Assembly: GCA_913061095.1 (NCBI GenBank)
Contig: CAJXVM010000004.1
Coordinates: 62,001-126,000, forward strand
Source of the DNA: an uncultured Ignavibacteria bacterium
GTDB taxonomy: Bacteria > Bacteroidota > Ignavibacteria > SZUA-365
DNA: 64,000 nt
Direction: 5' to 3'
The first letter of the stretch is position 1. Every line of letters begins with the position of its first letter. A program made the position numbers and the translations under genes. Under the pieces are notes generated by a model. It was not told where the DNA came from. It was given only the letters and a program-made list of their open reading frames with translations, and ran no database searches. Of this stretch, positions 1 through 64,000 are shown one piece after another.

Positions 1-35
1 AATGGGATAACAACAATATACGGATGGAGGTTCAG

Positions 36-191
36 GATTAGGACAGATTGCACAGAGAGTCATATCACAGATTTTCGCAGAGTACACGCAGATTTCCACA
101 GATTGCTTTTTCGAAATTATCAATCTGTGCAAATCTGTGCACGAATCTGCGTGAGTCTGTGATATGATTCTCTGTGAAATCTGCCCTAATC
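36..191. repeat. Large imperfect inverted repeat built of ATCTGTG-like units
   Basis: Two arms (about 36-106 and 121-191) pair around a short AT-rich loop. For example AGAGAGTCATATCACAGA (left) is the reverse complement of TCTGTGATATGATTCTCT (right) with one mismatch, and ATTAGGACAGATT pairs with AATCTGCCCTAAT. Each arm is itself made of degenerate AATCTGTG units spaced about 10 nt. The right arm overlaps the stop codon of the minus-strand thioredoxin gene, so the RNA hairpin could protect or terminate that transcript. No gene was seen in 1-185. Confidence 0.75.
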
Positions 192-791
192 TCCGAGATG
201 CTCCTCCAGCAGCGTCCTCAGTTTCTCCCCATGAATCCAATCCCCCTCCGCGATCACCCGCGCATCCCTCCCCACCAGCACGTAATGCGGGATGTTTTCC
301 AGCCCGAAGCTCAGCGACACCGCGTCGTTGAATCCTCCCGCCAGCCGCCCGTGCTTCCAGGGCATCGCGAAATGCTTCTCACGGAACTCCCGCACGCGCT
401 CGTCACTCGAATCGAATGACAGGCTTAAAATGTTGAATCCCCGCGGATGATATTCTTCGTAGATTTCTTCGAGCTCGGGCAGGGCGTCCACGCACGGGGG
501 ACACCAGGTCGCCCAGAAATCCACCAGATACACCTCCCCGTCGAATTCCAGGTTGCCGATGTAGCGCGCGGTGTCGTCGAGCGAACGCACCATGAACGGC
601 GGTGCGGGCATGCCCGAGAGATCTGACGCGGTACCGGATGCGCCCGGGAATGCGGGATCCGACGCGGAGTCCCCGCGCGGGGGGATGTCAATGCGACCAC
701 TCTCATGAATGGATTGCTGTCCGCCGCCCTGGGCGATGAGCATGAGGGGGAGGAAGAACATCGCGCACAGTATTCCGAGGGAACGCACCAT
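186..791 (-). CDS. TlpA-like periplasmic thiol-disulfide oxidoreductase
   Basis: A 201-residue exported thioredoxin-fold protein. Residues 1-21 form a signal peptide (hydrophobic LGILCAMFFLPLMLIA) and the region to about residue 60 is low complexity. The redox motif WCPPC (C97, C100) lies in DFWATWCPPC, followed by the usual PELEEIYEEYHP helix, and a cis-proline segment (NIPHYVLV) comes near the end. TlpA/ResA proteins reduce disulfides in the cell envelope, typically for cytochrome c maturation; the partner here is unknown. An upstream in-frame Met would precede the signal peptide with a charged stretch, so 791 is preferred. It is divergent from the next gene, with about 100 bp for both promoters. 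Confidence 0.85.
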   Translation of the reverse strand: MVRSLGILCAMFFLPLMLIAQGGGQQSIHESGRIDIPPRGDSASDPAFPGASGTASDLSGMPAPPFMVRSLDDTARYIGNLEFDGEVYLVDFWATWCPPCVDALPELEEIYEEYHPRGFNILSLSFDSSDERVREFREKHFAMPWKHGRLAGGFNDAVSLSFGLENIPHYVLVGRDARVIAEGDWIHGEKLRTLLEEHLGD

Positions 792-893
792 GCATGTAAG
801 ATGCACTGCGGAGGGGATTCGTTCCAAGCCATGATTCCTTCCGAGACGGAAATTTTCTACCTTGAATACCCGCATCACCCACTGGATCCCCGT

Positions 894-2636
894 ATGCGCT
901 TATTTCACATACTCGTACTTTTCACCCTCCTGACCACTGTGTTTCCCGCGCAGCCGCTCCCCGCGCAGTCGCTGCTCATTGACGGACGATTTGCGGACTG
1001 GAACGCCGTCCCCGCCGCCGCAAGCGATGCCTCCGGCGACGGCGGCGCGTCGGGTATCGATTTCCGCATGCTGCGTATCGCGCACGACGATGACCGCGTG
1101 TACATCCAGTTCGACACCGGCACGGAAATGCTGCTGCAGGAGGATAACACGCTGCAGCTTTACATCGATACCGATGGCTCGGCCGCGACGGGACAACAGG
1201 TGCACGGCATGGGCGCGGAGCTGACCTGGACCTTCGGCGGACGCGAGGGACAGGTGCGCTATGATTTCAATATCCTTCCGGTCAACCACGCCGCGATCGG
1301 TCTCACTCCGTCGCCGACGATGACATCCACGCGCTTCGAACTGGCGCTCGACCGCGCGGCGCAGGTGGGCGGACAGCAGCTGATCTCGGGCGACAGCATC
1401 CGCGTGAAACTCGTGGTCGGTGAGCCCGACGGCGATCGCATCCCCGACGGTGACGGCGGCGCCGTGCATCGCCTCGACGCGCCGGGTATCGATCCTCCCG
1501 AACAGATATCCCTGCAGCCGAAGGCCGCAGGGGCCGCGCGCCTGCTGACCTGGAACGTCCTGCGCGACGGCCTCACCGACCGCTCGCGGCAGGACGCCTT
1601 CGCGCGCATCCTCACGGCCGTGCAGCCCGACATCATGTGTTTCCAGGAGTGCTTCGACGCGACGGCGGGACAGGTGCTGCTTTTCGTGCGCGCGGTCATC
1701 GATCCCCCCGCGGGACGCAGCTGGCGCACGCTCAAGCTCGACCAGGGGAATGTGCTCATCACGCATTTCGACATCGAAGACAGCTGGGAAATCCAGCCCG
1801 GCTACCGCGAGTCGGCCTACCTGCTGCGCTCGCCCGCCGGGGATCCGATGCTGCTGATCAACGCGCACCTCCGCTGCTGCGGGGCCGACGAACAGCGCCA
1901 GGAGGAGGCCGACGGCGTCATCGCGTTTCTGCGCGATGCGAAGTCCTTCGACGGACGCCTCACGCTCGCGCGCGGCACGCCGATGGTGATGGCCGGGGAT
2001 TTCAATCTCGTGGGGGATCGACGCCAGTACGAAACCCTGATCACCGGTGACATTGCCGACAACACGCGGTACGGTCCCGACACGGCGCCCGACTGGGAGG
2101 GACGCGACTGGACGGATCTCGTCTCGCGCCACCCGCGCTCGCCGCTGGCGTACACCTGGCTGAACAACCGCAGCTCCTACACGCCGGCGCGGCTGGATTA
2201 CATCCTCTACACCGGGGCGACGATGGACATCGCGTCGCACATGGTCATCAACACTGCGGAGTTCTCCGCGGTGGCGCTGGCGCAGCTGGGATTGCAGTCC
2301 GGCGACAGCCAGGTGGCATCGGATCATTTCCCGCGCTACGCGGACCTGGTATGGCGGGATGCGACGTCCGTCGAGGATGCGGCACCCGCCGGGTTCCGCA
2401 TCGCGGCGGTGTACCCGCAGCCCACGCGGGATGCGCTGCACGTGCGTCTCGATGCGGCGGTCCGTCCCGTCACGATCACGCTGCACGACCTCCTCGGACG
2501 CGAGCTGCAGCGCGCGGACGCCACGCCCGACATCCGGCGCATTACATTTGATGTCGCGGGGATGCAGCCGGGATTGTACATTGTCCGCGTCACCGACGGC
2601 CGACGCATCGAGCAGCGCACCATCGTGGTGATGTAG
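894..2636 (+). CDS. Secreted endonuclease/exonuclease/phosphatase-family protein with T9SS sorting domain
   Basis: 580 residues. Order: signal peptide (1-25, ending PLPAQ), a beta-sandwich region with sugar-binding/DOMON-like character (LLIDGRFADWN... about 26-200), an EEP-fold catalytic domain (about 225-490) with the family signposts TWNV, CFQE, AGDFN and SDH, and a C-terminal type-A T9SS sorting domain ending PGLYIVRVTDG...TIVVM. EEP enzymes cleave phosphodiester bonds in nucleic acids or lipids, so a secreted nuclease is plausible; the substrate cannot be read from sequence. The start is the Met that begins the signal peptide. A TAnnTTG-like element (TACCTTGA, 858-865) lies upstream. The TAG stop directly abuts a palindromic repeat (2637-2655). 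Confidence 0.85.
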   Translation: MRLFHILVLFTLLTTVFPAQPLPAQSLLIDGRFADWNAVPAAASDASGDGGASGIDFRMLRIAHDDDRVYIQFDTGTEMLLQEDNTLQLYIDTDGSAATGQQVHGMGAELTWTFGGREGQVRYDFNILPVNHAAIGLTPSPTMTSTRFELALDRAAQVGGQQLISGDSIRVKLVVGEPDGDRIPDGDGGAVHRLDAPGIDPPEQISLQPKAAGAARLLTWNVLRDGLTDRSRQDAFARILTAVQPDIMCFQECFDATAGQVLLFVRAVIDPPAGRSWRTLKLDQGNVLITHFDIEDSWEIQPGYRESAYLLRSPAGDPMLLINAHLRCCGADEQRQEEADGVIAFLRDAKSFDGRLTLARGTPMVMAGDFNLVGDRRQYETLITGDIADNTRYGPDTAPDWEGRDWTDLVSRHPRSPLAYTWLNNRSSYTPARLDYILYTGATMDIASHMVINTAEFSAVALAQLGLQSGDSQVASDHFPRYADLVWRDATSVEDAAPAGFRIAAVYPQPTRDALHVRLDAAVRPVTITLHDLLGRELQRADATPDIRRITFDVAGMQPGLYIVRVTDGRRIEQRTIVVM

Positions 2637-2655
2637 CCCCACGTGTGAGCGTGGG
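2637..2655. repeat. CCCCACG...CGTGGG palindromic element abutting a stop codon
   Basis: CCCCACGTGTGAGCGTGGG directly follows the TAG of the endonuclease-like gene. It is a variant of the CCCCACGCGTGAGCGTGGGG palindrome found inside lepB and aceF and after aceF. Confidence 0.8.
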
Positions 2656-2657
2656 AT

Positions 2658-2680
2658 GGCAGGAGGCAGGAGGCTGCTGG
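2658..2680. repeat. Short 7-nt-period array (GGCAGGA units)
   Basis: GGCAGGA, GGCAGGA, GGCTGCT: a short heptamer-period tract, the first of several arrays of this type in the spacers of this window. Confidence 0.5.
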
Positions 2681-2738
2681 ACCGTCACCCCGAGTTTGGA
2701 TGGGCGCTGGGCGCTCATACGGATGATATCGATTGTTT

Positions 2739-2871
2739 TCGCCCTGAAAGGGCGATACGATTCAGCCCCGGGCAACGCCCGGGGTCGAGGAGGACGCACA
2801 TATATACCCTCGTGCCCTGAAGGGGCACGATCGAGTGGTCCCTTCCGGTTCCGCCCTTTCAGGGCGCTTCC
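2739..2871. repeat. Composite multi-hairpin dispersed element, copy A
   Basis: About 133 nt. It begins TCGCCCTGAAAGGGCGA, carries an inner CCCCGGGCAACGCCCGGGG hairpin and a GTGCCCTGAAGGGGCAC hairpin, and ends CGCCCTTTCAGGGCG-CTTCC, so its two ends are inverted copies of GCCCTGAAAGGGCG. A second full copy lies at 25691-25824 and a right-end fragment at 7092-7112. The size and terminal inverted repeats resemble a MITE or BIME-like element. It carries no convincing gene. Confidence 0.85.
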
Positions 2872-2878
2872 AACAGCC

Positions 2879-2913
2879 ACCAACAACCAACAACCAAAAA
2901 CCACCAACCACCC
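2879..2913. repeat. 7-nt-period array (ACCAACA units) before sbcD
   Basis: Five exact-length heptamers, ACCAACA, ACCAACA, ACCAAAA, ACCACCA, ACCACCC, end one base before the GTG start of sbcD. The tract is purine-poor and holds no Shine-Dalgarno sequence, so it forms the immediate leader of sbcD. Confidence 0.8.
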
Positions 2914-2914
2914 C

Positions 2915-4453
2915 GTGTTCCGCTTCCTTCATATCGCCGACATCCACCTCGGAAAATACCAGCACCAGAGTGCCGAGCGCTACGGCGACTATTTCGCCGC
3001 GCTGGAATCTGTCGTCGCGCACGCACGGCGCGAAAAGGTCGACGCACTGCTGATCGCGGGCGACCTCTTCGACGAGCAGGAGCCGGCCGCCGAAACCATC
3101 CGGCGTGCGGCCCGCGCGCTGCGTCCCCTGCGAGAGAACGGCATCCCCGTCTACGCCATCGAGGGCAACCACGACCGCCGCAAGCGCACCGAACCCGCCT
3201 GCGCGCTCGACATCCTCGCGGGCGAGGGGTACCTGCGCCTGCTGCGTCCCTCGGTGGAGGATCAGAAACTTACGCTGCTGCCGCACGATGAGGAGAAGGG
3301 CGGCGCGCTGGTGGAAGCCGCGGAGGGTGTGGTGATCGCCGGACTCGGTTTCCTCGGCCACAGCATCGAAGAATATCACCGCCAGGCGGCCGAGCAGCTG
3401 CCGGAGGACGCGTTCGTCATCCTGCTCTCGCATGCGATGGTTTCGTCCGACGAGCAGACACTGGAATACGGATGCATCGCCTACGACGATCTCGCACCAC
3501 TGCGCGAGCGTGTCGGCTATCTCGCCCTCGGACACCGGCATACGCGTGTCGGACTCGGGGGTGAAATGGACGGCTGGGTGTTCAACCCCGGTTCGCTCGA
3601 GTATGTCAATTCGCTCGACTACCGTCTCCCGGCCGAGCTGCGCGGCTTCTACGACGTCGCCATCCTCGATGCCACCGAATACGACGCCTGGTGCCGCGGC
3701 GACGAACCAGCCACCAGTACGGGCGAGATTCTTCTCGCCCGTGACGACGAACCGTCCACCTCCCGCTTATTCACCCGTCCCATCGAACCGCAGCGCGGAC
3801 TCTACACGCACCTCGTCGTGCATCACATCCCCACCGACAAGCGTCCCGCCGTGACCCTGCGTCCCGACATCACCGGCTGCGCGCATCCCGACGCGGTGAC
3901 CGCCGCCGTGCGCACCGCCGCCGAGGACACGCTTGACGAGGATCTCCGTGCGCGCCGTCCCATCGTCATCGTGCGCCTGCAGGGCACGCTGGCGATCTCG
4001 CGCTCCCGCCTCCCGCGCGCCGCCGTCACGCAGCTGCTGCAGGAGGAATTCGATGCGCTGCACGTGGAGGTGATGGACCGAGACCTCCTCGGCACGGCCG
4101 ACGCCGAGGCGCTGCTCGTCGACGACGGGGATCTCGAACAGGTCGCCGACCGCGCCCGCGCCATCGCCGCGGATCTGCTGAAAGCGCAGGGCATCTCCGT
4201 CGGACGCGAGGCCGACCTCTCCGCCGCGCTCATCGACATGAAGACGCAGCTGCACGGCTCCGCCAAATCCCCTTCGAAGGAAGTGCTGCAGGCCATGCGC
4301 CAGCAGCTGCTGCCCTTCGTGGAATTCGGGGATGAGGATGTCAGCGCGGATGATGACACCGATACCACGCATGTCCCTGGCGAGGAAGCCGAATCTTCAC
4401 GTGAGGATGCCGATGCCCGTGAGGATGCCGGCGCGGAAGGAGGTGACGCATGA
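2915..4453 (+). CDS. sbcD: Exonuclease subunit SbcD (Mre11-like metallophosphoesterase)
   Basis: 512 residues from a GTG start that gives the canonical N-terminus (FRFLHIADIHLGKYQ). The phosphoesterase motifs appear in order: DIH, GDLFDEQE, GNHDRR, LSHAM and GHRHT, which together hold two Mn ions. The middle and C-terminal parts would contact SbcC, and the last ~40 residues are an acidic tail. With SbcC it forms the Mre11-Rad50-type nuclease that opens hairpins and trims blocked DNA ends. Its stop overlaps the sbcC start (ATGA at 4450-4453), implying translational coupling. Longer in-frame starts would translate the upstream repeat and are rejected. Confidence 0.93.
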   Translation: MFRFLHIADIHLGKYQHQSAERYGDYFAALESVVAHARREKVDALLIAGDLFDEQEPAAETIRRAARALRPLRENGIPVYAIEGNHDRRKRTEPACALDILAGEGYLRLLRPSVEDQKLTLLPHDEEKGGALVEAAEGVVIAGLGFLGHSIEEYHRQAAEQLPEDAFVILLSHAMVSSDEQTLEYGCIAYDDLAPLRERVGYLALGHRHTRVGLGGEMDGWVFNPGSLEYVNSLDYRLPAELRGFYDVAILDATEYDAWCRGDEPATSTGEILLARDDEPSTSRLFTRPIEPQRGLYTHLVVHHIPTDKRPAVTLRPDITGCAHPDAVTAAVRTAAEDTLDEDLRARRPIVIVRLQGTLAISRSRLPRAAVTQLLQEEFDALHVEVMDRDLLGTADAEALLVDDGDLEQVADRARAIAADLLKAQGISVGREADLSAALIDMKTQLHGSAKSPSKEVLQAMRQQLLPFVEFGDEDVSADDDTDTTHVPGEEAESSREDADAREDAGAEGGDA

Positions 4454-7041
4454 TCATCACGGGCGTCAGGCTCCGCAACATCAAATCCTTCATCGAGGAT
4501 GAGCTGCGCTTCGCGCGCGGCATCAACATCATCGCGGGACGCAACGGCGCGGGGAAATCCACGGTCATCGAGTCGGTCGGACTCGTGCTCTTCGACGCTT
4601 GGCCGCAGAAGTTCAAGGACGGCAATGCGCGCGCGGGTTTCCTGCGCAACGGCGAGAACGAAGGCACGATCGAAGTGGACGTGCGCCGCGGCGACCGCAG
4701 CTTCACCGTGCGCTGCGAACTCGGCCGGCGCCGGCGCTCGGGACGCGAGATCATCGACTACGAGCGGCGGCTCATTGCGGATGGCGAGGAAATCGCCGCC
4801 AGTACTGGACGCAAGCGCGAATTCCAGGACGACATCCGCGAGCACATTCTCGGCGCGGCGCGCATCGACGACGAACGCCTCTTCCGCGATATCATCGGCA
4901 CCGAGCAGGGCGGCTTCGACGATCCCTTCACACGTCCCGAAGGCGACCGCCGCGCGCTGTTCGAGAAAATCCTCGGCATCGAGGATTTCCAGGATTTCGA
5001 CAAGCAGTTCTGGTCCCTCGTGAAAATGCAGCACGGCGAGGCGGAGAAACTCGCCATCCGTGTGGAGGAAAACGCAGGGGTTCCGCATGAGCACGAGCAG
5101 GCGCTGGAGTCCCTCACCGAACGTGAAGCACGCCTGAAGGATGCCGCAGCAGCGCTGAAAGCCATCTCCGACGAAGTCACGAAAGCGCGGAAGGTCGTCG
5201 ACAAGCTCTCCGGCAAACGCGACGCCCTCGCGAAGGTCCGCGCGGAACAGGCGCGGCTCGAGGAAAAACTGCGCGGCGCGGAACAGGCGCGCGACAGCGC
5301 CGACGCCCTCGTGAAAGAGGCACGCACGGCGGCAGCGGCCGTGCTCAAATCCCTCCCCGGCTACAAGGCGTTCATGGAAGCCGAGAAGGACATCGGCCGC
5401 CTCCGCGTTGCCGCGAAAAAGCGCGACGAGGCGAAGGAACGCCTCGGCCTGCTGCGCGAACGCTACGAGAAGCAGAAGACGAAACTCCAGACGCAGCGCG
5501 AAGGAGCCGAGCGCCGGCGCGACGAGATGCGGAAGGAAATCGACGATGCGGAAGCCGACCTGAAGCGGCGGGATGAGGACATTGCGCGTCTGCGCAGGGA
5601 GTACCAGGATCTCACCGCGCGGAAGAAAACGCTGGATGCGCGCGCTGACTTCGCCGAGGAAGTGCGCTCCTACGTGCAGGATCTCAACACCGTGCAGCAG
5701 ACGCTCGACAATGCGGACGAGAGCCTCCGCGGACTCCGCGACACATTCAGCACGCTGCGCGAGCGTCAGCCGAAGGTCGAACTGCCGCTGGAGTTTTTCC
5801 CGGATCTCACCGAGGAGTCAGAACGCCTCTTCGAACGCTACATCGGTGGCGCGTCCGATGCAGAGGCCGCAACGCCCTTCGCGCCCCTGCTGGAGCATGC
5901 CCGCGCGGCGTCGGATGTCGCACGCAAGGAAGCCGAACAGGCCGCCGATGCCCGCAGCCGCAAGGGCGAGGAGGGGAAGAGCGCCCGGCGCCAGCGAGAC
6001 GAAAAGGAGAAGCAGATCGCGAAGCTGCGTGAATCCCTCACCGCTCGCGAGAAGGAGATCGCTGACGCGGGGAATGAACTCGCGGAGCTGGAGGAGAAAT
6101 GGGAGAGGGAAGCCGCGAAACTCAGCGCCGTGCTTGATCAGCACGCGGATGTGGACGAGCGCATCGCAAAGCTCGAGGAGACGCTGGAGCAGCATCGTTC
6201 GGCACATGAGGATTATCTCTCCCGAAAAAGCGCCGCCGAAACCGTCGAACAGCGCGAGCAATCCCTCGCCGACGCGAAGGATGCCGTGAAGGAAACACGT
6301 TCAGCGCTCACCGCCGCGAACCGGGAAGTGAAGAAACTCGAGGAATCATTCTCCGAGGAAGAATACACCGAGGCGAAGTCTACTCTGGATGATGTGCTCG
6401 AGCGCGAAAAAGCGGCGTCATCCGAACATGCCGAATGGAAGACGCGTGTCGAGGAGCAGCGCAGGGCGGTGAAGACGCTGAAAAAGGAACTGCGGGAATT
6501 CGAGCGGCTGCGCGCGCAATCCATGCATGCCCGCACCGAAGCCGATTTCGTGAAGGATGTCCACCAGAACGTCGTGCGCGAACTCGCGCGGCATGTCGGC
6601 GCGAGCATCGTCAGCGCGCTCTCCGCCTTCGCCGCGGATCTCTACCAGCGCATCGCGCCCGAGCAGGGACTCACGCTGTACTGGGATGCGCAAACGTATG
6701 CCGTCGAGCTCCGCGGCGAGCAGGGCACGGTACGGGGACGCGAACTTTCCGGCGGACAGCTCATGGGCGTCTCCCTCGCCGTCAAGCTCGCGCTCATCAA
6801 GTGGTACTCGCAGTGCCGCGTCGGCTTCCTCGACGAACCGACCACGCATCTCGACCGCGAGACCCGCCACCACCTCGCCGACGTCATCCAGCATCTCGAA
6901 CAGCTCACCGCCGACGGCGACCCCTGGTTCGACCAGCTCTTCGTCATCTCGCACGAAGAATCCTTCACCGGAGCGGGCCATCTCGTCGAGCTCGAACGCG
7001 ACGCGGAGACCGGAAGCCGGGTGGTGGGGGAGATGGAATGA
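4450..7041 (+). CDS. sbcC: Exonuclease subunit SbcC (Rad50/SMC-like ATPase)
   Basis: 863 residues. The ATPase head is split: Walker A GRNGAGKST (30-38) at the N-terminus, and near the C-terminus the ABC signature LSGGQLMG with Walker B GFLDEPTTHLD. Between them lie two long Glu/Lys/Arg-rich coiled coils (about 170-430 and 480-700). The apex region around residues 430-480 (PLEFFPDLTEESERLFERYIGG) has no CxxC zinc hook; the only cysteines in the protein are in the heads (VRCELG and SQCRVG). The family is usually around 900-1050 residues, so the arms are on the short side. It powers SbcD-dependent end processing. Confidence 0.93.
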   Translation: MIITGVRLRNIKSFIEDELRFARGINIIAGRNGAGKSTVIESVGLVLFDAWPQKFKDGNARAGFLRNGENEGTIEVDVRRGDRSFTVRCELGRRRRSGREIIDYERRLIADGEEIAASTGRKREFQDDIREHILGAARIDDERLFRDIIGTEQGGFDDPFTRPEGDRRALFEKILGIEDFQDFDKQFWSLVKMQHGEAEKLAIRVEENAGVPHEHEQALESLTEREARLKDAAAALKAISDEVTKARKVVDKLSGKRDALAKVRAEQARLEEKLRGAEQARDSADALVKEARTAAAAVLKSLPGYKAFMEAEKDIGRLRVAAKKRDEAKERLGLLRERYEKQKTKLQTQREGAERRRDEMRKEIDDAEADLKRRDEDIARLRREYQDLTARKKTLDARADFAEEVRSYVQDLNTVQQTLDNADESLRGLRDTFSTLRERQPKVELPLEFFPDLTEESERLFERYIGGASDAEAATPFAPLLEHARAASDVARKEAEQAADARSRKGEEGKSARRQRDEKEKQIAKLRESLTAREKEIADAGNELAELEEKWEREAAKLSAVLDQHADVDERIAKLEETLEQHRSAHEDYLSRKSAAETVEQREQSLADAKDAVKETRSALTAANREVKKLEESFSEEEYTEAKSTLDDVLEREKAASSEHAEWKTRVEEQRRAVKTLKKELREFERLRAQSMHARTEADFVKDVHQNVVRELARHVGASIVSALSAFAADLYQRIAPEQGLTLYWDAQTYAVELRGEQGTVRGRELSGGQLMGVSLAVKLALIKWYSQCRVGFLDEPTTHLDRETRHHLADVIQHLEQLTADGDPWFDQLFVISHEESFTGAGHLVELERDAETGSRVVGEME

Positions 7042-7045
7042 AGGA

Positions 7046-7080
7046 ATTGCAGATTGCAAATTGAAAATTGCAGATTCTGC
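7046..7080. repeat. 7-nt-period array (ATTGCAG units)
   Basis: Five contiguous heptamers, ATTGCAG, ATTGCAA, ATTGAAA, ATTGCAG, ATTCTGC, start four bases after the sbcC stop codon. Confidence 0.8.
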
Positions 7081-7091
7081 TGTCCGTCTAT

Positions 7092-7112
7092 TCGCCCTTT
7101 CAGGGCGCTTCC
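7092..7112. repeat. Right-end fragment of the composite hairpin element
   Basis: TCGCCCTTTCAGGGCG followed by CTTCC matches the right end of the elements at 2739-2871 and 25691-25824. It is followed, as at copy A, by a heptamer tract (AACGGCCAACGGC). Confidence 0.75.
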
Positions 7113-7155
7113 AACGGCCAACGGCAGTCTGCAAATCGCTGTCATCGAATCCCAT

Positions 7156-7197
7156 ACCACAAACCAAAAACCACAAACCAAAAACCATGAACCATAC
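7156..7197. repeat. 7-nt-period array (ACCACAA/ACCAAAA) at the alarmone-hydrolase start
   Basis: Six heptamers: ACCACAA, ACCAAAA, ACCACAA, ACCAAAA, ACCATGA, ACCATAC. One possible ATG of the following gene (7187) lies inside the fifth unit; the unit resembles the array before sbcD. Confidence 0.85.
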
Positions 7198-7213
7198 ACT
7201 CACCGGCTCCGCC

Positions 7214-7642
7214 ATGATAGAACGCGCCATCGGAATCGCGCTGCAAACGCATGCGGGACAGAAGGACAAGTACGGTGCGCCATACATCCTGCATCCGCTG
7301 CGTGTCGGCATCGGTGCGCGCAACGACATCGAGAAAGCCGCGGGCTTCCTGCACGACGTGATCGAAGACAGTCCGCGCACCATCGACGATCTCCGCCGTG
7401 AGGGCTTCCCGGAAGACGTGCTCACCATCGTGGATCACGTCTCCAAGCGCGAGGGCGAGGAATGGGAGCATTACATCCACCGCGTCATGGAGCACGAACC
7501 CTCCATGCGCGTCAAGCTCCGCGACCTCGCCGACAACATGGACGCCTCACGCATACCGGAGTTCAAAGACAAAGACTATGACCGCTTTTCACGCTACGTC
7601 TGGGCGTGGCATGAAATCCGCCGAAAGCTGGGGATGGAATAG
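7214..7642 (+). CDS. Small HD-domain phosphohydrolase (SpoT/MESH1-like alarmone hydrolase)
   Basis: 142 residues, a single HD domain. The motifs are HAGQKDKYGAPYILHPLRVG, FLHDVIEDSP (the HDxxED signature of SpoT-type hydrolases) and LADNMDASR, the metal- and nucleotide-binding segments of the RelA/SpoT hydrolase family. No synthetase or regulatory domain follows, so this is a stand-alone hydrolase of the small alarmone hydrolase type, expected to remove pyrophosphate from ppGpp; other nucleotide substrates are possible. The ATG at 7214 gives the usual family N-terminus (MIERAIGIALQTHAGQ). An upstream ATG at 7187, inside a heptamer repeat, would add nine residues. Neither start has a clear ribosome site. 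Confidence 0.8.
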   Translation: MIERAIGIALQTHAGQKDKYGAPYILHPLRVGIGARNDIEKAAGFLHDVIEDSPRTIDDLRREGFPEDVLTIVDHVSKREGEEWEHYIHRVMEHEPSMRVKLRDLADNMDASRIPEFKDKDYDRFSRYVWAWHEIRRKLGME

Positions 7643-7752
7643 AGGAGCGGAGAGGTCGGAGGCCCGACGGGCCGTAGACTCGCCGCAGACGAGAACGGGG
7701 AGGAGCGGGGCGCAGCCGTTCACCACGCCCCGCGAATGTGAAAGCAATTATC

Positions 7753-8706
7753 TCAGTACAGCTGAAGCAGCCTGGTTGCGGTCTGCATGCCGGTGCTGAG
7801 GCGCAGGATGTAACTGCCCGCAGGACTCCCGCTCAAATCGACCTGGAAGCTTGCCGCAGCACCGGCGGCGAACGCCGTCGATCGGTGCACGAGGCGTCCG
7901 AGCATGTCGAAGATCATGACATCGATTTCGGAAACGGGTGCGGTAAAGGATGCACTCAGCAGACGGCCGGGGGAAACGTGCAGCGCGGTGATGCTGAGTT
8001 CTGTCGGTCGCGCAAGATCACCCAGTCCCGTCGTCCCTTCATTCATGATGCAGCGCACGCAGAGCCCGATGGCTTTCTGGAAGGAAAAGGCCTGCAGCGA
8101 GTTCTGTCCGACCTCCACGAAAGGAGCGTTGCCCGCGTCAGTCTGCTCCGACGTCCAGAAATAGGTTCGGGTGTCAGCGGACATGGCACTGGGACGGAAT
8201 CCGCCGTTCATGGTGCAGCGGTACCCGGTCAGCAGGGCGTCGAATCCTGATGCACCGTCTTTCAAGAGCGCTGTGTACGCGCTCGCACCGCCGAGATAAT
8301 TGAGCAGGGTATTCCATTCCGCGTTCGATGGGATATGCCAGCCATCCGGACAGATGCCCTGCACCGGCAGCGACGGCTGCCCGCTCCAGTACTGCACGGC
8401 TTCCTGCCATTCGTAGAATCCTCCCCGCCGCATCTGCCCGGTCCCGCCGTCGCAGTTCCCTTCCTCATCCTCCCAGCAGTACTTCTCGATGATGCCGTTG
8501 TCCTTCATCAGGCTTCCGGGGCCTGTGGACTCGATCACAGAGCCGATATTCAGGTTTTCCGCCATCCACACCTGTGAGCCGATGACAACGGTTCGATAGG
8601 ACTGACCATCCCGTGGATCAGTAAAGGGGTTCCCCGGCTGCCACTGCGCCTGCAGCGCGGATGTGGCGAGGAGAAACAACGCAATCGCGGGTAGCACATA
8701 ACGCAT
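7753..8706 (-). CDS. Secreted FISUMP-domain protein with T9SS sorting domain
   Basis: 317 residues. A signal peptide (MRYVLPAIALFLLATSALQAQ) is followed by a Fibrobacter succinogenes major paralogous (FISUMP) domain. Its hallmarks are YRTVVIGSQVWMAENLNIG, a YCWEDEEGNCDGG segment, CPDGWHIPSNAEWNTLLNYLGG and a late GLCVRCIMN. The last ~75 residues (VSPGRLLSASFTAP...GSYILRLSTG) form a T9SS type-A sorting domain, so the protein is probably delivered to the cell surface. The function of FISUMP domains is not established. AGAGG lies upstream of the chosen ATG; longer in-frame starts would bury the signal peptide. Confidence 0.85.
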   Translation of the reverse strand: MRYVLPAIALFLLATSALQAQWQPGNPFTDPRDGQSYRTVVIGSQVWMAENLNIGSVIESTGPGSLMKDNGIIEKYCWEDEEGNCDGGTGQMRRGGFYEWQEAVQYWSGQPSLPVQGICPDGWHIPSNAEWNTLLNYLGGASAYTALLKDGASGFDALLTGYRCTMNGGFRPSAMSADTRTYFWTSEQTDAGNAPFVEVGQNSLQAFSFQKAIGLCVRCIMNEGTTGLGDLARPTELSITALHVSPGRLLSASFTAPVSEIDVMIFDMLGRLVHRSTAFAAGAAASFQVDLSGSPAGSYILRLSTGMQTATRLLQLY

Positions 8707-8862
8707 GATGAACCTCTGAACATGTGGGTGTGTATGAGAAAGAATGAGATACTCTGCTGTTGCGCCGGGAGCAGGATCGCGCCGAATCTGCATCGCGCTG
8801 AATATGGTGATCCGCCATGATACCGGCGCGCGGGATGGGCACACACTGGCCGCGACATGCGC

Positions 8863-9564
8863 CTATCCGATCCGGCGGCGGTCAATGACTGTGCGGAGGG
8901 AATCGCGGTATGTCTTCCCGACGGGAATGACGGCGTCGCCCACGCGCAGGACGTTATGATCCACGAGCACGATACTGTTCACCGCCACGATCCACGACTT
9001 GTGCACGCGCAGGAATCCGTATCGCGCCAGCCGCCGCTCAATATCCTTCAGTGACTCACGCACAGTGAATTTGCGCGCATGCGTGCGGACGACGGCATAT
9101 TCGTTCATGCCCTGCACATACAGAATGTCCTGCGCGTCGATGCGCACATCCCCCTCGTCGGTGTGGACGAACACCGTTGCATCCGCAACGGGGGCGTGAA
9201 TGTCATGGACGATCGCATCCGCCGCCTTCTGCACCGCCCGGAGGAAGCGCTCGAAGGAGAAGGGCTTGACGAGATAGTCCACGGCGTCGACGTTGTAGCT
9301 CTGCGCGGCGAACTGTTCGTAGGCAGTGGTGAAGATGACGCGGGGCGGATGCGGCAGCGAGGCCAGCAGTTCGAAGCCGTTCAGATCGGGGAGCTGAATA
9401 TCGAGGAACAGAATATCGACGGACTCTTCACGCAGTATCGCAATTGCCTCCATCGCGGTAAGACAGCGGCCGCGCAGCTGCAGCCAGTCGACGCGGGATG
9501 CGTACGATTCGATGATATCGAGCGCCAGGGGCTCGTCGTCCACGGCGAGACAGGTCATGTTCAT
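8863..9564 (-). CDS. LytTR-family response regulator
   Basis: 233 residues: a receiver domain (about 1-120) with acidic pocket D9/D10, phospho-acceptor D55 in FLDIQLPD, a switch Thr in FTTAYEQ and Lys in YLVKPFS, then a LytTR DNA-binding domain (about 135-233, with VRIDAQDILYVQGMNEYAVVRTHARKFTVRESL and FLRVHKSWIVAVNSI). It is the partner of the histidine kinase encoded just upstream; its ATG overlaps the kinase stop (ATGA), so the two are co-translated. LytTR regulators bind direct repeats upstream of target promoters; the target is unknown. Confidence 0.93.
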   Translation of the reverse strand: MNMTCLAVDDEPLALDIIESYASRVDWLQLRGRCLTAMEAIAILREESVDILFLDIQLPDLNGFELLASLPHPPRVIFTTAYEQFAAQSYNVDAVDYLVKPFSFERFLRAVQKAADAIVHDIHAPVADATVFVHTDEGDVRIDAQDILYVQGMNEYAVVRTHARKFTVRESLKDIERRLARYGFLRVHKSWIVAVNSIVLVDHNVLRVGDAVIPVGKTYRDSLRTVIDRRRIG

Positions 9565-10580
9565 GAAAACCTCACGGTAAGCAGTGCGCGGTAATGATCG
9601 CCGTCATCACGGATATCCAGCACATGGCGGTCGGGATACAGAAGTGCGAGGCGGCGCCGGACATTCTCCAGTCCGATACCGCTGGTGTCATCCTTGCTCC
9701 CGCTCGAGCGCGTGTTTGTTACTTCGAACGCAAGACGATCATCATCAACGGAGAGCGAAATGGAGACGGCCGTGCCGGGTGAATGCAGATCCCCGTGCTT
9801 GAACGCATTCTCCACGAAGGGGATGAGCAGCATCGGCGCGACGGACCGGCCGTTTACCGTGCCGCTGAACCAGAAACGGATCTTCTCCTTCTCCGGATGC
9901 TGCAGCCGCTTGAGATCGATGAAGCTGCGGAGATGCGCGATCTCCTGCTCGAGTGGCACCGCGTCGCTGCCGATTGTGCGAAGCATTGCGCGCATGAGCG
10001 CGGACAGCTGGAGGATCGCCGCAGGAGCGTCTTTCGGACGATGCACCGCGAGCGAGTAGATATTATTGAGCGTGTTGAACAGGAAATGCGGACTCAGCTG
10101 CTGCCGCAGCATTGCAAGCTCGGCACTCTCCTTGTATCCCTTAAGCTCTTCGCGCAGACGCTGGAGGCGGAACCAGTCTGTCGTGAAGCGCGCCCCGGTA
10201 CTGATGAGCACGAAGAACAGCACCTGGAAGGCCAGGTAGGGAAGCGCCGGGATGCGGTCGTCAATGAAAAACGTGCCGGCGTCGAACCACCAGTCCAGAA
10301 ACACGGCGTGGAGGAGGTAGAGCCCCAGCATGAATGGAATGAGACCCACGATGCCTGCGGCGTACCATCCATAGCGCTTCCGCGCCAGCAGTTTCGGCGC
10401 GAGCCAGAGGTAGTTGATATAGAAGCCGACGGCGGTGACGGCATAGAACGTGCCCTGCTTGAAGCTGATGGCCGCCACGCCATAGCGCTCCAGGTACTCC
10501 GAAGGATATGTCAGCACGGAATTGGCCGCGTACAGCAGCCAGAGTCCGGCATGGATTGCCGTTGCACGTGTTCTGTTCAC
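9561..10580 (-). CDS. LytS/YehU-type sensor histidine kinase
   Basis: 339 residues. Four hydrophobic segments (about 10-24, 42-60, 73-92, 115-130) form a membrane sensor with no large extracytoplasmic domain. A short coiled linker leads to a His_kinase domain with H165 in QLSPHFLFNTLNNIYSL, and an HATPase with N and G boxes (PFVENAFKHG, GIGLENVRRRL). It is expected to phosphorylate the LytTR regulator downstream. The start is a GTG; a promoter-like TTG-N19-CAATATTG (10614 to 10585) ends exactly 4 nt before it, suggesting a leaderless message. Confidence 0.9.
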   Translation of the reverse strand: MNRTRATAIHAGLWLLYAANSVLTYPSEYLERYGVAAISFKQGTFYAVTAVGFYINYLWLAPKLLARKRYGWYAAGIVGLIPFMLGLYLLHAVFLDWWFDAGTFFIDDRIPALPYLAFQVLFFVLISTGARFTTDWFRLQRLREELKGYKESAELAMLRQQLSPHFLFNTLNNIYSLAVHRPKDAPAAILQLSALMRAMLRTIGSDAVPLEQEIAHLRSFIDLKRLQHPEKEKIRFWFSGTVNGRSVAPMLLIPFVENAFKHGDLHSPGTAVSISLSVDDDRLAFEVTNTRSSGSKDDTSGIGLENVRRRLALLYPDRHVLDIRDDGDHYRALLTVRFS

Positions 10581-10584
10581 ACGG

Positions 10585-10614
10585 CAATATTGTACCGCCC
10601 GGATCCACCCGCAA
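10585..10614 (-). promoter_or_regulatory. Putative promoter of the histidine kinase operon (leaderless arrangement)
   Basis: Minus strand: TTG (10614-10612), 19-nt spacer, CAATATTG (10592-10585), then CCGT and the GTG start. The -7 box is a partial match to TAnnTTTG. The 4-nt distance to the start codon equals that at the TPR gene and at the 58084 gene. Confidence 0.4.
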
Positions 10615-10697
10615 GCATCCTGCAGTGAACGACGGTTTTTCGGCGGTTATCGTGCCATTTCTCCGGATGTACGACTCTGGTACCGTCAGGATCGCCC

Positions 10698-11822
10698 CTA
10701 TTCCAACCCCGCACAGATCGCATCGCACAGCAGCATGCCCTCGCGGGTGAGAGAGAGACACCCGTCCGCGAGCTGCAGGGTCCCGCCCGAGAGGCAGCGG
10801 TCGATGAATGCGCGGTTGTCCGCCACGAGATCTGCGTCGAAGCGCCGGCTGAAATCCCCCAGGTCAATGCCTTCGCTGCGCAGGCGCAGGTAGATGTACT
10901 CGCGCCGCAGCGTGTCGCGGTCAAGCAGCTCTCCGCCGGCCTCGGGGAGGCATCCGGAGGCGATTGCGTCGAGCCAGCGGTCGAGACTGCTCAGGTTCCA
11001 CCAGCGGCGGCCCTGCCAGGTGCTGTGGGCGGAGGGACCAAACCCCAGGTAATCCTCATGCCGCCAGTACGTGAGGTTGTGCCGGCTCACGTGTCCGTCG
11101 CGCGCGAAGTTCGACACCTCGTACTGCTCGAAGCCCCACTCCGCCAGCGTGTCCATGGTCTGCGCGTACAGGTCGGCGTCGCTCTCCTCGGGCGGCATCG
11201 TCACCATGCCGCGCGCCACCATGCGCGCGAGCGGCGTGCCCTGCTCCACCGTGAGCGAGTAGCAGCTCAGGTGCGTCGTCCCCAGCGCGCGGGCACGCTC
11301 GAGATTGTGCATCCAGCGCTCGGTCGTCTGTCCCGGCAATGAGAACATGAGGTCGAGATTGACGTCGTCGATCCCCGCCTCGCGCGCGGCACCGATGGCC
11401 TGCTCGGCTTCCTCCGCGGTGTGGATGCGCGAGAGAAACTGCAGGTCGTCGGCATGGAAGCTCTGCACGCCGAAGCTCAGCCGGTTTACGCCCGCCGCCC
11501 GGTAGCCGCGCAGCTTCGCCGCGTCGACGGTGCCGGGATTGCACTCGACGGTCACCTCCGCGTCGTCGTCGAAGCGGAAACGCGCGCGCAGCGCTTCGAG
11601 TACGCCGCCCAGCTGCACGTCGGTGAGCAGCGACGGCGTGCCGCCGCCGAAGAAAATGCTGTGGAATCGGATGTCGTGGGGAAGGACGTCCGCGCGCATC
11701 GCGATCTCCCGGTGCAGGGCGTCAAGAAACGAGTCGTACTGGCGGAAGCTTTCGATGGAGTAGAAGTCGCAGTAAATGCACTTCTTCTCGCAGAAGGGGA
11801 TATGCACGTACAGACCCGGCAT
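10698..11822 (-). CDS. hemW: Radical SAM protein HemW (heme chaperone, coproporphyrinogen oxidase-like)
   Basis: 374 residues. It starts MPGLYVHIPFCEKKCIYCDFYS, with the radical-SAM cysteines C11, C15, C18 (CxxxCxxC). It continues with FFGGGTPSLL, VECNPGTVD, NRLSFGVQSF and the SLPGQT segment typical of HemW. HemW binds heme and a 4Fe-4S cluster and delivers heme to target proteins; it is not the coproporphyrinogen dehydrogenase HemN. It lies 3 nt downstream of lepB in a hemW-lepB-lepB-lepA minus-strand cluster, an arrangement that couples a GTPase, signal peptidases and this chaperone in many bacteria. Confidence 0.93.
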   Translation of the reverse strand: MPGLYVHIPFCEKKCIYCDFYSIESFRQYDSFLDALHREIAMRADVLPHDIRFHSIFFGGGTPSLLTDVQLGGVLEALRARFRFDDDAEVTVECNPGTVDAAKLRGYRAAGVNRLSFGVQSFHADDLQFLSRIHTAEEAEQAIGAAREAGIDDVNLDLMFSLPGQTTERWMHNLERARALGTTHLSCYSLTVEQGTPLARMVARGMVTMPPEESDADLYAQTMDTLAEWGFEQYEVSNFARDGHVSRHNLTYWRHEDYLGFGPSAHSTWQGRRWWNLSSLDRWLDAIASGCLPEAGGELLDRDTLRREYIYLRLRSEGIDLGDFSRRFDADLVADNRAFIDRCLSGGTLQLADGCLSLTREGMLLCDAICAGLE

Positions 11823-11825
11823 GGA

Positions 11826-12821
11826 TCAGTGCACGACGCTGAAGATGCGGTCCCAGCGGATGGATTCAACGAGCGCGATCGGACTGGTCACCGGGATGCG
11901 TGAATCCCACGACCAGTAAATGAACATCGCCTTGCCGACGATGTTCTGCTCGGGCACGAAGCCCCAGTAGCGGCTGTCCTCGCTGTCGTCGCGCTGGTCG
12001 CCGAGCATGAAATAGTAGTCGTTCTCCACGGTGTAGATATTGTCGGGATAGCCGTCCACCTGCACCGTGCCCTCCGCGGTGAAGCGCACCGCGTGCCCCT
12101 CGCGCTCGATGAACAGCCGCCACTGGTCGATGTTCTCCAGCCCGAGCTCGATCTCCATGCCTTCGTACGGCACGACCATCGGACCCCACCAGTCGCGGTT
12201 GTATCCCGATCCCTTGGGATAGATGTCGTGATCGAAATCCCCGCGTCCCAGTGTGCGCGATCCGATGACGGCGTGTTCGGGATAGCCCTGCCGCTCGCCG
12301 TTGACGAACACGCGCTTGCCGGCGATCTCCACGGTGTCGCCGGGCAGCGCGATGCAGCGCTTGACGTAGTTGAGCACGTTCGGCTGCTCGACGGTGCTGC
12401 GGTCGCCGGGATATTCGAACACGATCACGTCGCCGCGGTTCGGGGATGTGTACCCGGGGAGGATTTTCATGTGCGGCAGGCGGATGCCGGTCAGCGGCAC
12501 GGCCCGCGGCGTGCGGATGCCGTAGAGGAATTTGTTGACAAAGAGGAAGTCGCCGACTTTCAGCGTGTTGCGCATCGACGGCGTGGGGATGCCGAAGGCC
12601 TCGACGAAAAAAACTTTCAGGAACAGCGCGATGAACAGCGCGTAGAGAACGATGCGGCCGTATTCGGAGAGGAAGCTTTTGGAGGGGGCGTCGTCATCCC
12701 CACGCTCACGCGTGGGGCTATCGTGCTCCACATCATTCTGAGGTGCGGAATCGGAGTTGGGGGAGGCTGCGTCATCCCCACGCTCATGCGTGGGGCTATC
12801 GTGCTCGTGATCCGTTGCCAT
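11826..12821 (-). CDS. lepB: Signal peptidase I with repeat-derived N-terminal extension
   Basis: 331 residues. Residues 1-50 are a charged extension carrying two copies of a repeat-encoded peptide (DSPTHERGDD at about 8-17 and DSPTRERGDD at about 34-43). One transmembrane helix follows (about 55-72), then the S26 catalytic domain: Ser82 in PTPSMRNT and Lys155 in NYVKRCIALPGD, the usual Ser/Lys dyad, and the conserved YFMLGDQRDDSEDSRYWG box. It cleaves signal peptides of exported proteins at the outer face of the inner membrane. The extension is cytoplasmic by topology. It starts 1 nt after the stop of the second lepB. Confidence 0.93.
   Translation of the reverse strand: MATDHEHDSPTHERGDDAASPNSDSAPQNDVEHDSPTRERGDDDAPSKSFLSEYGRIVLYALFIALFLKVFFVEAFGIPTPSMRNTLKVGDFLFVNKFLYGIRTPRAVPLTGIRLPHMKILPGYTSPNRGDVIVFEYPGDRSTVEQPNVLNYVKRCIALPGDTVEIAGKRVFVNGERQGYPEHAVIGSRTLGRGDFDHDIYPKGSGYNRDWWGPMVVPYEGMEIELGLENIDQWRLFIEREGHAVRFTAEGTVQVDGYPDNIYTVENDYYFMLGDQRDDSEDSRYWGFVPEQNIVGKAMFIYWSWDSRIPVTSPIALVESIRWDRIFSVVH
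12698..12795. repeat. Two in-frame copies of the palindromic element inside lepB
   Basis: CCCCACGCTCACGCGTGGGG at 12698-12717 and CCCCACGCTCATGCGTGGGG at 12776-12795. Flanks are shared too (GTCAT before, GCTATCGTGCTC after), so the repeated unit is about 36 nt. On the coding strand both are read as HDSPT(H/R)ERGDD. The spacer between copies encodes AASPNSDSAPQNDVE. Confidence 0.9.
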
Positions 12822-12822
12822 G

Positions 12823-13680
12823 TCAGTTGATGATGGTGAACATGCGGTCGAAGCGGATTTTCTTGAAGAGGTTGTTGAGCGTCGGATCCATGGACCAGTA
12901 CACCATCATGGGCGTGCCGACGACTTCCTCCTCGGGAATGAAGCCCCAGAAACGGCTGTCAAGCGAGTCGTCGCGATTGTCGCCCATGCCGAACACGTAA
13001 TCGCGCTCCACGGTGTAGCTGTCCGCGGGCACGCCGTCGATGAGCACCTGTCCGCCGCGCATCGCAACGTCGTGTCCCTCGCGGCGAATGAAAATCGCCC
13101 ACTCGCGGATGTTCTCGCCATTCAGTTCGATGACATCGCCCTCGGCGGGAACCACGAGCGGACCGTACTGATCACGGTTCCACGGTTTGTCCGGCGGAAA
13201 GATCTGCGGGTCGGCCACGTCGGCGCTCAGCGTCTCCCTGAAGTAGTGCACGCCTTCGGGATCCTCGAATTTCTCGCCATTGATGTACAGCTGCTTGTCA
13301 ATGATGCGCACCGTGTCGCCCGCCGTCGCCACGCATCTCTTCAAATAGTATTGAAAGCCGTCGCGGGGCTCGAGGCGGTCGCGCTCGCCGGGAAAGATGA
13401 ACACGATCACGTCGCCCTTCTCGGGATCGCGGAAGCCCGGCGTGCGCGTGTACGGCAGCTCGATCTCCGTGCCGAAGAAAATCCCGATCAGCGGGATGGT
13501 CGGTGGCGTGGTGCCGCCGTAAATGAACTTGTTGACAAACAGGAAATCACCGGCCATCACCGTGTTCTCCATCGAACCCGTCGGTACCTGGAAGGATGCG
13601 AGCACGAAGCTGTTGAGAATGATCACGGCCACGAGCGCGAAACCGAGGGATTTCAGCGTTTCCTTGATGCTCTTTTTCAT
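12823..13680 (-). CDS. lepB: Signal peptidase I, second copy
   Basis: 285 residues, with one N-terminal transmembrane helix (about 11-30). The catalytic dyad is Ser36 (VPTGSMENT) and Lys114 (YLKRCVATAGD), and the GMGDNRDDSLDSRFWGF box is present. Clearly paralogous to the adjacent gene but without the repeat-derived extension, so the extension is an addition to one copy and not ancestral. Substrate division between the two copies cannot be told from sequence. The gene sits between lepA and the other lepB; 182 bp of spacer upstream contain a GC-rich stem (CACGG...CCGTG around 13765-13790) that could end the lepA transcript. Confidence 0.93.
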   Translation of the reverse strand: MKKSIKETLKSLGFALVAVIILNSFVLASFQVPTGSMENTVMAGDFLFVNKFIYGGTTPPTIPLIGIFFGTEIELPYTRTPGFRDPEKGDVIVFIFPGERDRLEPRDGFQYYLKRCVATAGDTVRIIDKQLYINGEKFEDPEGVHYFRETLSADVADPQIFPPDKPWNRDQYGPLVVPAEGDVIELNGENIREWAIFIRREGHDVAMRGGQVLIDGVPADSYTVERDYVFGMGDNRDDSLDSRFWGFIPEEEVVGTPMMVYWSMDPTLNNLFKKIRFDRMFTIIN

Positions 13681-13862
13681 ATCAGTCCGCCTGCGGAATG
13701 TGAATATCGAAATTTCAGTGGATCGGCATCTCCGGAATACGGGATGCGGGCATCCGTTGTTTCACGGAGGTGGGGATTTACCCCCGTGCGGTGCCGACGG
13801 GCCAAAAGGAAACCACGGTCATCGGTACTGCCGCACACCCGGTGGTTGAGACGACGAAACCG

Positions 13863-15662
13863 TCAGTCCTCCATGGAGAGCACGGCCAGGAAGGCCTCCT
13901 GCGGGATCTCCACGGCGCCGACCTGCTTCATGCGCTTCTTTCCTTCCTTCTGCTTCTCGATGAGCTTGCGCTTGCGCGTGATGTCGCCGCCGTAACACTT
14001 GGCGGTCACATTCTTGCGCAGCGGTTTCACCACGTCGCGCGAGATCACCTTCGTGCCGATGGCCGCCTGGATGACGACCTCGAACATCTGCCGGGGAATC
14101 AGTTCCTTGAGCTTGCGGCAGAGCCGGCGGCCCCAGTCATAGGCCTTCTGCCGGTGCACGATGCTCGAAAGCGCATCGACGGGCTCGCCGTTGAGCAGGA
14201 TGTCGAGCTTGACCAGATCCGACTCGCGGTAGTCCTTGAACTCGTAGTCGAAGGATGCGTATCCGCGCGAGACGGACTTCAGCTTGTCGTAGAAATCGAA
14301 AATGATCTCCGAGAGCGGCAGCTCGAAATGAATGTCCGCCCGCGTGGGATCGATGTACTGCGTGTTGAGATACACACCGCGGCGGTCCATGCACAGCTTC
14401 ATGATGTTGCCCATGTACTCCGACGGCACGATGATCTGCGCGCGGATGAACGGCTCCTCGATGTGCTCGATCTTGCCGGGCTCGGGCATTGACGAGGGAT
14501 TGTCGACGGGCAGACGCTCACCCGATTCCTTCATCACCACGAAATACTCCACGTTGGGCACGGTGGTGATGATGGACAGATCGAACTCGCGCTCGAGCCG
14601 CTCCTGCGCGATTTCCATGTGCAGGAGGCCGAGGAAGCCCGCGCGGAAACCGAATCCCAGCGCCGCCGATGTTTCCGGCTCGTAGATGATGGAGGAGTCG
14701 TTGAGCCGCAGCTTCGAAAGCGCCTCGCGCAAATCCTCGAAATCGTCACTGACGGTGGGATACAGTCCGCTGAACACCATCGGCTTGACTTCCTTGTAGC
14801 CGGGCAGGGGCTTCTCCGCGCCTCCCTTCACATGCGTGATGGTGTCGCCCACGTTCGTGTCGGCCACGGTCTTGATGCCGGCGATCAGGTACCCGACGTT
14901 GCCCGCGGTGAGCTCGCCGGTGCGGTTGCGCTGCAGCTTGAAAATCCCCAACTCCTCGACCTCGAAACGCTTGTCGTTGTAGAAGAAGCGTATTTCGTCA
15001 CCCTCGCGGATGGTGCCCTGCATGACGCGCATGTACACGATGGCGCCGCGGTAGGGATCGAACACCGAGTCGAAGATCAGCGCCTGCAGTGGCGCCTCCG
15101 GATCGCCCGTCGGCGGCGGCACGCGATCGATGATGGCGTTGAAAATATTCTCCACGCCCACGCCTGTCTTCGCGCTGACGGGAATGACATCGGAGGGATC
15201 GCAGCCGATCAGATCGACGATGCCCTGCGTGACGCGATCCACTTCGGCACTGGCGAGATCCACCTTGTTGATGACGGGAATGATCTCAAGTCCCGCCTCG
15301 ATGGCGAGATAGAGATTGCTGATCGTCTGCGCCTCGATTCCCTGCGTGGCGTCCACTACCAGCAGCGCGCCCTCACAGGCGTTCAGCGAGCGGGAGACCT
15401 CGTAGGAGAAATCTACGTGTCCGGGCGTGTCGATCAGGTTGAGCGTGTATTCCACACCGTCGCCGTGTTTGTAATGCATGCGCACGGCGTGCAGCTTGAT
15501 GGTGATTCCGCGTTCCTGCTCGAGGTCCATGTCGTCGAGCACCTGATTCATCTTCAGGTCCCGTTCGGTGATCGTCCCGGTGCTCTCCAGCAGGCGGTCC
15601 GCCAGGGTGGATTTCCCGTGGTCGATGTGGGCGATAATGCAGAAGTTGCGGGTTGTATCCAT
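13863..15662 (-). CDS. lepA: Elongation factor 4 (LepA), ribosomal back-translocase GTPase
   Basis: 599 residues, the normal LepA length. It has a G1 P-loop [13 protein letters not shown] (11-23), the RGITIK switch, DTPGHVDF and NKVD, then the LepA-specific C-terminal domain ([24 protein letters not shown] near the end, with the typical CYGGDITRK motif). LepA binds stalled or pre-translocation ribosomes and influences initiation and translocation at low Mg or pH. A TATATTTA element at 15702-15695 on the minus strand, 32 nt upstream of the ATG, is the likely -7 box. Confidence 0.96.
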
Positions 15663-15740
15663 GGAATCCAGTTATTGCACTTGTGTACAGCAAGTAAATA
15701 TACAGGAAAAGGGGGGGATGGGAAAGGGGAAAGGAGTTTC

Positions 15741-16199
15741 TCACTCTTCCAGAAGACGCTTCGTCGCACTCTGCCGATGCTCGAACATGTGCCGGATCTG
15801 CCGGGCGACGACCAGACTGTTCACCAGGCGGCCGAGGGGACCGAACGGGAGCTCATACAGAACGGTGTCATGCAGAAGGGAATGCTCGTCGTCGATGGGG
15901 ATGAACTCGCGGATCTGCCGCCAGTGGCGGAAGGGACCCGACACCTGCACGTCGGCCAGGCGGCGCGGTGCATCGAAGATGTCGAAACGCATCCGCCAGC
16001 GGGAGGAAATGAAGGGGAGGAAGGGGATGGGACGGACCCGAAGCTCGACGATTGCGTCCTCGCCGGGAGGATCATGGCGCAAGACTTCCACCCGCACATT
16101 CGGAGGGGTTATGCGCAGGAGATTCGACGGTTCCGTGTGGAACGCGAACAGCTCGCCGACAGGAACCTGGATTTCTATGGACCGTTCGTAACGCTGCAT
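15741..16199 (-). CDS. SRPBCC-family protein (START/polyketide cyclase-like)
   Basis: 152 residues, a single helix-grip domain. It starts MQRYERSIEIQVPVGELFAFHTEPSNLLRITPPNVRVEVL, a standard SRPBCC opening, and has the WRMRFDIFDAPRRLADVQVSGPFRHWRQIREF strand region and a long C-terminal helix. Such proteins bind hydrophobic ligands; some are coupled to SDR epimerases, but no such partner is adjacent. It diverges from bioY. A TACATTGA box about 16 nt upstream could be its -7 element. Confidence 0.8.
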   Translation of the reverse strand: MQRYERSIEIQVPVGELFAFHTEPSNLLRITPPNVRVEVLRHDPPGEDAIVELRVRPIPFLPFISSRWRMRFDIFDAPRRLADVQVSGPFRHWRQIREFIPIDDEHSLLHDTVLYELPFGPLGRLVNSLVVARQIRHMFEHRQSATKRLLEE

Positions 16200-16352
16200 C
16201 GTGTACGAATTTCTTCAATGTACGCTTTCCGCAGGTGGAAGTCCACAAAGTTATCGAGAAGATTCTCCGCGTCCTCCATCGAACTCCATTGCTTCCCTCC
16301 CCCAAAAACACTAATTTTACATGACTGTATTGATTTGATGTCCTCACACAGG

Positions 16353-16940
16353 ATGCACATGCACACGACTATCACACTTGACCAGGTTTTCACGCTTCCC
16401 GAGAAGAAATCCCTCTCGACGGGAATCTGGATCGGCAGTTTCGCGCTGCTGACCGCGCTCGGAGCGCAGATCATCGTTCCCACCATTCCCGTGCCCTTCA
16501 CGCTGCAGACGTTCTTCGTGCTGCTGTCGGGCGCGCTGCTCGGTCCCCGCAAGGGCGCGGCCGCGCAGATGAGCTACCTCGCCATGGGCGCGAGCGGACT
16601 TCCTGTCTTCGCCGGCTTCGCGGGCGGCTTTCCGTATCTGCTGGGTCCGACCGGCGGTTACCTGATCGCCTTTCCCTTCGCCGCGTGGGTGACGGGCATG
16701 CTGCTGCATGAAACCAGCCTCATGCGCTGGCTTCCGCGCTACGTCGCCGCACTCACGGCGATGATCGCGGGCATGGTCGTCATTTTCGCCATGGGCGTCA
16801 CGCAGCTCAACTTCATTCTTCTGCACGACTGGACGACCAGCATTGCCGCCGGTTTCGTCTCCCTGCAGATCTGGGATGCGGTGAAGCTCGCCGCCGCCGC
16901 GGGCATCTACGCCGAAATCGGCCGCCGCTTCGCGAAATAA
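16353..16940 (+). CDS. bioY: Biotin transporter BioY (ECF substrate-binding component)
   Basis: 195 residues, about six transmembrane segments. BioY hallmarks: LGAQIIVPTIPVPFTLQTFFVLLSGALLGPRKGAAAQMSYLAMGASGLPVFAGFAGG and GPTGGYLIAFPFAAWVTG. It captures biotin, working alone or with the shared EcfAT module, which is not in the window. Three in-frame ATGs (16338, 16353, 16359) are possible; AGG at 16350 suits 16359 and the later starts lose only a few residues. It begins a bioY-queE-queF-queC run with a 12-nt gap to queE. No BirA-type biotin operator was seen. Biotin is needed by the sodium-pump carrier at 45476. Confidence 0.92.
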   Translation: MHMHTTITLDQVFTLPEKKSLSTGIWIGSFALLTALGAQIIVPTIPVPFTLQTFFVLLSGALLGPRKGAAAQMSYLAMGASGLPVFAGFAGGFPYLLGPTGGYLIAFPFAAWVTGMLLHETSLMRWLPRYVAALTAMIAGMVVIFAMGVTQLNFILLHDWTTSIAAGFVSLQIWDAVKLAAAAGIYAEIGRRFAK

Positions 16941-16952
16941 CACCGGGGACGC

Positions 16953-17609
16953 ATGGCGGAACTGAAGATCAGCGAAATATTCCACAGTATTCAAGGTGAG
17001 GGCAGCCGAGCAGGGCTGCCCTGCGTTTTTGTACGCCTCCATGGCTGCGGCCTGCGCTGCAGCTGGTGCGACACGCCCTACGCGCTCGATCATCGCGAAG
17101 GCGGCGACATGATGGATACCGGCGCCGTGCTCTCCCGCGTGGCTTCGTTCCGCTGCGACTTCGTGGAGCTCACCGGCGGCGAACCACTCGAGCAGGAGGC
17201 GGTGTTTCCCTTCATGACCGAACTCTGCGACCAGGGCTTCACCGTGGCCGTGGAGACCGGCGGACACGTGGACATCAGCCGCGTCGATGCGCGCGTAACC
17301 GTGATCATGGATGTGAAATGTCCCGGATCCGGGATGATGAAAAAGAACCGGCCGGAAAATCTGGAATACCTCAAGCCGACCGATGAGGTGAAGTTCGTCG
17401 TCCGTGATCGTGAGGATTATGAATGGATGCGGGCGTTCATTGAGCGCGAGCGTCTCGCGGACCGCTGCGGGGAAATCCTGGTCTCGCCGGTGTTCGACGA
17501 CATTGCGTACCGCGACCTCGCGGCATGGATGCTCGAAGACCGTCTTCCCGCGCGTCTGCAGCTGCAGCTGCACAAATTCATCTGGGATCCGGACGCCCGA
17601 GGGGTGTAA
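16953..17609 (+). CDS. queE: 7-carboxy-7-deazaguanine synthase QueE
   Basis: 218 residues, a compact radical-SAM enzyme. The N-terminus ISEIFHSIQGEGSRAGLPCVFVRLHGC is characteristic of QueE. The cluster cysteines are C32, C36, C39 (CGLRCSWC, CxxxCxxC). ELTGGEPLEQ and VAVETGG(H) form the substrate and SAM-binding region. It converts 6-carboxytetrahydropterin into 7-carboxy-7-deazaguanine, the step before QueC in queuosine/preQ0 synthesis. It lies 12 nt after bioY and about 40 nt before queF; that gap holds a heptamer array. Confidence 0.95.
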   Translation: MAELKISEIFHSIQGEGSRAGLPCVFVRLHGCGLRCSWCDTPYALDHREGGDMMDTGAVLSRVASFRCDFVELTGGEPLEQEAVFPFMTELCDQGFTVAVETGGHVDISRVDARVTVIMDVKCPGSGMMKKNRPENLEYLKPTDEVKFVVRDREDYEWMRAFIERERLADRCGEILVSPVFDDIAYRDLAAWMLEDRLPARLQLQLHKFIWDPDARGV

Positions 17610-17614
17610 AGAAC

Positions 17615-17649
17615 AATCTGAAATCAGCAATCAGGAATCTGTAATCACC
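17615..17649. repeat. 7-nt-period array running into the queF start codon
   Basis: Five contiguous heptamers, AATCTGA, AATCAGC, AATCAGG, AATCTGT, AATCACC, end at 17649, and the ATG of queF is 17650-17652. The queF leader is thus the array itself; no clear Shine-Dalgarno sequence is present apart from the weak CAGGA within it. Confidence 0.9.
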
Positions 17650-18006
17650 ATGCCCGACATCGACACCTTCCCCAATCCCTATCCCAGGCGTGATTACGAA
17701 ATCACGCATGTGAATCCCGAATTCACCTCCGTGTGTCCCGTGACAGGACTCCCGGATTTCGCGACGATCACGGTGTACTACGTTCCCGACGAACTGTGCA
17801 TCGAGCTGAAGTCACTGAAATACTATTACCTCGAATTCCGCAACAAGGGCGTGTACTTCGAGTCATCCATCAACGAAATCCTCGACGATCTCGTGGAGGT
17901 GTGCAAGCCGCGGTACATGAAAGTCACCGGTGAATTCAACACCCGCGGCGGGATACACTCCGTCGTGGAGGCGGAGTATTACAAACCCGGGTGGATAACC
18001 GATTGA
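17650..18006 (+). CDS. queF: preQ0 reductase QueF (short, YkvM type)
   Basis: 118 residues, the short single-domain form. Catalytic Cys29 and Asp36 lie in EFTSVCPVTGLPDFATITVYY, and the QueF substrate motif follows (ELKSLKYYYLEFRNKGVYFES). It uses NADPH to reduce the nitrile of preQ0 to the aminomethyl of preQ1, on the route to queuosine in tRNA. It sits between queE and queC, so consecutive genes cover CDG synthesis, preQ0 formation and preQ1 formation. The start is fixed by the adjacent heptamer array and by the family N-terminus. Confidence 0.94.
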   Translation: MPDIDTFPNPYPRRDYEITHVNPEFTSVCPVTGLPDFATITVYYVPDELCIELKSLKYYYLEFRNKGVYFESSINEILDDLVEVCKPRYMKVTGEFNTRGGIHSVVEAEYYKPGWITD

Positions 18007-18008
18007 AA

Positions 18009-18710
18009 ATGCAACCACAAACCGCTATTGTGCTCGCTTCGGGGGGCATGGACTCCTGTGTCACCATCGCCATGGCGGCCGAGGAATTCGAGCTCGCGCT
18101 GCTGCACGTCAACTACGGCCAGCGCACGCAGACGCGCGAACTGATGGCCTTCGAGAATATCGCCGATTTCTACGGCGTGCCGGCGAGCCGGCGCATGGTC
18201 ATCTCCATCGAACATCTTGCGCGCATCGGCGGATCGAGCCTGACCGACACGCATCTGGAAATCCATGACGCGGAGCGCGAATCCCGCGGCATCCCCAACA
18301 CCTACGTCCCCTTCCGCAACGCCAACATGCTCAGCATCGGCGTCAGCTGGGCCGAGGTGCTCGGCGCGGAGGCGCTGTTCGTCGGCGCGGTGGAAGAAGA
18401 CAGCTCGGGCTACCCCGACTGCCGGGAGACTTTTTACGACGCCTTTCAGCGCGTCATCGAAACCGGCACGAAATACGAGCATCCTCTGCGCATCCGCACG
18501 CCGCTGATTCATCTCTCCAAGGAGGAAATCATCCGCCGCGGACTCGAACTCGGGGCGCCGCTGCAGCTGAGCTGGAGCTGCTACAAATCCGAGGAGCGCG
18601 CCTGCGGCGTCTGCGAGTCCTGCGTCCTTCGCCTCCGCGGGTTCCGCCGCGCCGGCACCGAGGATCCCATCCCCTACGAGCGCTATCCCGACGATGACCT
18701 TCTGCGCTGA
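18009..18710 (+). CDS. queC: 7-cyano-7-deazaguanine synthase QueC
   Basis: 233 residues. PP-loop SGGMDS (11-16) near the N-terminus binds ATP. The C-terminal Zn site is formed by Cys residues in SWSCYKSEERACGVCESCVLR. PNTYVPFRNANML and VGAVEEDSSGYPDCRE are typical QueC segments. It converts 7-carboxy-7-deazaguanine to preQ0 with ATP and ammonia. The ATG lies 2 nt after the queF stop; a GTG at 17991 overlapping queF would add six residues. QueD, which makes the QueE substrate, is not in the window. Confidence 0.95.
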   Translation: MQPQTAIVLASGGMDSCVTIAMAAEEFELALLHVNYGQRTQTRELMAFENIADFYGVPASRRMVISIEHLARIGGSSLTDTHLEIHDAERESRGIPNTYVPFRNANMLSIGVSWAEVLGAEALFVGAVEEDSSGYPDCRETFYDAFQRVIETGTKYEHPLRIRTPLIHLSKEEIIRRGLELGAPLQLSWSCYKSEERACGVCESCVLRLRGFRRAGTEDPIPYERYPDDDLLR

Positions 18711-19032
18711 CACCTCGAAAACCGCATTCCGTCGATGACTTTCTTCCGACACTCTCCTGCACTGACACCTCCGTCTTTCCATCCCGCCGTGTTGCCATCT
18801 TTTCATCCTGCCATGGAACGTTTTCAGTCCGGGTGAGGGCGGATTTGCTGTTTTAGTGCAACCTAAAAAATATTTTAGGCAGCATTAAAGCTGTTCTTTT
18901 TGATCCAAAACAGGCAGTTTCAGGCCGGTATTTGCCGGAAATGCAATATTTCGGGTGTATGGTGAAAGAATCGGAGCCGCCAAGCACCTTATATTGGAGC
19001 AACGATCATTCGCACCTGGAACGAGATAAGGC
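18711..19032. other. 322-bp spacer with an octamer tract, two candidate operators and a promoter
   Basis: No gene. 18774-18812 holds a degenerate tract with an 8-nt period centred on CCATC/TCATC. 18851-18890 holds two TTTTAG-N6-TAAA-type boxes. TATATTGG at 18990-18997 could be the -7 element of the next gene. Confidence 0.5.
18851..18890. promoter_or_regulatory. Candidate DtxR/MntR-type double operator
   Basis: Box 1 at 18851-18868 is TTTTAG-TGCAAC-CTAAAA, a perfect inverted repeat. Box 2 at 18873-18890 is TTTTAG-GCAGCA-TTAAAG, near-perfect. The boxes start 22 bp apart, two helical turns. The TTTTAG-N6-CTAAAA shape resembles metal-responsive DtxR/MntR operators (TTTAGG-N4-CCTAAA). The boxes lie about 145-180 bp upstream of the T9SS protein gene at 19033. 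Confidence 0.45.
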
Positions 19033-21324
19033 ATGTATCGACTGTTCAGTATCCGAACACTGATTCCGGTCATCATCACAGTGATTCTCTGTGGTTTCGT
19101 CCCTGCCGCGGCGCAGAGCATTCAATGGCAGCCGCTGACGGATTTTTATGCAGGCACCTGCCGCAATGCCATCGAGGATGACGACGGGAATCTCCTCCTA
19201 TCGCTGCCGGTGACCAACGGCTGGGATTTCCGTGGGATTCTGCGGTACGACGGGACGACCGGTGACGTGGCGGATATCGGTGTGACACCGGCTCCGATCC
19301 GTTCGTACGACACGACCGGCACGGGACGCCTGTTCTGCGCCACGGAAGAGGGGATGTTCTATTCCGACAACAGCGGCACGGACTGGCTTCGCGACCCGCA
19401 GCTCGGCAGCGCACCCGCGTATCTCGTCCGCACCCTGCGCGGCACCTGTTATGCGGTGGCCGACAGCGGCGTCGTTCATCGCTACGACGACGCGCAGCAG
19501 CAGTGGCAGCGCCTGGGCGCCATCACCATGACGCCCTACCAGCAGCACATCTCGATTCGTTCCAAGGCAATTCGTGACCTCGTCGCGGACAGCACCGGGC
19601 GGCTGTTTCTGTTGACCCAGTTCGGCGCGATCCATCAACAGAACCTGCAGACGAGCACTGACGGCGGAGTGACGTGGGAGCCGCTGGGCATCCTGCGCAT
19701 CATTTCATTCCATGCCTCGCCGCAGCGGGATGGCGTTCTTTTCGGGGATGGTGTTCAGCTGATGCGCGTTCGCTTCCCGGATCTAATCCTGGAAACCATC
19801 CCGGGCGTCAGCGGTGCCGTGACGGGCATCGTCGAGGACGACGGCGGCGTGCTGTACCTCGCGCTCGGGGAACCGAGTTTCCCCTGGCATCCCGACTCCA
19901 CGCGCACCTTCGGCGTCATGCGCTCTACCGACGGCGGGGACAATTGGAGCTGGCTGCGCGGCGGCATCCCCGTGAATCACCTCGCGTTCATGAAGGACGG
20001 ACGCCTGTTCTGTTCCTCTCCCACGGACGGTCTTCTGCTCATGGATCCCGCGACCGGCGACACCAGCCGCGTCCCGATCCCCTATGGAAACGTGACGAAC
20101 ATCGTCACGACGCCGGACGGCGCGGTGAACGTCGCCGTCGACAGCAGTGTGCATCTCGAGTTGTACCGGAGTACGGACAACGGCGAAACCTGGGCGCAGC
20201 GGCGAAGCGGCATCGCCCAGTACGACATGTGCCGTCCGCGGCTGATCCTCGACGACCGGGGACGCCTGACGCTCGGCGGCGGCATCTGGAGCTATGCCAG
20301 CTGGATGCGGACCGTCGACGGGGGCCGGACGTTCTCGAAGCTTCAGTGGAACGGCGTCGTTGCGGCGGCACTCCCGGAAGGGAAATGGGTGACCGCCACG
20401 AGCAGGTGTTCGTACCGCGACAGCACCACCGAGGCCTATTTCTCCGACGACGACGGGGGCTACTGGCAGCGTGCCGACATTCCGTTCATTGCCGCGCAGC
20501 TCGAGCGGGATGCGCCCTTCGACATCGAAAGCGTGCATCCGGGACATGTGCTCGCGTCGGGGAGAGCGGGACTGGCATTCCAGAAGGGAGGGCACGGCTC
20601 TCCGTGGTCCCGCGTCGACAACTGGAAGCCCACCGACATCTCCGTCACCGAGGACGGCATGGTGTACGTCGGCACCCGCGATACCACGGCATCCTTTATC
20701 CGCAGTTCGGATCATGGATTGACATGGCAGGCACACGGGATCGAGGATTCGCTCGCGGTGCATGACGCTCTGCATGCGGCCGGTGGCGTGCTGGTGACCA
20801 CGGCGCGGCATTTCGATATGTACGGGGAAATCAAACCCGCGACGGGAGGCGGGCTGCGATTCAGCAGTGACCTCGTGAACTGGTCGGATGCCGGCACGGG
20901 GAGCGGACTGCCCACGCGCGAGGTCACCTGCCTGGCGCGCGACAGCGCGGGCTACGTTTACGCAGGGACGCGCGGCTTTGGCGTGTACCGCAGCAGCGAA
21001 CCGGTCTCCGCCGAAGGTCCGACAGTCCTCGCCGCCGAACGTCCGCATCCTGTCCGCGCGGCGCTCGAACTGCACGTCTACCCGCAGCCGCTGGCATCCC
21101 ATGGAAGCATCGTATGCCGCATGCCCTCCGCCGGTGTGCTTACGCTGCAGCTGTACGACCTGCTCGGACGGCACATCCGCACGATCACGGGCGGCCGCCG
21201 GCACGCGGCGGGGACGCATACCGTCACGCTTGATGTTTCGTGGCTGCCGGCCGGTACCTACGTCCTGCACGCGCGCGATGGCGCGGCGTCGCGTTCGGCG
21301 AGCATCCTGCTCCGGAAGTTGTAG
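19033..21324 (+). CDS. Secreted BNR/sortilin-like beta-propeller protein with T9SS sorting domain
   Basis: 763 residues. A signal peptide (1-28, ending PAAAQ) is followed by a long region of repeated Asp-box-like strands, for example SDNSGTDWL, STDGGVTWEPL, STDGGDNWSWL, STDNGETWAQR, TVDGGRTFSKL and SSDHGLTWQAH. These are the S/T-x-D-x-G-x-T-W repeats of sialidase/BNR and Vps10-type propellers. The last ~80 residues (YPQPLASHGSIVCRMPSAG...PAGTYVLHARDG) are a T9SS sorting domain. It is likely a surface or released protein; no catalytic residues were identified. Metal-type operators may control it. Confidence 0.82.
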   Translation: MYRLFSIRTLIPVIITVILCGFVPAAAQSIQWQPLTDFYAGTCRNAIEDDDGNLLLSLPVTNGWDFRGILRYDGTTGDVADIGVTPAPIRSYDTTGTGRLFCATEEGMFYSDNSGTDWLRDPQLGSAPAYLVRTLRGTCYAVADSGVVHRYDDAQQQWQRLGAITMTPYQQHISIRSKAIRDLVADSTGRLFLLTQFGAIHQQNLQTSTDGGVTWEPLGILRIISFHASPQRDGVLFGDGVQLMRVRFPDLILETIPGVSGAVTGIVEDDGGVLYLALGEPSFPWHPDSTRTFGVMRSTDGGDNWSWLRGGIPVNHLAFMKDGRLFCSSPTDGLLLMDPATGDTSRVPIPYGNVTNIVTTPDGAVNVAVDSSVHLELYRSTDNGETWAQRRSGIAQYDMCRPRLILDDRGRLTLGGGIWSYASWMRTVDGGRTFSKLQWNGVVAAALPEGKWVTATSRCSYRDSTTEAYFSDDDGGYWQRADIPFIAAQLERDAPFDIESVHPGHVLASGRAGLAFQKGGHGSPWSRVDNWKPTDISVTEDGMVYVGTRDTTASFIRSSDHGLTWQAHGIEDSLAVHDALHAAGGVLVTTARHFDMYGEIKPATGGGLRFSSDLVNWSDAGTGSGLPTREVTCLARDSAGYVYAGTRGFGVYRSSEPVSAEGPTVLAAERPHPVRAALELHVYPQPLASHGSIVCRMPSAGVLTLQLYDLLGRHIRTITGGRRHAAGTHTVTLDVSWLPAGTYVLHARDGAASRSASILLRKL

Positions 21325-21463
21325 TTGACGTGTGATGTTGCGGCGTATGAATGACGGATTGTAATCCCCGGCAGATGGCGTCCGCACGAAGCCACGGCAC
21401 AATCCTCATGCGGTTGCATGCGAAGCAGGGTGGACGGATTTCAATCCGCCCTTCTTCATATTC

Positions 21464-21526
21464 TTTGCACTCTGCACTCTGCACTTTGCACTTTGCACTG
21501 TCGGCATCCTGCCATCTTTCCATCCC
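21464..21526. repeat. Heptamer array (TTTGCAC units) followed by an octamer tract
   Basis: Five exact heptamers, TTTGCAC, TCTGCAC, TCTGCAC, TTTGCAC, TTTGCAC (21464-21498), are followed by an 8-nt-period stretch GGCATCCT, GCCATCTT, TCCATCCC. The rest of the 286-bp spacer before aceE contains a small GGACGGAT...ATCCGCCC hairpin (21432-21451) and no gene. Confidence 0.85.
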
Positions 21527-21610
21527 GATTCCATTGAACTCCGATCCCCTTTTCCTTGTTCTCCTTGAGTACCGTTACTGACGAAAAACAGCACATTTTC
21601 AAGGATTATC

Positions 21611-24289
21611 ATGACTGATCAGGAACGCAGGGAACTCGAGGCGATCGAAACCCGGGAGTGGCTCGCCTCGCTGGACTATGTTCTTTCCGAGGGCGGCAGC
21701 GACCGCGCGCAGCGGCTTCTGCAGGATCTGCAGCAGTACGCGTATCGCAAGGGCGTACGCATGCCGTTTTCCGCCAATACACCGTTCATCAATTCCATAT
21801 CCGCCGAGGAGCAGCCGGCCTATCCCGGAAGCCGCACGCTCGAGCGCCGCATCAAGAGCCTCATCCGCTGGAACGCCATGGCCATGGTCGTGCGCGCCAA
21901 CCGCATGGAGGAGGGCATCGGCGGCCATATCTCCACGTACGCGTCCGCGGCGACCATTTACGAGGTGGCGTTCAACCACTTCTTCAAGGCGCGCGGGGAA
22001 GACGGCTTCAGCGGTGATCAGATCTATTTTCAGGGACACGCGTCGCCCGGCATGTATGCGCGCGCGTTCCTCGAAGGACGTCTCAGCGAACAGCAGCTGC
22101 ACCATTTCCGCCGTGAACTCGCCGAGGGCGGCGGGCTTTCATCCTACCCGCATCCCTGGCTGATGCCGGGTTTCTGGGAGTTCCCAACGGTGTCGATGGG
22201 GCTCGGTCCGATCATGGCCATCTACCAGGCGCGTTTCAACCGCTATCTCGAAGACCGCGGCCTCAAGGACGACCGCAACGAGAAGGTCTGGGCCTTCCTC
22301 GGCGACGGTGAAACCGACGAGCCGGAGGCGCTGGGCGCCATTTCGCTTGCAGGCCGCGCGCAGCTCAGCAACCTGATTTTTGTCATCAACGCCAATCTGC
22401 AGCGTCTCGACGGTCCCGTTCGCGGCAACGGCAATATCATCCAGGAGCTGGAGACGAATTTCCGCGGCGCGGGATGGAATGTCATCAAGGTGATCTGGGG
22501 CAGCGACTGGGATCCCCTGCTCGAGAAGGATGCCGACGGCGTGCTCGTTCGCCGCATGGGTGAGGTCACCGACGGCGACCGCCAGAGATACTCCATCGAA
22601 TCCGGCGAATACATCCGCAACCATTTCTTCGGCAGCGACGACCGGCTGCTCAAGCTCGTCGAGCAGTACAGCGACGAGCGCCTGCGCCGCCTGCGTCTCG
22701 GGGGACACGATCCCGAGAAGCTCTTCGCCGCCTACAAGATGGCCGTCGAAAGCGAGGATGCTCCCACGGTCATCATCGCCCGCACCATCAAGGGGTACGG
22801 ACTCGGCGAGGCCGGCGAGGGAAAGAATATCACGCATCAGCAGAAGAAGCTCAACGAAGAGGAGCTCAAGGAGTTCCGCACGCGCTTCAACATCCCCATC
22901 TCCGACGACGACATCGCCGAGGCGCCCTTCTACAAACCCGAGGACGACAGCTCCGAAATGAAGTATCTCCGCGAGCGGCGCGAAGCGCTGGGGGGATATG
23001 TGCCCGAGCGCAACACGAACGCACCGAAGCTGAAGACGCCGGACGAAGAGCTTTTCGAGGAATTCTACGAAGGGACGGAAGACCGCGAGGTCTCGACCAC
23101 CATGGCCTTTGTGCGCATGCTGGCGAAGCTGCTCAAGGACAAGGAGATTGGCAGGTACATCGTGCCCATCGTTCCCGACGAGGCGCGCACCTTCGGCATG
23201 GAGGCGCTGTTCCGCCAGGTCGGCATTTACTCGCACGTCGGGCAGCTCTACGATCCGGTCGACTCCGCCTCGCTGCTCTTTTACAAGGAAGCGAAGAACG
23301 GCCAGATACTCGAAGAGGGCATTACCGAGGCCGGGTCGATGTCCAGTTTCATCGCCGCCGGCACGAGCTACGCCACGCACGGCATCCCGACGATTCCCTT
23401 CTTCATCTTCTATTCGATGTTCGGCATGCAGCGCATCGGCGACCTGGTCTGGGCCGCTGCCGACATGCAGGCGCGCGGCTTCATGGTCGGCGGCACGGCC
23501 GGACGCACGACGCTCGCCGGCGAGGGACTGCAGCATCAGGACGGCAACAGCCACCTGCTGGCCTTCCCCGTCCCGAATCTCGTCACATACGATCCCTCCT
23601 TCGCCTACGAAATCGCCGTCATCCTGCGCGAAGGCATCCGGCGCATGTACGAGGAGCAGGAGAACGTGTTCTACTACCTCACCATCGAGAATGAGAACTA
23701 TCCCCAGCCGCCGATGCCCGAGGGCGACGATGTGAAGGACGGCATCCTGAAGGGACTGTATCTCTATAGGAAATCCAAAAAGAAGGATGCGAAGCTCACC
23801 GCGGACATCCTCGCCAACGGCACCATCATGAACGAGGCGCTCAAGGCGCGGGAAATGCTGGAGGAGAATTACGGCGTTGCCACGAACGTGTGGAGCGCGA
23901 CCAGCTACAAGCAGCTGCACAATGACGGACTCGAAGTGGAGCGCTGGAACCGCATGCATCCCGGCGAGGAGCCGCGCAAGCCCTACGTCACGCAGATGCT
24001 CGAAAACGCGGAAGGCGCTCTCGTGGCGGCGACCGATTACGTGAAGGCGCTGCCCGACACGATCTGCCGCTGGACGCCCAGCGGACTGATTTCGCTCGGC
24101 ACCGACGGCTTCGGCCGCTCGGAGGGGCGCGCGCAGCTGCGCGACTTCTTCGAGGTGGACGCGCGCTTCATCACGCTTGCCGTGCTGCAGCATCTGAAGA
24201 TGAAGGAGATGATCGACGGCAAGACCATTGCGAAGGCGATGAAGGACATGGACATCGATCCCGAAAAAGCGAATCCGATGATATCATAA
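21611..24289 (+). CDS. aceE: Pyruvate dehydrogenase E1 component, homodimeric type
   Basis: 892 residues, the length of single-chain AceE enzymes and unlike the alpha/beta E1 type. It has the thiamine diphosphate motif beginning GDGETDEPEALGAI (about 233-246) and ending near VINANLQRLDGP. HISTYASAATIYEVAFNHFF and HQDGNSHLLAFPVPNL are characteristic AceE segments. It decarboxylates pyruvate and transfers the acetyl group to the lipoyl group of AceF. AAGGA lies 6 nt before the ATG. It is followed by aceF after 11 nt, then lpd. Confidence 0.97.
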   Translation: MTDQERRELEAIETREWLASLDYVLSEGGSDRAQRLLQDLQQYAYRKGVRMPFSANTPFINSISAEEQPAYPGSRTLERRIKSLIRWNAMAMVVRANRMEEGIGGHISTYASAATIYEVAFNHFFKARGEDGFSGDQIYFQGHASPGMYARAFLEGRLSEQQLHHFRRELAEGGGLSSYPHPWLMPGFWEFPTVSMGLGPIMAIYQARFNRYLEDRGLKDDRNEKVWAFLGDGETDEPEALGAISLAGRAQLSNLIFVINANLQRLDGPVRGNGNIIQELETNFRGAGWNVIKVIWGSDWDPLLEKDADGVLVRRMGEVTDGDRQRYSIESGEYIRNHFFGSDDRLLKLVEQYSDERLRRLRLGGHDPEKLFAAYKMAVESEDAPTVIIARTIKGYGLGEAGEGKNITHQQKKLNEEELKEFRTRFNIPISDDDIAEAPFYKPEDDSSEMKYLRERREALGGYVPERNTNAPKLKTPDEELFEEFYEGTEDREVSTTMAFVRMLAKLLKDKEIGRYIVPIVPDEARTFGMEALFRQVGIYSHVGQLYDPVDSASLLFYKEAKNGQILEEGITEAGSMSSFIAAGTSYATHGIPTIPFFIFYSMFGMQRIGDLVWAAADMQARGFMVGGTAGRTTLAGEGLQHQDGNSHLLAFPVPNLVTYDPSFAYEIAVILREGIRRMYEEQENVFYYLTIENENYPQPPMPEGDDVKDGILKGLYLYRKSKKKDAKLTADILANGTIMNEALKAREMLEENYGVATNVWSATSYKQLHNDGLEVERWNRMHPGEEPRKPYVTQMLENAEGALVAATDYVKALPDTICRWTPSGLISLGTDGFGRSEGRAQLRDFFEVDARFITLAVLQHLKMKEMIDGKTIAKAMKDMDIDPEKANPMIS

Positions 24290-24300
24290 CGAGGAATTTC

Positions 24301-25647
24301 ATGGCTACCGAAGTCAAACTGCCCGAACTGGGCGAAAACATCACCGAAGGCGACGTGGTCAAAATCCACGTATCCCCGGGCGACACCGTCGAAGTCGATC
24401 AGCCTCTCATGGAGCTGGAGACCGACAAGGCTTCCTTCGACGTTCCCTCCGAAGTCGCCGGCACCGTCAAGGAAATCAAAGTAGAAGAGGGCGGCAAGGC
24501 CGAAGTCGGCTCCGTCATCATGATCATTGACGCGGACGAGCAGGAGCAGGATAGCCCCGCGCGTGAGCGTGGGGAAGAGGAACCGAAGAAGGAAGAGGGA
24601 AGCGCTGGCCCCACGCGTGAGCGTGGGGATGAGGAGGAACCGAAGAAGGAAGAGGGAAGCGCTGGCCCCACGCGTGAGCGTGGGGATGAGGCCGCCACCA
24701 CATCCGACTCAATCCCCCCCGCCCCCGGTCCCGCGCAGGGCGTCCCCGTTCCCGCCGCGCCGTCGGTGCGCATGTTTGCGCGCGAGCTCGGCGTGGATAT
24801 CACGAAAGTGAAGGGGAGCGGTCCGGCCGGACGCATTTCCGACGACGACGTCAAGCGCTTTGCCAAGTCGCTGATCACCGGCGCCGCCGCGAAGGGCGCG
24901 GCACCGGGTGCGCCGATGCGTCCCGACCTGCCCGATTTTTCCGTCTACGGGGAAGTCGAAGTCGAGGAGATGAGCAAGGTCCGCCGCATGACCGCCGATC
25001 AGATGGAGGTTTCGTGGTCCATTCCCGTCGTCACCCAGCACGACCGTTCCGATGTCACGCATCTCGAGGAGCTGCGCAGCGCCTGGTCGAAGCGCGCGGA
25101 GAAGGCGGGCACGAAGCTCACCGTCACCGCCATCGCACTCAAGGTGGCCGCGGCCGCGCTGAAGAAATTCCCGCAGTTCAACGCCTCGATTGACATGCGC
25201 ACGCATGAGATCATTTACAAGAAGTACGTTCACCTCGGCGTCGCGGTGGATACCGACCGCGGACTGCTGGTGCCCGTCATCCGTGACGTGGACAAAAAGA
25301 ACATCATCGACATTTCCCTCGAGCTGCAGGAGCTGGCGGAGAAGGCGCGCTCGAAAAAGATCAAGCCCGACGAGATGCAGGGCGCGACATTCACCATCAC
25401 CAATCTCGGCGGCATCGGCGGAACCTCGTTCACGCCGATCATCAACTCGCCCGAAGTCGCTATCCTGGGCATGTCGCGCAGCACGACCGAACCGGTCTGG
25501 CAGGACGGCGAATTCCAGCCGCGACTCATGCTGCCGCTGTCGCTGACCTACGACCACCGCATCATCGACGGCGCCGACGCCGCCCGCTTCCTCCGCTGGA
25601 TCGCCGAGGCCCTCGAAGAGCCGCTGCTGATGGCATTGGAGGGCTAG
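24301..25647 (+). CDS. aceF: Dihydrolipoyl acetyltransferase (pyruvate dehydrogenase E2) with repeat-expanded linker
   Basis: 448 residues. The lipoyl domain (1-78) has the lipoylated Lys43 in ETDKASF. The linker (about 79-150) contains three copies of the repeat-encoded peptide SP(A/T)RERG(D/E), two of them inside a 19-residue tandem duplication (EEPKKEEGSAGPTRERGDE). The E3/E1-binding domain lies at about 152-190 (APSVRMFARELGVDITKVKGSGPAGRISDDDVKRF). The catalytic domain (about 215-448) has His419 and Asp423 in YDHRIIDGAD. It transfers acetyl to CoA as the core of the complex. E2 linkers tolerate length change, which may explain why the insertions persist. The TAG stop abuts another copy of the palindrome. 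Confidence 0.96.
   Translation: MATEVKLPELGENITEGDVVKIHVSPGDTVEVDQPLMELETDKASFDVPSEVAGTVKEIKVEEGGKAEVGSVIMIIDADEQEQDSPARERGEEEPKKEEGSAGPTRERGDEEEPKKEEGSAGPTRERGDEAATTSDSIPPAPGPAQGVPVPAAPSVRMFARELGVDITKVKGSGPAGRISDDDVKRFAKSLITGAAAKGAAPGAPMRPDLPDFSVYGEVEVEEMSKVRRMTADQMEVSWSIPVVTQHDRSDVTHLEELRSAWSKRAEKAGTKLTVTAIALKVAAAALKKFPQFNASIDMRTHEIIYKKYVHLGVAVDTDRGLLVPVIRDVDKKNIIDISLELQELAEKARSKKIKPDEMQGATFTITNLGGIGGTSFTPIINSPEVAILGMSRSTTEPVWQDGEFQPRLMLPLSLTYDHRIIDGADAARFLRWIAEALEEPLLMALEG
24555..24685. repeat. Three in-frame palindromic elements and a 57-nt tandem duplication inside aceF
   Basis: Palindromes at 24555-24574 (CCCCGCGCGTGAGCGTGGGG), 24609-24628 and 24666-24685 (both CCCCACGCGTGAGCGTGGGG). 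The last two are exactly 57 nt apart, in a tandem duplication of the segment starting near 24580. All three are in the same reading frame, giving SPARERG, GPTRERG and GPTRERG. Confidence 0.95.
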
Positions 25648-25667
25648 CCCCATGCGTGAGCGTGGGG
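25648..25667. repeat. Palindromic element abutting the aceF stop codon
   Basis: CCCCATGCGTGAGCGTGGGG directly follows the aceF TAG (25645-25647), the same arrangement as at 2634-2655. It lies 24 nt upstream of the composite element. Confidence 0.9.
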
Positions 25668-25690
25668 ATGCGACGTATCAATACACGTCT

Positions 25691-25824
25691 TCGCCCTGAA
25701 AGGGCGACATGTCACAGCCCCGGGCAACGCCCGCGGTATGGGACGCGCTCCCACATATCTCCAGTGCCCTGAAAGGGCACAATAACGTGGTCGCCTTTTG
25801 TTCCGCCCCTTTCAGGGCGCTTCC
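25691..25824. repeat. Composite multi-hairpin dispersed element, copy B
   Basis: 134 nt, collinear with 2739-2871: TCGCCCTGAAAGGGCGA at the left, CCCCGGGCAACGCCCGCGG in the middle, GTGCCCTGAAAGGGCAC, then CGCCCCTTTCAGGGCG-CTTCC at the right. The stems are conserved while the loops and connecting bases differ, as expected if the hairpins matter. It lies between aceF and lpd, inside the PDH operon. Confidence 0.88.
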
Positions 25825-25870
25825 CGAAGGGAAAAGCCAAGAACCGAAATGAAAACACCGGAGTACTTTC

Positions 25871-27289
25871 ATGGCAGAAAAAATTTCAACGGACCTTGTC
25901 ATTATCGGCGGCGGACCGGGTGGATACGCCGCGGCATTTTACGCGGCCGATCTTGGCATGGACGTCACGCTCGTCGACACTGAGGAGAATCCCGGCGGCG
26001 TGTGCCTGTACCGCGGCTGCATCCCTTCGAAGGCGCTGCTGCACGTGGCGAAACTCATCAACGAGGCGAAGGAGGCCGCGGACTGGGGCATCAGCTTCGG
26101 TGAGCCGAAGATCGATCTCGACAAGCTGCGCAAATTCAAGAACGATGTCGTCGGCAATCTCACCGGCGGACTCGGCCAGCTCTCGAAGCGCCGCAAGGTA
26201 CAGTACGTCCGCGGATTCGCGTCCTTCATAGACAACACGCGCCTGAAAATCGACGAACATGATGGCGGCGAAAGCGAACTCGTGTTCAAGAATGCCATTC
26301 TGGCCACTGGTTCGCGTCCGGCGACCATCCCCGGCACTCCGGAATCCGACCGCGTGATGGATTCCTCCGCCGCGCTGGATTTCCCCGACGTGCCCGGCAA
26401 AGTGCTCGTCATCGGAGGCGGATACATTGGACTCGAGCTCGGCACCGTGTACGCCGCGCTCGGTTCACGCGTCACTGTCGTGGAGATGACCGACGGACTT
26501 CTTCCCGGCGCCGACCGCGACATGGTCCGGCAGTTGCAGAAGCGACTCGACGATCAGTTCGAATCCATCATGCTCGAGACGAAAGTCACTGAAATGAAGG
26601 AGCAGAAAAACGGCATCAAGGTGACGCTGCAGAGCGGTGACGAGGAGCAGAACGCCATCTTCGACCGTGTGCTCATCTCGGTCGGACGCAAGCCCAACAC
26701 ATCCGGCTTCGGAATCGAGAACACGCGCGTGGCCATCAACGACCGGGGTTTTGTGGTCGTCGATCCGCAGCGCCGCACGGCGGAGGAAAACATCTTTGCC
26801 ATCGGCGACATCACTGGCGATCCCATGCTTGCGCACAAGGCTTCGCACGAGGCGCGTACCGCCGTGGATGCCATCAATGGCAAAAAGGCAGTCTTCGAGC
26901 CCTGGGCTATTCCAGCTGTCGTCTTTACCGATCCCGAGATTGCCTGGGCGGGACTTTCGGAAACCGAGGCGAAAGCGCAGAACCGCAAAGTCGAGGTCGC
27001 CCGATTCCCGTGGGCCGCATCCGGCCGCGCCACCACGCTCGACCGCTCCGACGGCGTCACCAAGCTCATCATCGATCCCGAGACCGAGCGCATTCTCGGT
27101 GTCGGTATCGCGGGACCCGGCGCCGGTGAGCTCATCGCCGAGGGTGTCCTCGCCATCGAAATGGCCGCCCGCGTCCAGGACGTCGCCGCCTCCATCCATC
27201 CGCACCCGACCCTGTCAGAAACCGTGATGGAAGCGGCCGATTCATTCTACGGCCATGCCACGCACATTTATCGGCCGAAGAGGAAATAA
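25871..27289 (+). CDS. lpdA: Dihydrolipoyl dehydrogenase (E3)
   Basis: 472 residues. The FAD-binding Rossmann motif is VIIGGGPGGYAAAFYAADLG (10-29). The redox-active disulfide C45/C50 lies in GGVCLYRGCIPSKALL, the NAD-binding motif is VIGGGYIGLELGTVYAALG, and the C-terminal dimerization domain has the catalytic HPHPTLSE. It reoxidizes the lipoyl groups of AceF, making NADH. A 223-bp spacer with palindromic repeats separates it from aceF, so it may be partly uncoupled from aceE-aceF. Confidence 0.97.
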   Translation: MAEKISTDLVIIGGGPGGYAAAFYAADLGMDVTLVDTEENPGGVCLYRGCIPSKALLHVAKLINEAKEAADWGISFGEPKIDLDKLRKFKNDVVGNLTGGLGQLSKRRKVQYVRGFASFIDNTRLKIDEHDGGESELVFKNAILATGSRPATIPGTPESDRVMDSSAALDFPDVPGKVLVIGGGYIGLELGTVYAALGSRVTVVEMTDGLLPGADRDMVRQLQKRLDDQFESIMLETKVTEMKEQKNGIKVTLQSGDEEQNAIFDRVLISVGRKPNTSGFGIENTRVAINDRGFVVVDPQRRTAEENIFAIGDITGDPMLAHKASHEARTAVDAINGKKAVFEPWAIPAVVFTDPEIAWAGLSETEAKAQNRKVEVARFPWAASGRATTLDRSDGVTKLIIDPETERILGVGIAGPGAGELIAEGVLAIEMAARVQDVAASIHPHPTLSETVMEAADSFYGHATHIYRPKRK

Positions 27290-27353
27290 CACAGGATGAT
27301 AATCAACCTGAGAGAGGATGTAGGACCAATCTGACGCTGGGCTCCCATCCTTG

Positions 27354-27463
27354 CAATTATACCCGGGTAAAACCTCAATTTTACCCGGGTAAAACCGTAT
27401 TTGTACCTGGGTAAAACCGTATTTGTACCCGGGTAAAACCGTATTTGTACCCGGGTATAATTG
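27354..27463. repeat. 22-nt-period array of TACCCGGGTA palindromes with inverted ends
   Basis: Units start at 27360, 27382, 27404, 27426 and 27448 (partial). Each begins with the 10-bp palindrome TACCCGGGTA (TACCTGGGTA in unit 3) followed by AAACCGTATTTG or, in unit 1, AAACCTCAATTT. The outer flanks mirror each other: CAATTATACCCGGG on the left is the exact reverse complement of CCCGGGTATAATTG on the right. It lies between the convergent lpd and NO reductase genes. The rest of the 302-bp spacer holds two hairpins (27487-27506 and 27515-27544) and no gene. Confidence 0.95.
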
Positions 27464-27486
27464 TTTTCTGTAACTTTTTAACAGAA

Positions 27487-27544
27487 CGCCCCTCCATGGA
27501 GGGGCGCCTGCGTTCCGGGATGTGTGCACGTTTGTTCATCCCGG
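27487..27544. terminator. Two hairpins between convergent lpd and NO reductase genes
   Basis: CGCCCCTCCATGGAGGGGCG (27487-27506) is a perfect 20-bp palindrome, and CCGGGATG...CATCCCGG (27515-27544) has 8-bp arms. Neither has a strong T-tract, but the position between convergent 3' ends suits a two-way transcription stop. They may equally be repeat-family hairpins. Confidence 0.4.
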
Positions 27545-27591
27545 AGCGATGTACTCGCCTGGAGTGTGCATCCCGGCAGAAGATCCGTCGC

Positions 27592-29967
27592 CTAATTCGT
27601 GGTCACGGGACGACGCTTTTCTGTCCCATCCTCAGCGGCGGCCTCGCGAAGGACGTCCTCGAAGGTCATGCCGCCGATATCCTCACGACCCTCGACCGGC
27701 TGCGGTGTGCGGGGGTTTTGCCACATTTTCCAGACGGCGATGAGCAGGGGCACGACGCCGATCGCGATGAATGCGCTGTCGGGAATGATGCGCAGCCACA
27801 GGGACAGGTGCACGCCCGGCTGGTAGTAGAAGTCCAGCGTGCGCACGAACCAGTAGCCGTTCTCGATGCCCTGCATGAACTGCGCGAAGCCTACGGGCAG
27901 CAGGGTGATCACGATCATGCCCATCAGTCCGGCGTTGAGTCCCCAGAACGACAGCCTCAGATACTTCTCCACTTTTGCGTTCGAAATCGTGCGCATGCTG
28001 AAGAGCAGCAGGGCGATGCCGAGCATGCCGTAGACGCCCATCAGCGCACCGTGTCCGTGTGCCGCGGTCAGAAAGCCGCCGTGCGAGAAGAAGTTGATTG
28101 ACGGCAGGTTAATCAGGAAGCCCAGTACGCCCGCGCCGAAGAGGTTCCAGAAGGCGGTGGCGATGAGGAACATGAACGCCCACTTGTAGGGGAAGTGGAT
28201 GCCGCCTTCGCGCACGTAGCGGTACTGCTCGTAGGCCTCGACGACAAGGAGGGTGAGGGGAATGACTTCCATCGCGGAGAAGACCGAACCGAGTGCGATC
28301 CACATCTCGGGAACGCCGATCCAGTAGTAGTGATGGCCGGTGCCGATGATGCCGCTGCCCAGCAGGATGATGAGCTGGAAGTACAGCGCGCGCAGCGTGG
28401 AGCGCCGGGTCACCAGTCCCATGTTCACCATGAGGAAACCGATGACGACGACGGCGAAGACCTCGAACATGCCCTCCACCCAGAGATGGATCACCCACCA
28501 GCGCCAGAAGTCGGCCATGGTGATGTGCGAGCCCGGGTTCATGAAGAAGGCGAAGCCGTAGAAGGCCGGGATGGCGATGGATGCGTAGAGCAGCAGATGC
28601 GTCAGTCCACCGCGGTCGTTTTCGCGTTTGAGCGCGGGCTTGAGTCCGCGGTACATGATGGCGAGCCAGAGTCCGAGTCCGACAGCCAGCACGATCTGCC
28701 AGAAGCGGCCGAGGTCGAGATACTCCCAGCCCTGGTGGCCGAACCAGAACCACGCGTTGCCGAAGTCACCGCGCACGCCGAGGTATTCTCCGGTGAGACT
28801 GCCGCCGACAAGCACGACCAGTGCCCAGAAGAGCACGTTGACGAGCGCCTTCTGCCCGGGCACCTCGCGTCCCGCCACCATCGGCGCGATGAAAATGCCC
28901 ATGGCGATCCAGGCCGTGGCGATCCAGAAGATGGCCAGCTGAAGATGCCAGGTGCGCGCGACGTTGAACGGCAGGATGCTCGCGAGATTGATGCCGTAGA
29001 AGAGATTGCCCTCGATGTAGGTGTGCGCCATATAACCGCCGAGTACGGTCTGCAGCAGGAAGAGCAGCACCACGACGACGAAGTATTTGCCCGTCGCCTT
29101 CTGACTCGGCGTGAGCATCAGGCGGTCGGTGTTGATGCGCGGGAAATTCTCATAGGCATCTTCGGATTCGAGGCGATAGCGTTTCCACAGGAACAGGATC
29201 AGGGCCGTCATGAGGATGAGCAGCGTTGCGCTCACGCCGCTCCATAGGTAAGAGCCGGCGGACTGCACGTTGCCCGCATCCTCGTCATACGGCCAGTTGT
29301 TGGTGTAGCTCGCACCCGTGCCCGGACGCTCGCTCGTGGACAGCCAGGCCGTCCAGAAAAAGAAATCCGCGAGATGCTCGGCCTGGTCGCCCTCGAGATA
29401 CCATCCCTCGCTCGCCTCGCGCGTCTGGATGATGGCGTTCGGCTGCAGTCCAGAGCGGTCGTCATTCTCGGAAAACATCTTTTTGTAATGCGCGCGCACC
29501 GCATGCAGTGCCGCCGCCTGTCCCTCGGTGAGCACGATGCGGTCGTTCGCGGGATCGTAGCGGTTTTCGCGCAGCTCTTTTTTCACGCGCGCGGCGATGC
29601 CTGCTTTCTGCTCCTCGGAAAGATTGTCATACGCGCTTCCGTCCCGCTTCTGCGCGTAATGTTGACGCATGGCGGTGGTGGTGACATGCAGCGCTTCGGC
29701 GGTGAAGTCGGGTCCGAGATAAGCGCCGTGTCCCAGCGTGCTGCCGTACTGCATGAGTCCGTGACTCTGGTACACCGCCTGTCCTCCCTGGATGGCGTCG
29801 TAGGTTGTGAGCACGTTGCCGCGCGTATCCACGATCTGCGAGGGACGCGGCGCGGCGTCTTCGTATACCCACCAGCCGCCGATGAGCAGGACGGTGAAGC
29901 CGAGCAGCATGGTGAGCAGCAGCACGTGTTTCCAGATTCCCGAGTTGAAGGTGCGTTCTTCGTTCAT
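27592..29967 (-). CDS. norZ: Quinol-dependent nitric oxide reductase (qNor)
   Basis: 791 residues. An N-terminal helix is followed by a large periplasmic domain (about 40-240; SHGLMQYGSTLGHGAYLGPDFTAEALH and the AWLSTSERPG segment) typical of the fused single-subunit enzyme. The heme-copper-oxidase-like core (about 12 helices) follows, with conserved His in RTWHLQLAIFWIATAW, HLWVEGMFE, GTGHHYYWIG and SHGGFLTAAHGHGAL. It reduces two NO to N2O using quinol in the inner membrane. With no nitrite reductase or other denitrification gene nearby, detoxification is a likelier role than respiration. Next to the RIC repair protein gene; probably NO- or oxygen-regulated. Confidence 0.95.
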   Translation of the reverse strand: MNEERTFNSGIWKHVLLLTMLLGFTVLLIGGWWVYEDAAPRPSQIVDTRGNVLTTYDAIQGGQAVYQSHGLMQYGSTLGHGAYLGPDFTAEALHVTTTAMRQHYAQKRDGSAYDNLSEEQKAGIAARVKKELRENRYDPANDRIVLTEGQAAALHAVRAHYKKMFSENDDRSGLQPNAIIQTREASEGWYLEGDQAEHLADFFFWTAWLSTSERPGTGASYTNNWPYDEDAGNVQSAGSYLWSGVSATLLILMTALILFLWKRYRLESEDAYENFPRINTDRLMLTPSQKATGKYFVVVVLLFLLQTVLGGYMAHTYIEGNLFYGINLASILPFNVARTWHLQLAIFWIATAWIAMGIFIAPMVAGREVPGQKALVNVLFWALVVLVGGSLTGEYLGVRGDFGNAWFWFGHQGWEYLDLGRFWQIVLAVGLGLWLAIMYRGLKPALKRENDRGGLTHLLLYASIAIPAFYGFAFFMNPGSHITMADFWRWWVIHLWVEGMFEVFAVVVIGFLMVNMGLVTRRSTLRALYFQLIILLGSGIIGTGHHYYWIGVPEMWIALGSVFSAMEVIPLTLLVVEAYEQYRYVREGGIHFPYKWAFMFLIATAFWNLFGAGVLGFLINLPSINFFSHGGFLTAAHGHGALMGVYGMLGIALLLFSMRTISNAKVEKYLRLSFWGLNAGLMGMIVITLLPVGFAQFMQGIENGYWFVRTLDFYYQPGVHLSLWLRIIPDSAFIAIGVVPLLIAVWKMWQNPRTPQPVEGREDIGGMTFEDVLREAAAEDGTEKRRPVTTN

Positions 29968-30015
29968 GATTCAAGTCCGTTGATTGTGTTATTGAATCGG
30001 TGTCGTCGGTTGGAG

Positions 30016-30064
30016 GGCTGTTGGCCGTGGGCCGTTGGTCGCTCGCCGTTGGCCGCTTGTCGCG
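30016..30064. repeat. 7-nt-period array (GGCCGTT units)
   Basis: Seven contiguous heptamers: GGCTGTT, GGCCGTG, GGCCGTT, GGTCGCT, CGCCGTT, GGCCGCT, TGTCGCG. The array lies in the 188-bp spacer between ric and norZ. Confidence 0.85.
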
Positions 30065-30155
30065 CCGAAGTCCCGCCACGCGGGATGAATGCGGATTGGA
30101 CGCCGTCGTCCGGCAGGGAGGCGCTCCCCGCAGGACGCGCAGCCGAACGGGCGAC

Positions 30156-30872
30156 TTATGCGGTTGCCGCGAGCTGCTCCTCGAGTTTGATCGCGCGCGG
30201 ATGCAGTACGTTGTTTTCAAGATGGATGTGCATGTGGAGGTCGCGCTCGAACTCGGCGAGTTCGCGGTAGAGCAGCCGGTACGTTGTGCAGGCCTCCTCG
30301 GGGGGAGTGAAATCGCTGCTCAGCTTCCGCATCCTGTCGAATGCCAGTCCGGCGTTGTCATGCTCGTACTCCATCACGCTGATGGGCTGCTGCACACTGC
30401 CGTTCCACGCGGATCCGTCTCCATCCGCCATCTCCACGAGCTTCCGGATGAATGGGAAAAGCATCTGTTCTTCCTTCATCAGGTGGGATTCCAGCTCCTG
30501 CTTCACTTCCATATAGATCGCCGCGATGTCCCTTGTCTCGGGATGATTGTCTCCGTGCACCTGTGCGACCTTCGCCGCGTGGGCCTGTATCGTCGGCAGC
30601 ATGCGGCGCACATAATTGTGATGCGTGTTGATGATGTAATCGATGAGAAAGGGCGTGTCCCAGTCCGCCACATTCGGCGCGCCGGCCTCGGGCAGCTGCT
30701 CGAGTTCCTCGCGGACGCGATCGGCATCCACACCGCCGCGTTCGCAGGCCTCGGCCAGCGACTGGCGTCCCCCGCAGCAGTAATCGATTCCGTACGTTTC
30801 GAAAATCCCGGCGGCGTGCATGTTCTCCTTCACCACCTCGCCCACGCTCTGACTGTTCCACTGTATCTGCAT
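30156..30872 (-). CDS. ric: Iron-sulfur cluster repair di-iron protein RIC (ScdA/YtfE)
   Basis: 238 residues. The N-terminal DUF542/ScdA_N domain has the vicinal cysteines C32-C33 in YGIDYCCGGRQSLAEAC. A hemerythrin-like four-helix bundle follows, with the di-iron ligands in IINTHHNYVRR, ESHLMKEEQMLFPF, MEYEHDNAG and HIHLENNVLHPR. RIC proteins repair Fe-S clusters damaged by NO or peroxide. The gene is upstream of norZ on the same strand and downstream of an FNR-type box, so the pair forms a nitrosative-stress unit. Confidence 0.95.
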   Translation of the reverse strand: MQIQWNSQSVGEVVKENMHAAGIFETYGIDYCCGGRQSLAEACERGGVDADRVREELEQLPEAGAPNVADWDTPFLIDYIINTHHNYVRRMLPTIQAHAAKVAQVHGDNHPETRDIAAIYMEVKQELESHLMKEEQMLFPFIRKLVEMADGDGSAWNGSVQQPISVMEYEHDNAGLAFDRMRKLSSDFTPPEEACTTYRLLYRELAEFERDLHMHIHLENNVLHPRAIKLEEQLAATA

Positions 30873-30927
30873 GATTTCGCTCCTGTCTGTATGTGATCGG
30901 TTTGTTGTTTCTCTGTTCGATCTGTCT

Positions 30928-30971
30928 GCAAGGTAGGAGCGCGAGTCAGGAAATAATTTGATTCAGATCAG
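30928..30971 (-). promoter_or_regulatory. FNR/DNR-type box and -7 element upstream of ric
   Basis: TTGAT-TCAG-ATCAG (30958-30971) matches the Crp/Fnr-family consensus TTGATNNNNATCAA at 9 of 10 fixed positions. On the minus strand TACCTTGC (30935-30928) is a fair TAnnTTTG -7 box. The box centre lies about 41-42 bp upstream of the predicted start of transcription, the classical class II activator position. The divergent regulator gene starts about 145 bp away and may also be controlled. Confidence 0.7.
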
Positions 30972-31108
30972 ATTTATAGGGAATTGCTGCACCCTGTGAC
31001 CCCCGCGCGCAGCCCACAGCTCATCCGCCTACGCTGCGCTACGGCGGACCTTCGGCAGCCCAGAGCCCAATCTTGTCCGTCCTCACTGCAACACATATCT
31101 TTCATCTC

Positions 31109-31819
31109 ATGGAAAATCCGGACCTCATATCCTTTCTCCGCGACATCCCTCTGTTCACCGAACTGGAGGAAGAGGATCTCGAACACGTTGCCACGCACTG
31201 CCGCATGCAGGAGTGCGGCAAGGGACATCTGCTCTTTCACGAAGGGGACCCGTATCGCGGGATGTACGTGGTTGTCAGGGGTGGGGTGAAGGTGTTCCGG
31301 CTTTCACCGGATGGCAGGGAGACCATTCTGCATATTCTCTTTCCGCCGCAGACGCTGGCGGAAATCCCGATGTTTGCCGGTGCGGATTATCCCGCCCATG
31401 CGGAATGTCTCGCCGACAGCCGCGTGCTGTTTATCGAGAAGGAAGGGTTTCTGGGACTGCTGAGAGAAAATCCCGATCTGGCGTTGCGCATGCTGGCAGG
31501 GCTCTCCAGGCGCCTGCGTACGCTGGCCACGCAGCTCGAGGATATTACCGCGCATGATGTCCGTACGCGCGTCGTTCATTACCTGCTCGAGGAGTTCAGA
31601 CGGCAGCACCATCCCGATCGCGCCCTGCCACTGATCACGCTGCCAATTTCGAAATCCCTGCTGGCGGCGCATATCGGCACGACACTCGAAACACTGTCAC
31701 GAACGATGCGGAAACTCGAGGAGGAGGGACTGATCACGATGAAAGGGAAAACGGTCCTGCTGCAGGAGCGTGAGCGACTCGAGCGGGAATACTCGGAAGC
31801 CAGCGGACATCACGATTGA
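31109..31819 (+). CDS. Crp/Fnr-family transcription regulator
   Basis: 236 residues: a cyclic-nucleotide-binding-like domain (about 1-130, with FHEGDPYRGMYVVVRGGVKVFRLSPDGRETILHILFPPQTLAEIPMF) and a winged-helix DNA-binding domain (about 150-236, with ISKSLLAAHIGTTLETLSRTMRKLEEEGLI; recognition helix near ETLSRTMRKL). The FNR-type N-terminal cysteine cluster is absent, so it is not an Fe-S oxygen sensor; a DNR/NNR-like or redox role is plausible from the neighbouring NO genes. The start is the ATG before ENPDLISF; a non-ATG start 36 nt upstream is less likely. Confidence 0.88.
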   Translation: MENPDLISFLRDIPLFTELEEEDLEHVATHCRMQECGKGHLLFHEGDPYRGMYVVVRGGVKVFRLSPDGRETILHILFPPQTLAEIPMFAGADYPAHAECLADSRVLFIEKEGFLGLLRENPDLALRMLAGLSRRLRTLATQLEDITAHDVRTRVVHYLLEEFRRQHHPDRALPLITLPISKSLLAAHIGTTLETLSRTMRKLEEEGLITMKGKTVLLQERERLEREYSEASGHHD

Positions 31820-31888
31820 CCCGGCTTCGCTGCGCAGGCGGCGGGGCAGGCGGCACGGGAGGATCGGGACGGCGGGATGCAACCCGTC

Positions 31889-32473
31889 CTACAAATCCCT
31901 GCGATGTCGTCTGTGGTTCCTGTCGAAGATGACGCCGTCGAGCCAGAGCAGGTGTCCCTCTTCGTCGTAAACGCCGGCACCGCGCTCGTACACCTCCACC
32001 GTCGCTCCGTCGCGATGGAGCACACGGTACTCTATCGTGTATGAACGTTTATGCTTCAGGCCCTCGTTTACGGCGTCGACAACCTTGAGCACGTCGTCGG
32101 GATGGATGACGCTGTTGTATGAGCGAACGGCGTTGTTGATGAAATCGGAAGCAGGATACCCGGTAAGTTCTTCGATCTGCTTGCTGATGAATTCCATCGT
32201 CCAGTACACGTCGTTCGCACAGCGATAGACGGCACCCGGGATGTTGTCGACCAGTGACGCGTAACGGTCGGTGCTCTGGCGGATCTCGTTTTCCCGGCGA
32301 ATGCATTGCGCCATGCGCTCTTCAAGCTCGCGCTGCATACGAATGATGTTGGAATCTTTCTGCTGCAGCTGCGCGACGAGGTCGCTGTTTGCATCCCTGA
32401 GTGTGGCGATACGCCGGTCTCGTTCCTCGATCGCGGCGGTCAGTTCTTCCCTGCTCATCTCATGAATACTCAT
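31889..32473 (-). CDS. Stand-alone PAS-domain protein with N-terminal coiled coil
   Basis: 194 residues. Residues 1-70 form a charged coiled coil (REELTAAIEERDRRIATLRDANSDLVAQLQQ...). A single PAS fold with PAC-like end follows (about 72-185): YASLVDNIPGAVYRCANDVYWTMEFISKQIEELTGYPASDFI, VIHPDD, and YEERGAG-type closing strands (VYERGAGVYDEEGHLLWLDGVIFDRN). No kinase, GGDEF or other output domain follows. It could be a sensor that dimerizes with a separate partner. The ATG at 32473 has AGGAAG upstream; a GTG at 32488 is an alternative. Confidence 0.75.
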   Translation of the reverse strand: MSIHEMSREELTAAIEERDRRIATLRDANSDLVAQLQQKDSNIIRMQRELEERMAQCIRRENEIRQSTDRYASLVDNIPGAVYRCANDVYWTMEFISKQIEELTGYPASDFINNAVRSYNSVIHPDDVLKVVDAVNEGLKHKRSYTIEYRVLHRDGATVEVYERGAGVYDEEGHLLWLDGVIFDRNHRRHRRDL

Positions 32474-32605
32474 ACGCTTCCTGCTCACTTGTTCGCATGC
32501 AAGGTTCTCTGTCGATACGGAAATGCTTCGACGCGTACCGCCCGTCGATCTGGGAAATGTTGCAGTAATGTAATAAAAACAATGGTTTTCCGCTGAAACG
32601 TTCCT

Positions 32606-33790
32606 TTACGGAACGATCCAGATACCATTGCGTACTTCGAGCTTCGTATCGTCAAGCCAGACGCCGAGTCCGGCGCCGCCGTCGCGGAAATCCGTCACGA
32701 TGTCGACATGCTGCGCCGAGCGGTTGAGCAGTCCTTGCTCGTGCATGCGGTCGAGTGCCGCCTTCCCTTCCTCCGTTGTTTCGTCGTCCACGTAGCACTC
32801 GGGGTAGCTGGCGCCGATGGCGATATGCAGCGTGCCGCCGACTTTCTCGACGAACAGCGGGTGTTTGAGCACTTTCGTGATGCCCGCGTTCATGCCGAGC
32901 GCGACCTCGCCCAGACGATGCGAGCCCTCGTCGGTCTCGATGATTTTCTTGAGCGTGTCCTGGCCGATCTCGGCGCTGTAGTCGGTGATGCGTCCGCCCG
33001 TGAATTTGAGATAGATGCCCTGCACGGTGCTGCCGCTGTTGTACACCGGAAGGTCGACGAAGATTTCACCTTCGGTCGTCTTTGTGTTCGGACTGGTGAA
33101 TACCTCACCATCAGGGAAGTTTCGCTTCCCGGTGCATTTGACGACGCCGCGATCGGAGATGTCCATGGTCAGCTCGAGTTCCCGGCGGTCATGCGGATGC
33201 CGTGTCTTGATGCGGATTGTGCTGCTGCGGTCCATCTGCTCGTAGATGTCCTGTTCGACGCGGTCGAGCTCGCGCGGATCCTGCGTGGAGGCCGACACGA
33301 TGACGTCGGTGTATTCCTCGAGTGTCATTCCTTCCATATTCGCGAAGCCCTCGGTGGGATAGAGCGTCAGTACCCAGGGCTTGGCCAGGCGGATGCGTTT
33401 GTACGGTTCATCCGCGCGCATCACGGCCATGGCGGTCTCCTCGGGAAGTCCGGCCGCGAGATCGGGATTCTCCGCGCCGAGTATTTCGATGTACTTGGTC
33501 ATCGAATTGTAACGCTCCTTGTACCACGGCGGCACGCGCTCGATCTGTTCGAGGTTTCCGTGACGTGCGATGGCGGCGCCCCAGACCTTGCCCCGGTCGT
33601 TGTCCGGTGCCACGAGATTGATATCGGCGATGCCGCCTGCGGCGAAAATCTTGTCCTGCAGCACCGACATCAGCGGCCAGGTGATGTGCTCGCCCTTGAT
33701 CATGATGATGTCGTCGCTCTGCACGCCGCCGAGTGAGTAATCGAGCAGATAATCCGCCCAGGTGTTGAGATCAGCTTCGGAGATGGCCAT
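32606..33790 (-). CDS. M29-family aminopeptidase (aminopeptidase T-like)
   Basis: 394 residues. M29 features: IIMIKGEHITWPLMSVLQDKIFAAGG, NLEQIERVPPWYKERYNSM, the substrate-side region NFPDGEVFTSPNTKTTEGEIFVDLPVYNSG, RLGEVALGMNAGITKVLKHPLFVEKVGGTLHIAIG and the C-terminal HVDIVTDFRDGG. These cytosolic metallo-aminopeptidases remove N-terminal residues using Co or Zn. The start is the ATG with GAGGAAG 6 nt upstream; a longer start is rejected. It diverges from the outer-membrane protein gene at 33976. Confidence 0.88.
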   Translation of the reverse strand: MAISEADLNTWADYLLDYSLGGVQSDDIIMIKGEHITWPLMSVLQDKIFAAGGIADINLVAPDNDRGKVWGAAIARHGNLEQIERVPPWYKERYNSMTKYIEILGAENPDLAAGLPEETAMAVMRADEPYKRIRLAKPWVLTLYPTEGFANMEGMTLEEYTDVIVSASTQDPRELDRVEQDIYEQMDRSSTIRIKTRHPHDRRELELTMDISDRGVVKCTGKRNFPDGEVFTSPNTKTTEGEIFVDLPVYNSGSTVQGIYLKFTGGRITDYSAEIGQDTLKKIIETDEGSHRLGEVALGMNAGITKVLKHPLFVEKVGGTLHIAIGASYPECYVDDETTEEGKAALDRMHEQGLLNRSAQHVDIVTDFRDGGAGLGVWLDDTKLEVRNGIWIVP

Positions 33791-33975
33791 GTGTTCTTCC
33801 TCTGTGAAACGGACCCGTAAGATACACATCGAGCACGAGAAAATGTCACATCCTGCCTCCCCGTTGCACCGCACGCGAATAATGTGTATTGTCCATACGT
33901 TCTCATCCATCAATGTCAACAATTACAACAGATCAGAATCAGAGAATATATTTCTCATTGCATTCGGAGGTACAC

Positions 33976-34782
33976 GTGAAACGTTTCATCCCGCTTGTCA
34001 TGCTTGCAGCATTCCTCCTTCCACAGACACTCCCCGCACAGCCGATCTGGATCGGCGCCGGTGAAATGGACGGCCTGATACTGGAGTGGCAGAAGCCATT
34101 CCTGGACAACAGCGACGGCGCCGGGTTTTTTCTCTCAACGCTGTTCCTCGGCTACCGGCAGCGCACGTCTGAATCCCTTTTGATTCACATCGAAATGCCG
34201 ATGTCCAATTTCGATGGGGACGATGGAGGCGAATTTCTGCTCGGAAATCCCTACATCGGGCTCGGTTTCGGTTCGGAGGACGCCATTTTCACCGGCGACG
34301 TCGGTGTACGTGTGCCGATCGCGGACGAGGACAAATGGGTGGCCCGGCGGTGGGCGAATTACGGGGATATCGATCGCATGGATGCCTTCGAGCCCAATGC
34401 GGTGCCGGTGTCGGGACTGCTCCGTTTCCGGACCATGTTTCCCGCGACAAAGCTCGGACTTCGCGCCCATTTCGGTCCGTCGGCCGTGGTCTTCACCGAA
34501 GACCGCGGTGATGACATCATGGACGTCTACCTGAAATACGGACTGGTCGGCATGTACGAAGACGAAGGAGTGCTGGTGCAGCTCGGTTTCTCGGGTTTGT
34601 ATGATGTCAGTGAGGATGAGGGGGATTTCGACAGCAATTCGCTTCATCAGATCGGGATGACCGTCAATGCCGATGTGGGCGCCGGGATCTGGCCCGGACT
34701 GCTCCTGCGCTTTCCGCTCGATGAGCGCTACAAAAACGCGATTGATCTTGTGCTTGGCATCAATTTCCTGATCATGATCTAG
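33976..34782 (+). CDS. Exported outer-membrane protein of unknown function
   Basis: 268 residues from a GTG start with a strong GGAGG 5 nt upstream. Signal peptide: VKRFIPLVMLAAFLLPQTLPAQ. The mature part alternates short polar/aromatic beta-strands with acidic turns (LILEWQKPFLDN, GFFLSTLFLGYRQR, GLGFGSEDAIFTGDVGVRVPIAD, GLLRFRTMFPATKLGLRAHFGPSAVVF, DVYLKYGLVGMYEDEGVLVQLGFSGLYDV) and ends in a hydrophobic strand (IDLVLGINFLIMI), suggesting a small beta-barrel. No family was recognised. TATATTTC (33948-33955) lies 20 nt upstream. Confidence 0.7.
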   Translation: MKRFIPLVMLAAFLLPQTLPAQPIWIGAGEMDGLILEWQKPFLDNSDGAGFFLSTLFLGYRQRTSESLLIHIEMPMSNFDGDDGGEFLLGNPYIGLGFGSEDAIFTGDVGVRVPIADEDKWVARRWANYGDIDRMDAFEPNAVPVSGLLRFRTMFPATKLGLRAHFGPSAVVFTEDRGDDIMDVYLKYGLVGMYEDEGVLVQLGFSGLYDVSEDEGDFDSNSLHQIGMTVNADVGAGIWPGLLLRFPLDERYKNAIDLVLGINFLIMI

Positions 34783-34788
34783 CGGATG

Positions 34789-34816
34789 ATGCCGATTCTT
34801 TCTATTTTATCGGCAT
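34789..34816 (+). promoter_or_regulatory. Inverted repeat covering the lipid kinase start codon
   Basis: ATGCCGAT (34789-34796) and ATCGGCAT (34809-34816) are perfect inverted repeats around a 12-nt T-rich loop. The right arm contains the first two bases of the ATG at 34815, so the RNA hairpin would hide the start codon. The left arm begins just after the previous gene's stop. Confidence 0.5.
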
Positions 34817-35726
34817 GTCCACATCCCCACGCACTGTCCACCTGATCCTGAATCCCGCTGCAGGACAGGGTCGGGCAGGACGACAGCTGCGGCGCATTAT
34901 TCGTGCGCTGCATGATGACGGCTGTGCAGTGGAAGAATACGTCACCGCACGTCCCATGCATGCCGCGACCATCGCGCGCGCCCTCCCGGGCGATGGCGCG
35001 CCGCTGTGTATTGCGGGAGGGGACGGGACGCTCAACGAGGTGATCAACGGTCTGCAGCCCGGAGCGCATCCGATCGGGATTCTGCCGCTTGGCACGGGGA
35101 ATGATTTTGCGCGCGTCCTGGGAATACGCAGCATGCGCAATACGTTTGATGCATTGATGCGGGGGAATACAACGTCCGTTGACGCTGTGTGCGCGGACGT
35201 GGTCGACGAGGAGGAAAACCCGATCTCCCGCCGCTTCATCAACGCGCTGGGTATCGGTTTCGACGCCGCGGTCGCGGTGGATGTATCTAGGCGGCGCTTC
35301 GGCTCAGGGATTCTGCCGTACCTGCTTGCTGTCTTCCGCGTGCTCTGGAAATATCGCTCGGTGCCGTCCACTACCGTTCTGCAGAATCGCGAGCTCACCG
35401 AGAGCCTCTTTCTCGCCTGCATCGGCAATGGTACGACAAGCGGCGGGGGATTTCGGCTCACACCGAAGGCGCAGGTGAACGACGGATTGCTGGATCTGTG
35501 CCACGTGCGCCAGATCGGTGTCGGCAGGGTGCTGCAGGTGCTCCCGCGTGCGCTGAAGGGAACCCATATCCTTGCGCGGGAAGTGACGTATCATCAGGGA
35601 GCGCATCTCGATATCCATCTCGACTACCCACTGCCGGTTCACGTCGACGGTGAAATCCTCACACATCAGGCGCGACGCGTCGTCGCTACCTGCAAACCGG
35701 GGGCGTACTCGGTGTATGTGCCATAA
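34815..35726 (+). CDS. Diacylglycerol kinase-family lipid kinase (YegS/BmrU-like)
   Basis: 303 residues. The N-terminus LILNPAAGQGRAGRQLRRI and the nucleotide-binding GGDGTLNEVINGL (68-80) are signatures of the DAGK catalytic domain. LPLGTGNDFARVLGI follows, and the C-terminal half (FINALGIGFDAAVAVDVSRRR, NDGLLDLCHVRQIG, VHVDGEIL) matches the YegS/DgkB lobe. These soluble enzymes phosphorylate diacylglycerol or similar lipids. The start may be sequestered by a hairpin. The next gene follows after a spacer with a long heptamer hairpin. Confidence 0.92.
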   Translation: MSTSPRTVHLILNPAAGQGRAGRQLRRIIRALHDDGCAVEEYVTARPMHAATIARALPGDGAPLCIAGGDGTLNEVINGLQPGAHPIGILPLGTGNDFARVLGIRSMRNTFDALMRGNTTSVDAVCADVVDEEENPISRRFINALGIGFDAAVAVDVSRRRFGSGILPYLLAVFRVLWKYRSVPSTTVLQNRELTESLFLACIGNGTTSGGGFRLTPKAQVNDGLLDLCHVRQIGVGRVLQVLPRALKGTHILAREVTYHQGAHLDIHLDYPLPVHVDGEILTHQARRVVATCKPGAYSVYVP

Positions 35727-35762
35727 TGTTGACACATGGCGGGTACTGAGTGATTGAGAAGA

Positions 35763-35840
35763 AGTGCAAAGCGCAGAGTGCAAAGTGCAAAGGCATGCAG
35801 AATGCTGATTTGCACTTTGCACTTTGTACTTTGCACTCTT
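35763..35840. repeat. Hairpin made of inverted heptamer arrays (AGTGCAA / TTTGCAC)
   Basis: The left arm (35763-35792) is AGTGCAA, AGCGCAG, AGTGCAA, AGTGCAA, AG; the right arm (about 35809-35838) repeats TTTGCAC / TTTGTAC. The arms are reverse complements over about 29 nt with three or four mismatches, around a ~16-nt loop. The unit matches the direct array at 21464-21498. It lies between the lipid kinase and M24 peptidase genes. Confidence 0.88.
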
Positions 35841-35915
35841 GAAAAGTGCGCCGCGAAGCTGAATTCACTATCTTCCATTGATACGACCATGTATAATCAA
35901 GAGGAAGAAACGCAT

Positions 35916-37106
35916 ATGGATCTCAAGGCAATTCAGTCCGCCCTTCGCGAGGCCGGCATCGACGGCTGGCTTTTTTACGATTTTCACGATCGCGACGCCA
36001 TCGCGGCGCGCATTCTCCAGATGGACACCGGGCGCTTCGCCTCGCGCCGCTGGTTCTATTTCATCCCCGCGGAAGGCGAGCCGCAGAAGCTGGTGCATCG
36101 CATCGAGCCGTGGCGCTGCGACCATCTGCCGGGCGAGAAGCATGTCTATCTGCCGTGGACGCAGCTGCAGGACATGCTGAAATCCATTCTCGGCAATGCG
36201 AAAACCGTTGCCATGCAGTATTCCCCGAACAATAATATCCCCTACGTCTCCATCGTCGATGCCGGCACGGTCGAGCTGATCCGCAGCTTTGGCGTAGACG
36301 TGGTGTCGAGTGGCGACCTTGTCGGCCGCTTCGAGGCGCACCTGTCGATGGAGGATTTCGAGAGCCACAAAGAGGCCGGGGAAGTGATGCAGATGGTGAA
36401 GGACGAAACCTTCCGCGAAGTCGCGCGCCGCATCAAGGCCGGTGAGCATCCGCGCGAGGTGGAGATCCAGCATTTCATGCATGATCTGATGCGCAAGAAC
36501 AACATGACCTGGGAGGACGGTCCGATTGTCGCCATCAACGAGCATGCCGCCGATCCGCATTTCGAGCCGACAGAAGAGAACAGCTTCGGGATGAAGGAAG
36601 GCGACTTGCTGCTGCTTGACCTCTGGGCCAAGAAAGACCGGCCGGGCGGCATCTATTATGACATCACATGGATGGGATATATCGGTACGGAGATCCCCGC
36701 GCGCATTGCGGAGATTTTCGCGATTGCCCGCGACGCCCGTGACACCGGATTCCAGATGGTGCGCGATCGCTTCGCGAAGGGCGAACAGGTCGCCGGCTGG
36801 GAGGTCGATGACGCCGTGCGCAAGGTGATCGAGGATGCCGGCTACGGCGAGTATTTCGTCCACCGTACGGGACACAACATCGGGCTCGAGGTTCACGGGA
36901 ACGGCGGGCACATCGACAACCTTGAGACGAAGGATGAACGTCTCATCCTTCCCGGCACCTGCTTCAGTATCGAGCCCGGCATCTACATGGAACATGAGAA
37001 AATCGGCTTCCGCACGGAGATCGACGTGTTCGTCACCGACGAGGGCGATGTGGAAGTCACCGGCGCCATCCAGGAGGAAGTGATTCCCATCCTGAACCTG
37101 AGCTGA
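35916..37106 (+). CDS. M24-family metallopeptidase (Xaa-Pro aminopeptidase-like)
   Basis: 396 residues. An N-terminal creatinase-like domain (about 1-165) is followed by a pita-bread catalytic domain with the metal ligands in order: Asp in LLLLDLWAKK, Asp in YYDITWMG, His in HRTGHNIGLEVHG, Glu in CFSIEPGIYM and Glu in GFRTEIDVF. Such enzymes remove the residue before proline or act on dipeptides. A GAGGAAG site precedes the ATG at 35916; an ATG at 35889 would add nine residues. Probably cytosolic; no signal peptide. Confidence 0.92.
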   Translation: MDLKAIQSALREAGIDGWLFYDFHDRDAIAARILQMDTGRFASRRWFYFIPAEGEPQKLVHRIEPWRCDHLPGEKHVYLPWTQLQDMLKSILGNAKTVAMQYSPNNNIPYVSIVDAGTVELIRSFGVDVVSSGDLVGRFEAHLSMEDFESHKEAGEVMQMVKDETFREVARRIKAGEHPREVEIQHFMHDLMRKNNMTWEDGPIVAINEHAADPHFEPTEENSFGMKEGDLLLLDLWAKKDRPGGIYYDITWMGYIGTEIPARIAEIFAIARDARDTGFQMVRDRFAKGEQVAGWEVDDAVRKVIEDAGYGEYFVHRTGHNIGLEVHGNGGHIDNLETKDERLILPGTCFSIEPGIYMEHEKIGFRTEIDVFVTDEGDVEVTGAIQEEVIPILNLS

Positions 37107-37183
37107 CGATGCACCGTTCGTGTTCCCTCGAATGGCTACCAATGACATTTGTGAGAATCTGGCTGATGTGCTATCTGCTGTAA

Positions 37184-37204
37184 CGCCGAGCCGCTGGCTC
37201 GGCG
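37184..37204. terminator. GC-rich hairpin after the M24 peptidase gene
   Basis: CGCCGAGCC-GCT-GGCTCGGCG: 9-bp arms, 3-nt loop. No T-tract follows, so it may be a repeat-type hairpin instead of an intrinsic terminator. Confidence 0.45.
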
Positions 37205-37290
37205 CTGCAGTCGGCCTCGTAATATCCCGAAGAGCTGTATCCTTTCTCAATGTCCGACCGCGAATTCCATATTCATAAACTGGTGCGTTC

Positions 37291-38769
37291 ATGACAACCT
37301 ATATCATCATTATTCTCGCCTATCTCATCGCGCTGACGGTGTACAACTTCATTCAGGCGCGCAAGGTCAAGACGCAGGACGACATGATGGTCGCCGGACG
37401 CAGTCTCGGTGTGACCAAGATGGTATTCACGCTGGTCTGTACCTGGATCGGCTCGGGCACATTCATCGCCGGGGCGGAGTACGCGTATCGCGCGGGCTGG
37501 AGCTCGCTGTGGATGCCTGCCGGCGCATGGGTCGGTATCGCAATCATTTATTTCCTCGCGGCGAAGATCCGGACGTTCGGACAGTACACCATCGGGGACA
37601 TCCTTGAGGAACGCTACGGGAAATTCGCGCGTCTCTTCGGCGCCATCGCGCTGATCATCGCGTTCACCACCATTGTGTCATACCAGTTCCGCGCCGGTGG
37701 ATACATTCTCAGTGTGATCACCGAGGGCGCGGTGAGCGTGGAGGTGGGACAGGCGCTGGCCGCGGGCTTCGTCATCCTCTTTACCGCGATCGGGGGCATG
37801 ATCGCAGTGGCCCACACCGATCTCCCGAACGGCATCATCATCATGCTGGCATGTATCGTATCGGTACCGTTTGTCGTGGTGACGGCGGGCGGGCTCGGTG
37901 CTCCCGCCGAGGTCCTTCCCGGGTCGCACATGCTGCTCATCTCTCCCGAATTCGGTGAGTATCCTTTCCTGAAGGCGTTCAGCTATTTCCTTGCGACAAT
38001 GTTCTTGCTGCTGGGCGTGCAGAGCATGTATCAGAAATTTTACAGCGCAAAGACACCGGGTGACGCGAAGAAAGCCGTCGTGCTCTGGATCATCGGTACG
38101 ATGGTCGTGGAGACGGTGATCGTCGTGATCGCCATTTATGCCGCGAGTTATTACTGGACCGACGGAACGATCGATCCGGCCGCCGTCGTGCTGTATGCCG
38201 CGCGTGACATGGTGCCCGCGCCGGTGGGGCTCCTCCTGCTCGCCGCCGCTGTTGTCGTCGTGATTTCGACGGGCATGAATTATCTGCTGAGTCCGTCGAC
38301 GAACATCATGCGCGACATCTATCAGACATTCATCAACAAAGACGCCTCGCAGACCACCATGGTGGCGCTGCAGAAGATTTTCATCGTGGTGCTCGGTCTG
38401 GTCGCCTTTTTGATGATCTTCATTCCCACGGTGCTGCAGTGGGAGATCTCGGTGCTGAAATACGCCTACTTCGCCTACACGATGTACGGGGTGGCCATAA
38501 CCCCGGCGCTGTTCGCCGCGCTGTCGTGGAAGCGCGCAACACGGCAGGGGGGGATCGCCAGCATTATCACGGGCGCCGTCCTCGCGCTGGTGTTTGATTT
38601 CGTGATTCCGTACGTGGCTCCGCAGGTGATGATCGGGGAGGATGCCTGGGGTATCCCGAGTATTTATCCTGCGCTCATCGGATCCATCGGGATGCTGATC
38701 ATTGTCAGTTACGCGACGCCGAAGCCCGAGCGTGCCGTGCTGGCGAAGCTCTTCCCTGACGTCAAATAG
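37291..38769 (+). CDS. Sodium:solute symporter family transporter
   Basis: 492 residues, about 13 transmembrane helices. SSS-family features include the N-terminal DDMMVAGRSLGVTKMVFTLVCTWIGSGTFIAGAEYAYRAGW, VSYQFRAGGYIL, TAIGGMIAVAHTDLPNGIIIMLACI and STGMNYLLSPSTNIMRDIYQTF. It imports an organic solute using the sodium gradient; the substrate is unclear, and no catabolic gene is adjacent. The sodium gradient could be supplied by the decarboxylase pump at 43493-47060. A strong hairpin follows. Confidence 0.9.
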   Translation: MTTYIIIILAYLIALTVYNFIQARKVKTQDDMMVAGRSLGVTKMVFTLVCTWIGSGTFIAGAEYAYRAGWSSLWMPAGAWVGIAIIYFLAAKIRTFGQYTIGDILEERYGKFARLFGAIALIIAFTTIVSYQFRAGGYILSVITEGAVSVEVGQALAAGFVILFTAIGGMIAVAHTDLPNGIIIMLACIVSVPFVVVTAGGLGAPAEVLPGSHMLLISPEFGEYPFLKAFSYFLATMFLLLGVQSMYQKFYSAKTPGDAKKAVVLWIIGTMVVETVIVVIAIYAASYYWTDGTIDPAAVVLYAARDMVPAPVGLLLLAAAVVVVISTGMNYLLSPSTNIMRDIYQTFINKDASQTTMVALQKIFIVVLGLVAFLMIFIPTVLQWEISVLKYAYFAYTMYGVAITPALFAALSWKRATRQGGIASIITGAVLALVFDFVIPYVAPQVMIGEDAWGIPSIYPALIGSIGMLIIVSYATPKPERAVLAKLFPDVK

Positions 38770-38793
38770 CGCATCACGACAGTTCGTTTTCAG

Positions 38794-38841
38794 ACAGGCG
38801 GGCCATGACGGCCCGCCTGTGTTGCATGATGGCCCGCCTGT
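38794..38841 (+). terminator. Strong hairpin with a duplicated right arm after the symporter gene
   Basis: ACAGGCGGGCC (38794-38804), loop ATGAC, GGCCCGCCTGT (38810-38820). The loop plus right arm is then repeated (ATGAT-GGCCCGCCTGT, 38826-38841), so the left arm has two possible partners. There is no T-run directly after it. Confidence 0.55.
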
Positions 38842-38985
38842 GTTGGTTGACACTGTGCTCTTTTTCCGTTATTGTGCGTCGATAAAAAAATCATGCAGGA
38901 TCGCATTCCGCCGTGCGCGGATACTGCGCAGCGGTTTCGGGGGAATAGGGATCCCGCACATTCACCACCAGTACTGGAGGGCGTG

Positions 38986-39591
38986 ATGAAACCGCTGCTG
39001 CTGGCTGCCGCAGTGCTGCTGATCGCAACAACAGCGCGCGCGCAATTTTCCAAGGGGACGATTGAAATGTCGATGCTGGCGACTGCCGGTTCGCTGGATG
39101 AAACCGTGAAATGGGAGTACTCCTACGAGGGAATGAACATGAGTGACGAGGATTCCGAGACGCGCAAGTACGCCTACGTCGCATTCACTCCGGGATATTA
39201 TCTCCTGGACCATCTGTCACTCGAGCTCGAGCTGGGGATGCGTGCAATCGAGGGTGCACGTCCGGTGCATTCCGGTGTCGCAAACTTATCTTATACCTAC
39301 CCCATCCGCCGGAGCTGGGTGGCGCCATACCTGCGTGCCGGAGCGGGGCTTGCGAATGCGCTTTCCGTGCCCGGTTTCATGGATCTCGCATCGGTGACAC
39401 GTCTCAATGACTACGATGTGACCATTCTCCAGGCCGGAGCCGGTGTCAAGCTCCGAACCGGTCCGAGCGGGATTGTGCGTATCGAGGTCAATTACCGGCA
39501 TCAGAGTTACTCCTGGGAAGGAGAGGTGTCGAAGTCCGATCACTCGCTCGGCACCATCGCGCTGCTCGTGGGCGTCGGTGTGCTGATATAG
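38986..39591 (+). CDS. Outer-membrane beta-barrel-like protein of unknown function
   Basis: 201 residues, with GGAGG 5 nt before the ATG. Signal peptide: MKPLLLAAAVLLIATTARAQ. The mature part has alternating amphipathic strands (KYAYVAFTPGYYLLDHLSLELELGMRAIEG, VANLSYTYPIRRSWVAPYLRAGAGLANAL, VTILQAGAGVKLRTGPSGIVRIEVNYRHQSYSWEG) and ends in a hydrophobic strand (GTIALLVGVGVLI), like OmpW/opacity-type 8-strand barrels. No specific family was assigned. Convergent with the glycosyltransferase gene. Confidence 0.7.
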   Translation: MKPLLLAAAVLLIATTARAQFSKGTIEMSMLATAGSLDETVKWEYSYEGMNMSDEDSETRKYAYVAFTPGYYLLDHLSLELELGMRAIEGARPVHSGVANLSYTYPIRRSWVAPYLRAGAGLANALSVPGFMDLASVTRLNDYDVTILQAGAGVKLRTGPSGIVRIEVNYRHQSYSWEGEVSKSDHSLGTIALLVGVGVLI

Positions 39592-39595
39592 TAGG

Positions 39596-39614
39596 GACGA
39601 GCCATCGGCTCGTC
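39596..39614. terminator. Hairpin between convergent genes
   Basis: GACGAGCC-ATC-GGCTCGTC lies 5 nt after the stop of the barrel protein gene and before the convergent glycosyltransferase end. It lacks a T-tract. The GTAGGGACGAGCC context resembles short palindromes widely scattered in bacterial spacers. Confidence 0.45.
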
Positions 39615-39649
39615 CATCTCCGGGGTAACCCTCGCGCTGTATCGTACTG

Positions 39650-40975
39650 TCACATCTGCGGATTCCCCGAGCTGACCTCATCGAGCAGGGATGCGAGACG
39701 GCGGGTGATTTCACGGCGTTCGTAGAGTTCGACTTCTTCGCGCTTCTGATCGGTGCCGAGCGTGTCGTTTCCCCACTGGGTGTAGAAGTCCAGGAAGATA
39801 TCTGCGATGGCATCGATGTCCTGTGAGCGCGCGCAGCGCCCGGAGCGCGTCTCTTCGATCACCTCGGTCACCGCGCCCTCCGGCGCCAGCGTGATAATCG
39901 GCTTCCCCGACCCCATGTATTCATAGACTTTCCCGGGCACGATTTCCTCGTTTCCCTTGAAATCGTCGACAACCATCAGCAGGGCGTCACTCTGGAAAAG
40001 ATGGCGCACGCTAGCGGCATGCGGCATGTAGTCGTGCACTTCGATGCTGTCACGCAGCACGGGATGATCGAACATGGTGCGCACTTCAGCGCCGAAACGG
40101 CCGATGAATTTCAGCTGAATCTTCGCCGGATCTATTTTCCCCGCTTTTACGAGGACGCTGACGGCTTCGAAAAACGTTTCGGGATTGCGCTTGCCGTACA
40201 TCGATCCGGTATAAGTGACGGTGAACAGCTGCTTTTCGATGACCTCTACCGTTGGGAAATCGGCGCTGTCAAAGCCGTTGGGGAGGTGATGCACCTTGCT
40301 CGTGTCGATATGTGGATACTTCTCATTGAAATCCTTCGCGATGCCGCGCCACGCCACTTCCATGCGGTCGCACTCGCGGTACACCGAACGCTCGAGACGG
40401 CGGTCGATCCAGTCTGGCAGCCACCAGCGATTCGGGGCGGAGAGGAAACCGCGCCAGGGATCCCGGAACCCGGAGATCCAGGGCAGTCCGGTCTTGCGCT
40501 TGAGATTGCGCGCGATGACCGAACAGGTGTACGGCGGGGAGGAGGAATAGATGGCCTGCACGTCGTGCTTCCTGATGATTTCCTGTCCCTCGGTGACGGC
40601 GGATTTGATCCAGCCCATCCGTGCGTCCGGTATGAAGAAAGTCGCGCGGACGAACTCCGCCAGACGCTCCTGCAGCGAGCGCCTCTCACCGGGTTTGGGG
40701 ATGGTATTCACATCCACCGGCGTGCCTTTTTTTTTCCCGGTGAACATGCGGTACAGCGCGTAGGGCTCGAGGATGGGCGTGCGGTAAACGACCGCCTGTT
40801 CGGGAATTTCATTGAGCAGGGATTCGTCCCGCGCGGGATAGTCCGCATCCTTCACGGTGAGGATGATCGGTCGCCAGCCGAACTGCAGCAGGTACGTGCA
40901 GAACTTCAGCACACGCTGCACGCCCGGTCCGCCGGAGGGAGGAAAATAATATGTGACGATCAATACTGATTTCAT
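39650..40975 (-). CDS. Glycosyltransferase (GT4-like)
   Basis: 441 residues. The N-terminus MKSVLIVTYYFPPSGGPGVQRVLKFCTYLLQFGWRPIILT is the usual GT-B acceptor-side start, and the C-terminal donor site includes GNEEIVPGKVYEYMGSGKPIITLAPEGAVTEVIEET, with the E-x7-E-like pair in a GT4-type arrangement. It is likely involved in envelope or surface polysaccharide synthesis. The true start is the ATG at 40975; the in-frame TTG six nt upstream is less likely. Its start follows the Old Yellow Enzyme stop by 6 nt, so the two are probably co-transcribed. Confidence 0.85.
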   Translation of the reverse strand: MKSVLIVTYYFPPSGGPGVQRVLKFCTYLLQFGWRPIILTVKDADYPARDESLLNEIPEQAVVYRTPILEPYALYRMFTGKKKGTPVDVNTIPKPGERRSLQERLAEFVRATFFIPDARMGWIKSAVTEGQEIIRKHDVQAIYSSSPPYTCSVIARNLKRKTGLPWISGFRDPWRGFLSAPNRWWLPDWIDRRLERSVYRECDRMEVAWRGIAKDFNEKYPHIDTSKVHHLPNGFDSADFPTVEVIEKQLFTVTYTGSMYGKRNPETFFEAVSVLVKAGKIDPAKIQLKFIGRFGAEVRTMFDHPVLRDSIEVHDYMPHAASVRHLFQSDALLMVVDDFKGNEEIVPGKVYEYMGSGKPIITLAPEGAVTEVIEETRSGRCARSQDIDAIADIFLDFYTQWGNDTLGTDQKREEVELYERREITRRLASLLDEVSSGNPQM

Positions 40976-40981
40976 CTTCAA

Positions 40982-42094
40982 TTATTCCAGCGGCAGCCAG
41001 CCGGCGCGGCTGAGCAGTTTGCGGTACATGGGCATCGGGATCGTCAGCTGTGTATCGCCGCCAGACGCGGGCAGCGCGTGACGGATGTCCGCCGTGTTGC
41101 CGTCGCGCGCCTTTGCCGGCCAGTCGGGCTCCATGAGCAGGATGCGGCCGAGGGCCACCGCCGCGCATCCGTCCTCGAGCAGGGCCGCCGCTTCGTCCGG
41201 TGAATAGACGAGTCCGACACCGATGACCGGGAGACGCTCGTCGAGCATCTCGATAATGTGCCGTGTGGGCGGCACCGGGTCGGTGTCATCGCGCATGCTT
41301 CCGGCGAAGTAGCTCCGAACGGAAACATGGAGCCAGTCGAGGGGACGCGCGGCCAGCGCGTCAACCAGCTGCAGCGTGTCGCCCATGGTGATGCCCGGTT
41401 CCTCGATCTCCTCGGGCGAGATGCGATAGCCGACGGCGAACGGGCGCCCGGCGCTCTTCGCCGCCGCAAGGACGGCGTCGGTGACGGCAAGCGGAAAGCG
41501 CATGCGCTTCTTCAGCGACCCGCCCCAGGCGTCGGTGCGCCGGTTCGAATGCGGTGAGAAAAATTGCTGCAGCAGATATGTGTTGGCGCCATGGATTTCC
41601 ACGCCGTCGTACCCGGCCTCGATCGCTCGACGCGTGGCCTCGGCAAAAGCAAGGATGCATTGTTCGATTTCCCCGGTCGTCATCGGTCGCGGTGTGTCCG
41701 CATCGAGACGCTCCGCCGCTTCGCCACTTGCCGAGACGGGCTGCGTGTCCAGCAGGGAGGCGGGACACATGCGTCCGCCGTGATGAATCTGAAGAATCGC
41801 CTTCGCGCCCTGTTCATGGATGACATCCGCGGCGGCACGGAGCGATGGGATCATGCTGTCGTCGTGACAGGACCACTGGCCGGGAAACGCATGTCCGAGC
41901 GGCTGCACATAGGCGGCGGCGGTGATCACCATGCCGAGACCCGGCGTCCGCCTGCGCAGGTATGCGATTTCATCGGGGTGGATGCGTCCGTCGCCATGGG
42001 ACGACCAGGTCGTCATCGGCGCCATGATGAGGCGGTTCTCCGTTTCGAGTCCGGATGGCCAGGTGTATGCGTCAAACAGTGCGGATGTGTTCAT
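40982..42094 (-). CDS. NADH:flavin oxidoreductase, Old Yellow Enzyme family
   Basis: 370 residues, a single FMN-binding TIM barrel. Features: LENRLIMAPMTTWSS, KAILQIHHGGRMC, GYDGVEIHGANTYLLQQFFSPHSNRRTDAWGGSLKKRMRF (the classic OYE stretch) and VALGRILLMEPDWPAK. It lacks the extra domains of 2,4-dienoyl-CoA reductase. It would reduce activated alkenes using NAD(P)H; the natural substrate is unknown. It is co-directional with the glycosyltransferase (6 nt) and follows the flippase-like gene by 38 nt. Confidence 0.9.
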   Translation of the reverse strand: MNTSALFDAYTWPSGLETENRLIMAPMTTWSSHGDGRIHPDEIAYLRRRTPGLGMVITAAAYVQPLGHAFPGQWSCHDDSMIPSLRAAADVIHEQGAKAILQIHHGGRMCPASLLDTQPVSASGEAAERLDADTPRPMTTGEIEQCILAFAEATRRAIEAGYDGVEIHGANTYLLQQFFSPHSNRRTDAWGGSLKKRMRFPLAVTDAVLAAAKSAGRPFAVGYRISPEEIEEPGITMGDTLQLVDALAARPLDWLHVSVRSYFAGSMRDDTDPVPPTRHIIEMLDERLPVIGVGLVYSPDEAAALLEDGCAAVALGRILLMEPDWPAKARDGNTADIRHALPASGGDTQLTIPMPMYRKLLSRAGWLPLE

Positions 42095-42132
42095 GGAAAT
42101 AATCGGATCATTGGGATGCTGTTTCGGCGCTG

Positions 42133-43200
42133 TCAGGTAGCGCTGCGCGCTTTCACCAGGGAGGAGAATGACAGTCCGCGCGTGACGAGATAATAGATCC
42201 CGAGCGCGATGGGGATAAGATAGTTGACGAAATGCGTCAACGTGGCATACGCGACGGCATCTGCCTCGGTGAAATCGACGAATTTCATCAGTGCGATCCG
42301 TGCGGTGACGTGAAACACGCCGAAGGCCCCGGGTGTCGGAGCGATTGCATAGCCGAGCGCGGTGACGGCCCAGATCTCCAGGGCGGCGAACATGGTAGCC
42401 TCGGCTGTCCGGCCGCTCTCGAACGCGAAAAACATGATGTACAGCGGCAGCAGGTAGAGCACGTAGATGACCAGCGTGTAGATTATGACGAGTACCACCT
42501 GCTTCACACTGCGGATGGCTCCGAAGCCGAGCTGCAGTTTGCTGAACATGTCCAGCACCGAGGTGCGCAGGCTCGCCAGCTTTTCGACACCCGTCTTTCG
42601 TGCGATCCACTGAAGGGGCGCGGTCATCGTCTGCGCCAGCCACATGCCGAGTTTGCTGGGAGCGATGACAATGAAGACGATGCCGAGGAATATGGCCATG
42701 TAGAGAATGGGACGAACGACGTCCGCCTGCACGCCGATCTCCTCGAAGCCGTCGAAAAGATGCTCGTCCACGACCATGATCGCCGCGATGATCAGTAGCA
42801 GCGCGACCGTGTCGATGAAACGCTCGACGATGATGCTGCCAAGCAGGGAACTGTAGGATGTTTTCTCCTCCGCCTGCGCGGTGAACCAGGGCCTGATCAG
42901 CTCGCCGCTGCGGGGGATCAGGTTGTTCATGAAATACCCGATCATCACGCCGCCGAACAGGTTGTTCATGCGGACGCCGGGATGAATGCGCGCGAGGATG
43001 ACCTTCCAGCGCACGGCGCGGGCGTAATGCGAGAGAATGATCGGTATGATGATCAGCACCGCGTACCAGTAATTCGCCGTCTGAAAACTGCGTCCCAGCT
43101 CACTGAAGTCGACCTTCCACACGGAGAAATAAATGGAGAAGGCGACGATCAGGAAGGTGATCGTCACTTTGAGAATGGAGAAAAGGCGCTGACGGTTCAT
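42133..43200 (-). CDS. UPF0104 / lysylphosphatidylglycerol synthase TM-region family protein
   Basis: 355 residues, about eight transmembrane helices. Typical segments are VWKVDFSELGRSFQTANYWYAVLIIIPIILSHYARAVRWKVIL, GVMIGYFMNNLIPRSGELIRPWF (the family's N-x-x-x-P-R-x-G-E motif) and APTPGAFGVFHVTARIAL near the end. Members are flippase-like membrane proteins, some linked to lipid or glycan transport; no cytosolic aminoacyltransferase domain is present. The start is chosen at the ATG preceded by GGGAG; upstream in-frame sequence is not protein-like. Divergent from the sodium-pump operon. Confidence 0.88.
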   Translation of the reverse strand: MNRQRLFSILKVTITFLIVAFSIYFSVWKVDFSELGRSFQTANYWYAVLIIIPIILSHYARAVRWKVILARIHPGVRMNNLFGGVMIGYFMNNLIPRSGELIRPWFTAQAEEKTSYSSLLGSIIVERFIDTVALLLIIAAIMVVDEHLFDGFEEIGVQADVVRPILYMAIFLGIVFIVIAPSKLGMWLAQTMTAPLQWIARKTGVEKLASLRTSVLDMFSKLQLGFGAIRSVKQVVLVIIYTLVIYVLYLLPLYIMFFAFESGRTAEATMFAALEIWAVTALGYAIAPTPGAFGVFHVTARIALMKFVDFTEADAVAYATLTHFVNYLIPIALGIYYLVTRGLSFSSLVKARSAT

Positions 43201-43365
43201 ATCTCCCGCACGGTTGAAAGGGATAATATCCATTGAATATACGAAAAACAGTCCGCTTGCGGCGAAATTTTTTGTTTCTCCGTCTGACCGGGAGCGCTGT
43301 TTTTCTCCGCCTGCAGGATCTCTGCAGTCCGAATGAGCCCGTCGCGTATTGCGATCACAAATTGC

Positions 43366-43397
43366 TTTGGAACTGATACCTTCAATCGCTAATTTTG
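43366..43397 (+). promoter_or_regulatory. Bacteroidota-type promoter of the sodium-pump decarboxylase operon
   Basis: TTTG at 43366-43369, a 20-nt spacer, and TAATTTTG at 43390-43397: a full match to the known Bacteroidota consensus TTTG-N(19-21)-TAnnTTTG. Transcription would start near 43403, leaving a ~90-nt leader before the mmdA ATG. Confidence 0.75.
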
Positions 43398-43492
43398 TAA
43401 CAATTGGGAGTATGGAAATATCATTGTACATGCCGGCAGGGAATTATCCGCCTGCATATTCCATCATCAAATCGTCTGAAGGACGCTCGACA

Positions 43493-45049
43493 ATGGCTAT
43501 TGAAGACAAGATCAAGGAACTCCTGCAGAAACGCGAGGAGGCGCGGATGGGAGGGGGCGAGAAGCGCATTGAATCGCAGCATGCCAAGGGCAAGCTGACC
43601 GCGCGTGAGCGCCTCGAACTCCTGCTCGACGACGGAAGCTTTGAAGAATTCGACATGTTTGTCAGTCACCGCTGCATCGATTTCGGCCTGGAGAATCAGG
43701 CATTTCTTTCCGATGGCGTGGTGACGGGCTACGGAACGATCGACGGACGCCTGGTGTACGTTTTTTCCCAGGATTTTACGGTGTTCGGCGGTTCGCTCTC
43801 GGAAATGTATGCGAAGAAAATCTGCAAGATCATGGACATGGCCACGAAGGCGGGAGCGCCGGTGATCGGACTCAATGACTCCGGCGGCGCGCGAATCCAG
43901 GAGGGCGTCAAGAGTCTCGGTGGCTATGCGGACATCTTCGAACGGAATATCCTTTCGTCCGGCGTGATCCCTCAGATTTCGGGCGTTTTCGGTCCCTGCG
44001 CGGGAGGCGCGGTCTACTCCCCGGCCATCACGGACTTCATCCTCATGACCAAGGAAACGAGCTATATGTTCGTTACAGGGCCCAAGGTCGTGAAATCCGT
44101 AACGAATGAGGATGTCACCACTGAAGAGCTCGGTGGCTCACACATCCACACGGCGAAATCCGGCGTGGCGCATTTCGCCTGCGAGAACGACGAGGAACAG
44201 ATTGCCATCATCCGCAAGCTCTTCAGTTTCATTCCGCAGAACAACATGGAAGAGCCGCCGCGGATCGAGACCAACGATCCCATCGACAGGCTGGAAGATG
44301 CGCTGAACTACATCATTCCCGACAGCGCCAACAAGCCGTACGACATAAAGGAAGTGATTCACGCGGTCGTCGACAACAGCGAGTTTCTGGAGGTACACCG
44401 CAGCTACGCGCCAAACATCGTGGTCGGTTTCGCGCGCTTCAACGGGCAGTCGGTGGGCATCGTGGCGAATCAGCCGAGCTATCTCGCCGGAGTGCTCGAC
44501 ATCAACAGTTCACGCAAGGGTGCGCGTTTCATCCGCTTCTGTGATGCGTTCAATATTCCCATCGTCACCCTCGTCGATGTGCCGGGCTTCCTTCCGGGAA
44601 CGGCGCAGGAGTATGGCGGCATCATCACCAACGGCGCGAAGCTGCTCTTCGCATACGGCGAAGCCACGGTGCCAAAGGTGACCATCATCCTGCGCAAGGC
44701 ATACGGCGGCGCTTACGATGTGATGGGATCAAAACATCTGCGCGGTGATATCAATTACGCATGGCCGACGGCCGAGATCGCCGTCATGGGTCCCCGCGGA
44801 GCCATCGAGGTGCTCTACGGACGCGAACTCTCGGAGAAAGACTCCGAGCAGCGGGGTCAGTTCATCTCCATGATGGAGGAGGAGTACCGCAAGAAATTCG
44901 CCACGCCGTATGTCGCGGCGAAGTACGGGTATATCGACGACGTCATCGAGCCGCGCAACACGCGTTTCCGCATCATCCGCGCCCTGCAGAGTCTCAGCAC
45001 GAAGCGTGACTCGCTGCCGATGAAGAAACACAGTAACATTCCGCTGTAG
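43493..45049 (+). CDS. mmdA: Methylmalonyl-CoA decarboxylase alpha subunit / carboxyltransferase
   Basis: 518 residues, the two-domain carboxyltransferase fold of MmdA and PCC beta chains. Segments: [93 protein letters not shown], and [37 protein letters not shown]. The oxyanion Gly-Gly pairs are intact. It moves the carboxyl of methylmalonyl-CoA (or a related acyl-CoA) to carrier biotin. The first gene of four; AAGGA lies about 11 nt before this ATG. Propionyl-CoA carboxylase cannot be excluded, but the membrane subunits downstream favour decarboxylation. Confidence 0.92.
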
Positions 45050-45057
45050 GAGGTCGC

Positions 45058-45459
45058 ATGCAGGCACAGAACGCAGCCGCTGCGGCGGATACACTGGCGC
45101 GATGGGAGCATACGGGAATCGAAAGCATCCTTGCCGGGGATGGCATCATGATCGCCATCATCGGTATCATCATCGTGTTTTCCTCCCTGGCGGTGATATC
45201 CCTCATCATCCGGCTGCTCAAACGCATCGGTTCGCCGAAACGCGAATCTTCGCCCGAGGACGCGCAGCCGGAACGCAACGGTGTCTCCGGAGAAGTGGTG
45301 GCGGCCATCGCCACGGCGCTGCAGCACCATCTCTTCGAGCTGCATGATGAGGAGCGCACCATCATCACGATCAAGAAGGTGTCCAAACCCTATTCGCCCT
45401 GGAGCTCGAAGCTCTACGGCATGACACCATCCCCTTTCAAACATCTTTCCAAACGCTGA
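45058..45459 (+). CDS. OadG-like small membrane subunit of the sodium-pump decarboxylase
   Basis: 133 residues. One transmembrane helix (about 30-55: IMIAIIGIIIVFSSLAVISLIIRLLKRI) near the N-terminus, a charged linker, and a soluble tail (VVAAIATALQHHLFELHDEERTIITIKKVSKPYSPWSSKLYG). OadG/MmdD subunits tether the alpha subunit to the membrane and stabilise the complex. TAGGAGG precedes the ATG. It lies 8 nt after mmdA and 16 nt before the biotin carrier gene. Confidence 0.85.
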   Translation: MQAQNAAAAADTLARWEHTGIESILAGDGIMIAIIGIIIVFSSLAVISLIIRLLKRIGSPKRESSPEDAQPERNGVSGEVVAAIATALQHHLFELHDEERTIITIKKVSKPYSPWSSKLYGMTPSPFKHLSKR

Positions 45460-45475
45460 GCAAGGACGCAGCAAC

Positions 45476-45919
45476 ATGGATTCCAATCGGAAATTCTCGA
45501 TGAAAATACACGGCAACGATTATGCCGTCGAGATCAGGAAAATAGACGAAGGCATTGCCTCCGTTGAAGTCAACGGCACGGTGTACGAGGTGGAATACGA
45601 GGCGGAGCGACGCGTGTCGAAAACGCCGACACTGACACGAAAGCCGGTGTACCACACGGAGACCGAGCGGCCGCGCAAAACGTCCAAGCCCGACGCGAGC
45701 AAGGGAAAGAGCATCAAGGCGCCGCTGCCGGGTGTGATTCTCGAACTGAAGGTCAAAGAGGGCGACAGCGTCAAAGCCGGCGACGTGCTGATGGTCATGG
45801 AGGCGATGAAAATGGAAAACAACATTTCTTCGCCGATGGACGGCACGGTTGCATCCCTGAAGGTCGCAAAGGGTGACAACGTGCTCGAAGGTGATCCGCT
45901 GATCGAGATCGGAGGATAG
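45476..45919 (+). CDS. mmdC: Biotin carboxyl carrier protein of the decarboxylase
   Basis: 147 residues. The C-terminal biotinyl domain (about 78-147) carries VMEAMKMENN with the biotinylated Lys112 in the AMKM motif. The N-terminal part (1-45) is a short beta-region, joined by a basic, Thr/Pro/Lys-rich flexible linker. The biotin arm shuttles carboxyl from MmdA to the membrane beta subunit. It is followed after 4 nt by mmdB. It explains a need for biotin uptake by the BioY homologue in this window. Confidence 0.94.
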   Translation: MDSNRKFSMKIHGNDYAVEIRKIDEGIASVEVNGTVYEVEYEAERRVSKTPTLTRKPVYHTETERPRKTSKPDASKGKSIKAPLPGVILELKVKEGDSVKAGDVLMVMEAMKMENNISSPMDGTVASLKVAKGDNVLEGDPLIEIGG

Positions 45920-45923
45920 GGAC

Positions 45924-47060
45924 ATGGATGGCTTTTTTCACTTTCTCTCTTACAGCGGTTTCGCCAATGTGACCGTGGGGCACATGGTCATGATCGCGGC
46001 GGGACTGTTTTTCATCTGGATCGCGATCAAGAAGGATTACGAGCCGCTGCTGCTCATTCCCATCGGCTTCGGCATCCTGATCGGCAACATTCCCTTTCTC
46101 GAAGATGTCGGCATGCAGATCGGCATCTACGAAGAAGGGAGTGTCATGAATTACCTGTACTATGGGGTTATCAAGGGGATATATCCGCCGCTCATCTTCC
46201 TGGGCATCGGTGCCATGACCGACTTTTCGGCCATGCTGTCCAATCCCAAGCTCGTACTGCTCGGTGCCGCCGCGCAGGTCGGCATCTTTCTGACACTGCT
46301 CGGTGCGCTCGCGCTGGGATTCAGTCCCGACGAGGCAGGCGCGATCGGGATCATCGGCGGCGCCGACGGTCCGACGGCCATCTTCATTGCCTCCAAACTG
46401 GCACCGCATCTGATCGGCGCCATTGCCATCGCCGCGTATTCGTACATGGGACTTGTCCCCATCATCCAGCCGCCGATCATGCGGCTGCTCACGAATAACA
46501 AGGAACGGCTGATCCGCATGAAGCCGCCGCGCGCCGTGTCGCAGAAAGAAAAGGTCATGTTCCCGATTGTCGGCTTCATCGTCACGGGCTTCATTTCGCC
46601 CGGGTCACTGCCACTGCTGGGAATGCTGTTTTTCGGAAACGTGCTCAAGGAGAGCGGGGTCACCAAGCGGCTGATGGAAACCGCGCGGAATCCGCTCATT
46701 GACATCGTCACGATTCTACTCGGCGTAACGGTGGGCGCATCCACGCAGGCCACCACTTTCCTCACCCCACAGTCGGTGCTGATCTTCGTGCTCGGTGCGG
46801 CATCCTTCGCAGTGGCCACGGCATGTGGTGTGCTTTTCGCCAAGTTCATGAATCTCTTCCTGAAGGAAGGGAACAAAATCAATCCGCTCATCGGCGCGGC
46901 TGGCGTGTCGGCCGTGCCCGACTCGGCGCGCGTCTGTCACAACATCGGCCTCGAGTACGACAAGAGCAATTACCTCCTCATGCATGCGATGGGACCGAAT
47001 GTCTCGGGTGTGATCGGCTCCGCCGTCGCCGCGGGTATTCTGATCTCTTTCCTTCTCTGA
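45924..47060 (+). CDS. mmdB: Sodium-pumping decarboxylase beta subunit (OadB/MmdB)
   Basis: 378 residues, about 10 transmembrane helices. Family hallmarks: YEPLLLIPIGFGILIGNIP, PPLIFLGIGAMTDFSAMLSNPKLVLLGAAAQVGIF, the sodium/proton site GIIGGADGPTAIF (Asp148), MGLVPIIQPPIMRLLT, and GVSAVPDSARVCHNIGLEYDKSNYLLMHAMGPNVSGVIGSAVAAG. It decarboxylates carboxybiotin while exporting sodium. The last gene of the operon, with the usual short spacing. Confidence 0.95.
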   Translation: MDGFFHFLSYSGFANVTVGHMVMIAAGLFFIWIAIKKDYEPLLLIPIGFGILIGNIPFLEDVGMQIGIYEEGSVMNYLYYGVIKGIYPPLIFLGIGAMTDFSAMLSNPKLVLLGAAAQVGIFLTLLGALALGFSPDEAGAIGIIGGADGPTAIFIASKLAPHLIGAIAIAAYSYMGLVPIIQPPIMRLLTNNKERLIRMKPPRAVSQKEKVMFPIVGFIVTGFISPGSLPLLGMLFFGNVLKESGVTKRLMETARNPLIDIVTILLGVTVGASTQATTFLTPQSVLIFVLGAASFAVATACGVLFAKFMNLFLKEGNKINPLIGAAGVSAVPDSARVCHNIGLEYDKSNYLLMHAMGPNVSGVIGSAVAAGILISFLL

Positions 47061-47405
47061 GGGACTGACGGGGGCGTACGGACGTGGATGGATGTCGCCC
47101 GCTGTCCGGGCGGCGGGTCCGCCGGGAAAAAGAGCTGACGCGAGCCATACGCCTGTTCATGTGGAGAACAGGGGTACGCGACGTCGGGCTGCCTGCGTGT
47201 CCGTGGGTGAATAATGAAGTGCACGTGATGCCGGCGGGCTCATGGAACAATTCCCGCCCCCGGCACCGTTGTGTGAATAGAGCCATGAAATCAGATCAAT
47301 AGATACGAATGTTTGAGAATGAGACGTCATCCATGCCGCGGGGAGCGGTCAGAGGATGGTGTCGGATGGCTGTTTCCCCCATGTAGAAATAAATGAGGTG
47401 ATACG
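47061..47405. other. 345-bp spacer without a supported gene
   Basis: It contains two hairpins: CGGCGG-GT-CCGCCG (47111-47124) and CCTGTTC...GAACAGG (47152-47172). Neither has a T-tract. A 72-codon open frame (47084-47302) has no ribosome site and no protein-like features. A clear GAGGTG site lies 7-8 nt before the next gene. Confidence 0.5.
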
Positions 47406-48113
47406 ATGAAATTCCGATGGACCAGAGTCACGTGGAGTGTTTTGCTCGTTCCGGCAGTGCTGCTGCTGATGAGCGCATGTGACAGCTCACCGCGGCCATT
47501 GGATGTCGAGGGTTACGTGCATTACAGTGACACCGTGCCCCTGCCGGAAGATGCAATGCTGACTGTCGAACTTGTGGACATGACCGACATGGACCGGATC
47601 AGCGTGGTCGCGGAGCAGGAAATCCCACTCCCTGATGTCATCCCTGCCACCTTCCGTATCGAGGTCATGCCCGGGCAGATAGACCGCGACCGCCTGTACG
47701 GCATCCAGGCGCGTGTCAGCGGAGGGAACGACGTTCTCATGCTCACGAAGGAAACCTATCCCGTTCTGACCGATGGACATCCCGATTCAGTATCGGTGAC
47801 CGTCCATGCGCTCGATAATGCCACCGAGATCAAATTCAGCGGCGTGCTTGACGAGCAGGAAGACGTGATGGTATTCACTCCCTGCAACTCGGAGTATACC
47901 TACCTCGTCAAGTCTGATCCGCTTCTGATGGAACGCATGCAGAGGGAATATGACGACATCATCATGGACAACCCCAGCGGCGTGTTCCTCGTCGCGGATG
48001 CGCATATCGAGGAGAATGCCGGTCCGGAGGTTGTCGAAGATTTTGACAGCACCCTGATCGTCGCGGAGATCATGGAACTTCGCGCACGTGCCCCCGGGGA
48101 CTGCATGGAATAA
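47406..48113 (+). CDS. YbaY-domain lipoprotein
   Basis: 235 residues. The signal ends in a lipobox (LLMSAC, lipidated Cys25). A YbaY/YscW-type domain follows (about 34-140): VEGYVHYSDTVPLPEDAMLTVELVDMTDMDRISVVAEQEIPLPDVIPATFRIEV, then IDRDRLYGIQARVSGGNDVLMLTKETYPVLTDGHPDSVSVTV. The C-terminal part (about 145-235) resembles the tail of NlpE/META-type lipoproteins (IKFSGVLDEQEDVMVFTPCNSEYTYLV). Probably outer-membrane anchored; a role in lipoprotein or envelope homeostasis is only inferred. Confidence 0.8.
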   Translation: MKFRWTRVTWSVLLVPAVLLLMSACDSSPRPLDVEGYVHYSDTVPLPEDAMLTVELVDMTDMDRISVVAEQEIPLPDVIPATFRIEVMPGQIDRDRLYGIQARVSGGNDVLMLTKETYPVLTDGHPDSVSVTVHALDNATEIKFSGVLDEQEDVMVFTPCNSEYTYLVKSDPLLMERMQREYDDIIMDNPSGVFLVADAHIEENAGPEVVEDFDSTLIVAEIMELRARAPGDCME

Positions 48114-48139
48114 TCGAGTGGACGACTGAGCAGAAACGA

Positions 48140-48180
48140 ACCGCCGGAGCGCATCCGCGTTTCGGCGGTCTTGCGTTTTC
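48140..48180 (+). terminator. Probable terminator after the YbaY lipoprotein gene
   Basis: ACCGCCG (48140-48146) pairs with CGGCGGT (48163-48169) around a 16-nt loop, followed by CTTGCGTTTT. Confidence 0.5.
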
Positions 48181-48245
48181 AGCGGACAATGCCTATCCTG
48201 TTATCCATCACATCCCGAAACGCAGTATTCCGAGGAGAACCTTCC

Positions 48246-48683
48246 ATGAAACTCAAGGATATCGTGAAGGCCAAGGGCTCCACCGTGTTCAGCATCCATC
48301 CGGACAAGACGGTGAAGGACGCCATTGACATGCTCATACAGTACAATATCGGCTCGCTGCTCGTCGTCGACGATGCGAAGCCCCTCGGCATTTTTACCGA
48401 GCGCGACATCCTGCGGATCTGCGCGACGGATGCCGGGCGTCTCAATGAAATTCTCGTCCGCGATTCGATGACGAGCAATCTCATCATCGGACAGCTCGAC
48501 GACGATGTCGAAGACGTCATGCAGGTCATGACCGACCGCAGGATTCGTCACCTGCCGATCCTCCAGGAAGGCTACGTGGCCGGCATGATCTCTATCGGTG
48601 ATCTCGTCAAGTCGCAACACGATGAGAAGGATGTCACGATTCATTACCTGAAGGATTACATCACGGGGAAAGATTTGCGCTGA
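48246..48683 (+). CDS. CBS-domain-pair protein
   Basis: 145 residues, two tandem CBS domains: the first at about 8-62 (FSIHPDKTVKDAIDMLIQYNIGSLLVVDDAKPLGIFTERDILRI), the second at about 75-130 (LIIGQLDDDVEDVMQVMTDRRIRHLPILQEGYVAGMISIGDLVKS). CBS pairs bind adenosine nucleotides and report energy state, or bind divalent metals. No enzyme or channel domain is attached, so it is a stand-alone Bateman module. The ATG is preceded by GAGGAGA. Confidence 0.9.
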   Translation: MKLKDIVKAKGSTVFSIHPDKTVKDAIDMLIQYNIGSLLVVDDAKPLGIFTERDILRICATDAGRLNEILVRDSMTSNLIIGQLDDDVEDVMQVMTDRRIRHLPILQEGYVAGMISIGDLVKSQHDEKDVTIHYLKDYITGKDLR

Positions 48684-48788
48684 CGCGGTGCGCTGACGCG
48701 CAAGGGGGGATGCGGCACTGCCGCTGCGGCGGGGCCGTGGCGCATACCCACGCGGCAGGACCATACGCTTCGCGGCCCTGGACCTCGT

Positions 48789-50021
48789 CTAGCGTTTCGC
48801 CAGCCAGAGCAGGGGATCCTGCTTGATCTTTTCATACCAGAGCTGAAAATGCAGTACGGGACCGGTGACGCCCTCGCCGCTTCGGCCGATCACCTGTCCC
48901 GCATTCACTTTCTGCTGTTCGCGCACGGTGATTTCAGACAGGTGCGCGTACACGGTGCGGAACCCGTCTTCATGATTGATGATCAGCAGGTTGCCGTATC
49001 CGGCGATAAAACTCTTGATCGAGACGACGCCATCGGCGACGCTGCGTACCGAGGTACCGCTCGGGACGGCGACATCGATGCCGTTGCTGATGGTGACGGT
49101 TCCCCAGCGCGGATTGGTATGCTCCCCGAAAAACCCGACCACCGACCCTTTCGATACCGGCCAGGGCAGTCGTCCCCGTAGCCGGCCGAAGGCTGTGTTG
49201 GAAATCGGCTTTGAGGGCAGCGCCGCCATCTCCGCCTTTCCCTCCCTCTTTGCCATGGCTTTGCGCTCGGCCTCGATGCGTTTGCGTTCGCGCTCGATCA
49301 GATCGGCAATCATGCGTTCCACCTTGCGTGCCGCGGCCTGCTTGCGCCTGAGCTGCTTTTCGTACGACTGCACATCCTGCCGCACCCTGGCGAGCAGCTG
49401 TTTATGTTCGTTCACTTTGCGCTTGAGCGAGGACTCCTCCTCGCGTTTCTCCGCGATGGCCAGCTCCTGCTCGTGGAGCTTTTCCTCCAGCAGCATCTTT
49501 TCCGTTTCGATTTTTTCTTTCCGCCGGCGGATCTCCGCTGCGTTCTGACGCTGGTGCTCCGTGTACGCCTTCAGATACTTCGATCGGATGAACAATTCGT
49601 TGATGCTGCGCGAAGAGAGCAGCAGCTCGGTGTCGTGTGTGCGCCCGCGCTTGTACATGCTCACGATGGTGCGGGCATATTCGCGTTTGAGTTTTTTCAG
49701 CTCCTTCTCTGCCGTGGCGAGGTTGAGCTGTGAAATCTGAATCTCCCTGCGATTGGCGGTGATCTCCTCCGAGAGACGGCTGAGCAGGTCACGAATCAGT
49801 GACGTCTGCCGGTCGTAATCGTCGATACGCTGCAGTGTGCTCCGTTCCTGGCGTTCGCCCTCCTTGATACGCTTCTCATATTTTTCAATCTCATCGCGCA
49901 ACTCCTTCAGCTCGCGCTGCTTCGTCTTCACACTCTGCGCAAGCAGCGGCGAACAGGCAAGTGGCACGAGGAAGAACCCGCCGAGTAGGAGAACAAGGAT
50001 GTGGCGATGAATAACCTGCAT
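48789..50021 (-). CDS. EnvC-like murein hydrolase activator (coiled coil plus degenerate M23 domain)
   Basis: 410 residues. A signal region (1-29) is followed by a long periplasmic coiled coil (about 30-270) and a C-terminal LytM/M23 domain (about 300-410). Several catalytic ligands of active M23 enzymes are missing: the first HxxxD His is replaced (SNGID, Asp kept), and the HxH pair is VLH (only the second His kept), though YAHLS is present. This is the pattern of EnvC/NlpD factors, which activate amidases at the septum and do not cut peptidoglycan themselves. A perfect -7 box TACATTTG lies at 50096-50089 on the minus strand. The preferred ATG opens the signal peptide. Confidence 0.85.
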   Translation of the reverse strand: MQVIHRHILVLLLGGFFLVPLACSPLLAQSVKTKQRELKELRDEIEKYEKRIKEGERQERSTLQRIDDYDRQTSLIRDLLSRLSEEITANRREIQISQLNLATAEKELKKLKREYARTIVSMYKRGRTHDTELLLSSRSINELFIRSKYLKAYTEHQRQNAAEIRRRKEKIETEKMLLEEKLHEQELAIAEKREEESSLKRKVNEHKQLLARVRQDVQSYEKQLRRKQAAARKVERMIADLIERERKRIEAERKAMAKREGKAEMAALPSKPISNTAFGRLRGRLPWPVSKGSVVGFFGEHTNPRWGTVTISNGIDVAVPSGTSVRSVADGVVSIKSFIAGYGNLLIINHEDGFRTVYAHLSEITVREQQKVNAGQVIGRSGEGVTGPVLHFQLWYEKIKQDPLLWLAKR

Positions 50022-50088
50022 GCGTGCGAGAAGGATCCGTCCTGTTTGTGAAAAACTAACGGATTTCGCAAGGGAAAACAAATGTATT

Positions 50089-50096
50089 CTAACAGG
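50089..50096 (-). promoter_or_regulatory. -7 box upstream of the EnvC-like gene
   Basis: TACATTTG on the minus strand, an exact TAnnTTTG match, about 67 nt before the ATG at 50021. No TTG was seen at the -33 position. Confidence 0.5.
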
Positions 50097-50142
50097 TTAC
50101 GCGGATCGGGTGACGAATTGCTTGAGATTTCGCCTGCAACTG

Positions 50143-50913
50143 TCAGAAAGAAATCTTTCGAGCGGAATTCGGATAGGAGAATGTGAACTCAACGGGGAGG
50201 TCATTGATGCTCTGGGAGCTGTAGACAATGGAGAAACTCTCGTCGTTCGAGGGACGGCTGATGGTGATGACCTGGGGAAGATGGAATCCTGATTTTTTCC
50301 GGAAATCACGGAAGGTGATTTCCTCCTGCACGATGCCCTGTTCGCGCCGCGTGAAATGCTGCACGGCGAGGTAGTCCAGATCGACGACGTATTCCAGCGT
50401 TTCGTTACCGTCGCGCCAGGTGAGCGTGTATTCGCTGCCGTCAAGCGCGGTGACCGGCGGGATGTTTTCCGGCACGAGGCCAAAGCCGAACGTTCCAGTC
50501 ATGATATCGAGGATATCGGAGAATCCGAGCGCGAGGCGCAGCACCTTGCGCAGATTGCCCACGGTCGTCTCTCCCTCGGCCACGGTGTTTTCCCAGCCAT
50601 TGTAAAAGACGAAATCCGTGCGCGTGACCATGGCGCGGGCGAGGGTCACACCGAACGGTCCGCTGATTTCGAGCTGCATGCTGTCGGGCTTGAGAATGGT
50701 CAGCGAGACTGATCCGCTGTTGGAAAACTCCGGTGAATCGACAGAGAGCTTTCCGTAGCCCTCCAGCGCCTGCAGGCCGGCGTTGCGCTTTTCGACCAGC
50801 GATATGACACGGTCGGGATCGATCGGTTTGCTGGTGTCAATGGCGGGGGTGCCCGCGCAGCCGAAGACGGTGATGGAAATCGCGATTGTCAGCAGGATGG
50901 ATGATATGCGCAT
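50143..50913 (-). CDS. DUF4292-family lipoprotein
   Basis: 256 residues. The signal peptide ends in the lipobox VFGC (Cys19). The mature part has LolA/LolB-like features of DUF4292: NAGLQALEGYGKLSVDSPEFSNSGSVSLTILKPDSMQLEISGPFGVTLARAMVTRTDFVFYNGWENTVAEGE, ending with strands (SQSINDLPVEFTFSYP). LolA/LolB-like proteins bind lipoprotein acyl chains, so a lipid-handling role in the outer membrane is inferred. It lies 22 nt downstream of the TPR gene, same strand, probably in one operon. Confidence 0.8.
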   Translation of the reverse strand: MRISSILLTIAISITVFGCAGTPAIDTSKPIDPDRVISLVEKRNAGLQALEGYGKLSVDSPEFSNSGSVSLTILKPDSMQLEISGPFGVTLARAMVTRTDFVFYNGWENTVAEGETTVGNLRKVLRLALGFSDILDIMTGTFGFGLVPENIPPVTALDGSEYTLTWRDGNETLEYVVDLDYLAVQHFTRREQGIVQEEITFRDFRKKSGFHLPQVITISRPSNDESFSIVYSSQSINDLPVEFTFSYPNSARKISF

Positions 50914-50935
50914 AGGGGCGTTGTCTGTGGAAATG

Positions 50936-52258
50936 TCAGTGTTGATTATCGAGTTGTTTGATGCGGGATTGCAGTTCCTCGTTACCCGGATCACGCCTGA
51001 GCGCCGCGTTCCAGGCTTCGCGCGCCGCGTCTCGATCTCCGGTGAGTGCATGCAGCTCGCCGAGCATGATCATGATCTGCGCATCGGCGTTTCCGTTTTC
51101 GCGCAGCGTGGAGAGCACATCGATCGCGGCGGCATAGCGTTCGCGCGAGACGAGTGCGCGTACGAGAATCGAGGCGGCTTCGCGATTGTCAGGCGCGATG
51201 CGGAGCACTTCCTTGAACGACGCGATAGCTCCGTCGGTTTCGCCTTCGTTGAACAGCACTGCACCGCGGAACCAGAGCGGCCGCCAGTCATCGGGGAAAT
51301 CAGTATGCAGCGTGTCGAAAACACTGACCGCGCGCTCGATGTCACGGCGGTCCTGCAGGGCTTTCTGGAAAAAGATCTTGCCGATCTGCATGCGGTCTTC
51401 GTGACCGACGTCGCGGTTTCCCGCCAGCGGAAACAGCAGGTCGGAGGCCGCGGCCCAGTCACCGCCGTTCATGCGCGCTTCGGCCAGCAGCAGCCTGTAG
51501 CCGGGTTTGTCCGGATGCGACGTGCTGAGCGAATCGTACAGCGCAGCGGCCTGTGGAAAATCGAACTGCCGCATGTACAGATTGGCGGTGGTCTGCAGCA
51601 GATGCTCGGTCGGACCGTTGATCTCCCGCAGCTGCTCCAGCACGGCCGTCGCCGAGTCGAGACTGCCGCGCAGGCTATAGAGATTCGCCAGACGATACGC
51701 GGCATCACGATCCATGCCGTGCAGCAGGATGCGGCGGTATTCCATCATGGCGCGGAGGGTGTCATCCGATTCATAGAGACGTCCGAGCAGCATGCGCGAC
51801 GTATTGTCCGATGTGTCGCGGCGCAGGATATCCTCGAGCATGCCTGCAGCGGAATCGTTCTGTTTCGAGGAGAGATACAGCTCCGCCAGCATCCGTTTGA
51901 GACGGAGTGCACCGGGATCGCGCCGCACGGCGCTTCGCAGATGCGCGATCGCGTCCGTGCTGCGTTTGAGCTGCATCGCCGCGCGCGCCGCGGCGGCGTG
52001 AATGGCCGCGTCGTTATCGTAGTCGAGCGCCCGCTCGTAGGCGGTCAGCGCCTTTGCATACTCTTCCTGGAACTCGTACATCGAGCCCACGACGAACATA
52101 TTCAGCGCCACATCGGCGCGCTGTTCCTCCGTGCGGCCGAGTGAATCGGCAGCGTCATGCTGCTGAGCGAAGAGAACCGGGGAACGATGGAACGGAAACA
52201 GGATGAGCGGCAGGGCCGCGATGATAACATATCGAAGGATGCGGTATCTCGTATTCAC
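50936..52258 (-). CDS. TPR-repeat exported protein
   Basis: 440 residues from a GTG start. One N-terminal hydrophobic segment (ILRYVIIAALPLILFPF) acts as signal or anchor. About ten TPR-like helix pairs follow, for example MYEFQEEYAKALTAYERALDYD, LRSAVRRDPGALRLKRMLAELYLSSKQNDSAAGMLEDIL, PLWFRGAVLFNEGETDGAIASFKEVLRIAPDN and AREAWNAALRRDPGNEELQSRI. Such scaffolds bind partner proteins, here probably in the periplasm. A promoter (TTG-N21-TATATTTC) ends 4 nt before the GTG, so the message may be leaderless. An in-frame start at 52321 would lie upstream of that promoter. Confidence 0.82.
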   Translation of the reverse strand: MNTRYRILRYVIIAALPLILFPFHRSPVLFAQQHDAADSLGRTEEQRADVALNMFVVGSMYEFQEEYAKALTAYERALDYDNDAAIHAAAARAAMQLKRSTDAIAHLRSAVRRDPGALRLKRMLAELYLSSKQNDSAAGMLEDILRRDTSDNTSRMLLGRLYESDDTLRAMMEYRRILLHGMDRDAAYRLANLYSLRGSLDSATAVLEQLREINGPTEHLLQTTANLYMRQFDFPQAAALYDSLSTSHPDKPGYRLLLAEARMNGGDWAAASDLLFPLAGNRDVGHEDRMQIGKIFFQKALQDRRDIERAVSVFDTLHTDFPDDWRPLWFRGAVLFNEGETDGAIASFKEVLRIAPDNREAASILVRALVSRERYAAAIDVLSTLRENGNADAQIMIMLGELHALTGDRDAAREAWNAALRRDPGNEELQSRIKQLDNQH

Positions 52259-52262
52259 CGTG

Positions 52263-52294
52263 GAAATATACGGAGACACGCAAGCCCCGAACAA
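52263..52294 (-). promoter_or_regulatory. Promoter of the TPR-DUF4292 operon (leaderless arrangement)
   Basis: Minus strand: TTG (52294-52292), 21-nt spacer, TATATTTC (52270-52263), then CACG and GTG. A strong match to TTG-N(19-21)-TAnnTTTG. Confidence 0.6.
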
Positions 52295-52326
52295 GGCACA
52301 AATACGCACGTTGCGCTTCACGCCTA

Positions 52327-52357
52327 TTGACTGTCATTCAGGAATTGGCTACATTCC
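52327..52357 (+). promoter_or_regulatory. Putative rplU-rpmA promoter
   Basis: TTG (52327-52329), a 20-nt spacer, TACATTCC (52350-52357), about 45 nt before the rplU ATG. TACATTCC recurs upstream of the gene at 58084. Confidence 0.5.
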
Positions 52358-52402
52358 TTATTCTGGTAGAGTGAAGAACACTTGAGAATAGAAGGAACAG
52401 AA

Positions 52403-52714
52403 ATGTACGCGATTGTCAACATCAGCGGGAAGCAGTTCAAGGTTACCGAATCCCAGCAGCTGTACGTCCCGCTGCTCGAATCCGAAGTCGGCAGCACCGT
52501 CGAATTTGACGAGGTGATGCTGTATTCCGACGATGCGGGCGTGGTCGTGGGAACCCCGCGTGTCGATACCGCCACGGTCACCGCGAAAGTGCTCGAGCAC
52601 ATGAGAGACGAGAAAGTGCTGGTATTCAAGAAGAAGCGCCGGAAGGGCTATCGCAAGCTCAACGGTCACCGCCAGCAGTTTACGAAGATTGAAATCGACA
52701 GTATCAAGAAATAA
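52403..52714 (+). CDS. rplU: 50S ribosomal protein L21
   Basis: 103 residues, the normal L21 length. The N-terminus MYAIVNISGKQFKVTESQQLYVPLLESEVGSTVEFDEVML and the C-terminal KVLVFKKKRRKGYRKLNGHRQQFTKIEI are diagnostic. A component of the large subunit that contacts 23S rRNA. AAGGA lies 8 nt before the ATG; in-frame sequence upstream is not L21-like. Followed by rpmA after 17 nt, as in most bacteria. Confidence 0.97.
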   Translation: MYAIVNISGKQFKVTESQQLYVPLLESEVGSTVEFDEVMLYSDDAGVVVGTPRVDTATVTAKVLEHMRDEKVLVFKKKRRKGYRKLNGHRQQFTKIEIDSIKK

Positions 52715-52731
52715 TTTTCGTGGAGTAGAAC

Positions 52732-52989
52732 ATGGCTCATAAAAAAGGACTGGGCAGTTCGCGAAACGGCCGTGACAGTAATCCGCAGTATCTTGGCGTC
52801 AAAGCCTTCGGCGGCGAGCTGGTAACCGCCGGATCGATTCTCGTTCGGCAGCGCGGAACGAAGTTTCATCCGGGCAACAACGTCAAGCGCGGCGGTGACG
52901 ACACGCTGTTCTCTGTCATCGACGGCAAGGTCGCATTCGAGCGCACGGGCCGCGATCGCAAGCAGGTAAGTGTCTACCCGGAAGACTGA
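52732..52989 (+). CDS. rpmA: 50S ribosomal protein L27
   Basis: 85 residues, beginning [51 protein letters not shown], the canonical L27 sequence, whose N-terminal tail reaches the peptidyl-transferase centre. No Firmicute-type N-terminal cleavage extension is present. It ends just before a strong terminator (53018-53048). Confidence 0.98.
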
Positions 52990-53017
52990 CCGAGCGAATT
53001 TTTCACCGGGCGACCGG

Positions 53018-53048
53018 AAAGGGATGTCGAAACGGCATCCCTTTTTTT
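53018..53048 (+). terminator. Rho-independent terminator after rpmA
   Basis: AAAGGGATG...CATCCCTTT (9-bp arms, 53018-53026 and 53036-53044) runs into a seven-T tract. The -7 box TATATTTC of the next gene begins at 53050, directly after the terminator. Confidence 0.9.
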
Positions 53049-53106
53049 GTATATTTCAAGCCTGATTCTGATGCATCCACATTCACAGTACAGGAGTTGT
53101 TCCGAT

Positions 53107-53964
53107 ATGCGTAGACATCGATTGATGGCCGTCCTGCTTATCCTCGTACTGCCCGCCGCCGTGTTTTTCGCCGGCTGCAGCGACGACGACAATCCCAACG
53201 ATCCGAACAAGGGATATCAGCAGGTCGATATCCGCCTGCACAGCGGCGATCAGTTCACCTATGACCGATACGACCTCGACGAGAACAACCAGAAGATTAC
53301 CGAGAGCAAGAGCAAATACGAGGTTGAGTTCCTCAAGGGCAGCTCACTTCTGATCAGCTACAGTGACTGGTATTACCGCTTCGGGGTTGACCGCTCCACG
53401 AACGAGCGCGACACCATGTACATCCGCACCGAGACCATTACCCGTTCCAGCGATAACAGCTCGTATACGGAGTCACTGATGGCCTATGGTTTCGTATACG
53501 ATGTCCTTCAGATGTTCATCGGCGAAGTGATGGAATTTCAGCCCGATGGCGTGCCGACGATTCCCGGCGCAAACTGGGACGTGATCGCGAAGTATTACGA
53601 TGACGAAGGAAACGCCCTGGATCCCGGCGCCGAGTGGGAACTCGGTCCCGAAGGAGGCGTCATGCTGAACTTCACGTTCTCCGGTATCCCCGTCTCGGTC
53701 GAAGCGACCATGAAGGGCGTGCTGGATGCGCGCGAGGAAAAGGTTATGGCGAACAACCAGGAGATCACCACCTGGAAATCAAGCATCATTTTCAATCTCA
53801 ATGTGGCGAACAGCACCGAGCTTGATGTGAAGCTGAGTTTCTGGGCATCCCAGGATCCCAGCACCATGGTCAAGGTCATTCAGGAAAGTGCCACGGTGAC
53901 CCTGCCCGTGCTCGGACCGCTCACGATCACCGGTGAGACACAGGAATTGGTGTCCTGGTTCTGA
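53107..53964 (+). CDS. Lipoprotein of unknown function
   Basis: 285 residues. The signal peptide ends FAGC (lipidated Cys24), followed by an acidic Asp/Asn-rich tether (SDDDNPNDPNKGY). The mature part is beta-rich (VDIRLHSGDQFTYDRYDLDENNQKITESKSKYEVEF, VMLNFTFSGIPVSVEATMKGVLDAREEKVMANNQEITTWKSSIIFNLNV) and ends VLGPLTITGETQELVSWF. It has the look of FCB-group cell-surface lipoproteins; no family was recognised. A TATATTTC box (53050-53057) lies 50 nt upstream and an intrinsic terminator follows. Confidence 0.72.
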   Translation: MRRHRLMAVLLILVLPAAVFFAGCSDDDNPNDPNKGYQQVDIRLHSGDQFTYDRYDLDENNQKITESKSKYEVEFLKGSSLLISYSDWYYRFGVDRSTNERDTMYIRTETITRSSDNSSYTESLMAYGFVYDVLQMFIGEVMEFQPDGVPTIPGANWDVIAKYYDDEGNALDPGAEWELGPEGGVMLNFTFSGIPVSVEATMKGVLDAREEKVMANNQEITTWKSSIIFNLNVANSTELDVKLSFWASQDPSTMVKVIQESATVTLPVLGPLTITGETQELVSWF

Positions 53965-54044
53965 TCCTCCTCCGTCACAATTGGACCGTGATCCGTTCAC
54001 CGAACGGTGCTGCTTAATCGGCAGAAATACAATTGAGCGAAAAA

Positions 54045-54068
54045 GCCCCGCCCGAGGCGGGGTTTTTT
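54045..54068 (+). terminator. Rho-independent terminator after the lipoprotein gene
   Basis: CCCCGCC-CGA-GGCGGGG followed by six T. It ends the plus-strand transcript and faces the minus-strand terminator of the candidate small RNA at 54112-54139. Confidence 0.93.
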
Positions 54069-54111
54069 CGTTGTCCGGCCGGCAGCAAATCCGTGAACAA
54101 TGATGGGTCAT

Positions 54112-54250
54112 AAAAAAAACAGGCCCGGAATTCCGGGCCCGTTCGCCTGATAGTGATGAGTGGTATAGGGAGGTGGGAAGGAGTTTATGCGGCTGGAGCC
54201 GCATTCCCGATACTGTAATGAAGATTACAGTACCACTCGACATTTAAATA
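54112..54250 (-). ncRNA. Candidate small RNA with three hairpins and an intrinsic terminator
   Basis: Read on the minus strand: hairpin 1 TACTGTAAT-CTTC-ATTACAGTA (54232-54211), hairpin 2 ATGCGGCT-CC-AGCCGCAT (54204-54187), an unpaired pyrimidine stretch CTCCTTCCCACCTCCC (54184-54169) that could pair with Shine-Dalgarno sequences, then GGCCCGGAATTCCGGGCC (54139-54122) followed by eight T. No minus-strand protein gene lies upstream to need this terminator. The 5' end is uncertain; TTG-N20-TATTTAAA just upstream is a weak promoter. An alternative is that these are unrelated repeat hairpins. Confidence 0.5.
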
Positions 54251-54535
54251 AGCAATCAGTATGCCAAAATCAATACCCTTCGAAAATAAATCATATTGCG
54301 CAATATTCAAGCGACGTTCTAAATATATTGTTCGAAAGCCGGGCAGCGGTGGCAACGCCTGTGCGGATTTCGAACGACTGTCGCAGGTTCTTTCTCCGCC
54401 GCGGCCACTTTACCGCAGCCGTCCGGAATGCAGAAGCAGTCATCCTGTTTCCAGACCAGCGGTGAACTCCGTATATTTCCATAATCCAGATCGCTTCGAT
54501 TATTCCCCTCACCGTATCATCCCAGAGACTGTACC
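54251..54535. other. AT-rich spacer with the promoter of the PNGase-like gene
   Basis: No supported gene on either strand. TATATTTC at 54472-54479 with TTTC 20 nt upstream is a likely promoter for the 54536 gene (57-nt leader). The left part is more AT-rich than its surroundings. Confidence 0.5.
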
Positions 54536-57500
54536 ATGAAATTTCCCGCCCTCGCCCGCATAGTCATCCTGCTCGTCGTGTGTTTCCAGACTGCGGCAGC
54601 GGGTCCCGGAGACACGCTCGTCGTTCAAACCTTTACATGGAATTGGCCGGTGAATCCCGGCTGGAACGCACCGAAGGAAGGCTGGTTCCAGTTTCCCGAA
54701 GCCGGCGGCGAGTACGAGAAGATTCTCATGTACTACACGCTCAAGTGCGATCCATCACAGAATCCGGCCTGCGGCGAGTGGGATTACCTGACCTATACCC
54801 GCCTGTATGAACATACCGGTGTGTTCGATTCCAACCAGGTCACCCATCCGAATTTCATCGTCAACGGACAGACGCCCGATACGCTCGGATACATGCTCAA
54901 TCCATCCTGGCAGTACAGCCCGCGTCTTGAGAAGCGGATTGTGTATGACGACACGACGACGTTTGCCGAAACACCGGTGGGGCAGGGGATGACGGCAATG
55001 GATGCCCTCTTCCGTTCCTCCGCACGGGACAGCCGCACGTACCTGCTCTGGACCGAAGAGGAACTGGATGCCGCGGGTGTGGCGAAGGACAACGTGACCG
55101 CCCTGCGCTTCCATGTCGGTGAGGGAGAGGGACGCATCCACCGCCTGACCCTCCGCCTGCGCCGTTACACACTTGATGGATGGCAGGACGACATTCCGCT
55201 TGGCAATCCCGGGTGGGTGACCGTATACGATGGCGCGCTTGCGCTGACACCGAACAGCTGGAATACCATTCATTTTCTCCAGCCTTTCAGCTACTGGGCC
55301 GGCGATATCCTCGCCGAGTTTACGATCGACCGAATCGATGGGGATGGATATGCCGTCATGGCAGCTGATCTCGGAGAGGAACGCAGTTTTACGTCGCGGG
55401 AAGCTGACGGGCTTCTGTATTTCGATCAGTATCACCACGTCGACTGCGGTCCGTTCCCTGAACTCAATGACGCACAGGCCTTCACGCTCGAGGCCTGGAT
55501 GCGCGCGGACAAGCTGCGCAACTGGTCGAATCTCATGATCAAGGGCGCAGGCAACGACAACCGCGTCGGTATTCAATTCAACGCCCCGGAGAACGGTCGC
55601 AGCGACGTGTACTGTCTCGTCGGGAACGGAGCGAACTCGTACGGGCGCACAACCAACCGGCCGGTATTCGAAGGCGACTGGATTCACATCTCCATGGTGT
55701 ATGACGGAACGAAAAACACGCAGGAGGAGCGGTTGCGACTGTACATCAACGGCAGCCCGCATGCGTTGGATTACAATGGTACGATCCCGGCATTCACGGC
55801 TGTCAACGGGGCCGACTTCACCATCTCTTCATTCAAAGCGGACGCCATGACGGGTGTCATCGACGAGGTGCGCGTCTGGGGCGCCGCCCTGACGCAGGAA
55901 CAGGTGCGGGAGCGCGCGTTTACACAGCTCGAGGCGACGGATCCGCTCTTCGATCGGCTGCTGGCCTATTACGATTTCAATGATGGGAGCGGCATGACCG
56001 CCACCGATCGCACCGGGGCGCATGACGGACGCCTGCTCACCCCGCAGTGGCGGTCGCACGACGGGCATCGTGTCAAAGGATTCGTGCCCTCGACCCTCCG
56101 GCCGAACGTGGTTTTCGAGCAGGGATCATTTGACAGTCAAATCGAGGAGCAGCTGGCGGTCGACACGCTGCAGAAGCCGATGATGATGGTCGTGCTCTTC
56201 GAGGATACGACGCGCGCGAACATCCCGACGGATACGCTGTTCGTGTGGCCGACGTATCACACCTATAGCTTTGCTCCTGACGGCAGTGTTGCCGATTCCC
56301 AGTTCGTCACGCCTGATGCATGGCTTTACCGCGAGGATCATTTCCACTATGATACGCCTTTTGAACTGGTCAACCGCTATGAACTCGGACGGTACATCAC
56401 GCCCTACGGTATCGGTCTCGATCTCGGCGATGGCTGGACCTGGGTCTATGACGTCACCGACTTCGCCCCGTTGCTCACGGATTCGGTTCATCTCACGGCC
56501 GGGAATTTCCAGGAGTTGCTGGATCTGAAGTTCATCTTTGTCGAAGGCACACCGCCGCGTGACGTGCTCAAAGTGCAGAATCTCTGGCAGGGGACCTTCC
56601 CGCTGAAGACGTTCGAGGAACGTGTCGCCCCGAAGACGGTAGATCTCGATCCCGCTGCATCGATGTTCAAGTTGCGCACAACCGCAACAGGGCATGATTT
56701 CAGCAATGCCACCAACTGCGCCGAGTTCTGTCCGAAAATCCACAGTGTGGAAGTCGACGGCACACAGCGCTGGAACTGGCAGATCATTCAGGAATGCGCC
56801 GACAATCCGTTGTACCCGCAGGGCGGCACGTGGGTGTATGACCGCGCGGGCTGGTGTCCCGGCATGGAGGCGACCACGCAGGAACTCGAGCTTACGCCGT
56901 ATGTTCAGGGCACGCAGGTGGAACTGGACTACGATTCCCAGTATGATGAGTTCGGACGCTACGTATTTGAATCTCAGCTGGTGTCATACGGTCCGCCGAA
57001 TCACCAGCTCGACGCCGCCGTGGATGAAATCATCGCGCCGAGCACGAATGAACTGCACAACCGTTTCAATCCCACCTGCGGACGCCCGCAGATCGTCATT
57101 CAGAACCGCGGTGAGCAGGAACTGACCAGCGTTACGATCACGTATGGCCCGCGTGACGGGAATACCAGCACCTACGAATGGAGCGGTCGTCTGGATTTCC
57201 TTGAGAAGGAAACCGTGGTGCTGCCGGCGTTCGACTGGGGTGAATGGGGATCGGAGAATATCTTCGACGTGCGCCTGAGCGCGCCGAATGGGGGCAGCGA
57301 TGAATACATGCACAATGACACGCAGTTCAGCTACTTTGAGACGGTGCAGGTGTTCGATACCCGCCTCGTCGTGCGTTTCAATACCAACAGTGCTCCGTTT
57401 GAAAACCGCTGGGAGGTTCTCGATCGCGATGGAAGCGTGGTCTACAGCCAGAGCAGCTTCGGCGCGAACCGTACCTATTATGATACGCTGGACCTTGCGC

Positions 57501-57961
57501 CGGGCTGTTACGAGATCGTCCTCCACGACAGCGGCGATGACGGGATCTCATGGTGGGCGAACAACGACGGCACCGGCTCGTTCCAGTTCCGTCTAGTGGG
57601 TGTCAGCTTCTGGGACAGCGTCAATCCGGATTTCGGCAAGTCTATCCGCTACCCTTTCCGCTATTCCAACCTTGTCGCGGTGGAAGATATTCCCTCTGCG
57701 GCCGGCGGCTTCGAACTGTATCCGAATCCCGCGCGCGACCGGCTGACACTGCGCTATGACCACGCTGCGGGGCGTGCGCTGCATTACGAGGTGTACAGCA
57801 TGCTTGGTGAGAAGGTCCTGGAAGGTGCGCCGCGTGAATCCGTATCCGGTTCCTGGACGGAGCATGTTCACACGCACGGTCTTCAGCCGGGCAGCTATGT
57901 CATGACAGTGGTCGACGGCCGGCATATTCTCGCACGCGAACACTTCACTGTCGTACGATGA
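54536..57961 (+). CDS. PNGase F-like, LamG-containing secreted protein with T9SS sorting domain
   Basis: 1141 residues. Signal peptide 1-22. The N-terminal region (about 25-280) contains LKCDPSQNPACGEWDYLTYTRLYE, like the cysteine-rich start of PNGase F-type domains. A LamG/concanavalin-type domain lies at about 300-480 (HVDCGPFPELNDAQAFTLEAWMRADKL...GVIDEVRVWGAALTQEQV). A second PNGase F-like half spans about 540-880 (WQIIQECADNPLYPQGGTWVYDRAGWCPG). A beta-domain and a C-terminal T9SS domain follow (FELYPNPARDRLTLRYD...PGSYVMTVVDG). PNGase F removes N-glycans from proteins; whether the catalytic residues are intact here is not certain. Likely surface-exposed. Confidence 0.82.
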   Translation: MKFPALARIVILLVVCFQTAAAGPGDTLVVQTFTWNWPVNPGWNAPKEGWFQFPEAGGEYEKILMYYTLKCDPSQNPACGEWDYLTYTRLYEHTGVFDSNQVTHPNFIVNGQTPDTLGYMLNPSWQYSPRLEKRIVYDDTTTFAETPVGQGMTAMDALFRSSARDSRTYLLWTEEELDAAGVAKDNVTALRFHVGEGEGRIHRLTLRLRRYTLDGWQDDIPLGNPGWVTVYDGALALTPNSWNTIHFLQPFSYWAGDILAEFTIDRIDGDGYAVMAADLGEERSFTSREADGLLYFDQYHHVDCGPFPELNDAQAFTLEAWMRADKLRNWSNLMIKGAGNDNRVGIQFNAPENGRSDVYCLVGNGANSYGRTTNRPVFEGDWIHISMVYDGTKNTQEERLRLYINGSPHALDYNGTIPAFTAVNGADFTISSFKADAMTGVIDEVRVWGAALTQEQVRERAFTQLEATDPLFDRLLAYYDFNDGSGMTATDRTGAHDGRLLTPQWRSHDGHRVKGFVPSTLRPNVVFEQGSFDSQIEEQLAVDTLQKPMMMVVLFEDTTRANIPTDTLFVWPTYHTYSFAPDGSVADSQFVTPDAWLYREDHFHYDTPFELVNRYELGRYITPYGIGLDLGDGWTWVYDVTDFAPLLTDSVHLTAGNFQELLDLKFIFVEGTPPRDVLKVQNLWQGTFPLKTFEERVAPKTVDLDPAASMFKLRTTATGHDFSNATNCAEFCPKIHSVEVDGTQRWNWQIIQECADNPLYPQGGTWVYDRAGWCPGMEATTQELELTPYVQGTQVELDYDSQYDEFGRYVFESQLVSYGPPNHQLDAAVDEIIAPSTNELHNRFNPTCGRPQIVIQNRGEQELTSVTITYGPRDGNTSTYEWSGRLDFLEKETVVLPAFDWGEWGSENIFDVRLSAPNGGSDEYMHNDTQFSYFETVQVFDTRLVVRFNTNSAPFENRWEVLDRDGSVVYSQSSFGANRTYYDTLDLAPGCYEIVLHDSGDDGISWWANNDGTGSFQFRLVGVSFWDSVNPDFGKSIRYPFRYSNLVAVEDIPSAAGGFELYPNPARDRLTLRYDHAAGRALHYEVYSMLGEKVLEGAPRESVSGSWTEHVHTHGLQPGSYVMTVVDGRHILAREHFTVVR

Positions 57962-57999
57962 ATTCGTGAAGGATATCCGGCTCTTTGTGAGAGCATACG

Positions 58000-58028
58000 C
58001 AGGCGGTCCGGACAGACCGCCTGTGTCT
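58000..58028 (+). terminator. Terminator after the PNGase-like gene
   Basis: CAGGCGGTC-CGGACA-GACCGCCTG (58000-58023, 9-bp arms) followed by TGTCTTCTT. Confidence 0.75.
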
Positions 58029-58047
58029 TCTTAGACGAAAAGATGTA

Positions 58048-58079
58048 TTGGTCTTTTTCATAATCCTGTCGTACATTCC
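58048..58079 (+). promoter_or_regulatory. Promoter of the 58084 gene (leaderless arrangement)
   Basis: TTG (58048-58050), a 21-nt spacer, TACATTCC (58072-58079), then CCGC and the ATG at 58084. Confidence 0.5.
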
Positions 58080-58083
58080 CCGC

Positions 58084-58701
58084 ATGTCACGTCTGTTCTG
58101 CTGCATGCTTCTGCTCTGCGCTGCCTGGCCGGGAACGTTCCCGCTGCACGCGCAGGAACACGGTCACGACCGCACAGTGCCTCCGCGGCCGGATCTGCCC
58201 CGGGATGGTCCTGCTGCAGAGGTGACACTGCTGCGTGATGTCAGGCCGGATGTGTTCATGCCGGGATTCCGTGAATACAACCTGATGCTGGAAGAGGAAG
58301 AGCGACTCATCGCACTGCGAAACATGATGATGATTACCCTGCGCCTGTCGGGGCTGCAAGATGATCGCGTCCCTCCACGGCAGTCGGATATGGATATCAT
58401 CCACGCGAATCTCGGAACGGATCTCGCCCTCTGCAGAAGCAGCATCAATGGCTGGAAGATGCTGGGGTACATCGTGCTCACGCTTGCCGCGCAGTTTGCA
58501 CTTTCATACGCCAGGGAGACGCTGATGGGGAGGAGAACAGACGAACTGGATTATCTGTATCTGCCGCGTGGTCCAGGCGTGGTTCGGACATTTTCTGAAG
58601 CGCGCACTATGGCCCTCTGGCAGGGGAAAATACAGGCTATGGAAACCTGGTATGATTTCTACTGGTCGGTGAAGAACAAACCGCCCTGCTATCCCAGATA
58701 A
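58084..58701 (+). CDS. Exported protein of unknown function
   Basis: 205 residues. Signal peptide MSRLFCCMLLLCAAWPGTFPLHAQ, then a His/Pro/Arg-rich stretch (EHGHDRTVPPRPDLPRDGP). A helix-rich middle (FREYNLMLEEEERLIALRNMMMITLRLSG) is followed by one further hydrophobic segment (about 133-150, MLGYIVLTLAAQFALSYA) that could span the membrane, and a basic/aromatic tail. No family was recognised. The start is the ATG opening the signal peptide; an upstream in-frame start at 58048 would lie within the promoter. Flanked by unrelated genes. Confidence 0.65.
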   Translation: MSRLFCCMLLLCAAWPGTFPLHAQEHGHDRTVPPRPDLPRDGPAAEVTLLRDVRPDVFMPGFREYNLMLEEEERLIALRNMMMITLRLSGLQDDRVPPRQSDMDIIHANLGTDLALCRSSINGWKMLGYIVLTLAAQFALSYARETLMGRRTDELDYLYLPRGPGVVRTFSEARTMALWQGKIQAMETWYDFYWSVKNKPPCYPR

Positions 58702-58720
58702 CGGATGCGACACTTCAGGG

Positions 58721-59263
58721 TCAGTCGTTGCTCCGCTCCCAGGAGCTACGATCCAGCGAATATAAGAGCTCACCTTCTGCCGCGTTGAATCCTGCCTGCT
58801 TCGGCAGTGAAGGCTGGAAACCTGTTTTATCGATCAGTGCGATGGAGCGAGTGTTCTGCGGCACCGTTCGCGCGACTATCAGACGCATCTCCAGCGTCTC
58901 GAAACAGTACCGTATCAACAGGCGCAGCGCCTCCAGTGCATATCCCTTCTTCTGGAATTCCGGGGCCAGTGTCATCCCGAGTTCCGCAATGTCGGCCGCG
59001 GCAAGGGGGACGTGGATACCGCAGTCTCCGATCAGGTCATCACGTTCCCGCAGAACGATTGCGAACTGATACCATATCCCCGGCATGCCGGGGGTCAGCC
59101 GTTTCAGCTTCCGAATGAACTGCCGTACATCGGATCTCCCCTGCGGCTTCCACATCTGGTAACGCACGACATCCGGATTGGAGCGGTAGCGAAAGACCGC
59201 TTCGCTGTCGCCGAGCTGCAGCGGTCGTATCAGGAGACGTTGTGATGCAATGGATGATGTCAT
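58721..59263 (-). CDS. GNAT-family acetyltransferase (RimJ/RimL-like)
   Basis: 180 residues, one GNAT domain. RLLIRPLQLGDSEAVFRYRSNPDVVRYQMW is the RimJ/RimL-type opening. AELGMTLAPEFQKKGYALEALRLLIRYCFETLEMRLIVARTVPQNTRSIALIDKTGFQ holds the acetyl-CoA binding loop (Q-K-K-G-Y-A variant of the Q/R-x-x-G-x-G/A motif) and the C-terminal N-x-x-S-x-x-L-x-x-K-x-G-F motif. It transfers acetyl groups to amines, possibly protein N-termini; the substrate is unknown. Confidence 0.88.
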   Translation of the reverse strand: MTSSIASQRLLIRPLQLGDSEAVFRYRSNPDVVRYQMWKPQGRSDVRQFIRKLKRLTPGMPGIWYQFAIVLRERDDLIGDCGIHVPLAAADIAELGMTLAPEFQKKGYALEALRLLIRYCFETLEMRLIVARTVPQNTRSIALIDKTGFQPSLPKQAGFNAAEGELLYSLDRSSWERSND

Positions 59264-59290
59264 GACCAGAAGAACTGTTTCGCTCTAAAG

Positions 59291-59352
59291 TGGTACTGAA
59301 ATACCATTTTTTCAAGATTCCGTTTTGCAGACGCCGCCTGAAGCGGCGTTTT
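59291..59352 (+). terminator. Two plus-strand terminator-like hairpins upstream of the GNAT gene
   Basis: TGGTA-CTGAAA-TACCA followed by six T (59291-59312), then ACGCCGC-CTGAA-GCGGCGT followed by TTTG (59331-59352). The nearest plus-strand gene ends 590 bp upstream, with the minus-strand GNAT gene between. They could end a read-through or antisense transcript, or a short RNA. Confidence 0.55.
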
Positions 59353-59549
59353 GTATTGTAATGTGCTTTTAATGTTCAACGCTTGGCGGGAATAAGTGAA
59401 AATCGGTATCCTTTCACTGAATCCCGCAGGGTACGTCGCGGCAGTGTCCACTGCGTTCCCTCCCCCGGATGACTGGCAGCGACATTTCACACCGGTTTCC
59501 AGGCGCGCTTGCGGGTTTTCTGCCTCCATCACCATCCATAAGGTTTACA

Positions 59550-62500
59550 ATGATACGGATCGTTTCCCTTTGCCTGATCACAGGTCTGCTTCTGTTCGGT
59601 GTCACCGGCCAGGCAGTGGCGCAGGACCGCGGCGATGTGTCCAACACGCTTGACCGCTTTTCCCCGGAGCGGCTGACACTCGATATCCCCGCCGGGCGCA
59701 GTACGTTCCAGCTGTCCACCAGACAGGTCCTCATCAAGTTTCATGAAGATATTCCCCTCGAAGTGCAGCAGGATATTCTGCGCAACGAAGAGGCGCTGCA
59801 GCCATTTTCGGAGGAGATGATGCTCCCGGCGCCGCGCGTCGCGCTTGCAAAGCTTCGCGAAGGGATTTCGGAACAGGAGGTCGCCGAACTTCTCGGGCGA
59901 CTGAATACGCTCTCTGAAATTCGCTATGCCAATCCCTTCCTGGTATATGCGGACGGGACGGAAATGGGAATCCAGGACCGGCTGTTCGTGCGCCTGCATC
60001 ACAGCGACGACGCTGCCATGCTCGGGGATATGGCCCGGGAGTACGGGGCGGAAGTGATCGGTGGCTGGCAGTACGATCCACAGATTTACCTGCTGCGCAC
60101 GACCGAGCGTTCAATGGGAAACGCATTCGAACTCGCTGTGCGATTGCAGAACAGCGGACGCGTCGACTGGGCGGAGCCCGACTTTCTGCGCCTGCTCACA
60201 CCGCACAATACGAATGACACCTACCTTGCATACCAGTGGGCGCTGAACAATACGGGGTCTTCGATTCAGTACAACGGGAGTCCCGGTGCGGACATGAACG
60301 TGTTTGCTGCCTGGAATACAACAACCGGTTCATCCACCGTGAAAGTCGCGATCATCGATGAGGGGGTGGACCTGGTGCATCCCGATCTCATGGCGAATCT
60401 GCTTCCGGGCTATGACGCCACACAGCAGGGCAGCGCGGGCGCTCCTCAGGGCAATGATGCCCACGGAACCAACTGCGCCGGCATCGTTGCCGCCGTCGGC
60501 AACAATAACACTGGTATCGCCGGTATCGCCTACAGCTGCAAAATCGTGCCGGTGCGCATCGCTTATGGGTATGGTCCGTACTGGATCACGAGCAACGCGT
60601 GGATCGCGGACGGACTCAACTGGGCCTGGCAGAATGGCGGCGCGGATGTGCTCAGTAATTCATGGGGCGGTGGATCACCGTCCACGTTGATCAATGCCGC
60701 CATCGATGCGGCGATCAATAACGGCCGTGGGGGCAGGGGCGCATCGGTGCTATTTTCCGCGGGTAACGGCAATAGTTACGTGAAATATCCGGCAAATTAC
60801 AATCAGACCATCGCCGTCGCCGCCATGAGCATGTGTGACACGCGAAAGACGCCCAGTTCCTGTGACGGGGAGACGTGGTGGGGCAGCGATTACGGTACGA
60901 ATCTCGACGTGGCCGCACCCGGTGTGAAGATCTACTCGACCGATATCAGCGGCAGTGCGGGATACAGATCCGGAGACTACATGCCAACGTTCAACGGGAC
61001 GTCCAGTGCATGTCCGAACGCCGCGGCTGTCATGGCTCTGATCTACTCGGTCAACCCGCTGCTCACGCACGGCATGGCGCGTGACATTCTGGAACAGACC
61101 ACCGAGAAAGTCGGTGGGTATACCTACAGTTCCAACGTTCCGGGACAGCCCAACGGCACGTGGAGCAACGATCTCGGCTACGGCCGTGTCAATGCGGCGT
61201 TCGCCGTCAAACGGGCGACGCTCTCAATCTGCCTGACCGATATCGAGCCGCCCACCATCATCGCGCCGCCATCGCTGCAGATCGGAACCGCGCCGGGGAT
61301 GTGCTCTTTTCCGACTGCACAGGTTCCGCTTGGCTCACCGACGGTAACGGACAACTGTCCGGATCCGGTGACGGTTACCAACGACGCCCCGGCAGACTTC
61401 CCCCTGGGAACGACAATCGTGACATGGACTGCGACCGACAGCAGGAACAATGTGGCCACGGCGACGCAGGAGGTGACCATCGTCGATGTCGAACCCCCGA
61501 TGATTTCCAGTTGTCCTGCGGATTACGCTGTCGAAGGGGACGCGCAGAACATGGGATCCGTACCGGATTTCCGACCCCAGCTTGTGGCGAGTGACAACTG
61601 CACCATCCCGGCAAACCTGCAGATCACGCAGACGCCCGCTCCGATGAGCATGGTACCGGTGGGTGACCATCCGGTGGAATTCATCGTGTATGACGAGCAG
61701 GGATTGAGCACGAACTGTTCCGCATTGTTCACCGTCGTGCCACGCGCCGAGATTGATCCCGCGGAAACACTGATCATCGCCTCCGGCGGATGCAAATATC
61801 CCGTGCCGGTCACACGCTCGGTGCGCATCGAAAACAGCGGCGGCAATTTCGACAACGGCGTCCTGACCTGGAGCGCGTCAACAAGTGCATCCGAAATCAC
61901 ATTGCTGACCGCCACCGGAACCGAGGGAGAGGATCTGGTATTCCGTATCGATCCCGGGAAACTTGCGAGCGGCACGCATCAGCGCACGATCATTCTGACC
62001 GGCTATAACAGTGCAACGATGGCTCCGGCGAGTAATTCACCGCTGACGCTTACTGTCAGTATCCAGATGGAGCCGCAGGGGACCGTCACGGTGACGCAGG
62101 TCGTCGGCACGAGTTGGACGCCGTTTCTCAACAGTGCCGGACACAAGGTGGCTGAAGTGAAGAGCAATGGCGCACCGATCAGCGCATTCACCGTAAACAT
62201 GTATCCGTGCACACTTCCGCGTGTGATCACGCGTCTGCGCTACGTCCGGCGCTACTTCACCGTCGCGAGCAGTGCGCCGTCCACCAGTGTCGATATCCGC
62301 TTTTACTACACCAATACGGAAGCGATGCCGATGATCAGCAATCCCGGGAAACTCCACGTATATCAGTATCCCGCATATTACTGGATGGATAAGGGTGGTA
62401 CATCGAATCCGCTGCAGAACTACGTCGAACTGGCGGGACTGAACAGTTTTTCCGGATACTTTGCACTTGCGCATGGCTGGTTCCCGAAGGAGCATGACGC

Positions 62501-62783
62501 CGCGGCTGAAATCCTTCCTGCGACACCGCAGCTCAGGCCCAATTATCCGAACCCGTTCAATCCTGTCACGATGCTGACGTTCAGTGTTCCTGAACGCATG
62601 CATGTGCGGCTCAGCGTGCACGACATATTCGGTCGACATATCGCCACCGCGGCTGATGCTTCCGTTGAAGCCGGTACGCACCAGTTCCAGTTTGACGGTA
62701 CTGGGCTCCCGAGCGGCACGTACTTCGCCGTTCTCGAAGCGGGAGGGACGGTCCTCAAGCAGAGCATGACGCTGATGAAGTAG
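59550..62783 (+). CDS. Secreted subtilisin-like serine protease with HYR-type repeats and T9SS sorting domain
   Basis: 1077 residues. Signal peptide 1-25 and an N-terminal propeptide-like region (about 26-220). The S8 catalytic domain (about 225-580) has Asp270 (AIIDEGVD), His305 (NDAHGTNCAG), oxyanion Asn406 (SAGNGN) and Ser485 (FNGTSSACP). Two HYR-like beta modules follow (about 592-760: IEPPTIIAPPSLQIG...TVTDNCPDPVTVTNDAPADFPLGTTIVTWTATDSRNN, then EPPMISSCPADYAVEGD...), then further beta modules. The C-terminal T9SS domain starts LRPNYPNPFNPVTMLTFSVPE and ends SGTYFAVLEAGGTVLKQSMTLMK. An extracellular protease, probably matured by propeptide removal. The usual D-S/T-G is D-E-G here. Confidence 0.92.
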   Translation: MIRIVSLCLITGLLLFGVTGQAVAQDRGDVSNTLDRFSPERLTLDIPAGRSTFQLSTRQVLIKFHEDIPLEVQQDILRNEEALQPFSEEMMLPAPRVALAKLREGISEQEVAELLGRLNTLSEIRYANPFLVYADGTEMGIQDRLFVRLHHSDDAAMLGDMAREYGAEVIGGWQYDPQIYLLRTTERSMGNAFELAVRLQNSGRVDWAEPDFLRLLTPHNTNDTYLAYQWALNNTGSSIQYNGSPGADMNVFAAWNTTTGSSTVKVAIIDEGVDLVHPDLMANLLPGYDATQQGSAGAPQGNDAHGTNCAGIVAAVGNNNTGIAGIAYSCKIVPVRIAYGYGPYWITSNAWIADGLNWAWQNGGADVLSNSWGGGSPSTLINAAIDAAINNGRGGRGASVLFSAGNGNSYVKYPANYNQTIAVAAMSMCDTRKTPSSCDGETWWGSDYGTNLDVAAPGVKIYSTDISGSAGYRSGDYMPTFNGTSSACPNAAAVMALIYSVNPLLTHGMARDILEQTTEKVGGYTYSSNVPGQPNGTWSNDLGYGRVNAAFAVKRATLSICLTDIEPPTIIAPPSLQIGTAPGMCSFPTAQVPLGSPTVTDNCPDPVTVTNDAPADFPLGTTIVTWTATDSRNNVATATQEVTIVDVEPPMISSCPADYAVEGDAQNMGSVPDFRPQLVASDNCTIPANLQITQTPAPMSMVPVGDHPVEFIVYDEQGLSTNCSALFTVVPRAEIDPAETLIIASGGCKYPVPVTRSVRIENSGGNFDNGVLTWSASTSASEITLLTATGTEGEDLVFRIDPGKLASGTHQRTIILTGYNSATMAPASNSPLTLTVSIQMEPQGTVTVTQVVGTSWTPFLNSAGHKVAEVKSNGAPISAFTVNMYPCTLPRVITRLRYVRRYFTVASSAPSTSVDIRFYYTNTEAMPMISNPGKLHVYQYPAYYWMDKGGTSNPLQNYVELAGLNSFSGYFALAHGWFPKEHDAAAEILPATPQLRPNYPNPFNPVTMLTFSVPERMHVRLSVHDIFGRHIATAADASVEAGTHQFQFDGTGLPSGTYFAVLEAGGTVLKQSMTLMK

Positions 62784-62809
62784 CACTGACGAGGATGTTG
62801 CCATCGGAG

Positions 62810-62838
62810 CGCCCCCGCGATGCGGGGGCGTTTTTTTT
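62810..62838 (+). terminator. Rho-independent terminator after the subtilisin gene
   Basis: CGCCCCCGC-GA-TGCGGGGGCG (62810-62830) followed by eight T. Confidence 0.95.
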
Positions 62839-62983
62839 CGCACGGCCATCCGAACTGCAACACTGTCAGCGGGATTGCGTATACTAAATGATACACGAAG
62901 CACTGACTTTCCGCGATCCCGGCACAACCCGATCAGCGGGAGTCGTCGCAAATCGAATAAGTATGTACAGTTTGAGGTGTATC

Positions 62984-64000
62984 ATGAAACGGTTCCTTGC
63001 CGGCTCGATCCTGGCATTCACAGCTGCATTGCTGCTTTCAGCATGCGGAAAGGAGGAAGCACAGTTGATCCCACGCGAAGCGCTGTTCGGCAACCCCGAC
63101 AAAGCCGCACTGAGAATCAGTCCCGACGGACAGTACGTGAGCTATCTCGCACCGGTCGATGGCGTGCTCAATGTATGGGTTGCCAGCGTCGATAATCCTG
63201 ATGAAGCCCGTCCGGTCAGCAAGGATTCCGTTCGTGGAATCCGGCAGTACTTCTGGTCATACGCCGCGGATCGCCTGCTGTATCTTCAGGACGAAGGCGG
63301 TGACGAGAACTGGATGCTGCACTGTGTCAATGTCAGTACAGGCGAGGATATCAATCTCACGCCTTTCGAGGAAATTCTCGATGATGAAGGCAATCCCATC
63401 ATGCTCCCGAGCGGCAAGAAGATGCGTCCCACCGTGCGGCTGGAGGAGGCGAGCGCCGATTATCCCGAAGAAATTCTCATCGGCCTCAATAACCGGGATC
63501 CGCGGTACCATGATCTCTACCGGCTCAATATCCTGACCGGCGACATGGAGATGATCCTGCAGAATGACGAGTTCGCCGGTTTCATCACCGATGATGCATT
63601 CGACATTCGTTTCGCCGTGCGGAATACTCCGGATGGCGGCAAGCAGTACCTGCGTCCGGACGGTGAGAGCGGCTGGTCGGTGTACATGACCCTCGGCATG
63701 GATGATATGCTGAACACCAGCATCATCGGCTTTCGCAAGGACAGCGACATCATGTATATGATTGACAGTCGCGACCGCAATACCGGCGCACTGGTCGAGG
63801 TGAATCTCGAGAGCGGCGAGAGCGAGGTGCTTGCGCGCAATGCCCAGGCGGATGTCTCGGAGGTGATGCGTGATCCCGTGACGCATGAAATCCAGGCGGT
63901 TGCAGCCGAATACGACCGCGTAAGCTGGGAGATTCTGGACGATGCGATTCGCGGTGATATCGGCTATCTCCGGAAGCTCGTCGACGGCGATTTCACCGTT
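62984..64000 (+). CDS. S9-family peptidase lipoprotein, N-terminal part (runs off the window)
   Basis: 339 codons are visible and the gene continues past the window edge. The signal peptide ends LLSAC (lipidated Cys21). The visible part is the beta-propeller of prolyl-oligopeptidase-type enzymes: REALFGNPDKAALRISPDGQYVSYLAPVDGVLNVWVASVDNP, then RQYFWSYAADRLLYLQDEGGDENWMLHCVNVSTGE and YHDLYRLNILTGDMEMILQND. This N-terminus is typical of FCB-group S9 peptidases (acylaminoacyl or dipeptidyl-peptidase-like). The catalytic Ser-Asp-His domain would lie beyond the end and cannot be checked. GAGGTG lies upstream of the ATG. Confidence 0.88.
   Translation, partial: MKRFLAGSILAFTAALLLSACGKEEAQLIPREALFGNPDKAALRISPDGQYVSYLAPVDGVLNVWVASVDNPDEARPVSKDSVRGIRQYFWSYAADRLLYLQDEGGDENWMLHCVNVSTGEDINLTPFEEILDDEGNPIMLPSGKKMRPTVRLEEASADYPEEILIGLNNRDPRYHDLYRLNILTGDMEMILQNDEFAGFITDDAFDIRFAVRNTPDGGKQYLRPDGESGWSVYMTLGMDDMLNTSIIGFRKDSDIMYMIDSRDRNTGALVEVNLESGESEVLARNAQADVSEVMRDPVTHEIQAVAAEYDRVSWEILDDAIRGDIGYLRKLVDGDFTV

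Follow-up and report, generated by a model that had tools for sequence, protein, structure and literature searches.

The locus raises the question of how one 20-bp palindrome comes to be read in frame within two protein-coding genes and also to stand directly behind the stop codons of two genes. We searched the window, which is the whole stretch of 64,000 nucleotides analysed here, for the palindrome at up to 3 mismatches. Seven matches were found, compared with 0.01 expected in shuffles, which bore out the seven places reported in a first-pass annotation; its view of the repeat as a palindrome of REP type, inserted and mobile-like, was also correct. Five of the seven copies were read in frame as SP(T/A)(R/H)ERG or GPTRERG in aceF and lepB, and two began directly after a TAG stop (aceF and the gene at 705-2636). 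The genes and copies concerned are as follows.

705-2636: gene encoding Exo_endo_phos with a T9SS tail (given as 894-2636 in the first-pass annotation)
2637..2656, plus strand: REP copy directly 3' of the TAG of gene 705-2636, with a GTAG foot at 2633-2636
11826..12821, minus strand: lepB (peptidase S26, domain from residue 52), with the repeats in the N-terminal tail, residues 8-42
12698..12717, minus strand: REP copy in frame in lepB, read ...EHDSPTRERGDD
12776..12795, minus strand: REP copy in frame in lepB, close to the N-terminus, read ...EHDSPTHERGDD
24301..25647, plus strand: aceF (E2), with lipoyl domain 4-76, E3-binding domain 150-185 and catalytic domain 218-445
24555..24574, plus strand: REP copy 1 of the aceF linker, read QDSPARERGEE
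24609..24628, plus strand: REP copy 2 of the aceF linker, read AGPTRERGDE, a unit of a 57-bp tandem duplication
24666..24685, plus strand: REP copy 3 of the aceF linker, read AGPTRERGDE, the second unit of the 57-bp tandem duplication
25648..25667, plus strand: REP copy directly 3' of the aceF TAG, the AceF C-terminus being placed as in relatives without the repeat

The AceF repeats correspond to residues 84-131, after the lipoyl domain and before the E3-binding domain. Copies 2 and 3 lie within the tandem duplication, whose units are 98% identical, so aceF holds at most two independent insertions. The two host genes had been called essential, which is not established for either; lepB has an adjacent paralogue at 12823-13680. 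An alignment of orthologues revealed that SPTRERGD was absent from AceF and LepB in relatives, in which the AceF linkers and LepB tails carried other sequences, variable in length, at the repeat sites. These results indicate that the peptide arose by insertion into disordered, variable segments, and the possibility of shared descent, against which the first-pass annotation had set its insertion reading, fails. In another genome (G004), the LepB N-tail (L115) held another GTAG palindrome, GTAGGGGCGAGATTCATCTCGCCC, twice in frame. This palindrome is read as DVGARFISPD and is present in 26 copies in G004 and 10 copies in the genome of the window (≤2 mismatches), which shows that different repeat families colonise one tolerant segment. 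In G006 and G009 (L099, L103), the AceF linkers contained an 8-bp-stem palindrome, CCTGGGAC-GTGA-GTCCCAGG, with the loop and the R-E frame of the REP, and a second palindrome, CCCGGGGC-GTGA-GCCCCGGG, was present in the AceF linker of G009 only. We rejected these as REPs with another stem, CCTGGGACGTGAGTCCCAGG occurring once per genome; GAGGGGCGGCCTTCGC, upstream of CCTGGGACGTGAGTCCCAGG, showed no enrichment over control.

The genome from which the window derives (G000; 4.61 Mb, 42 contigs) contained 234 palindrome copies at ≤3 mismatches, compared with 1 for the reversed-pattern control. Positions were read in a 1.42-Mb sample that comprised contigs C2, C4, C5 and C6 in full, together with regions surrounding additional copies; as these regions were chosen for holding copies, copy density is biased, with no obvious bias in position or frame. 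Genes were called with a simple codon-model caller, covered 91% of the sample and reproduced those of the window. The results showed that 188 of 207 sampled copies lay outside predicted genes, and 142 of these 188 touched a gene 3' end or lay ≤300 nt from one. The repeat is thus not confined to protein linkers and gene ends, for which its insertion had been thought to be fitted.

Inside genes, 12 sampled copies fell in six plausible genes and in three different frames, including antisense, and seven further apparent cases were probably ORF-calling artefacts. The SPTRERG frame was used in aceF (3 copies) and lepB (2 copies), and the APRVSVG frame in an AraC-type regulator, with the copy in the segment N-terminal to the HTH domain. 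The antisense PTLTRG frame was used in three genes: a polysaccharide-export-like SLBB protein (named from sequence) in which four tandem copies precede a signal-peptide-like stretch, a second gene that has a single copy at the N-terminus, and a third whose copy is close to the C-terminus. Sense frame 0 holds TAG and TGA, which leaves five of the six frames readable. The reading frame, described earlier as always the same, was indeed constant within the window, which is a small-sample effect, and varied in the genome sample; genic copies use several frames, and the element is not adapted in its coding frame. That SPTRERGD is a functional peptide motif kept in AceF and LepB, as the five in-frame copies in two window genes could suggest, is scarcely credible against its lack in the orthologues, the use of other frames in other genes, and the different REP in the LepB tail of G004. 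Peptides of the SPTRERGD type in AceF, LepB and comparable linkers come from the repeat, and it would be a mistake to interpret them as functional motifs.

The REP hairpin consists of an 8-bp stem and a GTNA tetraloop (GTGA, GTAA or GTCA), the loop always lying on the same strand as a 5' foot with the consensus GCGSTAR. Among 39 singletons, the foot had A at -2 in 38, T at -3 in 31 and G at -7 in 29. Among the 207 sampled copies, TAR was present in 162, GTAR in 100 and exact GTAG in 40. The conserved left flank described earlier, TAGCCCC, is the REP foot plus the first stem bases; it was correctly seen to be capable of acting as a stop codon or of being read as D-S, and TAG does precede the stop-abutting copies, but not aceF copies 2 and 3, which have CTGG there. 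Paired changes that keep the stem occurred in 19 of the 29 listed two-mismatch copies (for example CCACAC..GTGTGG, CCGCAC..GTGCGG, CCCCACCC..GGGTGGGG, CCACACGC/GCGTGTGG and CCGCACGC/GCGTGCGG), indicating selection or copying via the folded hairpin. As RNA, the hairpin folded at -14 to -19 kcal/mol (z -2.2 to -4.5). The sample contained 82 clusters, 39 of them the singletons. Many arrays had alternating inverted copies about 42-50 bp apart, BIME-like, and others ran head-to-tail. Head-to-tail arrays of identical copies were observed at C25:30093-30436 (ten at 36 nt) and C31:26746-27065 (seven at 50 nt), and the latter begins directly 3' of the parB stop.

In the same-genus genomes the family was absent, with 0-1 chance matches each; a comparison of five same-genus genomes showed it to be private to one species. 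A generic hairpin pattern, which allowed other stems but was poorly designed in requiring T after the stem, gave only chance-level matches outside the genome of the window. The compensated stem CCCCACACGTGAGTGTGGGG was present in a same-family genome. GC-rich hairpins 3' of genes could also be expected of a family of intrinsic terminators or operators rather than REPs, a reading that we regard as very improbable: no T-run followed the hairpins in the listed contexts, copies also lay inside genes and in arrays, and no Rfam family matched in window 1-30000. The reading that we favour, at a probability of about 0.8, is that of a lineage-specific REP family, most likely spread by a Y1 (HUH) transposase that reads hairpin and foot. 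The folded single-stranded hairpin and its GCGSTAR foot would be recognised by this enzyme and copied round the genome, and the copies would settle beside a TAR motif. A natural TAA or TAG stop would offer this motif at the only site within a gene where an insertion just 3' does no harm, so that many copies would begin directly after unaltered protein ends. Intragenic copies would survive only with an open frame and in a disordered protein segment, such as the AceF linker, the LepB N-tail, the linker of the AraC-type regulator, and N- or C-terminal ends, which would make SPTRERGD a tolerated by-product and not a designed peptide.

Clusters located up to 100 bp 3' of a gene were counted by orientation. 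Among the same-orientation clusters, 13 of 37 started at distance 0 from the stop, whereas none of the opposite-orientation clusters within 100 bp 3' of genes did so, and there were 25 same-orientation cases with a start 0-20 nt after the stop. The stops at distance 0 were TAR (TAA or TAG) in 12 of 13 cases, compared with 41% of all stops in the sample, in which TGA makes up 59%. The excess at stop codons for which the first-pass annotation had proposed a genome-wide tabulation is therefore present. Binomial p-values for distance 0 overstate the effect, since distance 0 also results when a copy inserts in frame close to the end of a gene, and the argument rests instead on ancestral C-termini.

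AceF ended in ...PLLMALEG in the genome of the window and in most family relatives with ends read, with the variants ...LLLALEG and ...PLLMVL in other relatives, and the relatives had TAA, TGA or TAG at this point without the repeat. GlnS of the genome of the window ended at the length seen in G001, G002 and G003, and ParB ended in ...ELLLK-stop in both the genome of the window and G001. The repeat was likewise absent at the ends of the relatives' glnS and parB, the stops of relatives across the three genes being TAA, TAG or TGA, and the bases 5' of the hairpins aligned with host sequence, for example in parB (CTGAAATAA vs CTGAAGTAA). Several other stop-abutted proteins had typical C-termini, such as T9SS tails. 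These results indicate that the ancestral end is retained in AceF, GlnS and ParB, so that the hairpin abuts a natural end and the gene is not truncated; for these three genes, this is ancestral-state evidence that the stop position is older than the hairpin.

Two accounts of the stop codon can be set against this evidence. In one, the foot is an integral part of the element, which carries in a stop codon of its own, so that insertion redefines the ends of adjoining genes. GCGSTAR is kept at non-genic copies as well, and the wording of Di Nocera et al. for GTAG REPs (PMC3733652) points the same way; we nevertheless consider this account doubtful, as AceF, GlnS and ParB end where their relatives end, the bases upstream, as in parB, align with host DNA, and most other C-termini look canonical. 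In the other, which we hold as a tentative possibility, the REP mover targets natural stops, TAA or TAG within NTAR, and lays the hairpin just after them, leaving the protein unchanged. If stops are the target, the published statement that the REP provides the TAG stop would reverse the real order of events. In a flank comparison, stop-abutting copies matched GCGSTAR as well as the others did (p=0.43), and the GCG kept upstream of TAR raises the possibility that the foot moves together with the element. With the ancestral ends of the three genes in hand, whether REPs bring stops or land on them becomes testable.

A hairpin transcribed behind a stop codon may stabilise the mRNA or slow termination, and it is conceivable, though unlikely, that selection retains the hairpins at gene ends for a role as RNA, either 3'-end protection or slower translation termination. 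Their position would then follow from function rather than from a preference of insertion. The 25 same-orientation starts within 0-20 nt of the stop, the strand-specific loop (of which GTGA and GTAA are GNRA as RNA) and the strong RNA folds agree with such a role, and in E. coli, REPs within 15 nt of the stop are reported to lower translation (PMC12306157). Against this, many copies are found away from gene ends and in long arrays that include either orientation; their absence from same-genus orthologues means that no conserved need is visible, and single-strand transposition would also give the strand asymmetry of the hairpin.

Returning to spread by a Y1 transposase, we searched the genome of the window with profile PF01797 and found three Y1 transposase genes. 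One of them, C16:102169-102624, had family copies at up to about 150 nt on either side and, further out, an array. Its product scored 67.7 bits with NF033573 IS200 (cut-off 55) and 21.8 with NF047646 (cut-off 80), and was accordingly rejected as a REP-associated tyrosine transposase. The only true RAYT, at C5:172540, scored 99.6 bits, and no copy of this REP family was present nearby. About 1% of genes have REP copies on both sides, so that one flanked gene among three is suggestive and modest evidence, not proof. Judged from these sequences, a Y1 (HUH) transposase is the likely mover of the family. The evidence does not support a RAYT REPtron, the only flanked transposase being of the IS200 class and the RAYT having no copy of this family nearby. 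The inverted pairs, the arrays and a Y1 gene flanked by copies do recall REPINs/BIMEs with RAYT (REPtrons), which differ in that here the flanked gene scores as IS200/IS605 TnpA.

IS200/IS605 ends are recognised as single-stranded hairpins with a foot tetranucleotide, and insertion takes place beside a short target motif (PMC8266576). The present family would resemble such ends (IS608, ISDra2) in all three respects; unlike them, the REP is non-autonomous and has no defined left/right end pair here. In TnpA-REP recognition, the tetranucleotide is required for cleavage and its positions 3 and 4 are most critical in one system (PMC8266576), which the near-invariant A at -2 fits.

The family has the features of the REP class: a stem-loop palindrome in 234 copies, mainly extragenic and often near gene 3' ends. 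The first-pass annotation could not name the sequence or its use, which was incorrect. The element is a REP with a foot similar to GTAG, and Di Nocera et al. (2013; PMC3733652) had already described such behaviour in GTAG REPs: their termini often give the TAG stop of flanking ORFs, and they lie inside ORFs in several species. According to the same source, the foot tetranucleotide GTAG is conserved in that super-family, at over 90% in most families, and some families are degenerate too, at positions other than here. Set beside this description, our family shares the short perfect palindrome, the one-sided unpaired TAG-containing foot, the high copy number, the dimers and arrays, the location mostly downstream of ORFs, TAR stops at distance 0 (12 cases) and copies inside ORFs. 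It differs in its more degenerate NTAR foot (GTAG 40/207, GTAR 100/207), in the conserved GCG upstream of the foot and in the GTNA tetraloop. Set against the general description of GTAG REPs in that source, which comprise 24 families, it is probably a new lineage-specific REP family with a degenerate NTAR foot; we filed it as REP and not firmly within the GTAG super-family because it departs from the strict GTAG tag. The Rickettsia palindromic elements (RPE), compared by behaviour only, are similar in being read in frame within protein genes and differ in that intragenic copies here are a small minority; RPE-4 and RPE-6 belong with the CGTC repeats, and RPE-1 forms a palindrome of greater length (PMC3733652). 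The phenomenon, though unusual, is already published, and what is added here is the family anatomy, the private distribution and the ancestral-state evidence at gene ends. REP stop-codon abutment and in-frame tolerance in disordered segments are thereby demonstrated in a lineage that is uncultured and related to Bacteroidetes genomes.

Other repeats were observed beside the REP copies. Hexamer-like GAGCA(C/G)GA repeats adjoined seven sampled copies, including those at window 12700-12815, C37:7289-7400 and C19:17235; in sense they read EHEHD or EQEQD (lepB, aceF), and in antisense VLVLLLVLP, forming the signal-peptide-like stretch of the C37 gene. A second palindromic composite (CGCCCTGAAAGGGCG ... 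CCCCGGGCAACGCCCGGGG) was located at window 2735-2785 and 25687-25737 (86% identical), about 20-100 bp 3' of both stop-abutting window copies, with a related CGCCCTTTCAGGGCGCTTCC piece at 2852, 7093 and 25805. Window 27354-27466 held an array of 22-nt units, TTTTACCCGGGTAAAACCGTAT, each palindromic, and this motif also adjoined a REP at C2:326325. Finally, a 46-nt inverted repeat (87% complementary, spacing 64 nt) was found at window 36-81 and 146-191.
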